From Magnetococcales bacterium (lineage in GTDB: Bacteria > Pseudomonadota > Magnetococcia > Magnetococcales > UBA8363), in the NCBI GenBank assembly GCA_002753515.1, contig PEAK01000024.1, positions 1 through 55,267 on the forward strand: DNA of 55,267 nucleotides. Direction: 5' to 3'. Below are positions 1 to 55,267 of the stretch, in pieces (the first letter of the stretch is position 1; each line of letters begins with the position of its first letter). The notes under the pieces are model-generated. The model was given only the letters and a program-made list of their open reading frames with translations, did no database searches and was not told the DNA's origin. The position numbers were made by a program, and so were the translations under genes.

Positions 1-112
1 GAAAAGAAAAAAAAGAGGGAAGAAAAAAGATTTCTTTATCTGATTTTTTGAAGAAGAGAAGAAGATCCCACTCGCATTTTCAAGCCGGTGGTGTTCCTAC
101 AGTTCCGGACCG

Positions 113-274
113 GTGCTGGCAGCGTGCTGGTATGGTGAATGGAAACAAAGAGGGCCAGTCTGGAAATACCAACCGGTTTATACGAAGGGGAGACATTTAG
201 ACAAACTAAGCGACCGTGAGTTGGATGAATACGAAGATTATATAAATGAAACAGGTGGACGACGATGGTTATAA
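113..274 (+). other. Possible small ORF or 3' gene remnant
   Basis: A frame open from about position 44 reads protein-like (charged residues, a DRELDEYEDY segment) and stops at TAA 272-274. There is no ATG; the only in-frame start I see is GTG at 113. It may be the tail of a cargo gene of the integrated element whose 5' part is degraded. No family is recognised. Positions 1-112 are A/G-rich and hold nothing I can name. Confidence 0.22.
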
Positions 275-295
275 CTCATTGTTAACGAGTTATAA
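269..295. promoter_or_regulatory. Perfect 9-bp inverted repeat upstream of the integrase pair
   Basis: TTATAACTC and GAGTTATAA are perfect inverted arms separated by 9 nt, about 70 bp upstream of the two-gene recombination operon. The AT-rich dyad has no U-tract, so an operator is more likely than a terminator. The role is inferred from position only. Confidence 0.35.
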
Positions 296-364
296 TAGAA
301 CCCACGGCTATATATAAACATTGGCCTGGAGCATGACATGAGAAAATATTATAGGGCTTGAACT

Positions 365-595
365 ATGGAAAACAGCTTTTTATCACGTCAAGAAATCCAA
401 GGTTTCACTGGTTACACAAGGAAAGCGGACGTAAGAAGGCACCTGAAGAAACAGGGAATCAAATTTTTCGAGGATCGCGAAGGATGGCCAATCGTATCAC
501 GGGCTTTTCTTGAATACGCCCACCTTTCACGAGAAGATGGCGGCCCCCTCTCACCCATTTTCCAAACTGAACCAAACATGGAATTCCTGAAATGA
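365..595 (+). CDS. DUF4224-like small protein
   Basis: A 76-residue protein. Residues about 4-48 (LSRQEIQGFTGYTRKADVRR, then a WPIVSR segment) match the pattern of DUF4224, a short domain commonly encoded just before phage-type integrases, where it may act like an excisionase or a DNA-binding partner. Its stop overlaps the integrase start (ATGA at 592-595), which indicates translational coupling. The ribosome-binding site is weak (AGGG). Family assignment is by pattern; the excisionase-like role is inference. Confidence 0.6.
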   Translation: MENSFLSRQEIQGFTGYTRKADVRRHLKKQGIKFFEDREGWPIVSRAFLEYAHLSREDGGPLSPIFQTEPNMEFLK

Positions 596-1617
596 GTCCT
601 AGAAAACGTTCGTCGAATCAATATCTTCCACCAAGGGTCTACCAGAAAAATGGCGCATTTCGCTATTTGCGACGTAATCCCCTCCCAGGCCAGAAAACAT
701 GGGAATTCATAAGCCGCGATTGGGATGAAGCCGCCAAAAAACGATGGGCAGAACTTGATTCTGAATCAAAAATCATACTTGGTAGCATGAACGAGATTTT
801 CGCCCGCTACATGACCGAAATTGCGCAAAAGAAGGCACCGAGGACCTTCCAGGACAACCAGATTGAAATGAAGAACCTGAAAGGGGTCTTCGGTGCAATG
901 CGACCAGAGGATATCAAACCAAAACACGTTTACGCCTATTTGGACAAACGTGGGCAGAAGGCAAAAACTCGGGCAAACCGGGAAATCGCCTTGCTATCAC
1001 ACGTTTTCTCAATTGCCATCCGGTGGGGAATTGTCGAAACAAACCCATGCCGTGACATAAAGAAGATCTCTATCCCAAAACGCGACCGCTACGTCACTGG
1101 TGAGGAATTTGCTTCAGTTCGTAAATTGGCCAATCCCACCATCCGTCACATCATGGATTTTGCCTATCTGACAGCACTCAGGATTGGCGACATCATCGAC
1201 GTTCACCTTTCAGACCTGCAAGACGAAGGTGTTTTGGTCGAAATCAACAAGTCAAAGCGTGAAGGAAAAAACGCCAAAAAATACATCCTTGAATGGACGC
1301 CTGAACTTCGAGAATTGGTTGAAGAAATACGCGCACTGAATAAAGCCGTCGGCGGTCTGTATCTGTTCCACGGCAGAGGCGGGAAACCTTACACCCGATC
1401 TGGCATACAAGGGATGTTCAGAACCGCAAAACTCAAGGCTGGTGTGGAAGACTTCCATTTCCACGACATCCGCGCCAAAGCCCTGACCGACGCCAAACGC
1501 CTGGGGATAGACCCCCAGAAGCTTGCCGGTCATGCCTCAATGCAAATGACCGAACATTACATCAAACGCAGAACCCTGGAGAAAGTGGCCCCGATCCAAG
1601 AGCGAATCAAGGGTTAG
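592..1617 (+). CDS. Tyrosine recombinase / integrase
   Basis: A 341-residue phage-type site-specific recombinase. A SAM-like core-binding region spans residues about 60-155 and the catalytic domain about 165-335. Catalytic signatures are visible: the first Arg in TALRIGD, HxxR in FHDIRAK, a downstream His in LAGHASM, and the nucleophilic Tyr in EHYIKRR. The gene points toward the 3' end of tRNA-Gln, which ends 90 bp downstream, the usual arrangement when an element has integrated into a tRNA 3' end. The rest of the element should lie to the left, outside the window. Start and stop look intact. Confidence 0.93.
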   Translation: MSPRKRSSNQYLPPRVYQKNGAFRYLRRNPLPGQKTWEFISRDWDEAAKKRWAELDSESKIILGSMNEIFARYMTEIAQKKAPRTFQDNQIEMKNLKGVFGAMRPEDIKPKHVYAYLDKRGQKAKTRANREIALLSHVFSIAIRWGIVETNPCRDIKKISIPKRDRYVTGEEFASVRKLANPTIRHIMDFAYLTALRIGDIIDVHLSDLQDEGVLVEINKSKREGKNAKKYILEWTPELRELVEEIRALNKAVGGLYLFHGRGGKPYTRSGIQGMFRTAKLKAGVEDFHFHDIRAKALTDAKRLGIDPQKLAGHASMQMTEHYIKRRTLEKVAPIQERIKG

Positions 1618-1706
1618 GTCGGAGAAAGATATTATACAGTATAATTCCCACAGGCCACTTTGAATTATACAGGCATCCGCCCTTGTCTTGTAAGTCATTG
1701 ATTTAT

Positions 1707-1781
1707 TGGCTGGGCCGCTAGGATTTGAACCTAGGAATGCCGGAATCAAAATCCGGTGCCTTACCGCTTGGCGACGGCCCA
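1707..1781 (-). tRNA. tRNA-Gln (TTG)
   Basis: A 75-nt cloverleaf on the minus strand. The acceptor arms TGGGCCG and CGGCCCA pair, the anticodon stem CCGGA/TCCGG encloses loop TTTTGAT giving anticodon TTG, the T arm is CTAGG/CCTAG around TTCAAAT, and CCA is encoded. It follows ispE on the same strand. Its 3' end faces the integrase and is the presumed attachment site. Confidence 0.95.
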
Positions 1782-1799
1782 AGGTGATTGCTTGTCCCT

Positions 1800-2684
1800 T
1801 TATATACCAGATTGCCACTCGCGGTCAAAGGGATGAACACGAAAGGTTTGCCCGTGTTGGACATGCCAGCCGATTTCTTCGGTGGCGATGATGTGCTGAG
1901 CCCGCTTGGCATCGTCGGCATCACGGAATACACCGAAGACGGCGGAACCACTCCCGGACATCACGGTATGGCGTGCCCCACGGGATGTCAATTTGGCGAT
2001 CACCGTTTCGATGATCGGTGCCAGGCCACAGGCGATTGGCTGGAGATCATTGGCCAGGAGCAGGCCATTGCGCGTGTGTTGCGCCGCCCAGACGGGAAAG
2101 GTTTCCAGGTCGGCTCGGGCCAACAGGGATGAGGTCACGCCACGATAAACCGCCGCAGTGGCCAGTGGCTGATCGGGATGGACCACCACCAGGTGCAAGT
2201 CGGGGCAATCGTTGCAAGGGGTCCGTTGTTCGCCGATACCCGAAACCCGCGCCGCGACGCCCCCCACGAAAAAGGGGACATCGGCCCCCAGTTCCAATCC
2301 CACTGCGGCCAGTCGCGGTACCGGCCAATGCAACCCCCACATGCGATTCAACGCCAGCAGCACCAGGGCAGCATCGGAGGATCCCCCCCCCAATCCCGAG
2401 CCATGGGGAATGTGTTTGCGGAGATGGATACGGGCACCGGCAGGGATGTTGGCCAGGCGCCGTAATGTTTCGGCGGCGCGCCAAGCCAGGTTTTCTTCTT
2501 GCGAGGCGGTGACCCCGGGTTCACAGGTCAGGGTGATGTCGTCGGTATCGGTGTCGATCTCCACCCGGTCGAACCAGGGGAAGAATACCATGCCACTCTG
2601 CAACAGATGGTAGCCGTCGCGCCTGCGGCCAGCGATGCGCAGATACAGATTGACTTTGGCGGGTGCGGAGAAACGCCGGATCAT
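1800..2684 (-). CDS. ispE: 4-(cytidine 5'-diphospho)-2-C-methyl-D-erythritol kinase
   Basis: A 294-residue GHMP kinase that phosphorylates CDP-methylerythritol in the MEP isoprenoid pathway. The N-terminal FSAPAKVNLYLRI segment and the glycine-rich ATP loop PHGSGLGGGSSDAA (about residues 92-105) are diagnostic, and length is normal. The start overlaps the stop of lolB as ATGA (2681-2684), so the two are translationally coupled, followed by tRNA-Gln. In many proteobacteria prs comes next; here the integrated element occupies that position. Confidence 0.96.
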   Translation of the reverse strand: MIRRFSAPAKVNLYLRIAGRRRDGYHLLQSGMVFFPWFDRVEIDTDTDDITLTCEPGVTASQEENLAWRAAETLRRLANIPAGARIHLRKHIPHGSGLGGGSSDAALVLLALNRMWGLHWPVPRLAAVGLELGADVPFFVGGVAARVSGIGEQRTPCNDCPDLHLVVVHPDQPLATAAVYRGVTSSLLARADLETFPVWAAQHTRNGLLLANDLQPIACGLAPIIETVIAKLTSRGARHTVMSGSGSAVFGVFRDADDAKRAQHIIATEEIGWHVQHGQTFRVHPFDREWQSGI

Positions 2685-3514
2685 GGTGTGGTTCCGTCAC
2701 CTATTTCGGGGTAGAGGACGGGAAAGGGTGACGGTTTGTTGATGTTTGATGCGCCGGGGACGCGCCCGGGGAAAAATTTCCACTCTCTCAGGGAGAGGAT
2801 CAGCTTGGAGTTGTCGTCATCCAGGCGGATCTCGACGCGTTCCGGCATGATGGGCTGGGTAGCGGCCAAGTTTTGTGCCGTGGGCCAGGCATAGTGGACG
2901 GAGAAACGTTTGCCATCCATGCCGGTGCGATGACGTTGTTTGAGCAGGCCCGTTGCCGCATCGACGGCCAGGATTTCCCCGGAGCGACTCCTGCCGGAGA
3001 GTGTTTCCCCATTCAAGGAGGGGGCATCGATGAAGTCGTCGCCACAGCCGGTGATCGCCGGATACAACCAGGCCGGGTTGAAAGCCAATCCCGCCATGGC
3101 GGCCATGCCCTTGCTGTCGGCGGCGACTTCCAACGTCACGCGATCATTGGCGTTGATCAATCGCAGCCATTCCGGGACCATGGTCCACTCCATGACCACA
3201 TTTTTGAACGGTCCGAAAAGACGTATGGTCACTGCGGACCCCTGTCGGCCCAGGAGTTCGATGCGATGGCGTCGCACCTCATCCTTGACGGTGATTTCCA
3301 TGCTGCCGTCCACTTGCCACCCCCCTTTCAGCAGCCGTCTTTTTTCCTGATCCAGATGCCAGGAGCGCATCACCTCGGATTGGTCGAAATAGCGAGACGG
3401 CGTGGCACCGGCGGGTTGATCGTCGATGGGGGGTCCGCCGGCGCATCCCGATAAGCCCCACAGTATTCCCAGCAGCAAGACATGGCGCAAAGAGGGGTAC
3501 AATCCCTTAGGCAT
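2681..3514 (-). CDS. lolB: Outer-membrane lipoprotein LolB-like
   Basis: A protein of about 277 residues from ATG 3514 (an alternative ATG lies at 3523). The N-terminus has a lipoprotein signal, hydrophobic LLLGILWGLS followed by a GCAG lipobox, so the mature protein starts at that Cys. The rest is a beta-rich domain as in LolB, which takes lipoproteins from LolA and inserts them into the outer membrane. It is predicted from the lipobox, size and conserved position before ispE; sequence identity to E. coli LolB is probably low. An upstream in-frame extension would overlap the TPR gene and lacks a signal, so I rejected it. Confidence 0.75.
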   Translation of the reverse strand: MPKGLYPSLRHVLLLGILWGLSGCAGGPPIDDQPAGATPSRYFDQSEVMRSWHLDQEKRRLLKGGWQVDGSMEITVKDEVRRHRIELLGRQGSAVTIRLFGPFKNVVMEWTMVPEWLRLINANDRVTLEVAADSKGMAAMAGLAFNPAWLYPAITGCGDDFIDAPSLNGETLSGRSRSGEILAVDAATGLLKQRHRTGMDGKRFSVHYAWPTAQNLAATQPIMPERVEIRLDDDNSKLILSLREWKFFPGRVPGASNINKPSPFPVLYPEIGDGTTP

Positions 3515-3527
3515 GGCGATCATCCCG

Positions 3528-5456
3528 TTATTGTTTCGCTTCGTGGCTGTTGATTTTCTTTTGCAAGGCTTCGTTGGTTTTATCCATGGCCAAAGCCTTT
3601 TTCCACACATCCAAGGCTTCCTCTTTTTTTCCGGCGGCGAACAAGACGTCCCCCAAATGTTCGCGGATCGTGGAATCCTCGGCTTCGAGGCGCACGGCCT
3701 CCCGCATTTTGACCAGGGCTTCATCCAGGCGATTCATGCGGAACAGCACCCACCCCAGGCTATCGGAGATGAAGCCGTCACCTGGAGCCAGTTGCGAGGC
3801 TTTTTGGATCAGGTTGTAGGCTTCCTGGAGGTTTTCACTGCGGTCCGCCCAACTATATCCGAGATAATTCAAGCCATGGGCATCTTCGGGGTTGCGTTCC
3901 ACATACAGTTTAAGATCTTTTTCCGCTTCGGGCCAACGTTTCAACTTGTCGTAGGCCATGGCCCGATTGAACAGGAGGCGATCCTGTCCTTGATCCAGGG
4001 CCAAGCCGTCGTTGCAGGTTTTGATGACGGCTTCATAGTGATTGGCTTGCAGTTGCAGGATGCTGAGGGCACCGTAGAGGTCGGTATTTTTGGGGTCATC
4101 ATTCAGCAGTTCCTGTATTTTTTTGATACCGACATCCAGGTTGCCCTTGGCGACGTGCAGGAATGCCAGGCGCAGTTGCGCTTCGGCGAAGAAGGAGTCG
4201 CCCTTTTTGATTTTTTCGTAGGTCTGCGTTGCCTCATCATCGCGGTTGGTGGCTTCCAGGGCCTGCCCGAGATAGTACAGGACGGTACTGTTTTCCGGTT
4301 GCGTGGCTTCCACCAGGCGCAATTCGGCGATGGCGTCCTCGTATTTCCTTTCACTGACCAGGAGCAGGCCGGTGGTGAGGCGGGCCTGAAGGCTGTCGGG
4401 TGCGAGTTTGGTGATCGCCCGGAATTCCTCCAGGGCACCCAGACGATCGTTGCGCTTGAGGAGCAACCGCCCGAGTCGTCCATGAATGGCTTTGTTATCG
4501 GGGTGGTTTTCCAGGAATTGCCGGTATAATTTCTCCGCTTCTTCGGGTCGTTTCATTTCCTGGAGGGCGGCACCCACGGCGAGAACGGGTTCGATTTCAT
4601 CGGGATCGGCGCTCCGGGCCAACTGGAACGATTGGAGGGCCTGTTCCAGATCCGGGACGTTGACGTAGGCCCGTCCCATCGCCAAATGGGCTTTCCAGGC
4701 CAATTCCTTGTCGTTGAACATGGGGGCCAGGGTATCCCGGGCCTTGTCCATTTTTTTAAGTTTGCCGTACATCTGCGCGAGCAGCAACCGCGCCGCTTGA
4801 TGTGTTGGATCCGCTTTCAACAGGATTTCATAATTTTCGACGGCTTTTTCATATTCCTTGCGGGCGGTGAGCAATCCGGCCAGCAGGAATCGGGCCTTGC
4901 GATGATCGGGAACCCGTTTGACCACCACCGATGTGAATTGCAGGGCGCGTTCCAAATCGCCGCGTTGCGTGGCCAGATGGGCGACGATCAGGTTGGCCTC
5001 CACCGATTCCTGGTCCAATTCGGCGACCCGGGCGAAGGCTTTTTCGGCCAACTGCCATTTGTTTTCCCGGAGGAAGAGTTGTCCCAGGATATAGAAGTAG
5101 GTGGTATCGGTGTTTTCATTGGGATTGGCGAAGGGATCCCCTTCACCGGCGGCCAGTCCGTCCCCCAGGGGCACGGGGAGTTGTTCCCCGAATGGTTCTT
5201 CGAACAGGAGATCGTCCTGGGTGTCCTCCGGCAGGAATTCATCCTGACCGTCGAACAGGCCGTCTTCGAGGATTTCCTCGGCGATGACGATGGATCCCTG
5301 ACCGGCCATGGCCCCGGGGCGGGTGAGGGGTGGCACGATGAAGGCGACTCCCAGTACCAGCAGGAATGCGGTACCGATACCCGCCAATCGGCAAACCTCA
5401 TGGCGCCAAGACCAAGACTGCAAACATTTCATTCCGCGAACACTCAGGCTATTCAT
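3528..5456 (-). CDS. TPR-repeat membrane-anchored protein
   Basis: A 642-residue protein. After a short basic segment there is one hydrophobic stretch (about residues 27-45), which could be a signal anchor, then an acidic linker rich in Asp and Glu. From about residue 105 to the end it is an array of tetratricopeptide repeats with recurring LG/A/Y positions. Such proteins at the head of lolB-ispE operons are common; they are thought to scaffold envelope complexes, but the partner here is unknown. The stop is only 13 bp before the lolB start, indicating one operon. Confidence 0.85.
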   Translation of the reverse strand: MNSLSVRGMKCLQSWSWRHEVCRLAGIGTAFLLVLGVAFIVPPLTRPGAMAGQGSIVIAEEILEDGLFDGQDEFLPEDTQDDLLFEEPFGEQLPVPLGDGLAAGEGDPFANPNENTDTTYFYILGQLFLRENKWQLAEKAFARVAELDQESVEANLIVAHLATQRGDLERALQFTSVVVKRVPDHRKARFLLAGLLTARKEYEKAVENYEILLKADPTHQAARLLLAQMYGKLKKMDKARDTLAPMFNDKELAWKAHLAMGRAYVNVPDLEQALQSFQLARSADPDEIEPVLAVGAALQEMKRPEEAEKLYRQFLENHPDNKAIHGRLGRLLLKRNDRLGALEEFRAITKLAPDSLQARLTTGLLLVSERKYEDAIAELRLVEATQPENSTVLYYLGQALEATNRDDEATQTYEKIKKGDSFFAEAQLRLAFLHVAKGNLDVGIKKIQELLNDDPKNTDLYGALSILQLQANHYEAVIKTCNDGLALDQGQDRLLFNRAMAYDKLKRWPEAEKDLKLYVERNPEDAHGLNYLGYSWADRSENLQEAYNLIQKASQLAPGDGFISDSLGWVLFRMNRLDEALVKMREAVRLEAEDSTIREHLGDVLFAAGKKEEALDVWKKALAMDKTNEALQKKINSHEAKQ

Positions 5457-5569
5457 ACCGGGTTATTATCATACATTCATGGAAAACCTTGAAACCTTCG
5501 ACCGTATCCCACGGGTGCCTTACAATAATCGGTTCCGTGCCATTAGTCACCGGCAAACTTTCGTTTCCA

Positions 5570-5773
5570 TCACCCTTTGCTGTCCGTTTTTGCCATTTCC
5601 GCCATCAGTGTTTGCATGTCGAGGTTGTAGGTGCGCAGGACATCTTCCAGGGTATCCACCTGCGAGGCCAGGCAGGAACCGCAGTCGATCCCCCGGCTAC
5701 GCAATATTTTCGCCAATTGTGGATGCTCGCGAATCAATTCCGCCATATTTTTATTTTTATCCAAGTGGTTCAT
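5570..5773 (-). CDS. DUF1858 small redox-disulfide protein
   Basis: A 67-residue protein fitting DUF1858 (the hybrid-cluster-protein-associated redox disulfide domain). It has the characteristic LIREHPQLAKILRSRGIDC segment followed by GSC, giving a CxxC pair at about residues 31-34. The domain is usually about 60-70 residues and is proposed to handle redox or metal chemistry; no substrate is known here. It stands alone, about 110 bp upstream of the TPR gene on the other side, with a repeat cluster beginning just before its start. Confidence 0.8.
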   Translation of the reverse strand: MNHLDKNKNMAELIREHPQLAKILRSRGIDCGSCLASQVDTLEDVLRTYNLDMQTLMAEMAKTDSKG

Positions 5774-5787
5774 GTTTCTATCCCGCA

Positions 5788-6056
5788 GCTATTTTGGGAT
5801 ACGAAGTTTTTGTCATTCCCGCGAAAGCGGGAACCCAGAGCCCGTCATCCCCGCGAAAGCGGGAACCCAGAGCCCGTCATCCCCGCGAAAGCGGGGATCC
5901 AGAGCCCGTCATCCCCGCGAAAGCGGGAACCCAGAGCCCGTCATCCCCGCGAAAGCGGGGATCCAGAGCCCGTCATTCCCGCCCCCGAATGTCTGAATCG
6001 GGGGCGGGAATGACGCTGGAAAATTACGTATCCCGAGTTGGTTTCTGTATATCCGC
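5788..6056. repeat. Palindromic repeat element with six 32-bp internal repeats
   Basis: The outer arms resemble the ends of other copies in the window (a CAGCTATTTTGGGATACG end and a CGTATCCCGAGTTGG end). Inside are six units with exactly 32-bp period starting at 5812, 5844, 5876, 5908, 5940 and 5972, each with core CCGCGAAAGCGG. Units differ only in GGGAACC versus GGGGATCC. There are no unique spacers. 6057-6294 holds nothing else recognisable except short GTGTCCCATCAAGA duplications just before rpmB. Confidence 0.85.
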
Positions 6057-6294
6057 CCCTTGTTATTGGCATACGGCCCCTTCGGTCCCATGGATCCCCG
6101 CAACACTGGCCGGTTTCTTGAAAGAGTGTCTCATCAAGAGTGTCCCATCAAGAGTGTCCCATTGTGCAAGGGAGTCGCACCTTTATCCGGCCATGAGGGC
6201 TTGCACTCCATCATCGAGGCTGGTATCTTACGCGCTTTTCTTTATTTCTTCCAGGCATATTTACATTAACAAATGACAACAAGAGGAAATCATC

Positions 6295-6585
6295 GTGGCC
6301 AGAAAACACGTCCTCGGGGGCAAAGCCCCGCAAAGCGGCAACAAAGTTTCCCACTCCAACAGGAAATCGCGGCGGAAATGGCTGCCGAACATGCAGACCA
6401 AGACGGTCTTCAGTGTGGCCTTGGGGAGGAGTGTCCGTCTGTCCATGCCGGTTTGCATGATACGCACACTCGACCGTGCCGGTGGCCTGGATAATTACCT
6501 CATCGGTGCCGCCGCCGACGATTTGAGCCGTTCCATGCGCCGTTTGCAAGCCTTGATCCGCGAACGGTCCCGGGCCAGCGCCTGA
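6295..6585 (+). CDS. rpmB: 50S ribosomal protein L28
   Basis: A 96-residue protein starting at GTG 6295 with an AGAGGA ribosome-binding site. GKAPQSGNKVSHSNRKSRR and the LGRSVRL segment are L28 hallmarks. The C-terminal extension (IRTLDRAGGLDNYL onward) is of the alphaproteobacterial type. The N-terminus lacks the usual Cys residues (MARKHVLGG instead of MxRxCxLTG), so it is probably a zinc-free form. It lies alone between two repeat arrays; rpmG is not adjacent. Confidence 0.92.
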   Translation: MARKHVLGGKAPQSGNKVSHSNRKSRRKWLPNMQTKTVFSVALGRSVRLSMPVCMIRTLDRAGGLDNYLIGAAADDLSRSMRRLQALIRERSRASA

Positions 6586-6657
6586 TCGCGGGTTGCATCC
6601 GCAGCTCCGTGACGGGCTGAGGCGCGTTACCGATACACGAAACCGATTCGCAAATCG

Positions 6658-7401
6658 GGCCTTGATCATCGTTTCGTCCGAGCCAACTCATTCTGGATTC
6701 CCGCTTTCGCGGGAATGACGAAAAGACGCTGAGATTGCAGTTGTTTGTCATTCTCGCTTTCGCGGGAATGACGAAAAGACGCTGAGATTGCAGTTGTTTG
6801 TCATTCTCGCTTTCGCGGGAATGACGAAAAGACGCTGAGATTGCAGTTGTTTGTCAATCTCGCTTTCGCGGGAATGACGAAAAGACGCTGAGAATGACGA
6901 AAAGACGCTGAGATTGCAGTTGTTTGTCATTCCCGCTTTCGCGGGAATGACGAAAAGACGCTGAGATTGCAGTTGTTTGTCAATCTCGCTTTCGCGGGAA
7001 TGACGAAAAGACGCTGAGATTGCAGTTGTTTGTCAATCTCGCTTTCGCGGGAATGACGAAAAGACGCTGAGATTGCAGTTGTTTGTCATTCTCGCTTTCG
7101 CGGGAATGACGAAAAGACGCTGAGAATGACGAAAAGACGCTGAGATTGCAGTTGTTTGTCATTCTCGCTTTCGCGGGAATGACGAAAAGACGCTGAGATT
7201 GCAGTTGTTTGTCAATCTCGCTTTCGCGGGAATGACGAAAAGACGCTGAGAATGACGAAAAGACGCTGAGAATGACGAAAAGACGCTGAGAATGACGAAA
7301 AGACGCTGAGATTGCAGTTGTTTGTCATTCCCGCGAAAGCGGGAATCCAGACGGAACCGAAGCATCTTCGATGCGCTTTGGCCGAAACGATGATCAAGGC
7401 C
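6658..7401. mobile_element. Miniature element with 19-bp inverted ends and internal 53-bp tandem array
   Basis: Perfect 19-bp inverted ends lie at 6658-6676 (GGCCTTGATCATCGTTTCG) and 7383-7401. They are flanked by the same octamer GCAAATCG at 6650-6657 and 7402-7409, which reads as a target-site duplication. The interior (6693-7350) is ten copies of a 53-bp unit (marker TTGCAGTTGTTTGTC), bounded by inverted copies of the palindrome CCCGCTTTCGCGGG. A nested 20-bp piece (AATGACGAAAAGACGCTGAG) is further duplicated at three places. No gene inside is credible. 7410-7563 holds nothing recognisable. Confidence 0.8.
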
Positions 7402-7563
7402 GCAAATCGTTCCCAGTCGCTTCCCACCCGGTCATCGTGACGATTCCGGTGCGGGGAGCGATTGCCGGGGGCTGTCCGCATGGCCTGATCGTGGGATCCG
7501 GGGGGAGGGGGGATGTGCGGGATCGGTTGGGTGTGCAGCGGTTCGTCAGGCTGGCGCGGACCG

Positions 7564-9036
7564 TTATTCCAGCTCTTCCAATAGCGAAAGCTGCAACCCT
7601 TGCGAGGTTTCGGGGGAGGGGATGGGGTAGGACCCGGAGAAACAGGCATCGCAATAGCCCTGTCCCTGGCCACCCACCGCTTCGTACAAACCTTCCAGTG
7701 ATATGAAGGCCAACGAGTCGGCGGCGATGAAACGGCACATCTCCTCCAGGGATTGCCGCGCCGCCAACAGCTCGTGACGCGTCGGGGTGTCGATGCCGTA
7801 GAAACAGGGATGCGTTGTCGGCGGTGAGGAGATGCGCATGTGGATCTCCTTGGCACCGGCGGCCCGTACCATGTTGACGATTTTTTTGCTCGTCGTCCCG
7901 CGCACGATGGAATCATCCACCAGCACCACCCGTTTGCCCTTGAACAATTCCCGATTGGCGTTCAGCTTGATTTTAACTCCGAAGTGACGAATCTGCTGTT
8001 GCGGTTCGATGAACGTCCGTCCCACATAATGGTTGCGGATAATGCCCAACTCAAAGGGCAGACCCGCTTCCTGGGCATAGCCCAGGGCGGAGGGGACCCC
8101 GGAATCGGGGACCGGTACCACCAGGTCGGCGGCCACCGGACTCTCCTTGGCCAGACTCGCCCCAATTTTTTTGCGTGTTTCATAGATGTTGACGCCGTCC
8201 AGGGTGGAGTCGGGGCGGGCGAAATAGATGTATTCAAAGATGCAGAAATGCCGTTTTTTGACGGGGAAGGGGGTGAAGGATTGCAATCCCTTATCGGTGA
8301 TGACCAACATTTCCCCGGGATTGATATCGCGGACGAATTCGGCTTCGATCAGGTCCAGGGCGCAGGTTTCCGAGGACAATACCCAGCCGTTCTCTCCGAT
8401 TCGCCCCAAGACCAGGGGTCGCAGACCGTAGGGGTCGCGAACGCCGATGATGCACTGGGCGTCCATGGCCAGCAGGGCGTAGGCCCCCTTGACCTGGGAC
8501 AGGGCATCCACCAAGCGATCATGGAATTCGGGTCGGCGTGACAGGGCCGCCAGGTGGACGATGACTTCGGTGTCCATGGTTGATTGAAAAATGGAGCCCC
8601 GATGTTCCAACGATTTGCGTTGGTCGATGGCATCGACCAGATTGCCGTTGTGGGCGATGGCGATCCCCCCCTGATAGGTGTCCACCACCAGGGGTTGTTG
8701 GTTGCGGGAGCTGCAACTGCCACCCGAGGTCGAATAACGGACGTGACCGATGGCGCGTCGTCCTTTCAGCCGGTCCATGTCACTTTTTTTGAAGACATCG
8801 GCGACCAGGCCACGTCCCCGGCTGGTATGGAGTATCCGGTCCTCCACCGAGACGATGCCGGCGGATTCCTGCCCGCGATGTTGCAGGGCATACAGGCCCA
8901 GGTAGGCTAGGTTGGCCGCTTCGGGATGGTTGAAGACCCCGAAGACACCGCACTCATCCCTGAAATGGTCATCATCTGCTGAAATCAAAGTCGTAATCCA
9001 GAAGTGGTTGCAATTGCCTGATTTCGACCCATGCAC
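7564..9036 (-). CDS. purF: Amidophosphoribosyltransferase
   Basis: A protein of about 490 residues that catalyses the first committed step of purine synthesis, PRPP plus glutamine to phosphoribosylamine. The catalytic N-terminal Cys is in DECGVFGV, exposed by removing a propeptide; the glutaminase domain follows (YALQHRGQESAG, RGLVADVF). The PRPP-binding loop is VVLVDDSIVRGTTS (about residues 370-383). ATG 9036 lacks a ribosome-binding site; TTG 8988, preceded by GGA, would give a shorter, more typical propeptide. It follows cvpA by 45 bp. Confidence 0.96.
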   Translation of the reverse strand: MHGSKSGNCNHFWITTLISADDDHFRDECGVFGVFNHPEAANLAYLGLYALQHRGQESAGIVSVEDRILHTSRGRGLVADVFKKSDMDRLKGRRAIGHVRYSTSGGSCSSRNQQPLVVDTYQGGIAIAHNGNLVDAIDQRKSLEHRGSIFQSTMDTEVIVHLAALSRRPEFHDRLVDALSQVKGAYALLAMDAQCIIGVRDPYGLRPLVLGRIGENGWVLSSETCALDLIEAEFVRDINPGEMLVITDKGLQSFTPFPVKKRHFCIFEYIYFARPDSTLDGVNIYETRKKIGASLAKESPVAADLVVPVPDSGVPSALGYAQEAGLPFELGIIRNHYVGRTFIEPQQQIRHFGVKIKLNANRELFKGKRVVLVDDSIVRGTTSKKIVNMVRAAGAKEIHMRISSPPTTHPCFYGIDTPTRHELLAARQSLEEMCRFIAADSLAFISLEGLYEAVGGQGQGYCDACFSGSYPIPSPETSQGLQLSLLEELE

Positions 9037-9081
9037 GATTCTTGGCCGGGTGATTCCAAGTTTTATGATCGTTATGCCGCG

Positions 9082-9588
9082 TTACTTAAAGCCCATCTGT
9101 CGTATTTTGTTGATGAGAGAGGGATTTTCCGGGGTATTGTTCGACTGGGCCAGGATACCCTCCTTGCCATAGCCATAGACAATGGAATTCCCGCTCCAAC
9201 GCGATGCGGGTTCGTTCAGGGCGATGTGGAAGGCGATGGCGACGATCACGATCAGGGATCCCCGCAGCAGGCCGAAGACCAATCCAGCCAAACGATCACC
9301 CATGGAAAAGCCCTTGCTGGCGATCCATCCCTTGAGGATCCGCCCCAGGATGGCGAACACGATCAAAACCGTGAGGAAGATGGCCAGGGAGGCGGCGAAG
9401 CTCGAGGCCCTGGTGCTTTTGAGCCAGGGCATGAGGTATCTCCCCAGGGATCCCGAGAATTCGGATGTCAGGAGGATGGCGGCGAGCCAGCCGACCAACG
9501 CGACCAATTCCCGGAAGAAACCACGGAACATGGCCCAAATGCCGGACAGCGCGATCACTGCCAACAAGATGTAATCCAGCTCATTCAC
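9082..9588 (-). CDS. cvpA: CvpA family inner-membrane protein
   Basis: A 168-residue protein from GTG 9588 (GGAG ribosome-binding site), containing four hydrophobic segments and the conserved AMFRGFFRELVALVGW region after the first helix. CvpA is an inner-membrane protein linked to colicin V export and envelope homeostasis; its exact function is unsettled. The cvpA-purF pairing is conserved. An upstream in-frame extension runs into a palindromic repeat and is rejected. Confidence 0.9.
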   Translation of the reverse strand: MNELDYILLAVIALSGIWAMFRGFFRELVALVGWLAAILLTSEFSGSLGRYLMPWLKSTRASSFAASLAIFLTVLIVFAILGRILKGWIASKGFSMGDRLAGLVFGLLRGSLIVIVAIAFHIALNEPASRWSGNSIVYGYGKEGILAQSNNTPENPSLINKIRQMGFK

Positions 9589-9629
9589 ATACAACTCCAA
9601 AAGCCGATGGGGTTGACCAAACCCCGACC

Positions 9630-9963
9630 AAACCGCAGCTATCCTGGAATATGCAGTTATTGTCATTCCCGCCCCCGATTCAAGCATTCGAGGTTCCCGC
9701 TTTCGCGGGAATGACGAGGCTTCAGCGGGGATCCAGAGGATCTTCCTACCTTCCCTGACTTTCTGGATTCCCGCTTTCGCGGGAATGACGCAGGAAAACT
9801 ACATATCCCGCGATGGTTGCGGTTTATCTTGGAATATGCAGTTATTGTCATCCCCGCGAAAGCGGGGATCCAGAGGATCTTCCTACCTTCCCTGACTTTC
9901 TGGATTCCCGCTTTCGCGGGAATGACGCAGGAAAACTACATATCCCGCGATGGTTGCGGTTTA
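9630..9963. repeat. Tandem pair of palindromic mini-elements
   Basis: Begins AAACCGCAGC and ends in inverted GGTTGCGGTTT. Two copies of an arrangement of opposed palindromes (CCCGCGAAAGCGGGG and CCCGCTTTCGCGGG) flank a shared centre GATCTTCCTACCTTCCCTGA. The second copy has lost its left end. The first contains an extra CCCCCGATTCAAGCATTCG block also seen near 15061. It fills the cvpA-radA gap. Confidence 0.85.
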
Positions 9964-10021
9964 AGACCGTCGGGTTACTCTAAAATAGATAATACCCCCA
10001 TGCAATGGCTTTTGTGCGTTA

Positions 10022-11386
10022 CTACGGTAACAGGCGGATCATCTCTTCCACCGAGGAGACCGCCCCCAGGTGCATTTTGGGACCATCGATCACATGTTTC
10101 ATGGATTTTTCAGGCAACAGGGCGCGTTCGAACCCCAATTTGGCCGCCTCGCGCAAGCGGGTGGCGACGTGACTGACGGCGCGTACTTCGCCCCCCAGAC
10201 CCACTTCCCCGACCACCACCATTCCCGGATCCAGGCTGAGGTTTTTCAGGGAGGCGAACAGGGATGCGGCCACGGCCAGGTCGGCGGCGGGTTCGGTGAC
10301 GCGAAAGCCGCCGGCGACGTTCAAGAAGATGTCATGATTGTAGAAACCGAGGCCCAGGCGTTTTTCCAGCACGGCGGTCAACATGGCCAGGCGATTGGGA
10401 TCCCATCCCAGGGTATTGCGTCGTGGTTGCGGAAAGACGCTGGGGGCGACCAGGGATTGGATTTCGACGAGTACCGGGCGGGTGCCCTCCATCCCCGGGA
10501 ACACCACCGAACCCGTCGCCCCCTGGATGCGTTCGGAGAGGAACAGTTCGGAAGGATTGGCCACTTCTTTGAGTCCGCCCGGCCCCATTTCATAAACGCC
10601 GATTTCATTGGCCGAACCGAAGCGATTTTTCACGGCGCGCAGGATGCGGTAATCGTGTCCCCGCTCGCCTTCGAAATAGAGTACGGTGTCCACCATGTGT
10701 TCCAACACCCGTGGGCCGGCGATCTGGCCGTCCTTGGTGACATGTCCCACCAGGAAAACCGCCATATTGCGGGTTTTGGCCAGGTGGATCAATCGTCCGG
10801 CGCATTCCCGTACCTGATTGACCGTTCCGGCGGCGGAGGGTGACGCTTCACTCGCCATGGTTTGGATGGAATCAACCACCAGGATATCCGGTGCGCTGGT
10901 TTCCACGGCCTGGATGACGATCTCCAGGCGGTTTTCCATCATGACGGGGAAGCGATCCCCCACCACGCCCAGGCGATCGGCCCGTTGCTTGAGCTGGGCC
11001 AGGGATTCCTCCCCCGAGACGTAAAGGACCGGCCAGGTTTGGGAGAAACCTGTCAACGTTTCCATCAGGAGTGTCGATTTGCCAATACCCGGGTCGCCGG
11101 CCACCAGGATCACGGAACCGGGGGTCAGGCCACCGCCGAGGACACGGTTCAATTCCGCCCCGGCTCCCAGCAGGCGCTGGGCGTTGTCCTGCCGGACCTC
11201 GGACAGCGGTGTCGGCATGCTTACGGGGGATGCGTGCGGGGCATGGACCGCCCCGGGAAGTTTGGCCGGACGGAATTCCTTGATGGTGTTCCAGGCGCCA
11301 CAAGCCGTGCAACGCCCCTCCCAGCGCACCGTTTGCGCACCGCACGCATCACAGAAGAACAGGGGTTTGGATTTTTCTTTCGACAA
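10022..11386 (-). CDS. radA: DNA repair protein RadA
   Basis: A 454-residue RecA-like ATPase that promotes branch migration in recombinational repair. An N-terminal C4 zinc finger (CDACG and CTACG) is at residues 12-32, Walker A GDPGIGKST at about 93-101, the RadA signature KNRFGS at about 255-260, and a Lon-protease-like C-terminal domain follows (about 320-454, no catalytic Ser expected). The start lies 9 bp after sspB, so the two are probably co-transcribed. Confidence 0.96.
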   Translation of the reverse strand: MSKEKSKPLFFCDACGAQTVRWEGRCTACGAWNTIKEFRPAKLPGAVHAPHASPVSMPTPLSEVRQDNAQRLLGAGAELNRVLGGGLTPGSVILVAGDPGIGKSTLLMETLTGFSQTWPVLYVSGEESLAQLKQRADRLGVVGDRFPVMMENRLEIVIQAVETSAPDILVVDSIQTMASEASPSAAGTVNQVRECAGRLIHLAKTRNMAVFLVGHVTKDGQIAGPRVLEHMVDTVLYFEGERGHDYRILRAVKNRFGSANEIGVYEMGPGGLKEVANPSELFLSERIQGATGSVVFPGMEGTRPVLVEIQSLVAPSVFPQPRRNTLGWDPNRLAMLTAVLEKRLGLGFYNHDIFLNVAGGFRVTEPAADLAVAASLFASLKNLSLDPGMVVVGEVGLGGEVRAVSHVATRLREAAKLGFERALLPEKSMKHVIDGPKMHLGAVSSVEEMIRLLP

Positions 11387-11395
11387 GCGAAAAGC

Positions 11396-11932
11396 CTATT
11401 TGACCACCCGCAGGTTGGGACGGGAACGCCCGGGAGCGGGAGCGGGTGGGGGCTGGTCGCCGTCACCCTCGATCACCTTGAGGGTGGGGGCACCGGGCCG
11501 GGTTTCCACCGGGCTCGGGGATGGTCCCGTTTCGCTGCCGGGTTTCGGCCAGTTGTCGTCATCGGGCAGGGGTTTGAGGGGTCCCGTCGGATAGATCCCG
11601 TGTTGTTGACGGATGCTCCGGGGGATCGAATCCTGCCAGAGGACGCCATACCCGGAATCGGGATTGAAGGCGCTCCACAGGGCGTGGTAGGGGATCGTGC
11701 AATAATGGGGGATGCCGCCAAAGCGCAGTTCGGATTCAATGGCGGCGGGTCCGATTTCGATGGGTTGGGGCATGTTGACGTTCAGCACCAGCATCAAGCC
11801 CGGATCGGAAGAGAACCGACGCGGCACCTCCACCCCTTCGCTGGTGGCATCCAGGCACAACATGACGCGGCCTTCGTGTTGCAGAAGACGTTTCACCACC
11901 ATCGCTTTTTCTGTGATCGTATCGTCTTTCAT
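11396..11932 (-). CDS. sspB: ClpXP adaptor SspB
   Basis: A 178-residue protein of the alphaproteobacterial SspB type. The folded substrate-binding domain spans residues about 10-115 (VMLCLDATSEGVEVPRRF, LRFGGIPHYCTIPY). A Pro/Gly/Asp-rich linker leads to a C-terminal RPNLRVVK, the ClpX-docking XB motif. It tethers ssrA-tagged and other substrates to ClpXP, whose genes lie 9 kb away. Confidence 0.9.
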   Translation of the reverse strand: MKDDTITEKAMVVKRLLQHEGRVMLCLDATSEGVEVPRRFSSDPGLMLVLNVNMPQPIEIGPAAIESELRFGGIPHYCTIPYHALWSAFNPDSGYGVLWQDSIPRSIRQQHGIYPTGPLKPLPDDDNWPKPGSETGPSPSPVETRPGAPTLKVIEGDGDQPPPAPAPGRSRPNLRVVK

Positions 11933-12022
11933 GGTGGGTCACATGGTAGCATTTTTTGCGGTTTCGTCAATGCATCGGCGGCCATGGCGTATCTTTCTCC
12001 GGATCCCCCCCCCGGTAACGCA

Positions 12023-12859
12023 TCAGGAGAGGCGGTCCCACTCGTCCACGTAGCGCAGCAAGTGGGGCTTGGCTTCGGCTTCATGTTGAATCAGATCCCG
12101 AACCAGCTTTTGTTCCTGTTCGTAGTGCGCCGTATCGAACAAACCCACGAAATGGGCCATGCGCAACCAGATCAGGTAGGTGGTCAAGGCGTCAAATTCA
12201 TTGTAAGCGATGATATCCTCCAAACGTCCCTCGAGCCAGAGTTTGGGGACTTCATCGCCATGGGTCTCCATTTTCCCGGGGATGCCCGACAAGACGGCCA
12301 ATTCGTGCAGGGAGGGTGTTCCCGGCCCCCAACCGGGTGCGGCATGATCTTTCAGGTCGATGTGCGATTCCCCCCCCTTGACGAAATAATCCACCCCTTC
12401 CCAGGGTTTGTTGGGGCGGCGGGCGAAGCCGGGCAGATGCAAACCGTGGATGATGCCGCGTTGTACCAGGATGCGCAGGTCGGCTGCCAGGGAATTGAAG
12501 CCGACCAGTTGCGGTTGTCGATCCCCGAGGGCGCCCAGGAACGTGTCAATGATGTGCCGCTCGCTGGTATCGGCGCTACCGGCACCGTCCATTTTCGGCA
12601 GGGTCAGGAGGCGCAGGAGGATGCGTCCATCCTTGTGGACCTGGCGTTGCACCACGGAAATGGAGACCAATCGGCACATCACTGTTTTCAAGTAGGGTGT
12701 CGGATCGTCCTCGGTGGCGCCATTTCTTTGCCACATTTCCTCCATGACCTGGCGATTGTCCCTATCCCCGGACAGGTCATACAGCAGCCGACCCGCCTTG
12801 GGATCGGGAACCCATTCCGCATCAAAGGCCCAAACCAGATTTTTGATGGTTCTGAACAT
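12023..12859 (-). CDS. Predicted 3'-5' exonuclease, DNA polymerase B-like fold
   Basis: A 278-residue DEDD-type nuclease fitting the family related to the polymerase B proofreading domain (Pfam DNA_pol_B_exo2). Exo I is VWAFDAEWVPD (Asp and Glu), Exo II lies in GFNSLAADLRIL, and Exo III is YNEFDALTT with the YNxxD spacing. Substrate and pathway are unknown. It is immediately upstream of sspB-radA on the same strand, so a repair role is plausible inference. Confidence 0.8.
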   Translation of the reverse strand: MFRTIKNLVWAFDAEWVPDPKAGRLLYDLSGDRDNRQVMEEMWQRNGATEDDPTPYLKTVMCRLVSISVVQRQVHKDGRILLRLLTLPKMDGAGSADTSERHIIDTFLGALGDRQPQLVGFNSLAADLRILVQRGIIHGLHLPGFARRPNKPWEGVDYFVKGGESHIDLKDHAAPGWGPGTPSLHELAVLSGIPGKMETHGDEVPKLWLEGRLEDIIAYNEFDALTTYLIWLRMAHFVGLFDTAHYEQEQKLVRDLIQHEAEAKPHLLRYVDEWDRLS

Positions 12860-12882
12860 GTTCGCTTCCCCGAGGTGGATGG

Positions 12883-13692
12883 CTATTTGGCGGCAAAGGC
12901 GTCGCGCAACCAGTTGTTGATACGTTCCGGGGGTTGGGTTGTATCTTTCGGGGGCATGGGGGCACCCGGATAATTCAAGGCTTCGATGGGATACTGGGCC
13001 AGGAACATGAGTTGACGGGTGGCCAGTTCCGTCATCAATTCCAGGGCTTTACCGGCTTCGGGTGGTTTTTTGTTGGCGGTACTCACTTCGACGGTGGTTG
13101 CGGTTACGGCACCGAGGAAGCCACCCGACAGGAAGGATCCCGTTGCGGCCATGACCGTTCCCATGGTCAGCCCCTTTTCCACGGCATCGTCGTGTTCTTT
13201 GGGTGCCGAGGAGACGCGGATACGCATGGTCCTGACCAGTTGCCCCCGGGACAGGATGTACACATCCCAATCGACGACTCCCGGACCTGCGGCGCTGCTA
13301 TTTTTCAACACCCGGGGCGAGATCCACATCACGGAGGGTCGTTTCTCCTCACGGCTCATGGCCATGGCCTGTTCCAGGGTGAAGGCGGGCACCCATTCGG
13401 GCACCAGATATTCCGCCAGGTTGCCCGGCATCAACTGTTTGAAGACATCCCGGGAGTAGCTTTCCAGGATTTCCTCATTACCGGCGATTTTGCGGGCGAT
13501 GGGCAGGATGTGCAATTCGTCATAAGGGGCGTAGCTCGAGCCCAGGCTCGCCGTGGCCTCCCAGCAAACCTCGACGCCGCTGAGTGGGAATTCGCACCCT
13601 TTGCGATGTACCGGATCGGCCATGGCGGTCAGGACCATTCCGAACAGGGTGGTTGCAAGGGTCAAGGGTATGATCAATCGATTTTTGTTCAC
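12883..13692 (-). CDS. Hypothetical exported protein
   Basis: About 269 residues from GTG 13692, chosen because the N-terminus NKNRLIIPLTLATTLFGMV is then a signal peptide ending near AMA-DP and GGGGG lies 10 nt upstream. The mature part has paired Cys near its start and a Gly/Ala-rich hydrophobic segment at about residues 180-200 (GTVMAATGSFLSGGFLGAV) that could insert in a membrane. I recognise no family. It is followed by the exonuclease gene after 23 bp. Confidence 0.6.
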   Translation of the reverse strand: MNKNRLIIPLTLATTLFGMVLTAMADPVHRKGCEFPLSGVEVCWEATASLGSSYAPYDELHILPIARKIAGNEEILESYSRDVFKQLMPGNLAEYLVPEWVPAFTLEQAMAMSREEKRPSVMWISPRVLKNSSAAGPGVVDWDVYILSRGQLVRTMRIRVSSAPKEHDDAVEKGLTMGTVMAATGSFLSGGFLGAVTATTVEVSTANKKPPEAGKALELMTELATRQLMFLAQYPIEALNYPGAPMPPKDTTQPPERINNWLRDAFAAK

Positions 13693-13778
13693 GTTCTTCA
13701 AGCCCCCAATCGTAAGTGGCCGCAAAGCGCATCGCTGACCATCAAGCAATTGCCAAGCCAAACGTCAGGAAAAAAATC

Positions 13779-14990
13779 TTATTTTGTGAGGACGGCCATT
13801 TGCTCGCACAGGAATTGGGCGAACGGGAAAGCGCAGGTGAAGCCGGGTGACACGGCGTTGAGGATGTGAAACGAATGCTGATCGCCCTCGAAGTGGAAAT
13901 CCATGACCAGGGTATGATCGGTGGTACGGAGCAATTGGGCGCGAATACCCGCCGGACCCCAGTGCCAGGCGGCAGCTGGTCCGGGTGGGGTGGCCAATCG
14001 CGAGGCCAGGCGCAACAGGGCGCCCCGGCGCATTTTGGCCAGTTCCTGAAAGGCCAATGTGCGGAAATGAAACGGATCATGCCAAAACATGGCCCCTTGT
14101 CTGCGCAGGATGTCCAGCATGTCACCGGCCTTGAAGCCGGAAAAACCGTGATAATGTTCGCGCCACAGGGCGGGTATGGCCGTGGGGCCAATTTTGAGGG
14201 TACCATCTGCCGTGAGTGTATAATGAACGCCCAAAAAGGGGTTGTTCAGGTCGGGTACGGGATAAATATTCATGGGAATGGCGTGATTTTTTAAAGCGTA
14301 TTTCAAATACAACCCTTTGAACGGCACGATGGCCATGGTTTGGGAGAAGCCGAAATCGCGGGCGATGGCATCGGCATGGAGTCCTGCGGCATTGATGACA
14401 TATCCCGGTTCCACCCGATCGTTGCCCAGCCGGATCCCGTTGCCTTGGCGACCGCGATAGGGCTTATGGAAACGGACGTCAATATGTTGTTCCCGGGCAT
14501 CTTTCACCAGGCTTGCCAAAATCTCCCCCGGGTTGACGGTTGCCGTGGTCGGTGAAAACAGAACGGCCCGTGGATCCCGCAATTCAGGGACCCTTTCCCG
14601 GGCTTCCCCCGGGGTTATTGTTTCCAGGATGACGTCATTGGCCCGGGCACGTTCCCGCAGGAGGTCCATGCCAGCCAAATCTTTGTCGTTTGTCGCCACC
14701 ACCAGTTTGCCACATGGATTGATGGATAAACCGCGTTCCCGGCAATAGCGGCGCATCATGCGGTTGCCGTCCCTGGTGAAACGGGCTTTCAAGGAGTCGG
14801 CCGGGTAGTAGAAACCGGCATGCAACACGCCACTGTTGCGACCGCTGGCGTGACAGCCGGGCGTGGCTTCCTTGTCAACGACCGAAATCGAGGCTTGGGG
14901 ATGACGCCGCCTGAGTTCCAGGGCCACCGTGATGCCGATGATACCGGCACCAATGATCAAAAAATCAATGGTTGGGGACGTTTTGTTCAC
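13779..14990 (-). CDS. lhgO: L-2-hydroxyglutarate oxidase-like FAD oxidoreductase
   Basis: A 403-residue DAO-family flavoprotein. The dinucleotide-binding GAGIIGITVALELRRRHP is at residues 13-30, followed by ASGRNSGVLHAGFYY, the LhgO-type His-bearing motif. The C-terminus has a second FAD contact region around HWGPAGIRAQLL. LhgO oxidises L-2-hydroxyglutarate to 2-oxoglutarate and passes electrons to the quinone pool. Other DAO-type 2-hydroxyacid or glycine oxidases are possible, but the LHAGFYY signature favours LhgO. Confidence 0.85.
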   Translation of the reverse strand: MNKTSPTIDFLIIGAGIIGITVALELRRRHPQASISVVDKEATPGCHASGRNSGVLHAGFYYPADSLKARFTRDGNRMMRRYCRERGLSINPCGKLVVATNDKDLAGMDLLRERARANDVILETITPGEARERVPELRDPRAVLFSPTTATVNPGEILASLVKDAREQHIDVRFHKPYRGRQGNGIRLGNDRVEPGYVINAAGLHADAIARDFGFSQTMAIVPFKGLYLKYALKNHAIPMNIYPVPDLNNPFLGVHYTLTADGTLKIGPTAIPALWREHYHGFSGFKAGDMLDILRRQGAMFWHDPFHFRTLAFQELAKMRRGALLRLASRLATPPGPAAAWHWGPAGIRAQLLRTTDHTLVMDFHFEGDQHSFHILNAVSPGFTCAFPFAQFLCEQMAVLTK

Positions 14991-15019
14991 TGTTTGGGAA
15001 ATGTGATGGTTACCAAGCT

Positions 15020-15476
15020 AAACCGCAGCTATCTTGGAATGTGCAGTTATTGTCATCCCCGCCCCCGATTCAAGCATTCGAGGGCAGGCTTCAGCGGGGA
15101 TCCAGAGAACCTTCCTACTTTCCCTAACTTTCTGGATTCCCGCTTTCGCGGGAATGACAGAGCAGAAAATCCGTTGAAAAAGGGCAACCGTCATCCCCGC
15201 GAAAGCGGGGATCCAAAAGCTACAAACGCCGAACTGGAAATGTGACAAAGTAGAACTACTTTCCCTAACTTTCTGGATTCCCGCTTTCGCGGGAATGACA
15301 GAGCAGAAAATCCGTTGAAAAAGGGCAACCGTCATCCCCGCGAAAGCGGGGATCCAAAAGCTACAAACGCCGAACTGGAAATGTGACAAAGTAGAACTAC
15401 TTTCCCTAACTTTCTGGATTCCCGCTTTCGCGGGAATGACGCGGGAAAACTACGTATCCCGCGTTGGTTGCGGTTT
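15020..15476. repeat. Palindromic repeat cluster with a 141-bp tandem duplication
   Basis: Starts AAACCGCAGC and ends GGTTGCGGTTT. Within it, ACTTTCCCTAAC recurs at 15117, 15258 and 15399, so a 141-bp unit is present twice and begins a third time. The unit joins parts of two element types: the palindrome pair and the AATGTGACAAAGTAGAA end seen in the 31.5-kb element. Apparent ORFs here are repeat translation. Confidence 0.85.
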
Positions 15477-15489
15477 ACCATGAAAATTC

Positions 15490-15747
15490 TTAATTATAGT
15501 GAAATCTGCATGAAATGATTATCACGGAATTTCCCTCGACTTTATATACCAGTCGATGTTCATCGGTAATTTTCCGGGACCAATGGCCCTTTAAAGCGAA
15601 ACGTAAAGGCTCAGGTTTACCAAATCACTGAAATGGATTACGCACGATATCAATGATCAAGGAAACAATACGACGATATATTCTGCGGTCTTCATCCGCC
15701 CATGCGTTGAAATCGGCGAAAGCTCCCTTCTCGAAAGCGATTTTCAT
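15490..15747 (-). pseudogene. yoeB: YoeB-family toxin gene with an in-frame TGA
   Basis: The minus strand from ATG 15747 encodes a YoeB-like mRNA interferase for 40 residues (through RNPFQ). It then meets TGA at 15625-15627 and continues in the same frame with FGKPEPLRFALKGHWS, the EEHR-type segment DEHRLVYKV, and CRFHYN to TAA 15490. In YoeB the interrupted codon is a conserved Gly (PFEGxGKPEPL), so one GGA-to-TGA change explains it. Counterparts of E46, R65, H83 and Y84 all lie after the stop. The ATG overlaps the antitoxin stop (ATGA). It is probably inactive unless read through. Confidence 0.85.
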
Positions 15748-15983
15748 TCCAGATTGTCGAGATCAATGATTACCCTGTTCCCTGGCTGTTGAACACTCTC
15801 AATTGCCGCCAACAACCGAGACCAATTGGCTGGATGAGCAAGAAGATAGGTTGTTTCGTCAGGCTCCCGCGCCGTGGTCTCACTGATGGAAATTTCAATA
15901 TTTTTATTGCGATACAGTTCCTTGAGAGATTCCAGGAATTCAACTGTCAACTCATCCGCATGCAAACGGTAGATGGTACTCAT
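15744..15983 (-). CDS. YefM-like antitoxin with atypical N-terminus
   Basis: A 79-residue protein with an AAGGG ribosome-binding site. The C-terminal DETTYLLAHPANWSRLLAAI matches the YefM toxin-wrapping segment (EETAYLLxSPANxxRLL). The N-terminal half (YRLHADELTVEFLESLKELY) is not the usual Phd/YefM DNA-binding fold but a short variant found with some YoeB toxins. It would neutralise the downstream toxin; with the toxin gene broken it is orphaned. Confidence 0.75.
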   Translation of the reverse strand: MSTIYRLHADELTVEFLESLKELYRNKNIEISISETTAREPDETTYLLAHPANWSRLLAAIESVQQPGNRVIIDLDNLE

Positions 15984-16333
15984 GGCATAACCCTTCAGGA
16001 TTAGGATTCCTGATCAATCGAATGGTCACACAACACCCGGGAATGATAACAGCTCGCGCAAGCCACGGTCCAGCAATCTTTAAAACACGGGCCCCGGGCG
16101 GGACAAGTGTTTGCGAGGGGGGGGGGAAATCAGGTTACTTGAGACAAAATGATTGACCGCCCCCTCCGCAGCGTCCCATGATGATGGATTGAGAGGCGTA
16201 CGTAAGCTGCCAACCAACCGAAACTTACGTCTGAAGCGGATTCCTCAAGCCTGACTTTACGCCACCATGAAATATTTCACATATATAATTGAGTTAATTA
16301 AATAATTGTTTCAAGGTCAGTATTTGAGTTAAG
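15984..16333. other. Non-coding stretch with inverted repeat and G10 tract
   Basis: No gene is visible. It holds a run of ten G at 16117-16126, an inverted pair ACGTAAG / CTTACGT at 16200-16206 and 16224-16230 with a 17-nt loop, and an AT-rich segment with TTAATTAA near 16290 that may carry the promoter of the next gene. I could not match a known riboswitch. Confidence 0.4.
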
Positions 16334-17983
16334 ATGATGCCGCACTGGTTTCACGTTGACCACCAGCTCGGTGACCGTATGTTACGCTATAAATTTTTGC
16401 GGTACAGTTTTTTTTTCTCCCTGATAGGAACCCTCCTGGTTCCCTTGTATACCCTGTTCATCGCTTTTCCCAATTTAACCCATTTGTTACTCTTCCAGGC
16501 GGAGCAAACCTCGGCCCGTATCGCCACCCATTTGCGGCACCAGATATCCATGGATGCCGTCAATCGGGACAATCTGGTGGTTTCGCCGCTGCTCAAAGAG
16601 GAAATTGTTCAATTGGCAAAGGATTTCGGTATCCTCAAGAGCCGTGTGTACGACAGTCGTGGCCAGATGATTTTTTCCACTGAAAGTGGGGAAGGCGGTC
16701 GGCGGATTGACGAAGAATTTTTTGTCAATCGGGTTGCCAATGGACTCAATTATTCGGAGGTGGTTTCCAAAGAGGAGTCCACCCGGGAAGGGGAGCATTT
16801 CGCCTCGGATGTGGTGGAAACCTATATCCCCATCATGTACCAGAATCAATTTTATGGCGCTTTTGAGATCTACCTGGATCTGCCCAGGGAAAAGGCTGCC
16901 ATGGATCGGATGGTCCTTGAGGGTGGCGTGATCGTATCGACCTTGAGTCTGGCCCTGGTTTTATTGATTTTGTATGTTCGCCATTCGGTGGTTACCCCGG
17001 TTGCCAGGATTTCGCAAGCCATGAATCGCATGATTCAGGGTGATTTGGACCACAGGGTCCCTGAGGTGGGACGGGATGAGATCGGTGACCTGGCGCGGGT
17101 GTTCAACCAAATGTGCCAGCGATTGCAGTATGCCCACCTCAGCCTGGAACAGGAACGCGACAAACTGAACACCATCCTGTTGGGTGCCCAGGAAGGGATT
17201 GTCTCCACGAACAGCTCGGGCACCATTGTTCTGGTCAATCCCGCCGCCGAAACCTTGTTGGGGAAAACCAGGGATCAGATGGTCAGGGAGGGGTTTTTGC
17301 AATTGTTGGATGATCCCGAATTTTTGGTCGCCACCATGGAACGCTCTGGAATCGATACGCCGTCCACCCTTGTTTTCAATCAAAAGGTTTTGTGTGTTCA
17401 GGCGGCGAGCATCCACACTGCCCAGGGGGGGTTGATCGGATCGGTGGCGCTATTGCGGGACATCACGGCGGAAAAACAATTGGAGGACAAGCTGCGCAGT
17501 CTCTCCTACACCGATGCCCTGACGGGTCTGCTCAACCGGCGGCGCTTGGACGAATTGCTGTTGAACGAATGGAATCGCGCCAAACGCTATGCGATCGGTT
17601 TCAGCTTCATGATCATTGATGTCGATCATTTCAAGCGTTTCAACGATGATCATGGTCACGACCAGGGTGACCGGGTATTGGTGGCCTTGGCCAGGCTCAT
17701 GCAGGGGCACTTTCGCACCGTTGATTATTGTTGTCGCTACGGTGGTGAAGAGTTTGCCGTCATTTTGCCCAACACCAGGGCGGAGCAGGTGCTGGAAGCG
17801 GCGGAACGGCTGCGGCAAAAGGTGGCGAGCATGGAGGTGGACGGCTTGAAGGTCACCATCAGCGTGGGTCTATCGCATTACGTCCCCGAGTGTACGGTGG
17901 GACAATTGGTCAAGGCGGCTGACAAGGCCCTCTACAGGGTCAAGGGGGAAGGCCGCAATGGGGTTGCGTTCCAGGAACCATAG
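16334..17983 (+). CDS. Membrane diguanylate cyclase with HAMP and PAS domains
   Basis: A 549-residue inner-membrane signalling protein. TM1 is at about residues 23-48, an extracytoplasmic sensor region follows to about 195, then TM2 (VSTLSLALVLLILYV), HAMP (about 215-270), a PAS domain (about 280-385, EGIVSTNSSGTIVLVNPAAE) and a GGDEF domain (about 390-549). The active site is GGEEF and an inhibitory RxxD (RTVD) sits five residues before it, so product feedback is expected. It would make c-di-GMP from GTP. ATG 16379 is an alternative start. It is monocistronic; the ligand is unknown. 17984-18116 contains only a weak CGGGGG/CCCCCG dyad. Confidence 0.92.
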   Translation: MMPHWFHVDHQLGDRMLRYKFLRYSFFFSLIGTLLVPLYTLFIAFPNLTHLLLFQAEQTSARIATHLRHQISMDAVNRDNLVVSPLLKEEIVQLAKDFGILKSRVYDSRGQMIFSTESGEGGRRIDEEFFVNRVANGLNYSEVVSKEESTREGEHFASDVVETYIPIMYQNQFYGAFEIYLDLPREKAAMDRMVLEGGVIVSTLSLALVLLILYVRHSVVTPVARISQAMNRMIQGDLDHRVPEVGRDEIGDLARVFNQMCQRLQYAHLSLEQERDKLNTILLGAQEGIVSTNSSGTIVLVNPAAETLLGKTRDQMVREGFLQLLDDPEFLVATMERSGIDTPSTLVFNQKVLCVQAASIHTAQGGLIGSVALLRDITAEKQLEDKLRSLSYTDALTGLLNRRRLDELLLNEWNRAKRYAIGFSFMIIDVDHFKRFNDDHGHDQGDRVLVALARLMQGHFRTVDYCCRYGGEEFAVILPNTRAEQVLEAAERLRQKVASMEVDGLKVTISVGLSHYVPECTVGQLVKAADKALYRVKGEGRNGVAFQEP

Positions 17984-18116
17984 CAAAGCGCTCCGGGGGC
18001 GTTTTTCCCCCGCGAACGGTTGGGTAGTGCGGAAACGCCCTTTTTCCGGGGTGCCGATTGGGGGTATGCTCGATTGCGGGGATAATGGACTACATCAGGA
18101 ATGAGTGGATGGTATC

Positions 18117-18962
18117 ATGGGGATGATCCTTGACGGCAAAAAATTGGCGGCAGAGCTTCGGGAGCAATGGGCTCGGGAATGCCGGGAATTGCAGCGGACC
18201 CGGGGGATCACACCCGGTTTGGCAGTGGTCCTGGTGGGTGCCGATCCCGCTTCGCAAGTGTATGTGCGCATGAAAAAAAAGGCGTGTGCCGATGTGGGGG
18301 TGACCTCCTTTTCCCATGAGTTGCCGGTCGATACATCGGAGGCGGCGTTGTTGGCCCTGATCGCCTCCCTCAACCAGGATCCCGGGGTTCACGGCATCCT
18401 GGTACAATTGCCCCTGCCCGGGCATATCGATGCCGATAACATCATCGCCGCCATCGATCCGAAAAAGGATGTGGACGGTTTCCACCCGGTCAATGTTGGA
18501 CTCCTGGCCATCGGCAGCCCGGGCTTGCGTCCGTGTACCCCGGCAGGGGTCATGGCCCTGATCGCGCAGTCGGGTATGGATCCGGCCGGGAAGCATGCCG
18601 TGGTGATCGGTCGCTCCAACATCGTCGGCAAACCGGTGGCCATGATGCTTCTACAAGCGCATGCAACAGTGACCATGTGTCATTCCCGGACCCCGGATCT
18701 GGGTCGGGTCGTCTCCGGTGGGGATATCGTCGTGGCGGCCATCGGTCGTCCCCGTTTCGTCCCGGGGGATTGGATCAAACCCGGGGCCGTGGTCATCGAC
18801 GTGGGGACCAACCGCTTGCCGGATGGTTCTTTATGTGGCGATTGTGATTTTCAAGCGGCCTTGCTCAAGGCCAGTGCCATGACCCCCTCTCCCGGGGGTG
18901 TGGGTCCCATGACCATTGCCATGCTGCTGAAAAATACCCTGGATGCGGCCAGTCAGCGTTGA
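18117..18962 (+). CDS. folD: Bifunctional methylenetetrahydrofolate dehydrogenase / cyclohydrolase
   Basis: About 281 residues. FolD interconverts 5,10-methylene-THF and 10-formyl-THF with NADP. The signatures [13 protein letters not shown] (catalytic Lys) and [12 protein letters not shown] are at about residues 50-90, the Rossmann loop [11 protein letters not shown] is near 160, and [10 protein letters not shown] is near the C-terminus. GTG 18105 (preceded by AGGA) and ATG 18123 are alternative starts. It supplies one-carbon units for purine synthesis (purF lies in the same window). Confidence 0.96.
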
Positions 18963-19188
18963 AAGATGCTTGACTTACCTTAATATTTCTTTTACTTTCA
19001 AACAAACGATGGCGGTAACAAGGGATGTCCCGGCCTTTCCGGTACCTCCCCCCTCCTTTTCAAAGCGCTTGTCCCGGATGATGGACGTGACAGGTTCGCC
19101 GTTGCTGCGGCGATTGTACCGTTGCCAAACCGTCTTCCGAGGGGGTATCCTGTCCATTCCAGCCACAATCAGCCTAAAGCACGGATAC

Positions 19189-20523
19189 ATGGAATTCACT
19201 ATTACACAAAAAGCAGCTTTTGATCGGGAAATCACGTTCGTCTTCAGCGCCGCCGAAGTGGAACAACGGTTGGATCAAGAGCTGACACGATTGGCATCCT
19301 CAGTGCGTTTGCCAGGCTTTCGTCCCGGCAAGATTCCCAGGAAATTGTTGGAAAGCCGGTTCAAGGATCATTGGAGCAGTAACTTGGCCGACCAGTTTTA
19401 TCGGGAGAGCTTTCCCAAGGCCCTGACGGATCACAACCTGGAGCCAGTGGATCATCCGGAGATCGTCCTCGGTGAATTCGTGCGGGGTCAGGATTACACG
19501 TACCGTGCCACGATCCAGGTATTCCCCAAGGTTGAACCCACGGGTTACACCGGATTGACCCTGACCCGACCGACGGTGACACTGTCCGATGAGGATGTCG
19601 CCAAGGTCATCGAAGAAATCCGCGCCAGTCAGGGACGGTTTGAGGCGGATCCAGGGCGGGTTGCGGTATTGGGTGATCAGGTTCTCATGGATTTTGAGGG
19701 TTTTGTCGATGGGCAACCCTTTGAGGGGGGCAAGGCGGAGAAATATCTCCTCGAGCTGGGGAGTGGTCGCTTCATCCCGGGGTTTGAGGATCAATTGGTA
19801 TCGTGCAAGGCTGGCGATAAACGCGAGGTCAAGGTGACCTTCCCCGCCGATTATGGCAACAAGGAGCTGGCGGGCAAGGATGCCCTGTTCCAATGTTTCC
19901 TCCACGAGGTGCGGGCGCGCATTTTGCCGGAATTGGATGACGAGTTGGCCAAGAAGGCGGGTGTCACCGAGGGGGGGCTGGATAAACTGCGTGCGGTGAT
20001 CCGGGAACGCCTGGAAGTGGACAGCGAGGCCAAGTCGGAGAAAAAGGTGGAGGATGCCGTTTTCGAGGCTTTGTTGCAGGCCAATACCTTTGAAATTCCC
20101 AGTCGCTTGGAGATGCGTGAACGGCGCAACATGCTGTCGCAGATGAAGCGGGAATATCAGGCCCGTGGCGTCGATATGTCGAAAATGGGTGTCAGTGACG
20201 AGCAATTGTTGGGCATGTTCGAGCATTCCGCAGGACGCAAGGTTCGGCTGGGCCTGCTGCTTTCCGCCATTGCGGTCAAGGAAAAGATCGAGGTGGACGA
20301 GGCCCGCGTTGAAGAACACCTGGTGGAAATGACCCGGGCCTTTGGTGACCGGGCTGGGGAGGTTCGGCGCATGGTTCGTGAAAATGAAGAGAAAATGGCA
20401 GATTTGCGGGATACGGTGCTGCAGGCCATGGTGGTGGAGTGGGTCATCAAAAACAGCACGGTCACCGAGCAGGCGGTGCGTTTGGATGAACTCATGGGCG
20501 GTAGCGGCGAAAAGGGAAAATAG
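19189..20523 (+). CDS. tig: Trigger factor (ribosome-associated chaperone)
   Basis: A 444-residue chaperone from ATG 19189; longer readings upstream are not protein-like for this family. The N-terminal ribosome-docking loop is GFRPGKIPRKLL (about residues 44-55). The FKBP-type prolyl isomerase domain spans about 155-245 (GDQVLMDFEGFVDG, LGSGRFIPGFE), followed by the long helical substrate-cradling C-terminal domain. It folds nascent chains at the ribosome exit. It heads the conserved tig-clpP-clpX-lon order. The ribosome-binding site is weak (GGAT). Confidence 0.96.
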   Translation: MEFTITQKAAFDREITFVFSAAEVEQRLDQELTRLASSVRLPGFRPGKIPRKLLESRFKDHWSSNLADQFYRESFPKALTDHNLEPVDHPEIVLGEFVRGQDYTYRATIQVFPKVEPTGYTGLTLTRPTVTLSDEDVAKVIEEIRASQGRFEADPGRVAVLGDQVLMDFEGFVDGQPFEGGKAEKYLLELGSGRFIPGFEDQLVSCKAGDKREVKVTFPADYGNKELAGKDALFQCFLHEVRARILPELDDELAKKAGVTEGGLDKLRAVIRERLEVDSEAKSEKKVEDAVFEALLQANTFEIPSRLEMRERRNMLSQMKREYQARGVDMSKMGVSDEQLLGMFEHSAGRKVRLGLLLSAIAVKEKIEVDEARVEEHLVEMTRAFGDRAGEVRRMVRENEEKMADLRDTVLQAMVVEWVIKNSTVTEQAVRLDELMGGSGEKGK

Positions 20524-20683
20524 TGCCGGGTTCGGGATGCTCCGGGATCACCCGCAGTGAGATTTTGCCTGGTTGATCCGGGTCGAAAAGGGGGGTGATC
20601 CAGCGGGAATCGGGGTGGGTGGTGCCCCCGGTTTCTTGGTCTGAATCATGCATCGGAGAATGATGTCAACGACGAGGTGATGG

Positions 20684-21283
20684 ATGAACTTGGTTCCCAT
20701 GGTGGTGGAGACCACCAACCGCGGTGAGCGGGCCTACGATATTTATTCCAGGCTCCTCAAAGAGCGGCTGATCTTCCTGGTGGGGGGCATTGACGACACT
20801 GTCGCCAATCTGGTCATTGCGCAATTGCTGTTCCTGGAATCGGAGAATCCGGAAAAAGATATCCACCTGTACATCAACTCACCGGGTGGACACGTGACTG
20901 CGGGATTGGCCATCTACGACACCATGCAGTTCATCCGCCCCGATGTCAGTACCTTGTGCCTGGGTCAGGCGGCCAGCATGGGTGCGGTATTGCTGGCGGC
21001 TGGTACCCCGGGGAAGCGTTTGGTTCTGCCCAACTCCCGCGTCATGATCCATCAACCATCGGGTGGTTTCCAGGGGCAGGCTTCCGACATCGAAATACAT
21101 GCCAAGGAAATGGCAAAAATACGGGAACGTTTAAACGCCGTGCTGGTCAAACACACGGGCCAGCCACTCAAACGCATCGCCAAAGACGTGGAGCGGGATT
21201 ATTTCCTCAGTGCGCAAGAGTCCTGCGAATACGGATTGGTGGACAGGGTCATTGAAAAACGGGAGGCCCCACCAGAAAAATAA
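20684..21283 (+). CDS. clpP: ATP-dependent Clp protease proteolytic subunit
   Basis: A 199-residue serine peptidase forming the ClpP tetradecamer. The catalytic triad is visible: Ser in GQAASMG (about 101), His in MIHQPSGG (about 126) and Asp in ERDYF (about 175). The [10 protein letters not shown] oxyanion region is intact. It degrades substrates unfolded by ClpX, encoded 69 bp downstream. The 160-bp gap from tig shows no clear terminator. Confidence 0.98.
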
Positions 21284-21352
21284 CGCGGGGGGCGGTGTCT
21301 TTGTTTGCTTCGGTGTCCCGAAGGAAGATAGTCAAACAGCTCGAGAGAAACC

Positions 21353-22621
21353 ATGGCAAAGAAAAGATCGGAATCGGGAAGTGTTCTTCATTGTTCCTTC
21401 TGCGGCAAGACGCAGCATGAGGTGCGCAAGCTCATAGCCGGGCCGTCCGTCTTCATATGCAACGAGTGCGTCGACCTTTGCCGGGATATCATCAAGGAGG
21501 AGAAGGGAGGGGCGGGCGACGAGAAATCCAAGGTCGGCATCCCCACCCCGCAGGAAATCAAGGACATCCTGGATGAGCATGTCATTGGTCAGGACCATGC
21601 CAAAAAGGTGCTGTCGGTTGCCGTGTACAACCACTACAAACGGTTGGGGACGGGAAGCGACAACAAGGAGGATGTCGAGATCGCCAAGTCCAACATTCTG
21701 CTGGTGGGTCCGACCGGTTCCGGTAAAACCTTGTTGGCGCAAACCTTGGCCCGCATTCTGGATGTCCCGTTCACCATTACCGATGCCACAACACTGACGG
21801 AAGCGGGCTATGTGGGCGAAGATGTGGAAAACATCATCCTGCGCCTGTTGCAAGCCGCCGACAATGACGTGGAGAAGGCGCAGAAAGGTATCGTCTTCAT
21901 TGACGAAATTGATAAAATCTCCCGCAAATCCGACAATCCCTCGATCACACGGGATGTATCCGGTGAGGGGGTGCAGCAGGCGCTGTTGAAAATTATCGAG
22001 GGAACGATCGCCAATGTCCCGCCCCAGGGGGGGCGCAAGCATCCGCAGCAGGAATACCTCCAGGTGGACACCACCAATATATTGGTGATTTGCGGCGGTG
22101 CGTTCAACGGTTTGGGCAAGGTGATCGAGCGGCGCTCCAACAAACATCACGGCATTGGTTTCGGCGCCGAGGTCAAGTTCACAGCGGGTGATCGGGAGAT
22201 CAATGACCTGCTGCCGTTGTTGGAACCGGAAGACTTGATCCAATTCGGCCTGATCCCGGAATTCGTCGGACGTCTTCCCGTGATCGCCACCTTGTCGGAT
22301 TTGGATGAGGCGGCCTTGGTGCGCATCCTGGAAGAACCCAAGAATGCCTTGATCAAACAATACAAAAAGTTGTTGGACCTGGAGGGGGTGCGCTTGACGT
22401 TCACGGTGGAGGCGGTCAAGGCGGTTGCCGTCAAGGCCGTTAAACTGAAAACGGGTGCCCGGGGTCTCAGGGCCATCCTGGAAACGGTTTTGTTGGACGT
22501 GATGTACAATATACCGTCACTGCCGGAAGTCCGGGAGGTGGTGGTCAATCAGGAATCAATCGAAAACAAAGCCGAGCCTCTGTTGATCTACGAGGAGCGC
22601 CAGATGGAAGCCCAGGCTTAA
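21353..22621 (+). CDS. clpX: ATP-dependent Clp protease ATP-binding subunit ClpX
   Basis: A 422-residue AAA+ unfoldase. The N-terminal C4 zinc-binding domain (CSFCGKT and CNECVDLC) at residues about 14-42 dimerises and binds adaptors such as SspB, encoded at 11.4 kb. Walker A is [10 protein letters not shown] (about 119-128), Walker B VFIDEIDK (about 183-190), and the sensor and C-terminal lid domain follow. It unfolds tagged proteins into ClpP. Confidence 0.98.
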
Positions 22622-22634
22622 GGAAGGCCCTGTC

Positions 22635-25073
22635 ATGAGTGTATCATCGGGTGCATCGGCCAACGTTGTCCGTATCGCGGTATTGCCGTTACGTGACATC
22701 GTTGTTTTCCCACAAATGATCGTTCCCCTCTTTGTGGGGCGTGAGCGCTCCATACGCGCACTGGATGCGGTTACGGCCAAGGAGGAGGATCGGCGCATCT
22801 TATTGGTGACGCAGAAAAATCCCGCCACCGACAATCCAGAGGACGGGGATATCTTCGATGTGGGTGTCGAAGGATCGATCCTGCAGGTCCTCAAACTGCC
22901 CGACAACACGGTGAAGGTGTTGGTTGAGGGTGGTCAACGCATGCGCATCACCCGCTATCTACAGAAAGATCCGTATTTCCAGGTGGAGGCGGAATATTTG
23001 CCGACACAACAGGGCAATCTGACCGAAGCCCGTGCCATCATGCGTACCGTGGTCGCCCAGTTTGAAGCCTATGCCAAGTTGAACAAAAAGCTGGCTCCGG
23101 AAGTGTTGATGACGTTTCAATCGTTGGACGATCCGGAACGCCTGGCGGATATCGCCGCGACGCATATCAATCTGAAAGTTCCCGACAAACAGGAACTCCT
23201 GGAATTGGATACGGTTTATGACCGGCTTGAACGGTTGTTGCTGGCGTTGGAGCAGGAGATCGATGTCCTCCAGGTTGAAAAGCGGGTGCGTGGCCGGGTC
23301 AAGCGGCAGATGGAGAAGAGTCACCGGGACTACTACCTGAATGAGCAGATGAAGGCGATTCAGAAAGAGTTGGGCGACCGGGACGACGACAAGGATGAAT
23401 TGAACGAACTGGCCAGTCGCATCGCCGAGGTCGGCATGACCGAGGAGGCCAGAACCAAGGCCGAGTCGGAGCTGAAAAAACTCAAGCAGATGGCACCCAT
23501 GTCCGCCGAGGCCACGGTTGTGCGCAATTATGTGGATTGGCTGGTTTCCCTGCCCTGGAACAAGTCGACGGAACTCAAGCATGATCTCAAGGGGGCGGAG
23601 GCCATCCTTGAAGAGGACCATTGGGGTTTGGAAAAGGTCAAGGAACGCATCCTCGAACAGCTTGCCGTACAGCAAAAAGTCAAAAAGATCAAAGGCCCCA
23701 TCTTATGTCTGGTCGGCCCGCCCGGCGTTGGCAAGACCTCGCTGGCCAAGTCCATCGCCCGCGCCTCCGGACGGGAATATGTCCGCATGTCATTGGGTGG
23801 GATTCGCGACGAAGCGGAGATTCGTGGTCATCGCCGGACCTACATCGGTTCGTTACCGGGCAAGATCATTCAGTCCATGAAAAAGGCGGGTTCCAACAAT
23901 CCCCTGTTCCTGCTCGACGAAATCGACAAGGTCGGGTCCGATTACCGGGGCGATCCCTCTTCGGCATTGCTGGAGGTGCTGGATCCGGAACAAAACAACA
24001 CCTTCAATGATCATTATCTGGAAGTGGATTATGATCTCTCCCAGGTGATGTTTCTGACGACCGCCAACAGCTTGAACATACCCAGGCCACTTTTGGATCG
24101 CATGGAGGTGATTCGACTGGCGGGGTATACGGAGCAGGAAAAGTTGCGCATCGCCACCAAATATTTGATCCCCAAACAGATGGAGGCCCATGGCTTGGAG
24201 GCGGGTGAATTCCACCTCTCCGAAGGGGGCATCGTCGATATCATCCGTTATTATACCCGGGAGGCCGGTGTCCGCAATCTGGAACGGGAAATCGCCAGTT
24301 TGTGTCGCAAGTCGGCGCGCATCCTCCTCACCGAGGAGGGACGGGAGGGGATGAGCATCAGCGCCAAGGGATTGGGTAAATATCTCGGCGTCAAGAAATA
24401 CCGCTTCGGCTTGGCGGAGGAGACCGATCTGGTGGGGGTCACCACGGGATTGGCCTGGACCGAAGTGGGAGGCGAGTTGTTGTCCATTGAGGCATCGATT
24501 CTGGATGGCAAGGGCAAACTCACCATTACCGGAAAGCTGGGCGATGTGATGCAGGAGTCGGCACAGGCGGCCATGACCTACGCCCGTTCCCGCTCGCGGG
24601 ATTGGGGTATGAGCGCCGATGATTTCTTCCAAAAGCACGACATCCACATTCACGTGCCCGAAGGGGCCACGCCCAAGGATGGTCCCTCGGCGGGAATTGC
24701 CATCACGACGACAATCGCCAGTATCCTCACCGGTATACCTGTGCGCAAGGATGTGGCCATGACCGGCGAGATCACCTTGCGCGGGCGCGTTCTGGTCATC
24801 GGCGGCCTGAAGGAAAAACTCCTGGCCGCACATCGCGCCGGGATTAAACATGTTTTGATCCCGCACGAGAATCTTAAGGATCTGAAGGAAATCCCCTTAA
24901 CCATTCTCAAAGATATCGAGGTGCATCCGGTTAACCACATGGATGAAGTGTTGAAAATGGCCCTGGTCCGTGAGATCACTCCGGTCAAGGCCGAGGGTGA
25001 AGAGGGGAAAGTCACACCAGTGGTGCTGGCGGAAGGGGCCGTGCATGTGGAACCGCCGTCCATCACCCACTAA
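22635..25073 (+). CDS. lon: Lon protease
   Basis: An 812-residue ATP-dependent serine protease. The N-terminal LON substrate domain covers residues about 12-205, then a helical linker, the AAA+ module with Walker [10 protein letters not shown] (about 361-369) and Walker [10 protein letters not shown], and the protease domain from about 600 with catalytic Ser in [10 protein letters not shown] and Lys about 43 residues later. It starts 13 bp after clpX with the AAGGAAG ribosome-binding site, so the two are co-transcribed. It removes damaged and regulatory proteins. Confidence 0.98.
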
Positions 25074-25082
25074 GAAAGGCAC

Positions 25083-25111
25083 TTGACACCACCTGCTGAT
25101 GGGTATTATAC
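25083..25111 (+). promoter_or_regulatory. Candidate sigma-70 promoter for hup
   Basis: A perfect -35 TTGACA (25083-25088) and a -10-like TTATAC (25106-25111) are spaced 17 bp apart, about 118 bp upstream of the HU start. It suggests that HU can be expressed apart from lon. By inspection only. Confidence 0.5.
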
Positions 25112-25229
25112 CATGCCAAGTACATGGCTGCGGGTGGGCTTTGTTTGGTGGGCAAGTGGTGGATCATCAAACCGGGGGCTTCTCGTGCGGGCCAATATTT
25201 CAAGAATATAACAAGGGGAGGGTAGTCTC

Positions 25230-25502
25230 TTGAACAAAACCGAACTCGTTGATGCCGTTGCAGCGAAAACCGGACTGACCAAGGCCCAATCGGGTGAAGC
25301 AATCGATGCGATTGTCAGCGCTATTGAGGGGGCACTGAAGTCTGGAGACCAGGTGAGCTTGGTGGGATTTGGTACCTTCAGCGTATCCGAACGAGCTGCC
25401 CGGACCGGTCGTAATCCCCGTACCGGAGCCGAAATTCAAATTCCCGCCGCGAAACAGCCCAAGTTTCGCCCGGGTAAGGGATTGCGTGAGGCGGTGGGCT
25501 GA
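25230..25502 (+). CDS. hup: DNA-binding protein HU
   Basis: A 90-residue nucleoid protein starting at TTG 25230 behind an AAGGGGAGGG ribosome-binding site. It begins MNKTELVDAVAAKTGLTKAQ and has the HU beta-arm GRNPRTGAEIQIPA at about residues 61-74, which intercalates in the minor groove. It compacts and bends DNA non-specifically. Position directly after lon is conserved in proteobacteria. Confidence 0.97.
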   Translation: MNKTELVDAVAAKTGLTKAQSGEAIDAIVSAIEGALKSGDQVSLVGFGTFSVSERAARTGRNPRTGAEIQIPAAKQPKFRPGKGLREAVG

Positions 25503-25610
25503 GCAATCCCCGTGGTGGTCGCCTTGTGATCGCGAGGCATACGCATGGGGGTGAGCGTTGGTAACGGGGGAAGGTGTCTTTGGTAGTGATGTCCCCTTGG
25601 TGAGTCACAG

Positions 25611-25686
25611 GGGCGGATAGCTCAGCTGGGAGAGCATCGGCCTTACAAGCCGGAGGTCACAGGTTCAAGCCCTGTTCCGCCTACCA
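25611..25686 (+). tRNA. tRNA-Val (TAC)
   Basis: A 76-nt cloverleaf: acceptor GGGCGGA/TCCGCCT, anticodon loop CTTACAA giving TAC, T arm around GGTTCAAGCC, and encoded CCA at 25684-25686. Confidence 0.96.
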
Positions 25687-25796
25687 TCCGCAACGGAAGT
25701 ATCCACGTACGCGAGGCGGATGCATGGTTGGTGAAAGAGTTTGCATGCAGCCTTGCAGTGGATGGAGGGATAAGGTATAGTCGCAATTCCTAAAAC

Positions 25797-25873
25797 GGGG
25801 GCGTAGTTCAGCTGGTTAGAATGCCGGCCTGTCACGCCGGAGGTCGCGGGTTCAAGTCCCGTCGCTCCCGCCA
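25797..25873 (+). tRNA. tRNA-Asp (GTC)
   Basis: A 77-nt cloverleaf: acceptor GGGGGCG/CGCTCCC, anticodon stem GGCC...GGCC-like with loop CTGTCAC giving GTC, T arm CGGGTTCAAGTCCCG, encoded CCA. It lies 110 bp after tRNA-Val and is probably transcribed with it. Confidence 0.96.
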
Positions 25874-25974
25874 TATTATCACGCAAACCGTTTCCCGGTT
25901 GCTCCCAGTCCCTTATTAACACTGACCATACTTGCCGCGCATGGCGCATGTCGCCATTATCGCGAACTGAACAA

Positions 25975-26038
25975 CCACCGGCTAAAGCCGGTGGGTTTGG
26001 ATTGCGGACTGAAAGTCCGGATACCGGCTGAAGCCGGT
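25975..26038. repeat. Three consecutive GNAA-like hairpins
   Basis: Three short perfect dyads in series: CCACCGGCTAAAGCCGGTGG (25975-25994), CGGACTGAAAGTCCGG (26005-26020) and ACCGGCTGAAGCCGGT (26023-26038). The first dyad recurs at 26651-26668. Such CCGGCTnAAGCCGG hairpins resemble recognition hairpins of REP-associated or IS200/IS605-type transposases, but no such gene lies here. Confidence 0.6.
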
Positions 26039-26071
26039 CGATCCTTGTCTCATCGCAAATGGTTCCTCAAT

Positions 26072-26549
26072 TCATCCGTCATTCCCGCGAATGCGGGAAT
26101 CCAGGTTTTCCCCAGTTATCGTCACCCATAAATCGGCCCATCCAGGATTCGTTTTTTCTATTAAACCACAGCAATATTGAGATATGTAGTTTTTGTCATT
26201 CCCGCGAAAGCGGGGATCCAGAAGACTTTCCTATCTCCCCTGACTTTCTGGATTCCCGCTTTCGCGGGAATGACGCTGGAAAATTACGTATCTCGAGTTG
26301 GTTTCGGTATAAATCCAGCTTCCAGGCACGCCTCCATTTTTTTATGGCTTTTTCACGCATGATTGCAGTTTCAAATGTTTCGTGTTGCTCATACCAGACC
26401 AGCATTTTTACACCGTATTTTTTGGTAAACCCCTCAACCAGTCCCTCCCTGTGTTCCCAGATTCGTTTTACAAGGTCCGAAGTAACCCCCACATACAATG
26501 TTCCATTGCGTTTACTGGCAAGAAGGTAAACCGTGGGCTGCTTGACCAT
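26072..26549 (-). pseudogene. GIY-YIG nuclease gene split by a 148-bp insertion
   Basis: From ATG 26549 (GGGAG ribosome-binding site) the frame encodes a COG2827-type GIY-YIG domain: VYLLAS, LYVGVTSD with Arg, and the metal-binding Glu in MREKAIKKW. After WKLDL the frame enters a palindromic element and ends at 26196 with repeat-derived residues. The expected ending, IEKTNPGWADLW, is found in frame just past the element (26161 down to 26126), continuing to TGA 26072. Removing 26162-26309 restores the family C-terminus with its conserved Asn. The present product would be a 117-residue protein lacking that Asn. Confidence 0.85.
26162..26309. mobile_element. 148-bp palindromic mini-element inserted in a gene
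   Basis: Bounded by a repeated TAAA (26162-26165 and 26310-26313). Its ends are imperfect inverted repeats (AACCACAGCAATATTGAGAT against AAACCAACTCGAGAT), each leading into a GTCATTCCCGC palindrome; the centre is ACTTTCCTATCTCCCCTGA. The layout matches the copies at 9.6, 15.0 and 55.1 kb. It encodes nothing, so its movement must rely on a trans-acting enzyme. Confidence 0.8.
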
Positions 26550-26561
26550 TGTACAGGCTCC

Positions 26562-26668
26562 CTGGATTCCCGCATTCGCGGGAATGACGAGGCTTCAGCG
26601 GGAATCCCGAATGTCTGAATCGGGGGCGGGAATGACGATGCAAAAAGCTGACCGGCTAAAGCCGGTGG
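26562..26668. repeat. Palindromic repeats upstream of the GIY-YIG gene
   Basis: Contains CTGGATTCCCGCATTCGCGGGAATGAC, a CCCGAATGTCTGAATCGGGG dyad and the hairpin ACCGGCTAAAGCCGGT (26651-26666). With 26072-26106 and the internal insertion, the GIY-YIG gene is bordered on both sides and interrupted by this family. Confidence 0.75.
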
Positions 26669-26725
26669 TTTGAACCTTCCGCATGGATAATCAATCGTTC
26701 CCATCCCATGGTACGCCGTGATGAG

Positions 26726-27538
26726 TTACGGCCAAGTGCCAAGCCGGGGCCAATCGCAGGCCTGTGGCGGGATTTGCATTTGCAGGGAACGGTAATAGTT
26801 GCGGCACATGGGGGCATGTGTGGCATGGGTCGGACAGGCGCGCAAGCCCTCCTCGATCATTCTTTGATAGTTTTCCAAGTGAATTTGACAATTTCGGCGC
26901 CATTGACAGGCCATGTGGCGTTCGTAGTCCGGATTGGGTCCCGGGAGTGGCGGGGGACCGCACTCTTCGATCCGGGTTTTGGCCTGATTGGCGACGGGGA
27001 AGGCTCTGTTGGCGGCGGCAGCCCTTGCATCATTGGTCCCCGGGTTTGTCGCCGGTGAGCGGGGCGACGGTCCTTCTCTGTGAGCTGGCATGGAGCTGGG
27101 GTGCATGGTGGTGTCATCGCGCTCCAAAGCCTGTTGCGGCTTGGTTGTCGGGGCGTTGTCAATGTGCTGCGGCACCCTTTGTCCAACAGGACTGGATGGG
27201 GGGGCCACGTTCGTTCCCGGTTCGCCGTTGCCATCACCGTGATGTTTTCCCGCGACCTGGCCGGAGTGGCCCGGTATGTGCGCGTTTGCTGCCGACGTGT
27301 GCAGCGTTGTTGTCGGAATAGTTTGATGAGATTGATTTTTTTCTTTTTCTGCGGCGGCTTCCGAACCGGTCCATTGTTCCAACCGTTCGGCCAATCCCGG
27401 GGCGCTCTGGAGCAAGGTGCCATGGGAATCCAGATAGTGGATCAGCATGACAAAAAAAGCGACTCCCAAGCCGATCCCCACGAAATAAGGGGCCACGGTA
27501 TGGAAAATCCAGTAAAGGAAGCGTTTGATCACCGTCAT
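26726..27538 (-). CDS. Hypothetical single-pass membrane protein
   Basis: A 270-residue protein. One N-terminal membrane helix (about residues 14-35, VAPYFVGIGLGVAFFVMLIH) is followed by a long low-complexity Pro/Ser/Thr/His/Gln-rich stretch (about 60-185) and a C-terminal part with four Cys, CGPPP, MACQWRRNC and APMCRNYY, that may form disulfides outside the cytoplasm. No family recognised. AGGA precedes the ATG closely. Confidence 0.6.
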   Translation of the reverse strand: MTVIKRFLYWIFHTVAPYFVGIGLGVAFFVMLIHYLDSHGTLLQSAPGLAERLEQWTGSEAAAEKEKNQSHQTIPTTTLHTSAANAHIPGHSGQVAGKHHGDGNGEPGTNVAPPSSPVGQRVPQHIDNAPTTKPQQALERDDTTMHPSSMPAHREGPSPRSPATNPGTNDARAAAANRAFPVANQAKTRIEECGPPPLPGPNPDYERHMACQWRRNCQIHLENYQRMIEEGLRACPTHATHAPMCRNYYRSLQMQIPPQACDWPRLGTWP

Positions 27539-27584
27539 CGTCCTGTCAAGTCATGAATCGCGGTCTGGATGCGAAGTCTTCAAG

Positions 27585-28010
27585 CTAGTCGCAAATGATT
27601 AATTCTTGTGACCGGGCTCGTCCCCCCTGAAGTAGAAATCCGTTCATATCCAATCGCCCCCGGGTATTCAGGGAGATGATGAGATAAAGGGCTCCGGGAT
27701 AAAAGGATTCATTGAAATCTTTGGCTGAAGGTTCGGCCGGGGCAGCCGGGTGGCTGTGGTAGATGGCGATCATCTCCAGGCCGCGCTCCCGTAAATCTTT
27801 CATGATTTGGATGTGGCGCGCAGGGTCGGCGAGGAACTGTCGCGCATGATGCAGGGCATTGGGCAGCGGGTGACATTCTTGAATGTCGCGCCCGTTGCCC
27901 GCAAGGATGCCAACACATTCTTCCGGGGCGGATTGCATGGCGTGGGTCAACATGCGGTTGACAATGGGACGGGGCAGCACCCAGGTGTGGGAGGGAATGG
28001 TATCGGCCAT
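27585..28010 (-). CDS. JAMM/MPN zinc metallopeptidase (Prok-JAB)
   Basis: About 141 residues from ATG 28010, chosen for the AGGCGG ribosome-binding site. The full JAMM signature is present: Glu in PEECVGILAG and HSHPAAPAEPSAKD, matching HxHP(x)nSxxD. Prokaryotic JAB proteins cleave isopeptide or peptide bonds next to ubiquitin-like sulfur carriers such as MoaD, ThiS or CysO. No such carrier gene is adjacent, so the substrate is unknown. Confidence 0.85.
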   Translation of the reverse strand: MADTIPSHTWVLPRPIVNRMLTHAMQSAPEECVGILAGNGRDIQECHPLPNALHHARQFLADPARHIQIMKDLRERGLEMIAIYHSHPAAPAEPSAKDFNESFYPGALYLIISLNTRGRLDMNGFLLQGGRARSQELIICD

Positions 28011-28144
28011 GACCGCCTTTTTTTCCATAATGTGCAAAAACTTTCAATGTGACTTGGATTTGGCGTACTTTCCAGCCTATTATAGCCGGGTCGCGGAACG
28101 GTTCACGGAAAAATCGCACGGTTGGGGTACCAAGTGCATCGGTG

Positions 28145-28405
28145 ATGAAAGCATATCTGCAAAAAGTAAACGAGCAATCTGGTGGCGTTTGGTTTTATTC
28201 CATCCAGATTCAACGAGATCTCCTGGGGGAATGGCAGATCATCCGGGAGTGGGGACGTTCCGGCTCCTCGGGCACCATTCGTCGCGAGGCTTTTGACAAT
28301 TTAGGCCCCGCCATGGAAAACATGAATCTTTTGGTGGAGCAATTGCGGGAAAAAGGTTACCGGGTGGTTATGCGCGAAGGTTTGACTGCCGACATGGTGC
28401 CCTGA
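28145..28405 (+). CDS. Single WGR-domain protein
   Basis: An 86-residue protein almost wholly made of a WGR domain: [34 protein letters not shown], and C-terminal helix residues. WGR domains bind nucleic-acid ends in PARP and MolR-type proteins; stand-alone versions are common in proteobacteria and uncharacterised. GTG 28142 is an alternative start and the ribosome-binding site is weak. The JAMM gene is divergent on its left. Confidence 0.75.
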
Positions 28406-28464
28406 ATACTGACGGCGGATGTGCCGTTCAACGGGATGTTTGACCACCAACCAAGGAATTGTCA

Positions 28465-29115
28465 ATGGTTACACCCTTTCATCTTTCCATGGAGGCGGGC
28501 GTTCTCCAGGTCAATTGTCAAATTTTGGCCAATCGCGAAGAGGGATTGGCAGTGGTCGTCGATCCGGGTGGTGATGCCCAGCGTATCCTGGCGCAATTGG
28601 ATCAATTGGGTGTCAAGTTGACGCACATCATCAATACCCATGGTCATTTCGATCATCTGGGTGGCGTTGCCGATCTGAAGGGGGAAACGGGGTGCGCGTT
28701 CTGGATTCACCCCGGGGATGCGCCCCTGGTAGCGGCGGCCCGGCAACACGCCAAAGCCTGGGGATTGCCCTTTGGAGCCGCCCCGAGCATCGATCGGGAA
28801 TTGGCGGATAATGAAGTCCTTCACGTTTCCGGGATGGAAATCCAGGTGATCCATACCCCGGGTCATACCCCCGGGGGCGTTTGCCTGCGCTGGGGGAACA
28901 GCATGGCGGTTGGCGATACCTTGTTCCAGGGTTCCATCGGTCGTACCGACTTGCCGGGGGGCAACCACGATCAATTGCTTCATTCGATCAAAACCCGGCT
29001 GCTGCCTTTGGGTGATGACATCATCTGTCATCCCGGACACGGTCCCGATACCACTCTGGGGGCGGAGCGTAAGCATAACCCGTTTCTGTCCAGTAAATGG
29101 TTCTCCCCGTTTTGA
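28465..29115 (+). CDS. MBL-fold metallo-hydrolase (glyoxalase II-like)
   Basis: About 216 residues from ATG 28465 (AAGGAA, 6-nt spacing). The metal-binding motif THGHFDH is at about residues 57-63, further ligands are in TPGHTPGG and VGDTLF, and the terminal His is in CHPGHGPDT. This is the YcbL-like short form of glyoxalase II, hydrolysing S-lactoylglutathione or similar thioesters. Exact substrate not determined. Confidence 0.9.
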   Translation: MVTPFHLSMEAGVLQVNCQILANREEGLAVVVDPGGDAQRILAQLDQLGVKLTHIINTHGHFDHLGGVADLKGETGCAFWIHPGDAPLVAAARQHAKAWGLPFGAAPSIDRELADNEVLHVSGMEIQVIHTPGHTPGGVCLRWGNSMAVGDTLFQGSIGRTDLPGGNHDQLLHSIKTRLLPLGDDIICHPGHGPDTTLGAERKHNPFLSSKWFSPF

Positions 29116-29138
29116 GTGGGGCAACCCGGGAGGTGCGG

Positions 29139-29531
29139 TCAGTTCAATACGCGGGAGCCGGGGACCTCCAGGAAAAATACCGGGATGGGCGCCCAAAACT
29201 GTTCGCCCTCCTCGGTGATGAAAAGATAGCGCCCCTCCATATGGCCGGTTGGGGTTTCCAACACGGTCCAACTGGTGTAGTTGAAAACCTCTCCGGGTTG
29301 TAATCTGGGTGTTTCCCCAACGACCCCTTCCCCGCGTACCTCTTGCCGGCGCCCGTTGTCAGACAGGATGATCCAGTGGCGGCGCAGGAGTTGTGCGGTG
29401 AGTGGCCCCTCGTTGCGAATGGTGACGGCATAGCCAAAGGCGTATTCGCCATTTTCCGGAGTGGAATGGGACTCCATGTATTGGGTTTTGACCGTGACGA
29501 CAATTCTGGTCGGCTGATGGTCTTCGCTCAC
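29139..29531 (-). CDS. apaG: ApaG family protein
   Basis: A 130-residue protein from GTG 29531 (GGGGC ahead). It shows the ApaG pattern: VTVKTQYMESHSTPENGEYAF, then LLRRHWIILSDNG, EVRGEGVVGETP and GHMEGRYLF, an FN3-like beta fold. It is linked to cobalt/magnesium tolerance and diadenosine tetraphosphate levels; the biochemical role is unclear. An upstream in-frame extension is rejected as atypical. Confidence 0.93.
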   Translation of the reverse strand: MSEDHQPTRIVVTVKTQYMESHSTPENGEYAFGYAVTIRNEGPLTAQLLRRHWIILSDNGRRQEVRGEGVVGETPRLQPGEVFNYTSWTVLETPTGHMEGRYLFITEEGEQFWAPIPVFFLEVPGSRVLN

Positions 29532-29757
29532 GTGATTGCCCCGTTTGCTCGTCTGATGATGGGTTGATGATGCGCAAGGCTGTCGTTTCAAGGTGTTCGC
29601 TCGTGCGGCCACCCCATGGCATCCCTTGCAACGGCAGGTGTTCGGGTATTATTCTCAAGCCTTGGGAAGACTGGTCCGGTAATCCAGCATACAAGTGTAT
29701 CATCCCTTGTCCCTACCCACAAATACTTGATGTATTTTCCGGTTCCTATACCGCCCT

Positions 29758-30654
29758 ATGAAAAAACTCTTTTCCCTTGTGCTGGTTGCGGTCCTTTTTC
29801 TGCCGTATGGTGGTGCCCGGGCCGATGCGGTGGTTCTGATCCATGGTTATCTGGGGTCGCCCCGGTCCTGGATTGACAGCGGCGTTGTTCCCATCCTCGA
29901 AAGGCATGCATTACCTTATGAAGGGGTGTTGCTGCCCGAATGGCCATGGTTTGTGCCATCTCCGCGACCGGGTGTTCGCAAATCCAACCCCGAACACGCG
30001 GTCTATCTCGCCCAACTCCCGTCCCTGGCCCCCATCGGCTTGCAGGCGCTGCTCCTGGAACGGCAGCTCCAGCAATTGGGGCATGCCCGGCCCGGCCAAT
30101 CCTTGATTCTCGTGGGTCATTCGGTAGGCGGGGTTGTGGCCCGTGTCGCCTTGACGCGGGGCGGATTGCCTTCTGTCAAGGCACTGATCACCATTGCCGC
30201 GCCGCATCTGGGAACGCCCAGGGCGGAGCAAGCCCTGGATGCCATTTCCGATCCCTGGCCCATCGAAGTTTTCAAGGAGTTTTTTATCGGTGGCCCCTAT
30301 CCATTGTTGCGGGATTCCCGGGATGTACTCCAGGATCTGACGCGCCCGGTTCCCGGTTCGTTGCTGTTCGCCCTGAACAGGACCTTCCATCCTGATATAC
30401 GCTATATTTCCGTTGTTCGCAGCCAATCCTTTTCCCTGGGGGACAGCCTGGTTCCCGCATTCAGTCAGGACATGAACCAGGTACCAGCCTTGGCAGGGAA
30501 ATCACAAGTTGTTCTGGTTGCCGGTGATCATCCCTTGTTTCCCGGAGATGGTTTCGCCCTGGAGGAGATGATCCATGCGTTGCTCCAGGCACCCCGGGGT
30601 CATGGCAAAAAGGATGCGAACGGGAAAGGACGGGATGTGCCCCACGATTCGTGA
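29758..30654 (+). CDS. Exported lipase-like alpha/beta hydrolase
   Basis: A 298-residue protein with a signal peptide (LFSLVLVAVLFLPYGGARA, cleavage near residue 22). The oxyanion region is VVLIHGYLGSP and the nucleophile Ser is in GHSVGG (about residue 122). Likely acid and base are Asp in SLGDSLVP and His in VAGDHPLFPG. It fits the PGAP1/triacylglycerol lipase-like group; the secreted or periplasmic ester substrate is unknown. The C-terminal tail is basic and low-complexity. 29613-29757 and 30655-30887 hold nothing recognisable. Confidence 0.82.
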   Translation: MKKLFSLVLVAVLFLPYGGARADAVVLIHGYLGSPRSWIDSGVVPILERHALPYEGVLLPEWPWFVPSPRPGVRKSNPEHAVYLAQLPSLAPIGLQALLLERQLQQLGHARPGQSLILVGHSVGGVVARVALTRGGLPSVKALITIAAPHLGTPRAEQALDAISDPWPIEVFKEFFIGGPYPLLRDSRDVLQDLTRPVPGSLLFALNRTFHPDIRYISVVRSQSFSLGDSLVPAFSQDMNQVPALAGKSQVVLVAGDHPLFPGDGFALEEMIHALLQAPRGHGKKDANGKGRDVPHDS

Positions 30655-30887
30655 GGCGAGGCCGTTCTGGAAAATACATCCTGATCGTGATGAAAGGTAC
30701 CCTATGCCCTGTTTATCATGGTAGTAATAGGGAATCGGGCTGCTGGTGTGTGTCCCGTGGCCAGGATCGCCGCCGGGTTTGAAGTGGGAAGGGGGGGTGG
30801 TCACATGTGGCGGACAGGCCGGCTGATGGCTTGGCATCAAGCCTGTTTCGAGGTTTTTTTGCGGAGGGCAATCTTTGGGAGTGTACC

Positions 30888-31535
30888 ATGGAGAATAAAG
30901 CGGACAAGAAAAAGATCGGTATCGTGGGTGGTGGCGATCAAAGCAAGGAATTGCTTGAAATTTTTAACAAGAGCAAGGATGTTGAGCCGGTTTATGTCGT
31001 TGATTCCGATGCCAATGCCCCTGCCATGTCCTTGGCCATGAAATTGGGTGTCAAAACGCTGACCAAAGCGGAAATGGCCATTAAAAATTTCTCCGTCGAC
31101 CTTATTCTCGATGCTGCGGGATCCCCGGAAATTTCTGAATTCCTCCATCAGAATCGGGGTGATTCCAAGATTATCGATGTGGACGCGGCGGTGTTGTTCA
31201 TTGACATCATGGAAGAAAATCGCAGCAAAGCCAACGATCAGGTGTTCACGGATCTCTCAAGCGTGCGCCAGGAAATTGATCGCAATACCCGCGATGTCTC
31301 CAAGACGTTGCACGGTATTGAGAAAATTTCCAATGAACTTGAAGTGCTGGCTATCAATGCCGGCATTCAGGCCTCGCGAGCCGGTGAGTTTGGCAAAGGT
31401 TTCGCAGTGGTGGCGGGGGAGGTTAAATCCACGGCCCGGGTGGCCAGGGATTTGGCTGGGGATATCGATCGCGTGATCAGTGAAATTTCCTCCATGTCCA
31501 ACAAGATTGAACAATCCTTGAAAAAGGTTCTATAG
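30888..31535 (+). CDS. Soluble Rossmann-domain / chemoreceptor-tip chimera
   Basis: A 215-residue protein from ATG 30888 (GGGAG). Residues about 6-110 form a Rossmann-like nucleotide-binding domain (KKIGIVGGGDQSKELLEIF, then LILDAAGSP). Residues about 120-210 are a shortened methyl-accepting chemotaxis hairpin whose tip LEVLAINAGIQASRAGEFGK corresponds to the CheA/CheW-contact tip of chemoreceptors. No membrane helix or HAMP is present. It may report a bound dinucleotide or metabolite to the chemotaxis array. The stop codon TAG is part of a target duplication of the next element. Confidence 0.78.
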   Translation: MENKADKKKIGIVGGGDQSKELLEIFNKSKDVEPVYVVDSDANAPAMSLAMKLGVKTLTKAEMAIKNFSVDLILDAAGSPEISEFLHQNRGDSKIIDVDAAVLFIDIMEENRSKANDQVFTDLSSVRQEIDRNTRDVSKTLHGIEKISNELEVLAINAGIQASRAGEFGKGFAVVAGEVKSTARVARDLAGDIDRVISEISSMSNKIEQSLKKVL

Positions 31536-31688
31536 TTCTACTTTGTCACATTAGAATATACGCCCTGGATCCCCGCTTTCGCGGGGATGACAGAGCAGAA
31601 AATCCGTTGAAAAAAGGCAATCGTCATCCCCGCGAAAGCGGGGATCCAGAAGCTACAAACGCCGAGCTGGAAATGTGACAAAGTAGAA
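31536..31688. mobile_element. 153-bp mini-element with 17-bp perfect inverted ends
   Basis: Left end TTCTACTTTGTCACATT (31536-31552) and its exact complement at 31672-31688. ATAG directly flanks both sides (31532-31535 and 31689-31692) as a 4-bp target duplication. Inside are two opposed GCGAAAGCGG palindromes. The same end sequence occurs inside the 15.1-15.4 kb cluster. It has no coding capacity. Confidence 0.85.
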
Positions 31689-31734
31689 ATAGAGACTGGG
31701 TTGGTGAGGTCGTCGGAGCCGGTTGCGCCCTGCA

Positions 31735-31792
31735 CCCCCCGTGTTCGCTTATTCTTTTGACAACAACTTGAAAAATAAGCGAACGTTGGGGG
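31735..31792. other. Long interrupted hairpin of unknown role
   Basis: GTTCGCTTATT (31743-31753) is exactly complementary to 31774-31784, with a 20-nt loop. Outside, CCCCC and GGGGG extend the stem after a small internal loop. It lies 28 bp beyond the mor-like stop, so it could end that transcript, though no U-run follows on either strand. Confidence 0.5.
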
Positions 31793-31819
31793 TTTCCCTA
31801 GTGCGGGCAGTGGCTATGA

Positions 31820-32203
31820 TTACTTTTTGAACGGTTTGCTCAGGATGGTGTAGACGCGCCGTTCGGTCAATGCAAAGGCGCGGGCGATGTCGGCGACTCT
31901 CTCCCCCTTGTTGTATTGATCGATTATTTTTCGATTGCGCAACTCCCTGAGGGCAGAGGCACCGCGTACCACCGACAAGCTTTCCCCGCCGAAATGGCGA
32001 CTCAGTTTCCTGGCGGCACTCAATCCCAACATGTGGGCCAAACGGTGTGATTCGCTCATGCTCCTGGGTATGAAAATGCGCGTGCCGCCACAATTGCCGA
32101 CCAATTCCAGGGTTTTCTCCAGGCCGATGACATCGCGCACAGCTTGCAGGGATTCGGGAAACGGGCTCTTCAATAATGGATTTTCTGCGTCCATGATAGT
32201 CAA
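31820..32203 (-). CDS. Mor-family transcription activator-like protein
   Basis: A 127-residue protein with the Mor/Mga-type layout: the dimerisation part LEKTLELVGNCGGTRIFIP (residues about 28-47), then a helix-turn-helix region (RNRKIIDQYNKGERVADIARAFALTERRVYTIL, given here only as positions about 88-120). Mor activates the middle promoter of phage Mu. It follows a Gam-like gene by 9 bp in the same operon, as expected for a Mu-like early/middle region. No other phage genes surround it, so it may have been retained for a host role. Confidence 0.7.
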   Translation of the reverse strand: MTIMDAENPLLKSPFPESLQAVRDVIGLEKTLELVGNCGGTRIFIPRSMSESHRLAHMLGLSAARKLSRHFGGESLSVVRGASALRELRNRKIIDQYNKGERVADIARAFALTERRVYTILSKPFKK

Positions 32204-32212
32204 ACGCTCCTG

Positions 32213-32755
32213 TTAGTTATGATTGAGTGGCGAAACCATGATGCCCCCTTTGGTTTCGTACCAGAACACTTGGCAGGTTTTTCGTTGCAGTCCGGCTCGG
32301 CGTAATTGCTCTTCGGGCCAGGACGCCAGTTCGGAAACCTGTTCGCCTTCGTGTACCGCAACACTTTCATCCATGGATTCCCCCGGACCGGCCAGGGCGC
32401 CAGTCGGTGATTTGTTGGGTATGACGGGACAAATGGTCAGGATGGGGGCGAAGCCAAAACTTCCGTCGGGTGTTTCCATGTGGCAAATGTGGGCGGGCTG
32501 TTCGGGGAACAGGAGTGCGCGGTGGTCATGGGCCAATTGGGCCAGTTCCGCGAGCAGGGTGTGCAGGCGGCGCCGTCTGGGTTCGGAGAAGGTGTTGGCG
32601 GCGTGTCTGATTTTTTGGATGCTGGATTCCATATCGTTTTCAACTACATCGATGCTGTATTGCAAATCATTGATCTCTTGCATTATTTTCCGGGAGTGGT
32701 CCCGAATGGAACCGATCTTGCCGCCGTTTGCCCGGTCACTGGTGTTGTATTCCAT
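32213..32755 (-). CDS. Putative Mu Gam-like DNA-end-binding protein
   Basis: 180 residues from ATG 32755, chosen for the strong GGAGGA ribosome-binding site. Residues about 12-75 are a long helical hairpin, followed by a beta part (SFGFAPILTICPV) and RRAGLQRKTCQVF. This order resembles Mu Gam (helices, a VSWR strand, then ERLGLQRF), a Ku-like protein that shields DNA ends from host nuclease. Similarity is weak and judged by eye; a Pro/Gly-rich insert precedes the LQR motif. Co-transcription with the Mor-like gene supports it. Confidence 0.45.
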   Translation of the reverse strand: MEYNTSDRANGGKIGSIRDHSRKIMQEINDLQYSIDVVENDMESSIQKIRHAANTFSEPRRRRLHTLLAELAQLAHDHRALLFPEQPAHICHMETPDGSFGFAPILTICPVIPNKSPTGALAGPGESMDESVAVHEGEQVSELASWPEEQLRRAGLQRKTCQVFWYETKGGIMVSPLNHN

Positions 32756-33127
32756 CGTTTCCTCCATAGATGAACCATTAATAATATAACCGAACCGAAA
32801 GTTCGGCAAAATTGGAAAAAAGGGGAGTCTCTACTAATAATGGGCGAATGTCAAATTTTTACGAACTATAGATTCGTTAAAAAAAATTTGAGTTTCGGTA
32901 AATCGTGATGTTAGACTGAAAACGTTCAGCAGTGATGTGACGTGGTGCTTCTTTATAACGAATTGGTTCCGTTCTGAAGAATAGTTGGGGTTTAGTGAAC
33001 GAAATGGACCGGACCGTCAGCCGAATATGGCCGGCACCAGGATCGATTGACGGTAGAAATATCGACAAAAACGAACCACGCGGCACTGAAAAAATCACGT
33101 ATCGAACTCTCATCCATTGGAGACGTC
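32756..33127. promoter_or_regulatory. Divergent control region with two candidate operators
   Basis: It lies between the Gam/Mor operon (leftward) and the S24 repressor (rightward). CCGAAC-CGAAA-GTTCGG is a perfect dyad at 32790-32806; ACGAA-CTATAGA-TTCGT is a second at 32861-32877. Both share GAA/TTC half-sites and flank an AT-rich stretch, fitting operators for a dimeric phage-type repressor. No gene is seen here. Confidence 0.5.
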
Positions 33128-33850
33128 ATGTCTGAAAAAAACCATCTCGCTGCGATCAAGGAACGCCTGGAATTCGTGATCGGTACCGAACCCCCCTATG
33201 CCTGGGCCAAACGGATCGGCTTGGGTAAATCAACCTTGGCGGGAATTCTCAACAACAGTGCCTGCCCAAGAACCAGCACCTTGATAAAAATTGCAGTTAA
33301 TACAGATATTTCAATCAATTGGTTGCTGACGGGGAAAGGATCACCCTGGATGACCCCGCTCCCATACCCCTTACAGGACGACGCCATGACCATGGCCAAG
33401 GAACCAGGGGAGCCGTATCGCGTCGAACCCCATTCCTATATCGTCGTTCCCCGCTTCACCATCCTGATTGACGACGAGGAGGGTACGCCGTTCTACTGTG
33501 GTCAGGTGGTCGACCACTTCGCTTTCAAATCGGACTGGATTCTCGGAATCATGGGGTTGGATCCCAAAAAAATGGCCTTGGTCACCGTGATGGGCGATTC
33601 CATGGAGCCCACCCTCAAAGAAGGTGACCTGGTTTTATTGGACCTGCGGGATCAAAGCATGCGCAACGATGCCATTTATGTCGTGCGCCGGGGGGAGGAT
33701 TTGGTGGCCAAACGCTTGCAACGCGGTTTTGACGGATCGGTCACCATCAAAAGTGACAATACCGCTTATGAAGATATCAAAATCTCCCAGGAGCAGGCGG
33801 GACAGCTCTCCATTGTCGGCCGCGTCGTGTGGAGCGGGCGCCGTCTTTAG
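33128..33850 (+). CDS. Phage-type repressor with S24 (LexA-like) peptidase domain
   Basis: 240 residues from ATG 33128 (GGAG, 5-nt spacing). The N-terminal helix-turn-helix (residues about 15-62, AWAKRIGLGKSTLAGIL) ends with INWLLTGKGSPW, typical of CI-like repressors. The S24 domain spans about 145-238: Ser in MGDSMEPTL and Lys in EDLVAKRLQ, the self-cleavage dyad. A cleavage-site Ala-Gly or Cys-Gly pair is plausible at YCGQVV (about 122). It likely represses the divergent operon and may be inactivated in the SOS response. Confidence 0.85.
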   Translation: MSEKNHLAAIKERLEFVIGTEPPYAWAKRIGLGKSTLAGILNNSACPRTSTLIKIAVNTDISINWLLTGKGSPWMTPLPYPLQDDAMTMAKEPGEPYRVEPHSYIVVPRFTILIDDEEGTPFYCGQVVDHFAFKSDWILGIMGLDPKKMALVTVMGDSMEPTLKEGDLVLLDLRDQSMRNDAIYVVRRGEDLVAKRLQRGFDGSVTIKSDNTAYEDIKISQEQAGQLSIVGRVVWSGRRL

Positions 33851-33863
33851 ATCACCGGGATGA

Positions 33864-34925
33864 TTATTTTTTCCAGGGGTATTTTTTTCGCCAGTTGGAA
33901 AACGTGGTGGCGTTGGGCAGACCCAGGAGACGGGTGGCGGAGGATTTGTTGCCGCCACTCTCGCGCAGCGCTTTGTTGAAATAGTGGTCGGCAACCTCGC
34001 TCAAAATATCGGCCAGTCGGAAACCATGGCCGAATTCCCGACCGAGGATGCTGCTGGCGGGGGCCACCTGGACCCCGAACAGGGCTTCTTGAATGTCCTT
34101 GGATTTAATGACGTTGTTCTCACTCCACAGGATGGCGCGCAACAGGGTGTTGTAAAGTTCTCGTATGTTGCCGGGCCATTGGTAACTGTGCAGGAGTTCG
34201 CGGGCTTTGTCCGTCAATTTCCTTTTTTTATCGAATCCTTGGTGTTGCATCAAAGTGCGATTGATGCTGTTGACGAATACCTGAACCAGTTCGGCCAAAT
34301 CTTCTGGCCGTTCGCGTAACGGGGGAATGGTGAATACGGCGACCGCCAGGCGATGGAACAGGTCATTGCGAAAGCGCCCGAGACCGATTTCCTGCAACAG
34401 ATTGCGGTTGGTTGCCGCGACGATGCGAAAATCCACCTTGCGGGGATGGACCGAACCAATCGCGGTGACTTCCCTTTCCTGGAGGACCCGCAGCAATTTC
34501 ACCTGGGTGGACAGGGGTAATTCCCCGATTTCATCCAGGAACAAGGTTCCCTGATCCGCTTCGGCGATGTAGCCGCTGCGAGCCATGCTGGCTCCGGTAA
34601 AGGCCCCTTTCTCATGACCGAACAGTTCGGCTTCCACCAGATTGTCCGGGATGGCGCCACAGTTGACACAAATGAACGGTGCGTTGCGTCGCTTGGAGGC
34701 TTGATGGATGATACGCGCCAGGACATCCTTTCCGGTCCCTGACTCCCCCTGAATCAATACCGGCAGGTCCAGTGTCGCCACACGCTGGGCGCGGGCGATC
34801 AATGTTTTCATGTGACTGTTGCCAAACACCAACCCTTGGGGGGAAAACTCGGCGTCAATGGGAAACTCCTTATCCAGGCTTTCCGTTTCATCGTTGCTGT
34901 CCGACTCTGCAGGTGTGGTAGGCAT
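33864..34925 (-). CDS. Sigma-54-dependent transcriptional activator
   Basis: 353 residues from ATG 34925 (GAGG ahead). No receiver or ligand domain: a short acidic N-terminus (about 1-40) leads straight to the AAA+ core with Walker A GESGTGKD, the sigma-54-contacting GAFTGA, and Walker B LFLDEIGE. The C-terminal helix-turn-helix (about 315-350, ATRLLGLPNATTFSNWRKKY) binds enhancer DNA. As in PspF, activity is probably controlled by a partner. It is 43 bp downstream of the glycosyltransferase gene; no clear -24/-12 promoter was found nearby. Confidence 0.93.
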   Translation of the reverse strand: MPTTPAESDSNDETESLDKEFPIDAEFSPQGLVFGNSHMKTLIARAQRVATLDLPVLIQGESGTGKDVLARIIHQASKRRNAPFICVNCGAIPDNLVEAELFGHEKGAFTGASMARSGYIAEADQGTLFLDEIGELPLSTQVKLLRVLQEREVTAIGSVHPRKVDFRIVAATNRNLLQEIGLGRFRNDLFHRLAVAVFTIPPLRERPEDLAELVQVFVNSINRTLMQHQGFDKKRKLTDKARELLHSYQWPGNIRELYNTLLRAILWSENNVIKSKDIQEALFGVQVAPASSILGREFGHGFRLADILSEVADHYFNKALRESGGNKSSATRLLGLPNATTFSNWRKKYPWKK

Positions 34926-34968
34926 GACTGACCTCGCATCATTTTTGTTTGGCGGCGTCTCGTAGGTA

Positions 34969-36186
34969 TTATCCGCTGTTCCGATCCAACCTTTGAAAAA
35001 CGTGCAACAATGTTTCATCGCCATCGAGGGGTTGATCCACAGGTGTCCCCATCCATTGCAGCAGGGTCCGTGCCGCTTGGCCCACCGGAACCCTCGGATA
35101 CCACGCATCGGATGCGAAATGGACGAACTTCAATATTTTAAATGGGTTGAACCAGAGAAAGAACCGTTTCATGAAGGATTCCGCCGAGGCGGTATTGGCA
35201 GCGATCTCCGCGAGTGCCCCGTTAAAGCGCTGTTTGGCCAGGAAGGCTTCCAGACATGGGGATGCATCGGGAATGTGACCATCCCGGATACGGGAGGTTT
35301 TGCCGACCGCTTGGAAGAAATGACGTAGATCGGCGTAGACTTTGGGATCGTAGGTCAAGAAGTGTTGGGGTTGTTCCTGATGCCATTGGGTCATTGCCCT
35401 GCCGGTTCCGAAAGGGACCCGGAGGGACATCCGTGCGGATGGGAATACGGTCGTGGTCGTCAGGTCGGAGAACATGCCGTGGGCCATGACCTTTTGTAAA
35501 AAATAAAAATCTTCTCCCGCCTTACGCTGATTCATGCCGCCGACACGGCGGTAGGCGTCGGCCCTGACCGCCATGGCCGAGCCAACGGTATGATAGGCGT
35601 GTGGGGAACCGGCATATCGCAAACCCTGGCGGTAAAGGCGCAAAAATAATTCGTAATGGATGATGCCCTGACGATGATTAAACGTCAGGTCATCCAGGGG
35701 ATGCTGGAAAGAAAGGGAGGCGCCAACAATTTTGGGATTTTGACGAAAGTGATCCACCAAGGCGGTCCAATAGTTGGGGGCCACTTGGCAATCGGCGTCC
35801 AGCGCGACGATGATGCCCGGGGTCGTTTCATTGGCACTGAGCAAACGGTTGCAGGCTTCATCCATCCCCAGACGTCTGGCCAATCCTACCCCGGCCTGGC
35901 GGTGCGGCAAATCGGGATGAAAACGTGTTCGTACCGTGAAGAAACAATGGGTATGCTTTTCGACCCACGACGTGACGGTGTGCAAGGAGTGTTGGTTTGC
36001 CTCACGCACCTGGGCGGTATCGTTGTCGGAACCGTTGATCACCATGATCACTTCAACCGGTATATCTGGCGGATCACAGCGGCATAAGGATTCCAAGGTC
36101 ATGACTGGATCCGGCTCATTGCGGCAGGGGATGACGCAAATGAGGTGGGGATCCGCATGCTGTACCATGTCAGGCGAATGAGACAA
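34969..36186 (-). CDS. Family 2 glycosyltransferase
   Basis: A 405-residue cytoplasmic GT-A enzyme. The donor-binding start is LICVIPCRNEPD (about 15-26), the metal-binding motif is ALDADCQV (about 128-135), and the acidic acceptor motif is GEDFYF. There is no membrane helix. The sugar and acceptor are unknown; with the glycan genes downstream of the flagellins it may serve surface-glycan assembly. It probably shares a transcript with the sigma-54 activator. Confidence 0.85.
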   Translation of the reverse strand: MSHSPDMVQHADPHLICVIPCRNEPDPVMTLESLCRCDPPDIPVEVIMVINGSDNDTAQVREANQHSLHTVTSWVEKHTHCFFTVRTRFHPDLPHRQAGVGLARRLGMDEACNRLLSANETTPGIIVALDADCQVAPNYWTALVDHFRQNPKIVGASLSFQHPLDDLTFNHRQGIIHYELFLRLYRQGLRYAGSPHAYHTVGSAMAVRADAYRRVGGMNQRKAGEDFYFLQKVMAHGMFSDLTTTTVFPSARMSLRVPFGTGRAMTQWHQEQPQHFLTYDPKVYADLRHFFQAVGKTSRIRDGHIPDASPCLEAFLAKQRFNGALAEIAANTASAESFMKRFFLWFNPFKILKFVHFASDAWYPRVPVGQAARTLLQWMGTPVDQPLDGDETLLHVFQRLDRNSG

Positions 36187-36478
36187 GGTTCACCAGTGCG
36201 TTTGCAATCGATTGCGTGCAGGGGGACGCCTGCACCTTCGATTCACCTTATCCCACCCCTGCTGTGAGTACAATGTGGAATTTGGTACCGATGCGGGCAG
36301 TTCATGGCTCAATTTATCAATCTTGAATATAAAAATTATGGCAGCGCCGGCAGAATGTGCTTTCTCCAGGGCATGTTTTTATTTATCATTCAATAGGAGC
36401 TGTAGGAGCGGATCCAGGGGGGGGGCGTCCTGTTTCTGATCACAGTTTGGGGGTAACTTGCCATGGCAGGAGTGGATG

Positions 36479-37387
36479 ATGTTGGAGGAGGTTGGTCTGA
36501 CGATCGTTGAGTCCAGATCGGTGTTGCATCGTCTCGAAGTGGCCATGGTCAGTCACGAGGAATGGTTGGCGGAGTTTCATCGGGCACTGCTGTGTGGTGG
36601 CAGCCTGGGCGATGAGTATATGGCCGAAGATGCCCACGAACGCTGTCGATTCGGGCTGGAAGTGAAATCTCTTTTAGGGAAAAAGGGTGCGTTGGGGGAA
36701 TTGATCCTGATTCAGGATATCCTGTTTTTGCATCAGCGCATGCACGATATCGTCCGGCGCTTTGCCGATTACCACCATTCCGAAACCCGGGATGAACTGA
36801 TGCTCTCACGTTTGTACGACGAGGTCATTGCCAAAAGAATGGCCTTTCGCTGGATGGTTTTGGCTTTTGATCATAATGTTTGTTTTCAAATCCTTCATAC
36901 CGACCCCTTGACCAATACCCTTGGTCGGGAAAAGTTGCTGGCCACCTTGCAAAGGGAAATCCATGAAATTGCCAAGCATCCCGGGCGGGAATCGTTGATC
37001 GTCATGGTTGATGTCGATTATTTCAAAAGAATTAATGACACCTACGGTCACGTCATTGGTGATCGCGTTCTCATTGAGGTCAGTCGTTTCATCAAGACCA
37101 ATTTGCGGCCAACGGACTTGGTATTCCGCTATGGCGGCGAGGAGTTCGTCCTCTTCCTCTCCAATACGCCCTTATCCTGGGCGGGGGTGTTGTTGGAACG
37201 ATTGCGTCAGCGCTTGAGTGAGTATGAAATCGTGACCTCGCCCCTGTCCCATCCCCTGACGGTTACAGCGTCTTTTGGCGTGGCGCAAATTAGTGGCACG
37301 GAATCCATCCAGGAGAATGTGGACCGGGCCGACAAGGCCATGTATCAAGCCAAGAGGTCAGGCCGTAACCGTGTCGTCATGGGCTGA
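36479..37387 (+). CDS. Diguanylate cyclase with N-terminal zinc-binding (CZB) domain
   Basis: 302 residues from ATG 36479 (AGGAG, 6-nt spacing). The N-terminal CZB-like bundle carries the ligand pattern SHEEW, ERCRFG and FLHQRMH, matching His/Cys/His/His of E. coli DgcZ, whose zinc binding inhibits the cyclase. The GGDEF domain (about 150-302) has GGEEF preceded by an RxxD inhibitory site (RPTD). It should make c-di-GMP under zinc control, near flagellin genes. 36187-36478 shows a nine-G run near 36417 and no gene. Confidence 0.88.
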   Translation: MLEEVGLTIVESRSVLHRLEVAMVSHEEWLAEFHRALLCGGSLGDEYMAEDAHERCRFGLEVKSLLGKKGALGELILIQDILFLHQRMHDIVRRFADYHHSETRDELMLSRLYDEVIAKRMAFRWMVLAFDHNVCFQILHTDPLTNTLGREKLLATLQREIHEIAKHPGRESLIVMVDVDYFKRINDTYGHVIGDRVLIEVSRFIKTNLRPTDLVFRYGGEEFVLFLSNTPLSWAGVLLERLRQRLSEYEIVTSPLSHPLTVTASFGVAQISGTESIQENVDRADKAMYQAKRSGRNRVVMG

Positions 37388-37653
37388 CACCATCCTTTCC
37401 GGGGGCTTGTTCCCCCGCAGTCCGATCCGTTTCGCCGTGTTCCTCACCTTCCGATAGATCATAGCGTATTCCCCCCCCGGGAACCCATGGCGTTGGTAAC
37501 GTGGGTTCATTCCGCTGACTTCCCTGATGATTCCCGTTTCCCCCCGTTTCCCCCCGTTGGCCCGCAGCTTTGGCGGGCTGTTACCGTATTTCCATAATAT
37601 TCAATAACATGTCGCATTGTGCGAGATAATGGTGTGGGGGGTGAAAAAAATGC

Positions 37654-37680
37654 TCAAGAACCCTATCCAAAATCCGATAA
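37654..37680 (+). promoter_or_regulatory. Candidate sigma-28 (FliA) flagellar promoter
   Basis: TCAAGAAC, 11 bp, then TCCGATAA, close to the FliA consensus TAAAGTTT-N11-GCCGATAA. It lies 138 bp upstream of the first flagellin start, in an otherwise gene-free stretch (37388-37818) that also has a GCCCGC/GCGGGC dyad and TTTCCCCCCG duplications. Confidence 0.65.
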
Positions 37681-37818
37681 ATTGAAAAGAGAGTTTTTTA
37701 ATTAATGGATTCTTGATTGGAGAATTGAAACGGGAGCCCGGGTCGGCTTCCTTACCAAAAAGGGCTCAACCGAACCAGGGAGGGGTTGGAACAGGATAGC
37801 AATGCTTGGAGAACCATC

Positions 37819-38739
37819 ATGTCAATTACTTTAAACAGCAGTATCGCCTCCATCAATGCCAGGAGGCAGCTTAATAATCATTCACTGGCATTAACGCAAA
37901 CCATGGCCAGACTTTCTTCCGGGATGCGTATTAATTCATCGAAAGACGATGCTGCGGGAATGGCCATTACCAACCGCATGGTTGCACAAATACGTGGCAT
38001 GAACGTGGCCATTCGTAATGCCAACGATGGTATTTCGCTAGCCCAGGTGGCGGAAGGTGCGTTGAGTGAGACGCAGAATGCCTTGCAAAGGATGCGGGAG
38101 TTGGCCATTCAGGCTGCCAATTCGACTTATTCCTCCACGGATCGCAGTAATCTGCAATCTGAATTCACGCAGATGTTGGCGGAAATCAACCGGATCGCAT
38201 CGACAACGGCATTCAACAATGTGAGCCTGCTGGGTGGTATCAAAGTGTCCGGGAACAAGTCGTATGTGATTCAGACATTTGCCGGCACATTCCAAGTCGG
38301 TCCCAATGGCGGGCAGACGATTACGATCGCTGTGAGCCGGGCGGGTTTGGGCGAACTCGGGCTGTATCATTACAGTTACAATACCGGCACGGTTTCGACG
38401 AGTTATATCCAGACAGCCAAGGTGAGTATCCGGGTTCGGATCAGTACGGCCGCCCATGCCAACTCGGCTCTGGGTTACATTGATAGCGCCCTGGATACGG
38501 TATCCAACATTCGTGCGGCATTGGGTGCGGCCCAGAGTCGCTTCCAAACCGTGGTCAATTCCCTTTCCAATATGGTTGAGAACACGGATGCGGCGCGGTC
38601 CCGGATCCAGGATGCCGACATTGCCCTGGAGACGGCGAATCTGACCAAATTCACCATTTTGCAACAGGCCGGGGTGGCTATTCTGGCGCAGGCCAACCAG
38701 CAGCCCACGATTGCCTTGGCACTGTTGGGCAAGGTGTGA
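37819..38739 (+). CDS. Flagellin
   Basis: 306 residues from ATG 37819 (GGAG). The conserved N-terminal D0/D1 region (ALTQTMARLSSGMRINSSKD, then MAITNRMVAQIRGMN) and C-terminal D1/D0 region (SRFQTVVNSLSNMVENTDA, ending LALLGKV) flank a short, Ser/Thr/Tyr-rich variable centre (about residues 150-225). It is exported by the flagellar type III system to form the filament. The surface-exposed centre could be O-glycosylated. A sigma-28 promoter lies upstream. Confidence 0.97.
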   Translation: MSITLNSSIASINARRQLNNHSLALTQTMARLSSGMRINSSKDDAAGMAITNRMVAQIRGMNVAIRNANDGISLAQVAEGALSETQNALQRMRELAIQAANSTYSSTDRSNLQSEFTQMLAEINRIASTTAFNNVSLLGGIKVSGNKSYVIQTFAGTFQVGPNGGQTITIAVSRAGLGELGLYHYSYNTGTVSTSYIQTAKVSIRVRISTAAHANSALGYIDSALDTVSNIRAALGAAQSRFQTVVNSLSNMVENTDAARSRIQDADIALETANLTKFTILQQAGVAILAQANQQPTIALALLGKV

Positions 38740-38884
38740 TGGCGTGATGGGTTAAGGGAATGAGATCCGGGATGGGGATCATGGAACAGCGGGTCGGACC
38801 GGCCCGATTCAATGAACGGTTCACTGTTTACAATGGATGGTTGACTCAGGAAACCTTGTTTCCACAGCGACAGGATGAACGAAC

Positions 38885-39784
38885 ATGGCACTGACAATTA
38901 CAAGTAGTATTGCTTCTATTAATGCTCGTCGGCAACTTGAGAAGGCAAGTCTTTCGTTGACCCAGACCATGCAAAGACTTTCCTCAGGGATGCGTATCAA
39001 TACCTCGAAAGACGATGCTGCGGGGATGGCCATTACCAATCGCATGGTGGCGCAGATTCGCGGCATGAATGTGGCTATCCGCAATGCCAACGACGGCATT
39101 TCTTTGACACAGGTTGCTGAAGGTGCCTTGAGCGAAACGCAAAATGCCTTGCAACGGATGCGGGAGTTGGCCATTCAAGCCGCCAACTCCACGTACTCGT
39201 CCAGTGATCGCGCCAACCTGCAATCTGAATTCCAGCAAATGCTTCAAGAGATTCAGCGGATATCCAGCACGACGACCTTCAACAACGTCAATCTGCTGGG
39301 TGGTTCGGCCAACGGTAAAACCAGGGGTACTTCGTTTCAAGGGACTTTTGCTGTTGGGCCCAATGCCGGTCAGACGATTACGGTCAAGTTCAGTATCATG
39401 GGCCTATCTGGTTTGCATCTGGTTCCTCTGAACGGTGGCACGACAACGTATGTTTCTGCCATCCAGAAATCAGCTCTCCTGAGTATCGGTGTGGCAACGG
39501 CTGCCAACACTGCTCTTGGGTATATTGATTCGGCCTTGGACACGGTATCCAGCTTCAGGGCCACCTTGGGTGCGTTGCAAAGCCGCTTCCAAACCGTAGT
39601 ATCCAGCTTGTCGAACATGGTGGAAAATACGGATTCCGCCCGTTCGCGGATCCAGGATGCCGATATCGCCTTGGAGACGGCGAATCTGACCAAATATACC
39701 ATTCTACAACAAGCCGGGGTGGCGATATTGGCACAGGCCAATCAGCAACCCACGATTGCCTTGGCCCTTTTAGGTAAGGCGTAA
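38885..39784 (+). CDS. Flagellin (second copy)
   Basis: A 299-residue paralogue of the preceding gene, nearly identical in the first about 135 and last about 75 residues and divergent in the centre, where it lacks several residues. It starts MALTITSSIASINARRQLEK and ends LALLGKA. A tandem duplication is the simplest origin. The 145-bp gap shows no clear sigma-28 motif, so it may depend on the first promoter. A strong hairpin follows. Confidence 0.97.
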   Translation: MALTITSSIASINARRQLEKASLSLTQTMQRLSSGMRINTSKDDAAGMAITNRMVAQIRGMNVAIRNANDGISLTQVAEGALSETQNALQRMRELAIQAANSTYSSSDRANLQSEFQQMLQEIQRISSTTTFNNVNLLGGSANGKTRGTSFQGTFAVGPNAGQTITVKFSIMGLSGLHLVPLNGGTTTYVSAIQKSALLSIGVATAANTALGYIDSALDTVSSFRATLGALQSRFQTVVSSLSNMVENTDSARSRIQDADIALETANLTKYTILQQAGVAILAQANQQPTIALALLGKA

Positions 39785-39796
39785 AGGGGGATGACA

Positions 39797-39828
39797 TGCC
39801 GGGTGGGGGACTCGCCCCCCACCCGGCA
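39797..39828 (+). terminator. Strong hairpin after the flagellins
   Basis: A perfect 13-bp stem, TGCCGGGTGGGGG paired with CCCCCACCCGGCA around a 6-nt loop, 12 bp after the second flagellin stop. There is no U-run, so it may be a weak intrinsic terminator or a 3'-end stabiliser. 39829-40018 shows no gene. Confidence 0.6.
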
Positions 39829-40018
39829 TCGTTGCCGCCTGTGGAGTTGGTGGTCGTTTTCATTTAGTATGGTATGTGAGGTTGTCCACCAAATCGTTTT
39901 CAGCTATCGCTATCTGCAAGTCGATAACCGTGACCGCTACCCTGCCAGAACTTCCCGTCATCGAAGCCCGGATCTGTATTTTTCGGTTCCCTCGACGTGA
40001 AATGACCGTTGGGCCATC

Positions 40019-41950
40019 GTGAACATCCCCGCATCGTGCCTGCGTCAGGCGATCACCATACGACTCGTGGAAGAACGTCTCCTGGAGCTGTATGCCCTGG
40101 GTGAGGTGCATGGGACCGTCCATACCTGTGTTGGACAGGAATGGAGTGGTGTTGCTGTTTGCGCGGCATTGCGGAAAGGGGACACGATTTTTTCCAATCA
40201 TCGCGGTCATGGCCATTTTTTAAGCTGGTGTGACGATGTCGAGGGGTTGATCGGGGAAATTCTGGGCCGTTCGAGCGGCGTTTGTGGTGGCTGGGGGGGG
40301 AGCCAACATCTGGCGGTGGCAGGCTTCTTCAGTAACGGCATTGTTGGAGGCATGGGGCCGGTCAGTGCCGGGGCGGCCATGGCGCACAAACTGCGCGGGG
40401 GGGGGGATATCGCCGTCCTGTTCATCGGTGACGGCGGTATGAACCAGGGTGTCGTTTTCGAGACCTTCAACGCCGCATCGCGCTTTGATTTGCCGCTGCT
40501 CATCGTCTGCGAAATCAACGGCATCGCCCAATCCACCGCCATCGATACCGTGTTGGCGGGAAGCCTCGCCGGGCGTGCAGCCTCTTTTGACATTGACATC
40601 GTGGAAGGGGATACCTGGCACCCGGAGGCATTGTTGGCATCGGCCCAGCGTGCCGTGACACAGGTGCGTTCCCGATCCCGACCGGTTTTGTTATGCGTTC
40701 ACACCTTTCGCTTGAATCCCCATTCCAAGGGCGATGATCTGCGTCCCCGGGCTCTGCTGGATGACTACAGGCAGCGGGATCTCCTCTGCCAATGGTTCGC
40801 GGCAGCGGATGGGGATATCCACACCTTGCGGGAATCCTGCCGGATGCGCGTGGAACGGGCTGTGCAAAATGCCCTGGCCGCCCCCATGGCTTGCGGCATC
40901 GAAACACCATTCCCGGCAAGGGCCGATGTTATTTGGCGTCCGGCGGTATCCCCGGGGGGGTCATTGGTTACCCGATTACGCAATGGTTGGGAGAAAGCCC
41001 TGTCCGGGGATTCCCGTGTGCTTTTCCTGGGCGAGGATGTGGCTGATCCCTACGGCGGTGCCTTCAAGGTCAGCAAGGGGCTTTCCAGTCGTTTCCCCGA
41101 ACGGGTGTACAACATGCCGATCAGTGAAGCGGCCATGGTTGGCCTGGGTGTGGGGCTCGCCCTTTCCGGCTTGCGACCGGTGATTGAAATCATGTTTGGT
41201 GATTTCTTGACCCTGGCGTTTGACCAACTTTGTAATCATGCGGCCAAATTCCATGATATGTATGGCGGGCGTTTTCACGTTCCCCTGGTGGTTCGGACCC
41301 CCATGGGTGGACGGCGCGGGTATGGTCCGACCCATAGCCAATCCCTGGAAAAACATTTTTTGGGTATCCCCGGACTCCAGGTTGCCGCCATTCATCATCG
41401 CCTGGATTGCGAAGCGATGCTGTCCCGTCTGCCCGGCTGGATTCAACATCCCCTGCTGTTGATCGAAAACAAGACCGCTTATGGCCTTGATGGGGCGGCG
41501 GGTGTGCTTGAAGGTTTCGTTTACCAGGAAACCGGGGGGCTTTTTCCAACCCTGCGGATTCACCCCGGATTGCAACCCGATGTCCTCATCTTCGGATATG
41601 GTGGCATGCTGGTGGAGATCGAGGCGGCCATGGACCGTCTTTTTGTCGATCATGACGTGCTTTGTGCCGCTATCGTGCCGACCATGCTGCATCCTTTCGA
41701 TATGGATCCGGTTTTCGAGGCATTGCGTGAAACCCACAGAATGGTCATTGTTGAGGAAGGGGCGGGATTCGCGGGTTTGGGGGCGGAGGTTGTCGCCATG
41801 ATCCATGAGCGGGGTGTTGGGCCTGTGCGGATCAAACGCCTCTCCGGGATCGCCCTCGCCATTCCAGCGGCTGTTTCCGCCGAAGCGACCCACCTTCCCG
41901 ATGCCCGGGCCATTGTCGGGGCGGTTCTAGCCATGATGCATGGTAGGTGA
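40019..41950 (+). CDS. Fused alpha/beta 2-oxoacid dehydrogenase E1 (TPP-dependent)
   Basis: A 643-residue protein with both E1 subunits in one chain. Residues about 5-290 are E1-alpha: HRGHGH, GGWGGSQH and the TPP motif GDGG...EIN (Asp138, Asn167). Residues about 312-640 are E1-beta: LGEDVADPYGGAFKVSKGL, catalytic Glu in PISEAAM (about 370) and THSQSLE. It would decarboxylate a 2-oxoacid (pyruvate or similar) and load the acyl group on a lipoyl arm. The start is GTG; an upstream ATG is closed by a stop. The next gene begins within its last 11 bp and supplies a lipoyl domain; no E3 gene is adjacent. Confidence 0.9.
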   Translation: MNIPASCLRQAITIRLVEERLLELYALGEVHGTVHTCVGQEWSGVAVCAALRKGDTIFSNHRGHGHFLSWCDDVEGLIGEILGRSSGVCGGWGGSQHLAVAGFFSNGIVGGMGPVSAGAAMAHKLRGGGDIAVLFIGDGGMNQGVVFETFNAASRFDLPLLIVCEINGIAQSTAIDTVLAGSLAGRAASFDIDIVEGDTWHPEALLASAQRAVTQVRSRSRPVLLCVHTFRLNPHSKGDDLRPRALLDDYRQRDLLCQWFAAADGDIHTLRESCRMRVERAVQNALAAPMACGIETPFPARADVIWRPAVSPGGSLVTRLRNGWEKALSGDSRVLFLGEDVADPYGGAFKVSKGLSSRFPERVYNMPISEAAMVGLGVGLALSGLRPVIEIMFGDFLTLAFDQLCNHAAKFHDMYGGRFHVPLVVRTPMGGRRGYGPTHSQSLEKHFLGIPGLQVAAIHHRLDCEAMLSRLPGWIQHPLLLIENKTAYGLDGAAGVLEGFVYQETGGLFPTLRIHPGLQPDVLIFGYGGMLVEIEAAMDRLFVDHDVLCAAIVPTMLHPFDMDPVFEALRETHRMVIVEEGAGFAGLGAEVVAMIHERGVGPVRIKRLSGIALAIPAAVSAEATHLPDARAIVGAVLAMMHGR

Positions 41951-43121
41951 CATGACGATGATTCATCTTTTGCGCACCCCGAAAATTTCCCCCAACGATG
42001 ATCGGCTTCTCGTCGTCAGATTTCTCGTCGAAGATGGGGAGCAAGTGAAAAAGGGCCGGGAAATCGTGGAATTGGAGGGGGCCAAGACAGTGGTGGCGGT
42101 GGAATCCCCTGTCGCGGGGATTTTTTACCCTTTCCAAGAGGTTGGAACGGAAGTTCCCATTGGGGGCATCGTCGGCGTGATCACTCCCACGCCGATGACG
42201 CGCAGTGACATTCTGCTCGCCCTGGCCGACGACGATACCCGACAAGCGGATGCCCCGGTTCCGTCCACGCCCGGTTCCGGCGTCCGCTTTTCCAAGGCGG
42301 CGGCAGCATGGTTGGACGACAATGGCCTTGTGGCGGATCGGTTCGCCGGTCACGGTCTGGTTACCGTTTCCCGGTTGCGGGCCATGCTGGCCGATGAGGG
42401 CAATGGACGTCCGAATGGTGTTCGTCAGGGGGTGGCACCGTCACCCGGTCGGCCCGGGGCCAACCGACGGGTGCTATTGGCAGGGGCGGGGCCGGGAGCG
42501 CACCAGGTGTTGGATATTCTTTTGCGCGATTCCGAGTCGGAGGTGATTGGCCTTTTGGATGACAACCCGGAGAAACATGCCCGGGTCATTCGTGGCATTC
42601 CCGTACTCGGTCCCCTGGAACACATGAACGTCCTGGCAACGCAGAACAAAGCCGATTCCGTCCTTTGCACCACCCCAACGGCGATTTCCTTTCGACAAAA
42701 GGTGGGGGTGATGGCGCGGGAGGCCGGCTTGCAACTGGCCACCGCCATCCACGCCAGCGCCATCATCTCGGAAACGGCGTCCATTGCCCCGGGTAGTGTC
42801 ATCGGCGCGTTGTGCTACATCGGGCCGGAAACAATTCTCGGAGAAAACTGTTTTTTAAGTTCGCGTACTACGTTTGAGCATCACAACCAAATCGGATCGT
42901 GGGTGACTACCGGACCCAATGTCGCGACGTCGGGATTGGTGGTGGTCGGTTCCGGTGTTCGGTTTGGCAGTGGTATCGTTGTGGAACCCAAGGTGATTAT
43001 TGGCGACAATGCCACGGTTGCCTCCGGTTCGGTTGTGACCAACGATATTCCAGCCCATGCCATTCTCAAACGTGGTTCCGATGGGAAACCGATCCTGCAA
43101 CCAAGGAAAGCCAATCCATGA
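41940..43121 (+). CDS. Lipoyl / E3-binding / PglD-type acyltransferase fusion
   Basis: Up to 393 residues (alternative starts ATG 41952, with AGG ahead, and 41958). Residues about 8-82 are a lipoyl domain with Lys49 in EGAKTVVAVESP, the place of the lipoylated Lys. Residues about 115-150 resemble a peripheral subunit-binding domain (RFSKAAAAWLDDNGL, FAGHGLVTVSRL). Residues about 175-240 are a PglD_N Rossmann part (LLAGAGPGAHQVLDI) and about 270-375 a hexapeptide beta-helix with the catalytic-type EHH (Glu313-His314) at the NeuD/PglD position. Thus a sugar N-acyltransferase replaces the usual E2 core. Acyl transfer from lipoate to an amino sugar is inferred. Confidence 0.85.
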   Translation: MVGDMTMIHLLRTPKISPNDDRLLVVRFLVEDGEQVKKGREIVELEGAKTVVAVESPVAGIFYPFQEVGTEVPIGGIVGVITPTPMTRSDILLALADDDTRQADAPVPSTPGSGVRFSKAAAAWLDDNGLVADRFAGHGLVTVSRLRAMLADEGNGRPNGVRQGVAPSPGRPGANRRVLLAGAGPGAHQVLDILLRDSESEVIGLLDDNPEKHARVIRGIPVLGPLEHMNVLATQNKADSVLCTTPTAISFRQKVGVMAREAGLQLATAIHASAIISETASIAPGSVIGALCYIGPETILGENCFLSSRTTFEHHNQIGSWVTTGPNVATSGLVVVGSGVRFGSGIVVEPKVIIGDNATVASGSVVTNDIPAHAILKRGSDGKPILQPRKANP

Positions 43122-44206
43122 TGGTCCCCTTTCTCGATCTGCGTGTTACCGATGTCAGCGAACGCGAAGAGCTGCTTCAGGCCGTGAATGGTGTTCTGAG
43201 CCATGGTCGCATCGTCCTGGGCCCCGAAGTGGAACTCCTGGAGGAACAAGTGGCCCGGGAGTGTGATCGCCGCTATGCCGTGGGTGTCAATTCGGGTTCC
43301 GATGCCCTGATTCTTTCATTGCGAAGTTTGGCATTGCCTCCGGGATCGGAAATCATTACCACGCCGCTTTCTTTTATCGCTACGGCCAATGCCATTCGTT
43401 TGAATGGGTTGGTACCGGTGTTCGCCGACATCGGGGATGATTTGAACCTCGATCCTGAAAGTATTGCCGGTTTGATCACACCCCGTACCAAGGCGATTAT
43501 GGTAGTCCACTGGGCCGGTAAGTTATGTGCCATGGATGCCATTGCCACCATTGCCAAGGAACGCGGGTTGATCGTGATCGAAGACGCTTCCCAGGCTTAC
43601 GGCGCGTCGATGGGGGAACGCAAGGCTGGTGGTTTCGGGCTTTTGGGTTGTTTCAGCATGAACAGTATGAAGGTATTGGCCAGCCTGGGGGAGGCGGGCA
43701 TGGTGGTGACCGACGATCTGGAGTTGCGCGACCGCTTGATCGCGTTGCGCTACAACGGCTTGGTCAACCGCGAGGAGTGCCATTATGTCAGTCATAACGG
43801 TCGGCTGGATACCATTCAGGCCGCCATGTTGTTGGTGCGGTTGCGGCGGTTCGCATCGGTGATCGATGCCCGGCGCAACAATGCCTCCTTCTACCGGGAA
43901 CACCTGAAGGAGAGGGTGATCTGCCCGGAAGAGACCCCCGGGTTCCGGGATGTCTTTTATGCGTATACCATTCGGAGTGACCGCCGTGATGATCTGAAAC
44001 GGTATTTGGAAAATCGTGGTATTGAAACCAAGATTCAGCATCCCTTCCTCATGCCGCAGCATCCGGCCTATCGGGGTTCCCCGGGTCGTTATCCCAATGC
44101 CGAACGCTTGGTGCGGATGGTATTGTCACTGCCCGTTCATGAAAAATTGACTTTCGATCAGCGCCACCGGGTGGTGGATGCGGTACAGGGTTTTTTTGCC
44201 GCTTGA
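43118..44206 (+). CDS. DegT/DnrJ/EryC1/StrS sugar aminotransferase
   Basis: A 362-residue fold-type I PLP enzyme; ATG 43118 overlaps the previous stop and follows AAGGAAAG. PLP contacts: Asp156 in EDASQAYG and the Schiff-base Lys185 in SMNSMKVLASLGEAG. The N-terminal VPFLDLR and GVNSGSDAL are typical. It should convert a nucleotide-linked keto sugar to an amino sugar with glutamate as donor, giving the amine that a PglD-type enzyme acylates. The 4,6-dehydratase that would make the keto sugar is not in the window. Confidence 0.92.
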   Translation: MMVPFLDLRVTDVSEREELLQAVNGVLSHGRIVLGPEVELLEEQVARECDRRYAVGVNSGSDALILSLRSLALPPGSEIITTPLSFIATANAIRLNGLVPVFADIGDDLNLDPESIAGLITPRTKAIMVVHWAGKLCAMDAIATIAKERGLIVIEDASQAYGASMGERKAGGFGLLGCFSMNSMKVLASLGEAGMVVTDDLELRDRLIALRYNGLVNREECHYVSHNGRLDTIQAAMLLVRLRRFASVIDARRNNASFYREHLKERVICPEETPGFRDVFYAYTIRSDRRDDLKRYLENRGIETKIQHPFLMPQHPAYRGSPGRYPNAERLVRMVLSLPVHEKLTFDQRHRVVDAVQGFFAA

Positions 44207-44215
44207 GGAATGGCT

Positions 44216-44746
44216 ATGAACCCGAAAAAGTTTATTTCCGAGGGGGAAGAGGTGTTCCGGGCGCGGGAAGCCCTGATGACCATTGAAAGATCAGATATTG
44301 AAGATCTGAAACGTAAGGCCATCGGTAACGAACGCGGGCGCTGCCGTATCTGTATCCACGCCGGTGCCAATGATCCGGTGCATGAAATGTTTATTGCCCT
44401 GAGAGGGGGTGCCTTTGATCGTCCACACGCCCATCGGGGAAAGAGGGAATCTTTCCTTATGGTCGATGGGCGCATGGCGGTGGTATTGTTTCGAGCGGAC
44501 GCCAGCATCGACCAAGTGATTCACTTGCATGCCGGCGGGCCTTGTTCCTACTATCATCTGGCCGTCTCCGGCCTTGTCCATGCGACGGTGATCCTGGAAA
44601 CGGCGGTTTTTCTGGAAATCACCCAGGGTCCTTTTGATCCCGGTGACAGTTTTTATCCCGATTGGTCCCCGGAATATGGAACGCCCGGGGCGGACGCATT
44701 CTCCTACCGCCTGCGGCAACATTTGCGAGAGAACATCCATGGTTGA
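44216..44746 (+). CDS. WbuC-family cupin metalloprotein
   Basis: About 176 residues from ATG 44216 (GAGGA, 6-nt spacing; ATG 44210 also possible). The cupin core is ALRGGAFDRPHAHRGKRESF, two His and a Glu as metal ligands, then MVDGRMAVVLF and a second His in GLVHATVIL. WbuC-type cupins occur in O-antigen and capsule loci with unknown reaction; sugar isomerisation or modification is guessed. It lies 9 bp after the aminotransferase and overlaps the next gene by 8 bp. Confidence 0.85.
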   Translation: MNPKKFISEGEEVFRAREALMTIERSDIEDLKRKAIGNERGRCRICIHAGANDPVHEMFIALRGGAFDRPHAHRGKRESFLMVDGRMAVVLFRADASIDQVIHLHAGGPCSYYHLAVSGLVHATVILETAVFLEITQGPFDPGDSFYPDWSPEYGTPGADAFSYRLRQHLRENIHG

Positions 44747-45431
44747 TATCGGCCAATACAACAAGGAACCAGCCCTTTACGGCAAGTTGGTGGAAGAGCT
44801 TTATCAGCGCTACCCGGATGGGGTGACGTTGCCACCCGAATATGCCGATTTCGTGCAAAACAACACACTGCAAATCTTGATTCGACTGGCACGTTACAAA
44901 TTTGTCGCCCGTTTGATCAAAAAATCGGATCGCCTTTTGGAAGTGGGATCGGGTTCTGGTCTGGGAGCCATGTTCTTGGCACAGCATTGTGCCCACGTGA
45001 CCGGGTTGGAGTTGAAGGTCACGGAGGTGGAAGAGGCCAAAACCATCAACAAACGTGACAATGTCGCCTTTGTGTGCGCCAATCTTTTCGATTATCAACC
45101 GGAACATCGTTTCGATGTCGTCGTATGTCTGGATGTCATCGAACACTTGGTCAAGGAGGAGGGGGTCCGTTTGGTGCAAACCATGGCAAGCCTCCTGAAA
45201 CCTTCGGGAATGCTGGTTGTCGGTTCACCCAGCATCCATTCCTACCCTTACCAAGGCCCCTTGAGTCAGGCTTCGCATGTCCATTGCTATGATCAACCGG
45301 AACTGTTGGCTTTGGTTGATACCTATTGCACCCGAACGCTGGCTTTCTCCATGAACGATGAAACGGTCCATACGGGCTTTCATAAATTGGCTTGGTACTA
45401 TATAGTACTGGGGTTTTCGTCGAAAATATAG
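44739..45431 (+). CDS. SAM-dependent methyltransferase
   Basis: 230 residues from ATG 44739. It is a class I Rossmann methyltransferase: motif I LLEVGSGSGLGAMFLA (about residues 67-82), an acidic residue ending strand 2 (VTGLELK), motif IV FDVVVCLDVIEHL, and post-motif LLKPSGMLVVGSPS. It probably O- or N-methylates the sugar built by this operon. It is the last gene of the plus-strand cluster; the next genes converge. Confidence 0.88.
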   Translation: MVDIGQYNKEPALYGKLVEELYQRYPDGVTLPPEYADFVQNNTLQILIRLARYKFVARLIKKSDRLLEVGSGSGLGAMFLAQHCAHVTGLELKVTEVEEAKTINKRDNVAFVCANLFDYQPEHRFDVVVCLDVIEHLVKEEGVRLVQTMASLLKPSGMLVVGSPSIHSYPYQGPLSQASHVHCYDQPELLALVDTYCTRTLAFSMNDETVHTGFHKLAWYYIVLGFSSKI

Positions 45432-45472
45432 ACCATTCTTTTTTTATGTTTTCCTTTTGTGCCATTTTATAT

Positions 45473-47071
45473 CTATAAGGTTGCCTGAATAGCTTCGCAT
45501 TGCTTCGAAAGACTGTTGTGTCCGGTCAATTTGGCAATGGCGCTGAACGTAGCAATTGTTTTCAATGTTCTGACTACCAAATTGCTGTTCATGCCATGCA
45601 TACGCTGTATGCTCTCCAGCTCCGTTCTGCAACATCCCTCTAACTGTTCCAGGATAGCGGCGGCTTTAGGATCATGAATTTGATACCGGAATGGAATATT
45701 CACAATCCGGCTCGATTCAGGATGGACCCAGATTGTATCGGCTGTGGGATAAAGATCATTACCCCAAATAGGGGCTCCGGGAAAGGCAAACATGGGTATG
45801 TTGGAGCTGATTTGACATGGTTTTTGAAGGTACATGAGACCGTAACTCGCGGTTTCTATGAGGTCATCCGTGGTGGACTCGGGAATACCGAGAATCAGAT
45901 TGATGGTTGGAAACAGACCCACATCGAAGATGGTATGCAATACTTGATGGATTTCCTCGGAACGGATGTAGGGTTTGTTGATGGATCGGCAATTGAGCAA
46001 TCGGTCTGAGAAGGTTTCTATTCCAAGGGAAACATTGTGAAAACCAGCATCCAGCATGACCTGTAACAGTTTGCGGTTGACACGCCGATCTTTTGCTTTA
46101 TCGATCAGGAAATTATTGGGCCGGGTTTGGCAGCTTAATTTTAGTTCTTTGGGGAGGATTCCATTTTTTTTGGATTGGATGATGGTATGGCATAAATCCA
46201 TGATGCGCCGGATTCCCACTCGATTGCCCACCAAAAAATCTTCATCGTTAAAGGAAAAGGACCGGACGCCGTAACTGGCAACTTGGTGGACCATTTGTTC
46301 ATGAATTTGTTCTGCGGAGAGCATGAAGAAAGGGGCTTGGCCATTTTGGGAAATGCGTAGAAAGGATTCCCCGGAGGCACAATATCCGCAATGGGCAAGA
46401 CACCGGCTTGAGGTATATAACCTGCCATTCTCAACGACAAAGGAGCGTTGATTATAGGTCAGGGCCTCTGTGGTGTTACTACGTACCATATTCCAGTAAA
46501 TCTCATAGGGAACGTTTATATCGGTAACGGTTGAAAAGGCTTCAAATTCGTCCTTGGTGAATGGAGTTACCGGATTACGGACCAGGGTGCCGCTGTGGTC
46601 AAGGTAGGCAACGCCCAGGATGTCGCCATAGACTTTCCAAGGGGCACCATTTGCTCCCGAAGCATATCGTTCACAAATTTGTGGGAATGACTTTTCTGCA
46701 TACCCTTGGACGACCAGATCAAAACCACACTCAAGCCAAACCTGAGTATTTTGTGTTGCCGATTGCCCGCCAGCCATGAATAAAGGCCTTCTATGCATAT
46801 TTTTAGTAAAAAGTTTCACTTTCCAAAGAAAGTTAAGATCATTTTTCATGAACATATGGGTAACGCTAAAGCCGAAGATTTCATAATAACCTTCTTGTAA
46901 TCTTGATAATAATGGTTCTACATGATCTGTAATATGGTCAAAAATGTCACACTCGAAGCCAAGGCGTCTGGCTTCTCTTTGCAGGCGCAATAATCCCAAA
47001 GAAGGTGAAATACTGTCTGAGTTGATATCGGCAGTCATCGTTGTCAGCAGGAGAATACGTGGCTGGGTCAT
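45473..47071 (-). CDS. B12-binding-type radical SAM protein
   Basis: 532 residues from ATG 47071 (GGAGGG). The N-terminal Rossmann part (about 5-140, PRILLLTTM, IFGFSVTHMF, MAGGQSATQN) is like cobalamin-binding domains but lacks the DxHxxG loop, so cobalamin may be absent. The radical SAM cluster motif is CLAHCGYC (about 225-232), with SFNDEDFLVGN and GIETFSDRLL beyond. The product is unknown. It belongs to an AT-richer block with three related genes, all leftward. Confidence 0.85.
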   Translation of the reverse strand: MTQPRILLLTTMTADINSDSISPSLGLLRLQREARRLGFECDIFDHITDHVEPLLSRLQEGYYEIFGFSVTHMFMKNDLNFLWKVKLFTKNMHRRPLFMAGGQSATQNTQVWLECGFDLVVQGYAEKSFPQICERYASGANGAPWKVYGDILGVAYLDHSGTLVRNPVTPFTKDEFEAFSTVTDINVPYEIYWNMVRSNTTEALTYNQRSFVVENGRLYTSSRCLAHCGYCASGESFLRISQNGQAPFFMLSAEQIHEQMVHQVASYGVRSFSFNDEDFLVGNRVGIRRIMDLCHTIIQSKKNGILPKELKLSCQTRPNNFLIDKAKDRRVNRKLLQVMLDAGFHNVSLGIETFSDRLLNCRSINKPYIRSEEIHQVLHTIFDVGLFPTINLILGIPESTTDDLIETASYGLMYLQKPCQISSNIPMFAFPGAPIWGNDLYPTADTIWVHPESSRIVNIPFRYQIHDPKAAAILEQLEGCCRTELESIQRMHGMNSNLVVRTLKTIATFSAIAKLTGHNSLSKQCEAIQATL

Positions 47072-47124
47072 TATCACCCTCCAAATCAAGCATTGATACA
47101 ATATTCATCGAAACCGAATATTCT

Positions 47125-49221
47125 TCAGTTTATATAATCTATACTGGTTTGTGCTTTCTCTTCTGCAAGATGTTCCCGAACAAGATTAACGATTGATTGA
47201 GCCATGGAATCGTATGTATATGCCTGAGCTATGGGTAAAACATCGATAGCTTGTTTTTGTTGAAGACATGCTTTCAATTCGGCTCTATTTTTAAAAAACA
47301 GCAACCTATCTTCAAAGGAAAATGCCTCACTGTTTCCCCTGGAATCATAGACAACAGGAATGGTAGCACAGGCGCATATTTCTCCGACTCTTTGGGAGTA
47401 TACTGTACCGGGAGTCGCTTCTAAGGCGAATCGGGACTGGTTATAGATTTTTGCTATTTCTTTTCCGTGTGGGAGCTCACCCTTAAAATAGGGACGAATG
47501 ATGGGGTTGTGTTCCCAATATCGGCCATAAACTTCAACTTCCAGTCCTAGTTCTGAACCGACTTCGCACATCCATTCCACTGATTTTTCTCTTATGACAT
47601 TATATAAAAGCCAACTATTAAAGAATTCAAAAGCAATGTCTGAACGCAGTTTCTCCGGAAGTTCTTGATATATTTTTTCGATGTAATCTGTGGAAAAAAA
47701 CGCTCCGGCCTCCATTCTTTCGACGAGAATATCGAAGGTATATACGTGGTTTTTATTATTGAAATCAACCATATGGTGCCCAGATGAACCGATAAATGTA
47801 ACTTTTCTTCTTGATTCAAATGGTGTTGCAGGAAAAAATAGATCCGTATCGACACATAATCTTTGGCGAATAGGACTTTTCACTCCTTTTTTTTGTAAGT
47901 AATAATCGTACTGGGGGAATGCGGATAGTACGATATCTCTGGGGCGCCAGTTGATGATTCCAGGATTAATTAACTCGTTCATTCCATCTTGCCACCAAGT
48001 TATACAGAAGGTGTTTGCTGGGAGAAATGACGGGGATGAGTGGTTAATGACTATTACTATGTGAGGCTTAAAATTGTAGTATTCGTTAACAAGGAGGCAT
48101 GGCGGAATACTTCGAGTACAGTCTTTTTCAATAACAAAATTAACTAAGTGACCCAATTTTTCAAAAGCCCTGGCCAGATATTTTGAGCAATATTGCATCA
48201 CTAGAGTATATATAGAAGATGTAAGGAGAATCCGTAGTGGCTCATCTTCTTTGAAAACGATGGATTGTTTGCTAACAAGAGAGGCGAGTTTATGAGCGTA
48301 TTTAATTCTAAACTCTGTGAATGTATCAAGCCATTGACTTGATTCTCTCGCGAATTCTCTTTGTTCTGGTAAACTGGGATCAAAATCAATAATTCCAGGA
48401 ATTCGATAGTCCGTTGTAATAAAGAATAATGCTGCCTCATTAACATCTTCAGGAATTGCAACAAGGTTGAATGGCGCATCGGGCAAAGATTTGCCAAAAT
48501 AGAAGCAGGTCTGGATGCATTTTACAAGTACACCAGAGTATGTAAATGTATTTCTCTGGCGGGCGACTTCCAGGGCTCTAGATGAATCGAAAAATAGGGT
48601 GTCATGACTGCTATGAGTATAATCAATAAGTGATTGTGTAAGTAGGTAGACGGCTAGTTTTTTATGATAATTTGCAAGTGCTGTCCGGTTATATTGGCGA
48701 TACAGTTGATGGAAAAGGTCATGGATAGTAGAATTATCAGGATCGATTTCGGAGGCGTTTATTAGGTGAATTTGAGCCTTTTCATATTCTTCTTGTTTCA
48801 GGTACATTGTGGCAAGCTGAATCATGGCACAGACACATTTTGGATCAATTTCCAATGCGTGGTTGAAGGCGTCCTTGGCTTCGTTGTGGGAGGATTCTGC
48901 AAGAAAAATATCGCCGAGTTTACAGTAAAGATCTGGATCCTTGCCTCTTATTGACAGTGCCCGATAAAGATATTCCTTGGCTGCTGCCATATTCTTCAGA
49001 TCCATTTGCAGCATGCCCATGAGTTGTAGTGCCTCAGGAAACTGTGGATTAATATTCAGTGCCTGTTTATAATATTTTTCAGCAGATTGAAAATTAGTAA
49101 TTTGATGAAAGTGAATTCCTTTCATTAATAGGTCTGGAATTTTATCAGTAGCAGGTTCTAGAGTTGCTTTTTGAGCTTTGTTTTTATTAAAAACATCCAA
49201 TACGCTATCTTGTGTAGTCAT
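47125..49221 (-). CDS. TPR-glycosyltransferase fusion
   Basis: A 698-residue protein. Residues about 28-200 are four to five TPR repeats (YYKQALNINPQFPEALQLMG, then YLYRALSIRGKDPDLYCKLG). Residues about 300-690 are a GT-B glycosyltransferase; the C-terminal part (ALEATPGTVYSQRVGEICAC, IPVVYDSRGN) matches the CgeB/Glyco_trans_1_2 type. TPR plus glycosyltransferase is the plan of flagellin-modifying FlmG and O-GlcNAc transferases, though the catalytic family differs here. Flagellin glycosylation is inference from this and the location. Composition is distinctly AT-rich. Confidence 0.82.
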   Translation of the reverse strand: MTTQDSVLDVFNKNKAQKATLEPATDKIPDLLMKGIHFHQITNFQSAEKYYKQALNINPQFPEALQLMGMLQMDLKNMAAAKEYLYRALSIRGKDPDLYCKLGDIFLAESSHNEAKDAFNHALEIDPKCVCAMIQLATMYLKQEEYEKAQIHLINASEIDPDNSTIHDLFHQLYRQYNRTALANYHKKLAVYLLTQSLIDYTHSSHDTLFFDSSRALEVARQRNTFTYSGVLVKCIQTCFYFGKSLPDAPFNLVAIPEDVNEAALFFITTDYRIPGIIDFDPSLPEQREFARESSQWLDTFTEFRIKYAHKLASLVSKQSIVFKEDEPLRILLTSSIYTLVMQYCSKYLARAFEKLGHLVNFVIEKDCTRSIPPCLLVNEYYNFKPHIVIVINHSSPSFLPANTFCITWWQDGMNELINPGIINWRPRDIVLSAFPQYDYYLQKKGVKSPIRQRLCVDTDLFFPATPFESRRKVTFIGSSGHHMVDFNNKNHVYTFDILVERMEAGAFFSTDYIEKIYQELPEKLRSDIAFEFFNSWLLYNVIREKSVEWMCEVGSELGLEVEVYGRYWEHNPIIRPYFKGELPHGKEIAKIYNQSRFALEATPGTVYSQRVGEICACATIPVVYDSRGNSEAFSFEDRLLFFKNRAELKACLQQKQAIDVLPIAQAYTYDSMAQSIVNLVREHLAEEKAQTSIDYIN

Positions 49222-49324
49222 GGAATAAAGCTCCTGATTTTTTCAGATAATGACTCCGGCAGGTTTACCTGGATCATAACCTGATGAGCGATTCAATAGA
49301 TTGTTGCAGATTGAGGATAACGGA

Positions 49325-50362
49325 TCATTTATTTATTGGGATCGGAAAATAGCCTTTTGGATGGTTGGCTTGTTCTAGGCTGGCGTCAGGATCAAATATT
49401 TTGCAGCCACGGCAAAATGAAATTTCGTTACGCTGACCAATCTGGTGGAGTTCCCTGATGCGGGAAAAATGTTCACCTTGCCAGATTTCTGCGATGGTTT
49501 GGTTGTGAATATCACCCATCGTCATGGTGGCATCCATATCTTGCCCACAAAGTGGAACGCGACCCATGGATGTGACATGGAAGGTGGACCAGGGGGCGAT
49601 GCAAGGTTTGTAATCCAGGTTGTGTTCGTATTCGCTTATTTTTTCTTGCCAGATATGCTGATTACCCCAGGTATGGAGCTTCTTCATGTATATCCGGTCT
49701 TGCGGACGTCGGAATTCATCCCAGAATCTTGTCCAATTCTGTATTTGTTTCTGATTCTCAGGATCATCAGGGCGAAAACAGGATACTCCACGAACCCTGA
49801 TGACAAGTTCGGGGCACTGTTTGTCCCGAAGTGCGAAAAAATTTTTTATATTGGTGATTACCGTCTCATAATTTAATCCAACCCGCAGGCTTTCATAGAT
49901 TTCTTTGTCCACGGAATCGATGGAAATCATGATTTCGTCAAGTCCAGAGTCTAGAAGACGTGTAGCCGTTTTTTCGTTTAGCAGCGAGGCGTTGGTTGAT
50001 ACGGTGACAAAGCGGATACCAATATTTTTCAATTGGCTGATGCGTTGCGAGAGATGTTTGTCGAGAAGGGGTTCTCCGGCACGTTGAACATCGACCATGC
50101 GGATCCAGTGCCTGTAGTCGCGCATCTCCTCGACAATTTTATCGAATAAGAATTGCGGCAGCTGTGGATTTGACATATCCCATCGGTCAACAGCGCAAAA
50201 ACGGCAATGTGCATTGCAATTACGAATGGTCTCTATTTGAAAAAATTGTGGGAAAACCATTTCGCTTAGGGTGTTGACAGCAAGACGGTGTGCGAGTGAA
50301 TCTAAATGGTCTTGCATATCTTCAGGAGTGATATTCTTGGATGGTAGCATTCGATGATTCAT
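49325..50362 (-). CDS. Radical SAM protein with SPASM domain
   Basis: 345 residues. The cluster-binding CNAHCRFC is at about residues 49-56, followed by GEPLLDKHL and STNASLL. The C-terminal SPASM region (about 255-330) has CIAPWSTFHVTSMGRVPLCG and ISFCRGCKIF, Cys ligands for auxiliary iron-sulfur clusters. SPASM enzymes modify peptides or sugars; no precursor peptide is seen nearby. 49222-49324 and 50363-50526 show nothing recognisable. Confidence 0.9.
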   Translation of the reverse strand: MNHRMLPSKNITPEDMQDHLDSLAHRLAVNTLSEMVFPQFFQIETIRNCNAHCRFCAVDRWDMSNPQLPQFLFDKIVEEMRDYRHWIRMVDVQRAGEPLLDKHLSQRISQLKNIGIRFVTVSTNASLLNEKTATRLLDSGLDEIMISIDSVDKEIYESLRVGLNYETVITNIKNFFALRDKQCPELVIRVRGVSCFRPDDPENQKQIQNWTRFWDEFRRPQDRIYMKKLHTWGNQHIWQEKISEYEHNLDYKPCIAPWSTFHVTSMGRVPLCGQDMDATMTMGDIHNQTIAEIWQGEHFSRIRELHQIGQRNEISFCRGCKIFDPDASLEQANHPKGYFPIPINK

Positions 50363-50526
50363 TGTAATTCCAATCGGTCTCTATTATGTTATGGTGGAGA
50401 GAGCCATAAAAAAGTTACAGAGATCTTGCGGTATATACTTAGAGAAAGAATGCTGATCCCTTCTTGCCCATAGAACAATAGCGGTGATCGAATCAATCAG
50501 TCAATTTATCTTTCATGCATGAGTGA

Positions 50527-52092
50527 TCAATTGTTCCCAAATGTTGCTATCGAACGGACCTCTCCATGATAATCATATCTTTCACTTAATATGATGGATG
50601 CGGTGTTTTTCATGTTTTTGTCATAATGATAGGTGGTAAGAACGATTTCCGGGATGGTTTCCCTCCTGCCCCATTCGTATACGTCTAATTTAATATCATA
50701 CACCCGATCTTTAAATACGGCAGGGCTTGAATTGACATACCCAAGGAAATTCTTCCATTGATGACGTGATAGGATCTCCAGTACTCTATGAAAGTAATCC
50801 CCGGCACCGAATAATATCCAATTTTTCTCGTCTGCTATTCTGGCCTTGGCAAGGATCGTTGGACTTAACCTATCTTCGGTCACGCGCTTTATCTCATTCA
50901 TATAATAAGAAGCCATATCGTAATCGATATTTTTCAGCATACCAGAATTACTTAAAAGTCCTTTGAACTCTTTCTGCTTCGGGTCGATGCCAAAATAATT
51001 GTCAAACGATAAATCATCAGGCATGTATCCATGATCAATGCAGTAGCGATAAAGTTCTGATCCTGGCAACGGTACGTAGAAATGTTGGAATATGGCGTCT
51101 GGTTTCATTTCTTTGACAAATTTTAAGGTGTTTTCATAATCTTCTTGGTCTTGGGTAGGTAGGCCAAACAATAAATTTATCTTAGGGAATAGATTGTATT
51201 TCCTGCAAATCTCTATAGACTTGTATGCATCTTCCACGGTTGCCTTCTTGTTCAGAAATTTAAGAAGTTTTTCAGAGACTGTTTCCAAACCAAATCCCAA
51301 CTCGGTGACGCCCATGGCGACAAATTCTTTGGCAAATTCCTCAGAAAAAATACTGGCACGCATTTGCAGAGAAAATATTGGTGAGACATTTGCTTCATGC
51401 AATAATTTGCGAAATTTTTTGACACGTTTTAAATTTAATCCAAATGTATCATCAAAAATGACTATTCTTTCAACGCCGTATTCATTAACAAACTGTATGA
51501 TTTCATTAATAACATCTTGCAGTTGGAAAGGTTTATAGGGTTGTGAGGCGCAAAAGGTACATTCAAACGGGCATCCCATGCTGGTCAGGATATAATGCAT
51601 TTTACTTTTACGAATTTCTTCAATTTGCTTTTCAGTGAACAGACGGTTTGCGTAATATTTTGATAAGTCTTGGTGGGGTTTACCTATGATTTGTTGACCG
51701 GAGAGATTTTGATAATCGGACAAAATCTGTTGGAAAACGCCAACTCCATCTCCAATTACAACCCCATCAAAAAACGGTTTTTTTCCCAGGTCATCGGGAC
51801 AAACCGTGGGATGGCTACCACCGGCAATCACCTTGCATCCCATAGTGTGCGCTATCTGGGCTACGCGAACCGCTTGGTTGCGTTCAAATGTTCTGAGGGT
51901 TAATGCAACAAGATCGGGCTTGCTTTGTTCAATCTTGTTGGCAATTTCCTGTTCTGTATCGGCAATATCAAAGAAAACAAGATCACATTCCCAATTGGCT
52001 TCTATCGCTAACGAGGAAAGAATGGAAGCAGGGAAAGAGAATGTTTCCGAAAAAAATCCAAATAACAATTTTTTTTTCATGGTTTGACTCAT
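50527..52092 (-). CDS. B12-binding-type radical SAM protein
   Basis: 521 residues. The N-terminal B12-binding-like Rossmann domain is at about 5-135 (LVALTLRTFERN, VIAGGSHPTVCPDDLG), the radical SAM domain at about 165-380 with CPFECTFC (about 174-181) and GFGLETVSEKLLKFLNK. The C-terminal part has another Rossmann-like ILFGAGDYFHRVLEIL, as in enzymes that handle nucleotide sugars. It is a candidate for glycan or lipid modification; the substrate is unknown. ATG 52080 (MKKKLLFGFF) is an alternative start. Confidence 0.85.
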   Translation of the reverse strand: MSQTMKKKLLFGFFSETFSFPASILSSLAIEANWECDLVFFDIADTEQEIANKIEQSKPDLVALTLRTFERNQAVRVAQIAHTMGCKVIAGGSHPTVCPDDLGKKPFFDGVVIGDGVGVFQQILSDYQNLSGQQIIGKPHQDLSKYYANRLFTEKQIEEIRKSKMHYILTSMGCPFECTFCASQPYKPFQLQDVINEIIQFVNEYGVERIVIFDDTFGLNLKRVKKFRKLLHEANVSPIFSLQMRASIFSEEFAKEFVAMGVTELGFGLETVSEKLLKFLNKKATVEDAYKSIEICRKYNLFPKINLLFGLPTQDQEDYENTLKFVKEMKPDAIFQHFYVPLPGSELYRYCIDHGYMPDDLSFDNYFGIDPKQKEFKGLLSNSGMLKNIDYDMASYYMNEIKRVTEDRLSPTILAKARIADEKNWILFGAGDYFHRVLEILSRHQWKNFLGYVNSSPAVFKDRVYDIKLDVYEWGRRETIPEIVLTTYHYDKNMKNTASIILSERYDYHGEVRSIATFGNN

Positions 52093-52381
52093 TATAATTT
52101 GATAGTGCTGAGATTGAGTAGGACAGACTTCCTCTTTCGTGGAACTGTTTTAGTTGTTTTCATAAGTACACTAAAAATCTTGCTAAATATCAGGGTGTCG
52201 TCACCTTCCATGTCATAGCATGCAATATATGTACCATAAATCCATTATTGAATGTTTTCCGTCCTATGCCTGTCCTGGTGGTACTTGGACTCTGCTATGC
52301 AACGCTCTTGAGGTTTCTTCATTGGGAAATTTTTGCCGCAGTGGTTGGCGGCCCCCTCTCAAATAGGCGTGTTTTCCAGCC
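52093..52381. other. Intergenic stretch, nothing recognised
   Basis: An AT-rich start (probable promoter side of the radical SAM gene on the minus strand) grades into typical composition before the clpB stop. No gene, hairpin or repeat of note was seen. Confidence 0.4.
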
Positions 52382-54964
52382 TCAGACGATTGCCAAACCG
52401 TTGCCTTCGCGTACAATTCTGGCGTGTTGCCCCTCACGCAGCCGTCCCGAGAGCAACGCCTCGGCAATGGGATCCTGGAGGCTGCGTTGTATGACCCGTT
52501 TCAGCGGTCGGGCACCGAACTCGGAGTCATAGCCCGTTTGCGCCAGGAAATCCCTGGCATCCCCATCCAAATCCAGGGTCAGGGAACGTTGCGCCAATAA
52601 ATGTATGAGACGCTGCAACTGAACTTCAACGATGGCACCCATATGGCTGCGATCCAGGGCATTGAAAAAGATGGTTTCGTCCAGCCGGTTGAGGAATTCG
52701 GGGCGAAAATGGTGTTTTAATAGTTTTTCCATGGCGGATTTGCGATCCTCCCCGGACGCATCCCGATCACCGAGAAGTTCGGAACCCAGGTTGGAAGTCA
52801 TGATCACCACCGTATTTTTAAAATTGACCGTCCTGCCCTGACCATCGGTCAACCGTCCTTCATCCATCACCTGCAACAGAATGTTGAAGACGTCGGGATG
52901 GGCTTTTTCAATTTCGTCCAGGAGGACCACCGAATAAGGTTTCCTGCGTACCGCTTCGGTCAATTGGCCGCCTTCGTCATAGCCCACATAGCCGGGAGGT
53001 GCCCCTACCAGACGGGATACGGCATGCTTTTCCATATATTCCGACATGTCGATGCGGATCATGGCATTGTCGCTGTCGAACAAGAATTCGGCCAATGCTT
53101 TGGTCAATTCGGTTTTCCCAACCCCTGTGGGACCTAAAAACAGGAAAGCGCCGATGGGTCGGTTGGGATCACCCAAACCAGCCCGGGCACGGCGTACCGC
53201 CCGGGAAACCGAGGTGATGGCCGCCTCCTGGCCGACGACCCGTTGTTCCAATCTTTGTTCCATGGCCAACAGTTTGGCGCGTTCCCCTTCCAACATGCGT
53301 GCCACCGGCACGCCGGTCCAGCGTGATACGATGGCGGCAACGTCTTCCTCGCCCACTTGTTCTTTCAGCAGCCGCAATGATTGGCGCGACGGGTCCGCAT
53401 GATTGCCATTTTCATGATCCATCTGTTTTTCCAAATCGGGAATCAAGCCATATTTCAATTCGCCGGCCCGGGCCAGATTGCCTTGTCGTTCCGCCTCCTC
53501 CAGTTCCAGACGCGCCTTTTCCAATTGTTCCTGAGCGCTCCGCAGTCCATCAAGGGCACTTTTCTCCTGGTGCCAGCGGGCGGTCAATGCTTGCGAACTT
53601 TCCTTCAAATTGGCCAGTTCCCGTTCCACCTTGTGCAATCGTTCCCGGGCACCGCCGTCGCTTTCCTTTGCCAAGGCCAAACGCTCGATTTCCAATTGCA
53701 ATATTTTGCGGTCAATTTCGTCGATCTCCTGGGGTTTGGATGTCATCTCCATGCGAATGCCCGCCGCCGCCTCATCCACCAGGTCGATGGCTTTGTCGGG
53801 GAGGAAACGGTCGGAAATGTAGCGATCCGCCAGGGTGGCTGCGGCGACGATAGCGCCATCGGTGATGCGGACGCCGTGGTGCAATTCGTATTTTTCCTTG
53901 ATACCACGCAGGATGGATATGGTGTCCCCCACCCCGGGTTCTCCGATCAGAACCGGCTGGAAACGGCGCTCCAGGGCGGGATCTTTTTCCACATGTTTGC
54001 GATATTCATCCAGTGTCGTGGCGCCGACACAGTGCAGATCGCCCCGGGCGAGGGCGGGTTTGAGCAGATTGGAGGCGTCCATGGCCCCATCGGTGCGCCC
54101 CGCCCCTACCAGGGTGTGCATTTCGTCGATGAACAGGATGATTTTGCCCCCCGACTCGCCGACTTCGTGCAGGACGCCCTTGAGACGTTCCTCGAATTCG
54201 CCACGGTATTTGGCACCGGCGATGAGGGCACCCATATCCAGGGCTGCGATACGAATGTTTTTCAGGGCTTCCGGGACATCTCCCCGGATGACGCGCAAGG
54301 CCAATCCTTCGACGATGGCGGTTTTGCCCACACCGGGCTCGCCAATCAGGACCGGATTGTTCTTGGTCCGTCGTGACAACACTTGAATGGTGCGGCGAAT
54401 CTCCTCATCGCGACCGATGACGGGGTCGAGTTTGCCGCGACGCGCCAATTCCGTTAGATCACGGGCATATTTCTCCAAGGCTTGAAATCGCGCTTCGGGG
54501 TCGGCATTGACGACCTTTTGACCGGCGCGCAGCGTGACAATGGTAGATTTCAACGTATTGTAATTCAATCCCATGCGTGTGAGCATGGGGGTGAGATCCC
54601 CCTCTTTCTCCCGGGCCATGGCCAGGAGGAAATGTTCGGTGGATGTGTATTCATCCCGCAGGCCCGCAGCGATGGCCTCGGCATCGGCCAGCAGGCCTTG
54701 CAGACGCCGGGAAAACAGGATTTGCCCGACGCCGCTGCCTCCCACCTGCGGATAACGGTGCAGGATCGCGGTAATCTGTCCCGCCAATTGCTCCACCTGG
54801 ACACCCGCTTTTTCCAGGATGGGGCGGACCAACCCATCTTTTTGTTCCAGCAGGGCCTGCAACACATGTTCCGGCTCCAGGTGCTGGTGCTTGTGGCCTG
54901 CTGCCAAACCCATGGCTTGTTGGATGGCTTCACGTGCCTTGGTGGTCAATCGATCTTCCCTCAT
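52382..54964 (-). CDS. clpB: ATP-dependent disaggregase ClpB
   Basis: 860 residues from ATG 54964 (GGGAG, correct family start [14 protein letters not shown]). The N domain is at about 1-145; AAA-1 has Walker [11 protein letters not shown] (about 205-214) and Walker [11 protein letters not shown]; the coiled-coil middle domain is about 400-540; AAA-2 has [10 protein letters not shown] and [11 protein letters not shown]. It rescues aggregated proteins with DnaK. An open frame further upstream comes only from a palindromic repeat. Confidence 0.97.
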
Positions 54965-55050
54965 TGGTGTTCTCCCTGGTAGCCTGTCTGTTCGTTCCTC
55001 TTGATCGGTGACATAGGGATCATCCCACGTCAATGCAATGTTTGGCTGCT

Positions 55051-55135
55051 GAAATAAACCGCAGCCAACGCGGGAAACGTAGTTTTCCGGCGTCATCCCC
55101 GCGAAAGCGGGGATCCAGAAAGTCAGGGAAGGTAG
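55051..55135. repeat. Half copy of the palindromic mini-element
   Basis: Starts ATAAACCGCAGCC, runs through GTAGTTTTCCGGCGTCAT and the palindrome CCCCGCGAAAGCGGGG into AGAAAGTCAGGGAAGGTAG, the element centre, then stops without the opposite arm. 55136-55267 holds nothing I can support. Confidence 0.8.
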
Positions 55136-55267
55136 AAAAGTCTTCTCCCAAGTTCGCAGCCTGTAGTGCAAATTATTTTATTTATCAACAGCATGCACGA
55201 ATGAACTTTGCGTTTTTGGCACTACAACTTGAAAATTTCCGCCAGATCAGATGAAAGTTTTTTCGAT

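Follow-up and report, generated by a model that had tools for sequence, protein, structure and literature searches.

Our analyses point to a two-protein module for sugar N-acylation in a Magnetococcales bacterium, in which a fused ThDP-dependent E1 would take a glycolyl unit from a ketose phosphate and a lipoyl arm fused to the acyltransferase would hand it to the sugar, free of both CoA and ACP. As a reading of sequence comparisons, this joint model is mildly favoured. The transfer from lipoyl arm to sugar, taken as a step on its own, is the firmer proposal and we regard it as likely; the explanation is weakest on which acyl group is carried.

The E1 gene and the lipoyl-acyltransferase fusion

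The window, i.e. the whole stretch of DNA analysed (55,267 nt of contig PEAK01000024.1), encodes at 40019..41950 on the + strand a predicted ThDP-dependent E1 of the RenH/NapB-like clade with fused alpha and beta parts, recognised by Pfam, by its match to RenH and by E1 trees. The original prediction of a fused TPP-dependent E1 was borne out, as a single protein of 643 aa, with GTG as start codon, matches E1_dh (E 9.6e-40), Transket_pyr (5e-27) and Transketolase_C (2e-13). A search of the rest of the genome with this E1 returned three weak partial matches only.

The next gene (41940..43121, + strand) encodes a protein of 393 aa in which a lipoyl arm is joined to a sugar N-acyltransferase of the PglD/NeuD/PerB type, according to Pfam, TIGR03570, an AF2 model and Foldseek. 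The overlap of the two frames described earlier holds if translation starts at 41940, the start assumed for the residue numbers given here, and gives way to a 1-nt gap if the alternative ATG at 41952 is used. The lipoyl domain (residues 9-82; 41964..42185, + strand) scores above the gathering cut-off of Biotin_lipoyl (PF00364; 29.7 vs 22.1 bits, residues 11-78), and its strands are modelled with pLDDT of about 82-95. The predicted lipoylation site is Lys49 in the motif EGAKT (42084..42086, + strand), the residue named in the original prediction. Residues 117-153 (42288..42398, + strand) form a degenerate helical segment resembling a peripheral-subunit-binding domain. The helices appear in the AF2 model; the segment has no match to Pfam E3_binding, and a profile built from 29 such segments of the family retrieves mostly E2 binding domains, weakly (E 0.02-0.6). 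For the binding-like segment suggested at the outset there are thus modelled helices and weak E2 matches and no Pfam assignment, so that we call it binding-domain-like and no more.

The C-terminal half comprises a PglD_N-type Rossmann domain, predicted to bind the nucleotide sugar (42465..42725, + strand; Pfam, AF2 and Foldseek), and a left-handed beta-helix acyltransferase domain (42729..43043, + strand). Hexapep scores above its cut-off (52.8 vs 27 bits) and PglD_N slightly below (20.8 vs 23.4 bits), and TIGR03570, the NeuD/PglB/VioB family model, gives 146.9 bits against a cut-off of 160.8. Foldseek searches with this half retrieved PerB (4eab, TM 0.92 on the target), PglB, VioB and PglD, and His314 (42879..42881, + strand) aligns with the catalytic-type His141 of PerB, the residue mutated in 4eaa and 4eab, which confirms the PglD/NeuD-type beta-helix with a catalytic-type His proposed from the sequence. 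These enzymes (PerB, VioB, PglD and NeuD sugar N-acetyltransferases) have in common with the window protein the Rossmann and left-handed beta-helix domains, the catalytic-type His and a DegT neighbour, but the window protein differs in its N-terminal lipoyl arm, binding-like segment and E1 partner, in lacking the C-terminal GxPA motif and in its sub-threshold TIGR03570 score.

The AF2 model, computed from an alignment of 13 fusions (mean pLDDT 81.6), places lipoyl strands at 9-82, a disordered linker at 99-111, helices at 119-153, a second disordered linker at 154-173, a Rossmann-like domain at 176-262 and the beta-helix at 264-368; the lipoyl part modelled alone and without an alignment gave an unusable pLDDT of 36.5. 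As modelled, the layout is that of an E2 chain with its catalytic domain exchanged, and no 2-oxoacid_dh domain was found in the fusion by Pfam. The E1 and E2 of pyruvate dehydrogenase (PDH) and acetoin dehydrogenase share this layout, from the E1 through the lipoyl domain, the binding-domain-like segment and the linkers to a C-terminal acyltransferase; in the window, that acyltransferase is a beta-helix sugar enzyme and not a CAT fold, the E1 clade is distinct and no dedicated E3 lies alongside.

Recurrence, neighbourhood and history of the pair

About 85,000 genomes were scanned with an alignment of three E1s and the best 80 loci were taken, in 72 of which an arm gene adjoins the E1. The C-terminal half of the arm proteins varies among an E2-type CAT domain, a PglD/NeuD-type beta-helix, a WcaF-like beta-helix and two other kinds of beta-helix. 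The PglD/NeuD-type fusions lie in loci L021, L031, L037, L049, L054, L057, L061, L063, L076, L081 and L088, and a further one (L007), from a separate earlier search, was added to the set. At L049 the arm gene precedes the E1. L003 (genome G013), considered among possible close kin, is a NeuD relative without the arm.

The E1 and lipoyl-NeuD pair thus occurs in at least 12 other genomes, giving 13 fusions with that of the window, spread over about eight phyla (Bacillota, Thermodesulfobacteriota, Gemmatimonadota, Chloroflexota, Balneolota, Bacteroidota, Verrucomicrobiota and the phylum of the window) as labelled in the record titles; several of these genomes are metagenome bins, so that their labels depend on the quality of the binning. 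Biotin_lipoyl, PglD_N and Hexapep each match all 13 fusions, which share 18 invariant columns, K49 and H314 among them; the arm Lys is also invariant in 26 arm proteins of other types (K43 of RenI). This recurrence, together with the invariance of Lys49 and His314, indicates that the pair is more than chance, and the co-conservation survey proposed for the two genes thereby favoured the original reading. Within the window's own class the pair was found in 1 of 48 genomes, that of the window.

Downstream of the fusion lie a DegT/DnrJ aminotransferase gene (43118..44206, + strand; PF01041, 4.6e-92, with homologues in relatives) and a gene for a WbuC-family cupin (44210..44746, + strand; TIGR04366), kept beside DegT in relatives as judged from synteny. 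In relatives of the window the DegT homologue is 50-58% identical and adjoins WbuC. In three of them (L150, L152 and L153) the gene before DegT encodes a hexapeptide acyltransferase that stands alone and ends in a GNPxRV tail, and no gene of this kind precedes DegT in L151, L154 and L156. The gene order indicates that an ordinary acyltransferase and the E1 with its arm fusion fill the same slot. This swap beside DegT-WbuC supports the DegT product as acceptor, and DegT is likely to make the acceptor amine, as had been suggested. DegT homologues are present in 8 of the 12 other NeuD-fusion loci, and genes for NeuB or a cytidylyltransferase in L057, L061 and L007 suggest nonulosonate pathways there. 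Upstream of the E1, a flagellin gene (38885..39784, + strand; Flagellin_N/C) encodes the likely glycosylation target, and a second flagellin-like ORF was read by eye only at 37786-38739.

In the E1 trees, the NeuD-partnered E1s do not form one clade; at least three changes are forced, and 0% of the bootstrap trees have one. The tree of the NeuD domains groups 11 fusions together (90/91) and sets the window and L007 apart as a separate pair (100/100) on a long branch, a pairing that the E1 tree recovers weakly (80/59). The fusion domain may have had one origin (70/87), and the picture drawn from these trees is that the terminal enzyme of the arm was exchanged more than once.

The E1 clade and the identity of the acyl group

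Among plasmids, RenH, from the renieramycin cluster, ranks first for the window E1 (41.5% identity over 630 aa, 444 bits), with 2-oxoacid and acetoin-type E1s clearly lower at 225-266 bits among the matches listed. RenI was the sole plasmid match to the arm and pointed to RenH/NapB. In the E1 trees, the window-type E1s and RenH fall in one clade separate from acetoin and 2-oxoacid E1s (support 100), the outgroup consisting of eight rows with neither BCKDH nor a classical PDH of a model organism. The same clade holds the E1s of L033, L083 and L086, which lie beside NRPS condensation or PKS proteins, and two Streptomyces-type sets (L089 and L101) beside very large ORFs.

The systems NapB/NapD, QncN/QncL and SclQ1-4 (each a two-component transketolase with lipoyl and ACP) as well as RenH/RenI resemble the window in an E1 of the RenH clade, a lipoyl arm in the next gene and carriage of an acyl group on the lipoyl, the placement of NapB and QncN, which are not in the tree, resting on architecture and on RenH as the sole named member from a natural-product cluster. 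In the characterised systems the acyl carried is the two-carbon glycolyl unit, which an E2-type (2-oxoacid_dh) domain delivers to the carrier protein used in NRPS assembly. In the window, a sugar N-acyltransferase replaces the E2 domain, and there is neither a carrier nor a phosphopantetheinyl transferase nearby. The work of Peng et al. (2012, in PNAS) reportedly described the passage of a ketose phosphate two-carbon unit via lipoyl to an ACP in NapB/NapD. For NapB/NapD, PMC7570522 and PMC6335953 give the same route and the product as glycolicacyl, and QncN/QncL likewise pass two carbons of a ketose phosphate to lipoyl and on to an ACP as glycolicacyl (PMC6335953, PMC7570522).

Of the signatures of the clade, the window E1 keeps HTCxGQE, SNHRxHGH, GGSQH, HSKGDD and GGxRGYGPTHSQ, and it carries Q109V, G142N and Y147F at positions invariant or nearly so in the clade. 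Its substrate may consequently have shifted. Our best guess is that a ketose phosphate provides a glycolyl group and that the sugar would be N-glycolylated; we put this ahead on account of the clade with RenH and the retained signatures, and because of these substitutions we do not take it as settled.

The original idea that the acyl group depends on a 2-oxoacid was left unsupported, as the E1 clusters with RenH and other E1s from natural-product pathways, and the characterised relatives of these act on ketose phosphates. A version of direct transfer in which the E1 takes pyruvate or another 2-oxoacid, yielding acetyl or another acyl group, appears unlikely to us. It draws on the match of PDH E1 models to the E1 domains and on the stretch GDGGMNQG of the window E1, which is nearer to acetoin-type E1s than to the GDGTLGEG of its clade; it runs against the separation of the clade from acetoin and pyruvate-type E1s at support 100 and the five signatures retained. 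Ordinary NeuD enzymes, moreover, already have acetyl-CoA, so that a loader devoted to acetyl would bring little benefit.

Proposed transfer from the lipoyl arm to the sugar and its significance

Several comparisons support the original proposal that the arm feeds the sugar acyltransferase directly and independently of CoA. The C-terminal GxPA motif is present in 32 of 32 stand-alone NeuD homologues and in none of the 13 fusions. The C-terminal loop of this acyltransferase fold helps to hold CoA, and the GxPA tail is known in the family to serve CoA. For QdtC, a related enzyme, the CoA contacts are listed in a review (PMC2943079). WcaF-like fusions retain a GNPAK tail on their lipoyl arm, so that loss of the tail is not required for feeding by an arm.

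Furthermore, a phosphopantetheinyl transferase gene lies near the arm gene, usually following it directly, in 32 of the 40 E2-type loci that have an arm gene and no less than 1 kb of sequence downstream, versus none of the 21 fusion loci, among the matches listed (Fisher p 3.5e-10, which overstates independence, as the loci are related by descent); the tree group 'E2cat' additionally includes eight loci without a detected arm gene. The simplest reading of this split is that a carrier protein receives the acyl group in the E2 version and that the fusions need none. A motif search and phmmer with two carrier domains gave no convincing ACP gene near the E2-type loci, and Pfam detected neither a phosphopantetheinyl transferase nor an ACP among the window neighbours scanned. 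Taken together, the loss of GxPA, the absence of the phosphopantetheinyl transferase, the swapped acyltransferase slot, the invariant Lys49 and His314 and the conserved pairs lead us to favour direct transfer.

Less probable still than the 2-oxoacid version is that the arm is a scaffold or relic, or passes the acyl group on to CoA or some other acceptor, while the beta-helix uses acyl-CoA like PerB and PglD. The catalytic domain is plainly PerB/PglD-like, a stand-alone CoA-type enzyme lies beside the same DegT in relatives, and the GNPAK tail is kept by some other arm-fused beta-helix enzymes, all of which would suit it; the invariance of Lys49 in 13 divergent fusions, the disappearance of the tail from every one of them and the persistence of the E1 pairing across phyla despite partner swaps argue against it. 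Carbon-carbon chemistry by the E1 on a keto sugar (YerE-like branching), with the arm incidental, is very improbable: ThDP enzymes that act on keto sugars are known and the E1 is housed in a sugar-modification operon, yet this chemistry has no role for a lipoyl arm, and nearly every E1 of the clade adjoins an arm gene among the matches listed, which is why we rank it low.

Under the favoured model of direct transfer with a glycolyl group, the E1 would form alpha,beta-dihydroxyethyl-ThDP from a ketose phosphate, e.g. xylulose-5-phosphate, as its clade suggests, and would transfer the two-carbon unit oxidatively to lipoyl-Lys49, giving glycolyl-S-dihydrolipoyl. On the swinging arm this thioester would then reach the PerB/PglD-type beta-helix domain of the fusion, which would acylate the DegT-made nucleotide sugar, probably a 4-amino-4,6-dideoxy sugar, on its amino group. 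The dihydrolipoyl arm would be reoxidised by the dihydrolipoyl dehydrogenase of the cell. The genome encodes two such enzymes above the curated cut-off, which answers the earlier concern over reoxidation by an E3, together with the lipoyl synthase LipA and a LipB/LplA-type enzyme. From the position of the genes, the sugar would be incorporated into a surface glycan, probably on flagellin. Weighing against the model are the long branch on which the beta-helix domains of the window and L007 stand apart from the other 11 fusions, the TIGR03570 score of the window protein below the cut-off and the occurrence of the pair in a single one of the 48 genomes of the class.

Our searches of the open-access literature turned up no paper describing a lipoyl-NeuD fusion or a role of such an E1 in glycan acylation, an absence that is weak evidence. 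We regard the window system as a new variant joining two known kinds, possibly with a broad class behind it. It is an even call whether the E1 and lipoyl-arm module, fed by ketose phosphates and repeatedly joined to different terminal acyltransferases (PglD-like N-, WcaF-like O- and E2 types, the last for carrier proteins), constitutes an acyl-donor class, widespread and so far undescribed, that works without CoA or carriers and would decorate surface sugars with glycolyl. The sugar N-acyltransferases known with this fold use acyl-CoA, and those of the LpxA/LpxD type use acyl-ACP. A transferase with its own lipoyl arm would add a third type of donor and link glycan decoration to central sugar metabolism. 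The pseudaminic acid of Tannerella carries an N-glycolyl group at C7 according to a 2013 review (PMC3797959), and in 2018 the gene for a related N-glyceroyl group in Tannerella was still described as elusive (PMC6120980). If the model is true, the module would be a candidate route to unexplained N-glycolyl groups on bacterial glycans.

The acyltransferase slot and its flagellin-side surroundings

In three related genomes, the slot adjoining the homologous DegT aminotransferase gene is occupied by a stand-alone hexapeptide acyltransferase (loci L150, 3252-3995; L152, 4942-5685; and L153, 4808-5548). The flagellin-side region of the window contains a TPR-glycosyltransferase gene and three minus-strand genes (45473-47101, 49325-50362 and 50527-52092) whose products are radical SAM proteins, two of them B12-binding and one of the radical SAM/SPASM type. 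Radical SAM and TPR-glycosyltransferase homologues are also found in the DegT-WbuC loci of relatives.

Arm proteins encoded beside the E1

No lipoyl-arm gene was detectable downstream of the E1 in a Planctomycetota group (L009, L010, L024, L025). The E2-type arm proteins end at their C-terminus in a conserved, ribbon-like CxxC...CxxC tail (L014, L040, L042, L048, L058, L074, L078 and L080, among others), and a phosphopantetheinyl transferase gene is present in 32 E2-type arm loci, usually directly after the arm gene; no convincing ACP gene was found nearby by motif search and phmmer with two carrier domains. In Ruminiclostridium sufflavum, a 2390-aa protein encoded 3' of a window-type E1 (L033, 11938-19110) combines lipoyl, 2-oxoacid_dh, ketosynthase, dehydratase, ketoreductase and carrier domains in one chain.

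WcaF-like fusions

At nine loci (L017, L035, L036, L038, L039, L047, L062, L069 and L072), a WcaF/maltose-O-acetyltransferase-like beta-helix, retaining its GNPAK-type tail, is fused to the lipoyl arm 3' of a same-clade E1. These fusions probably constitute a parallel, O-acylating version of the E1 and arm system.
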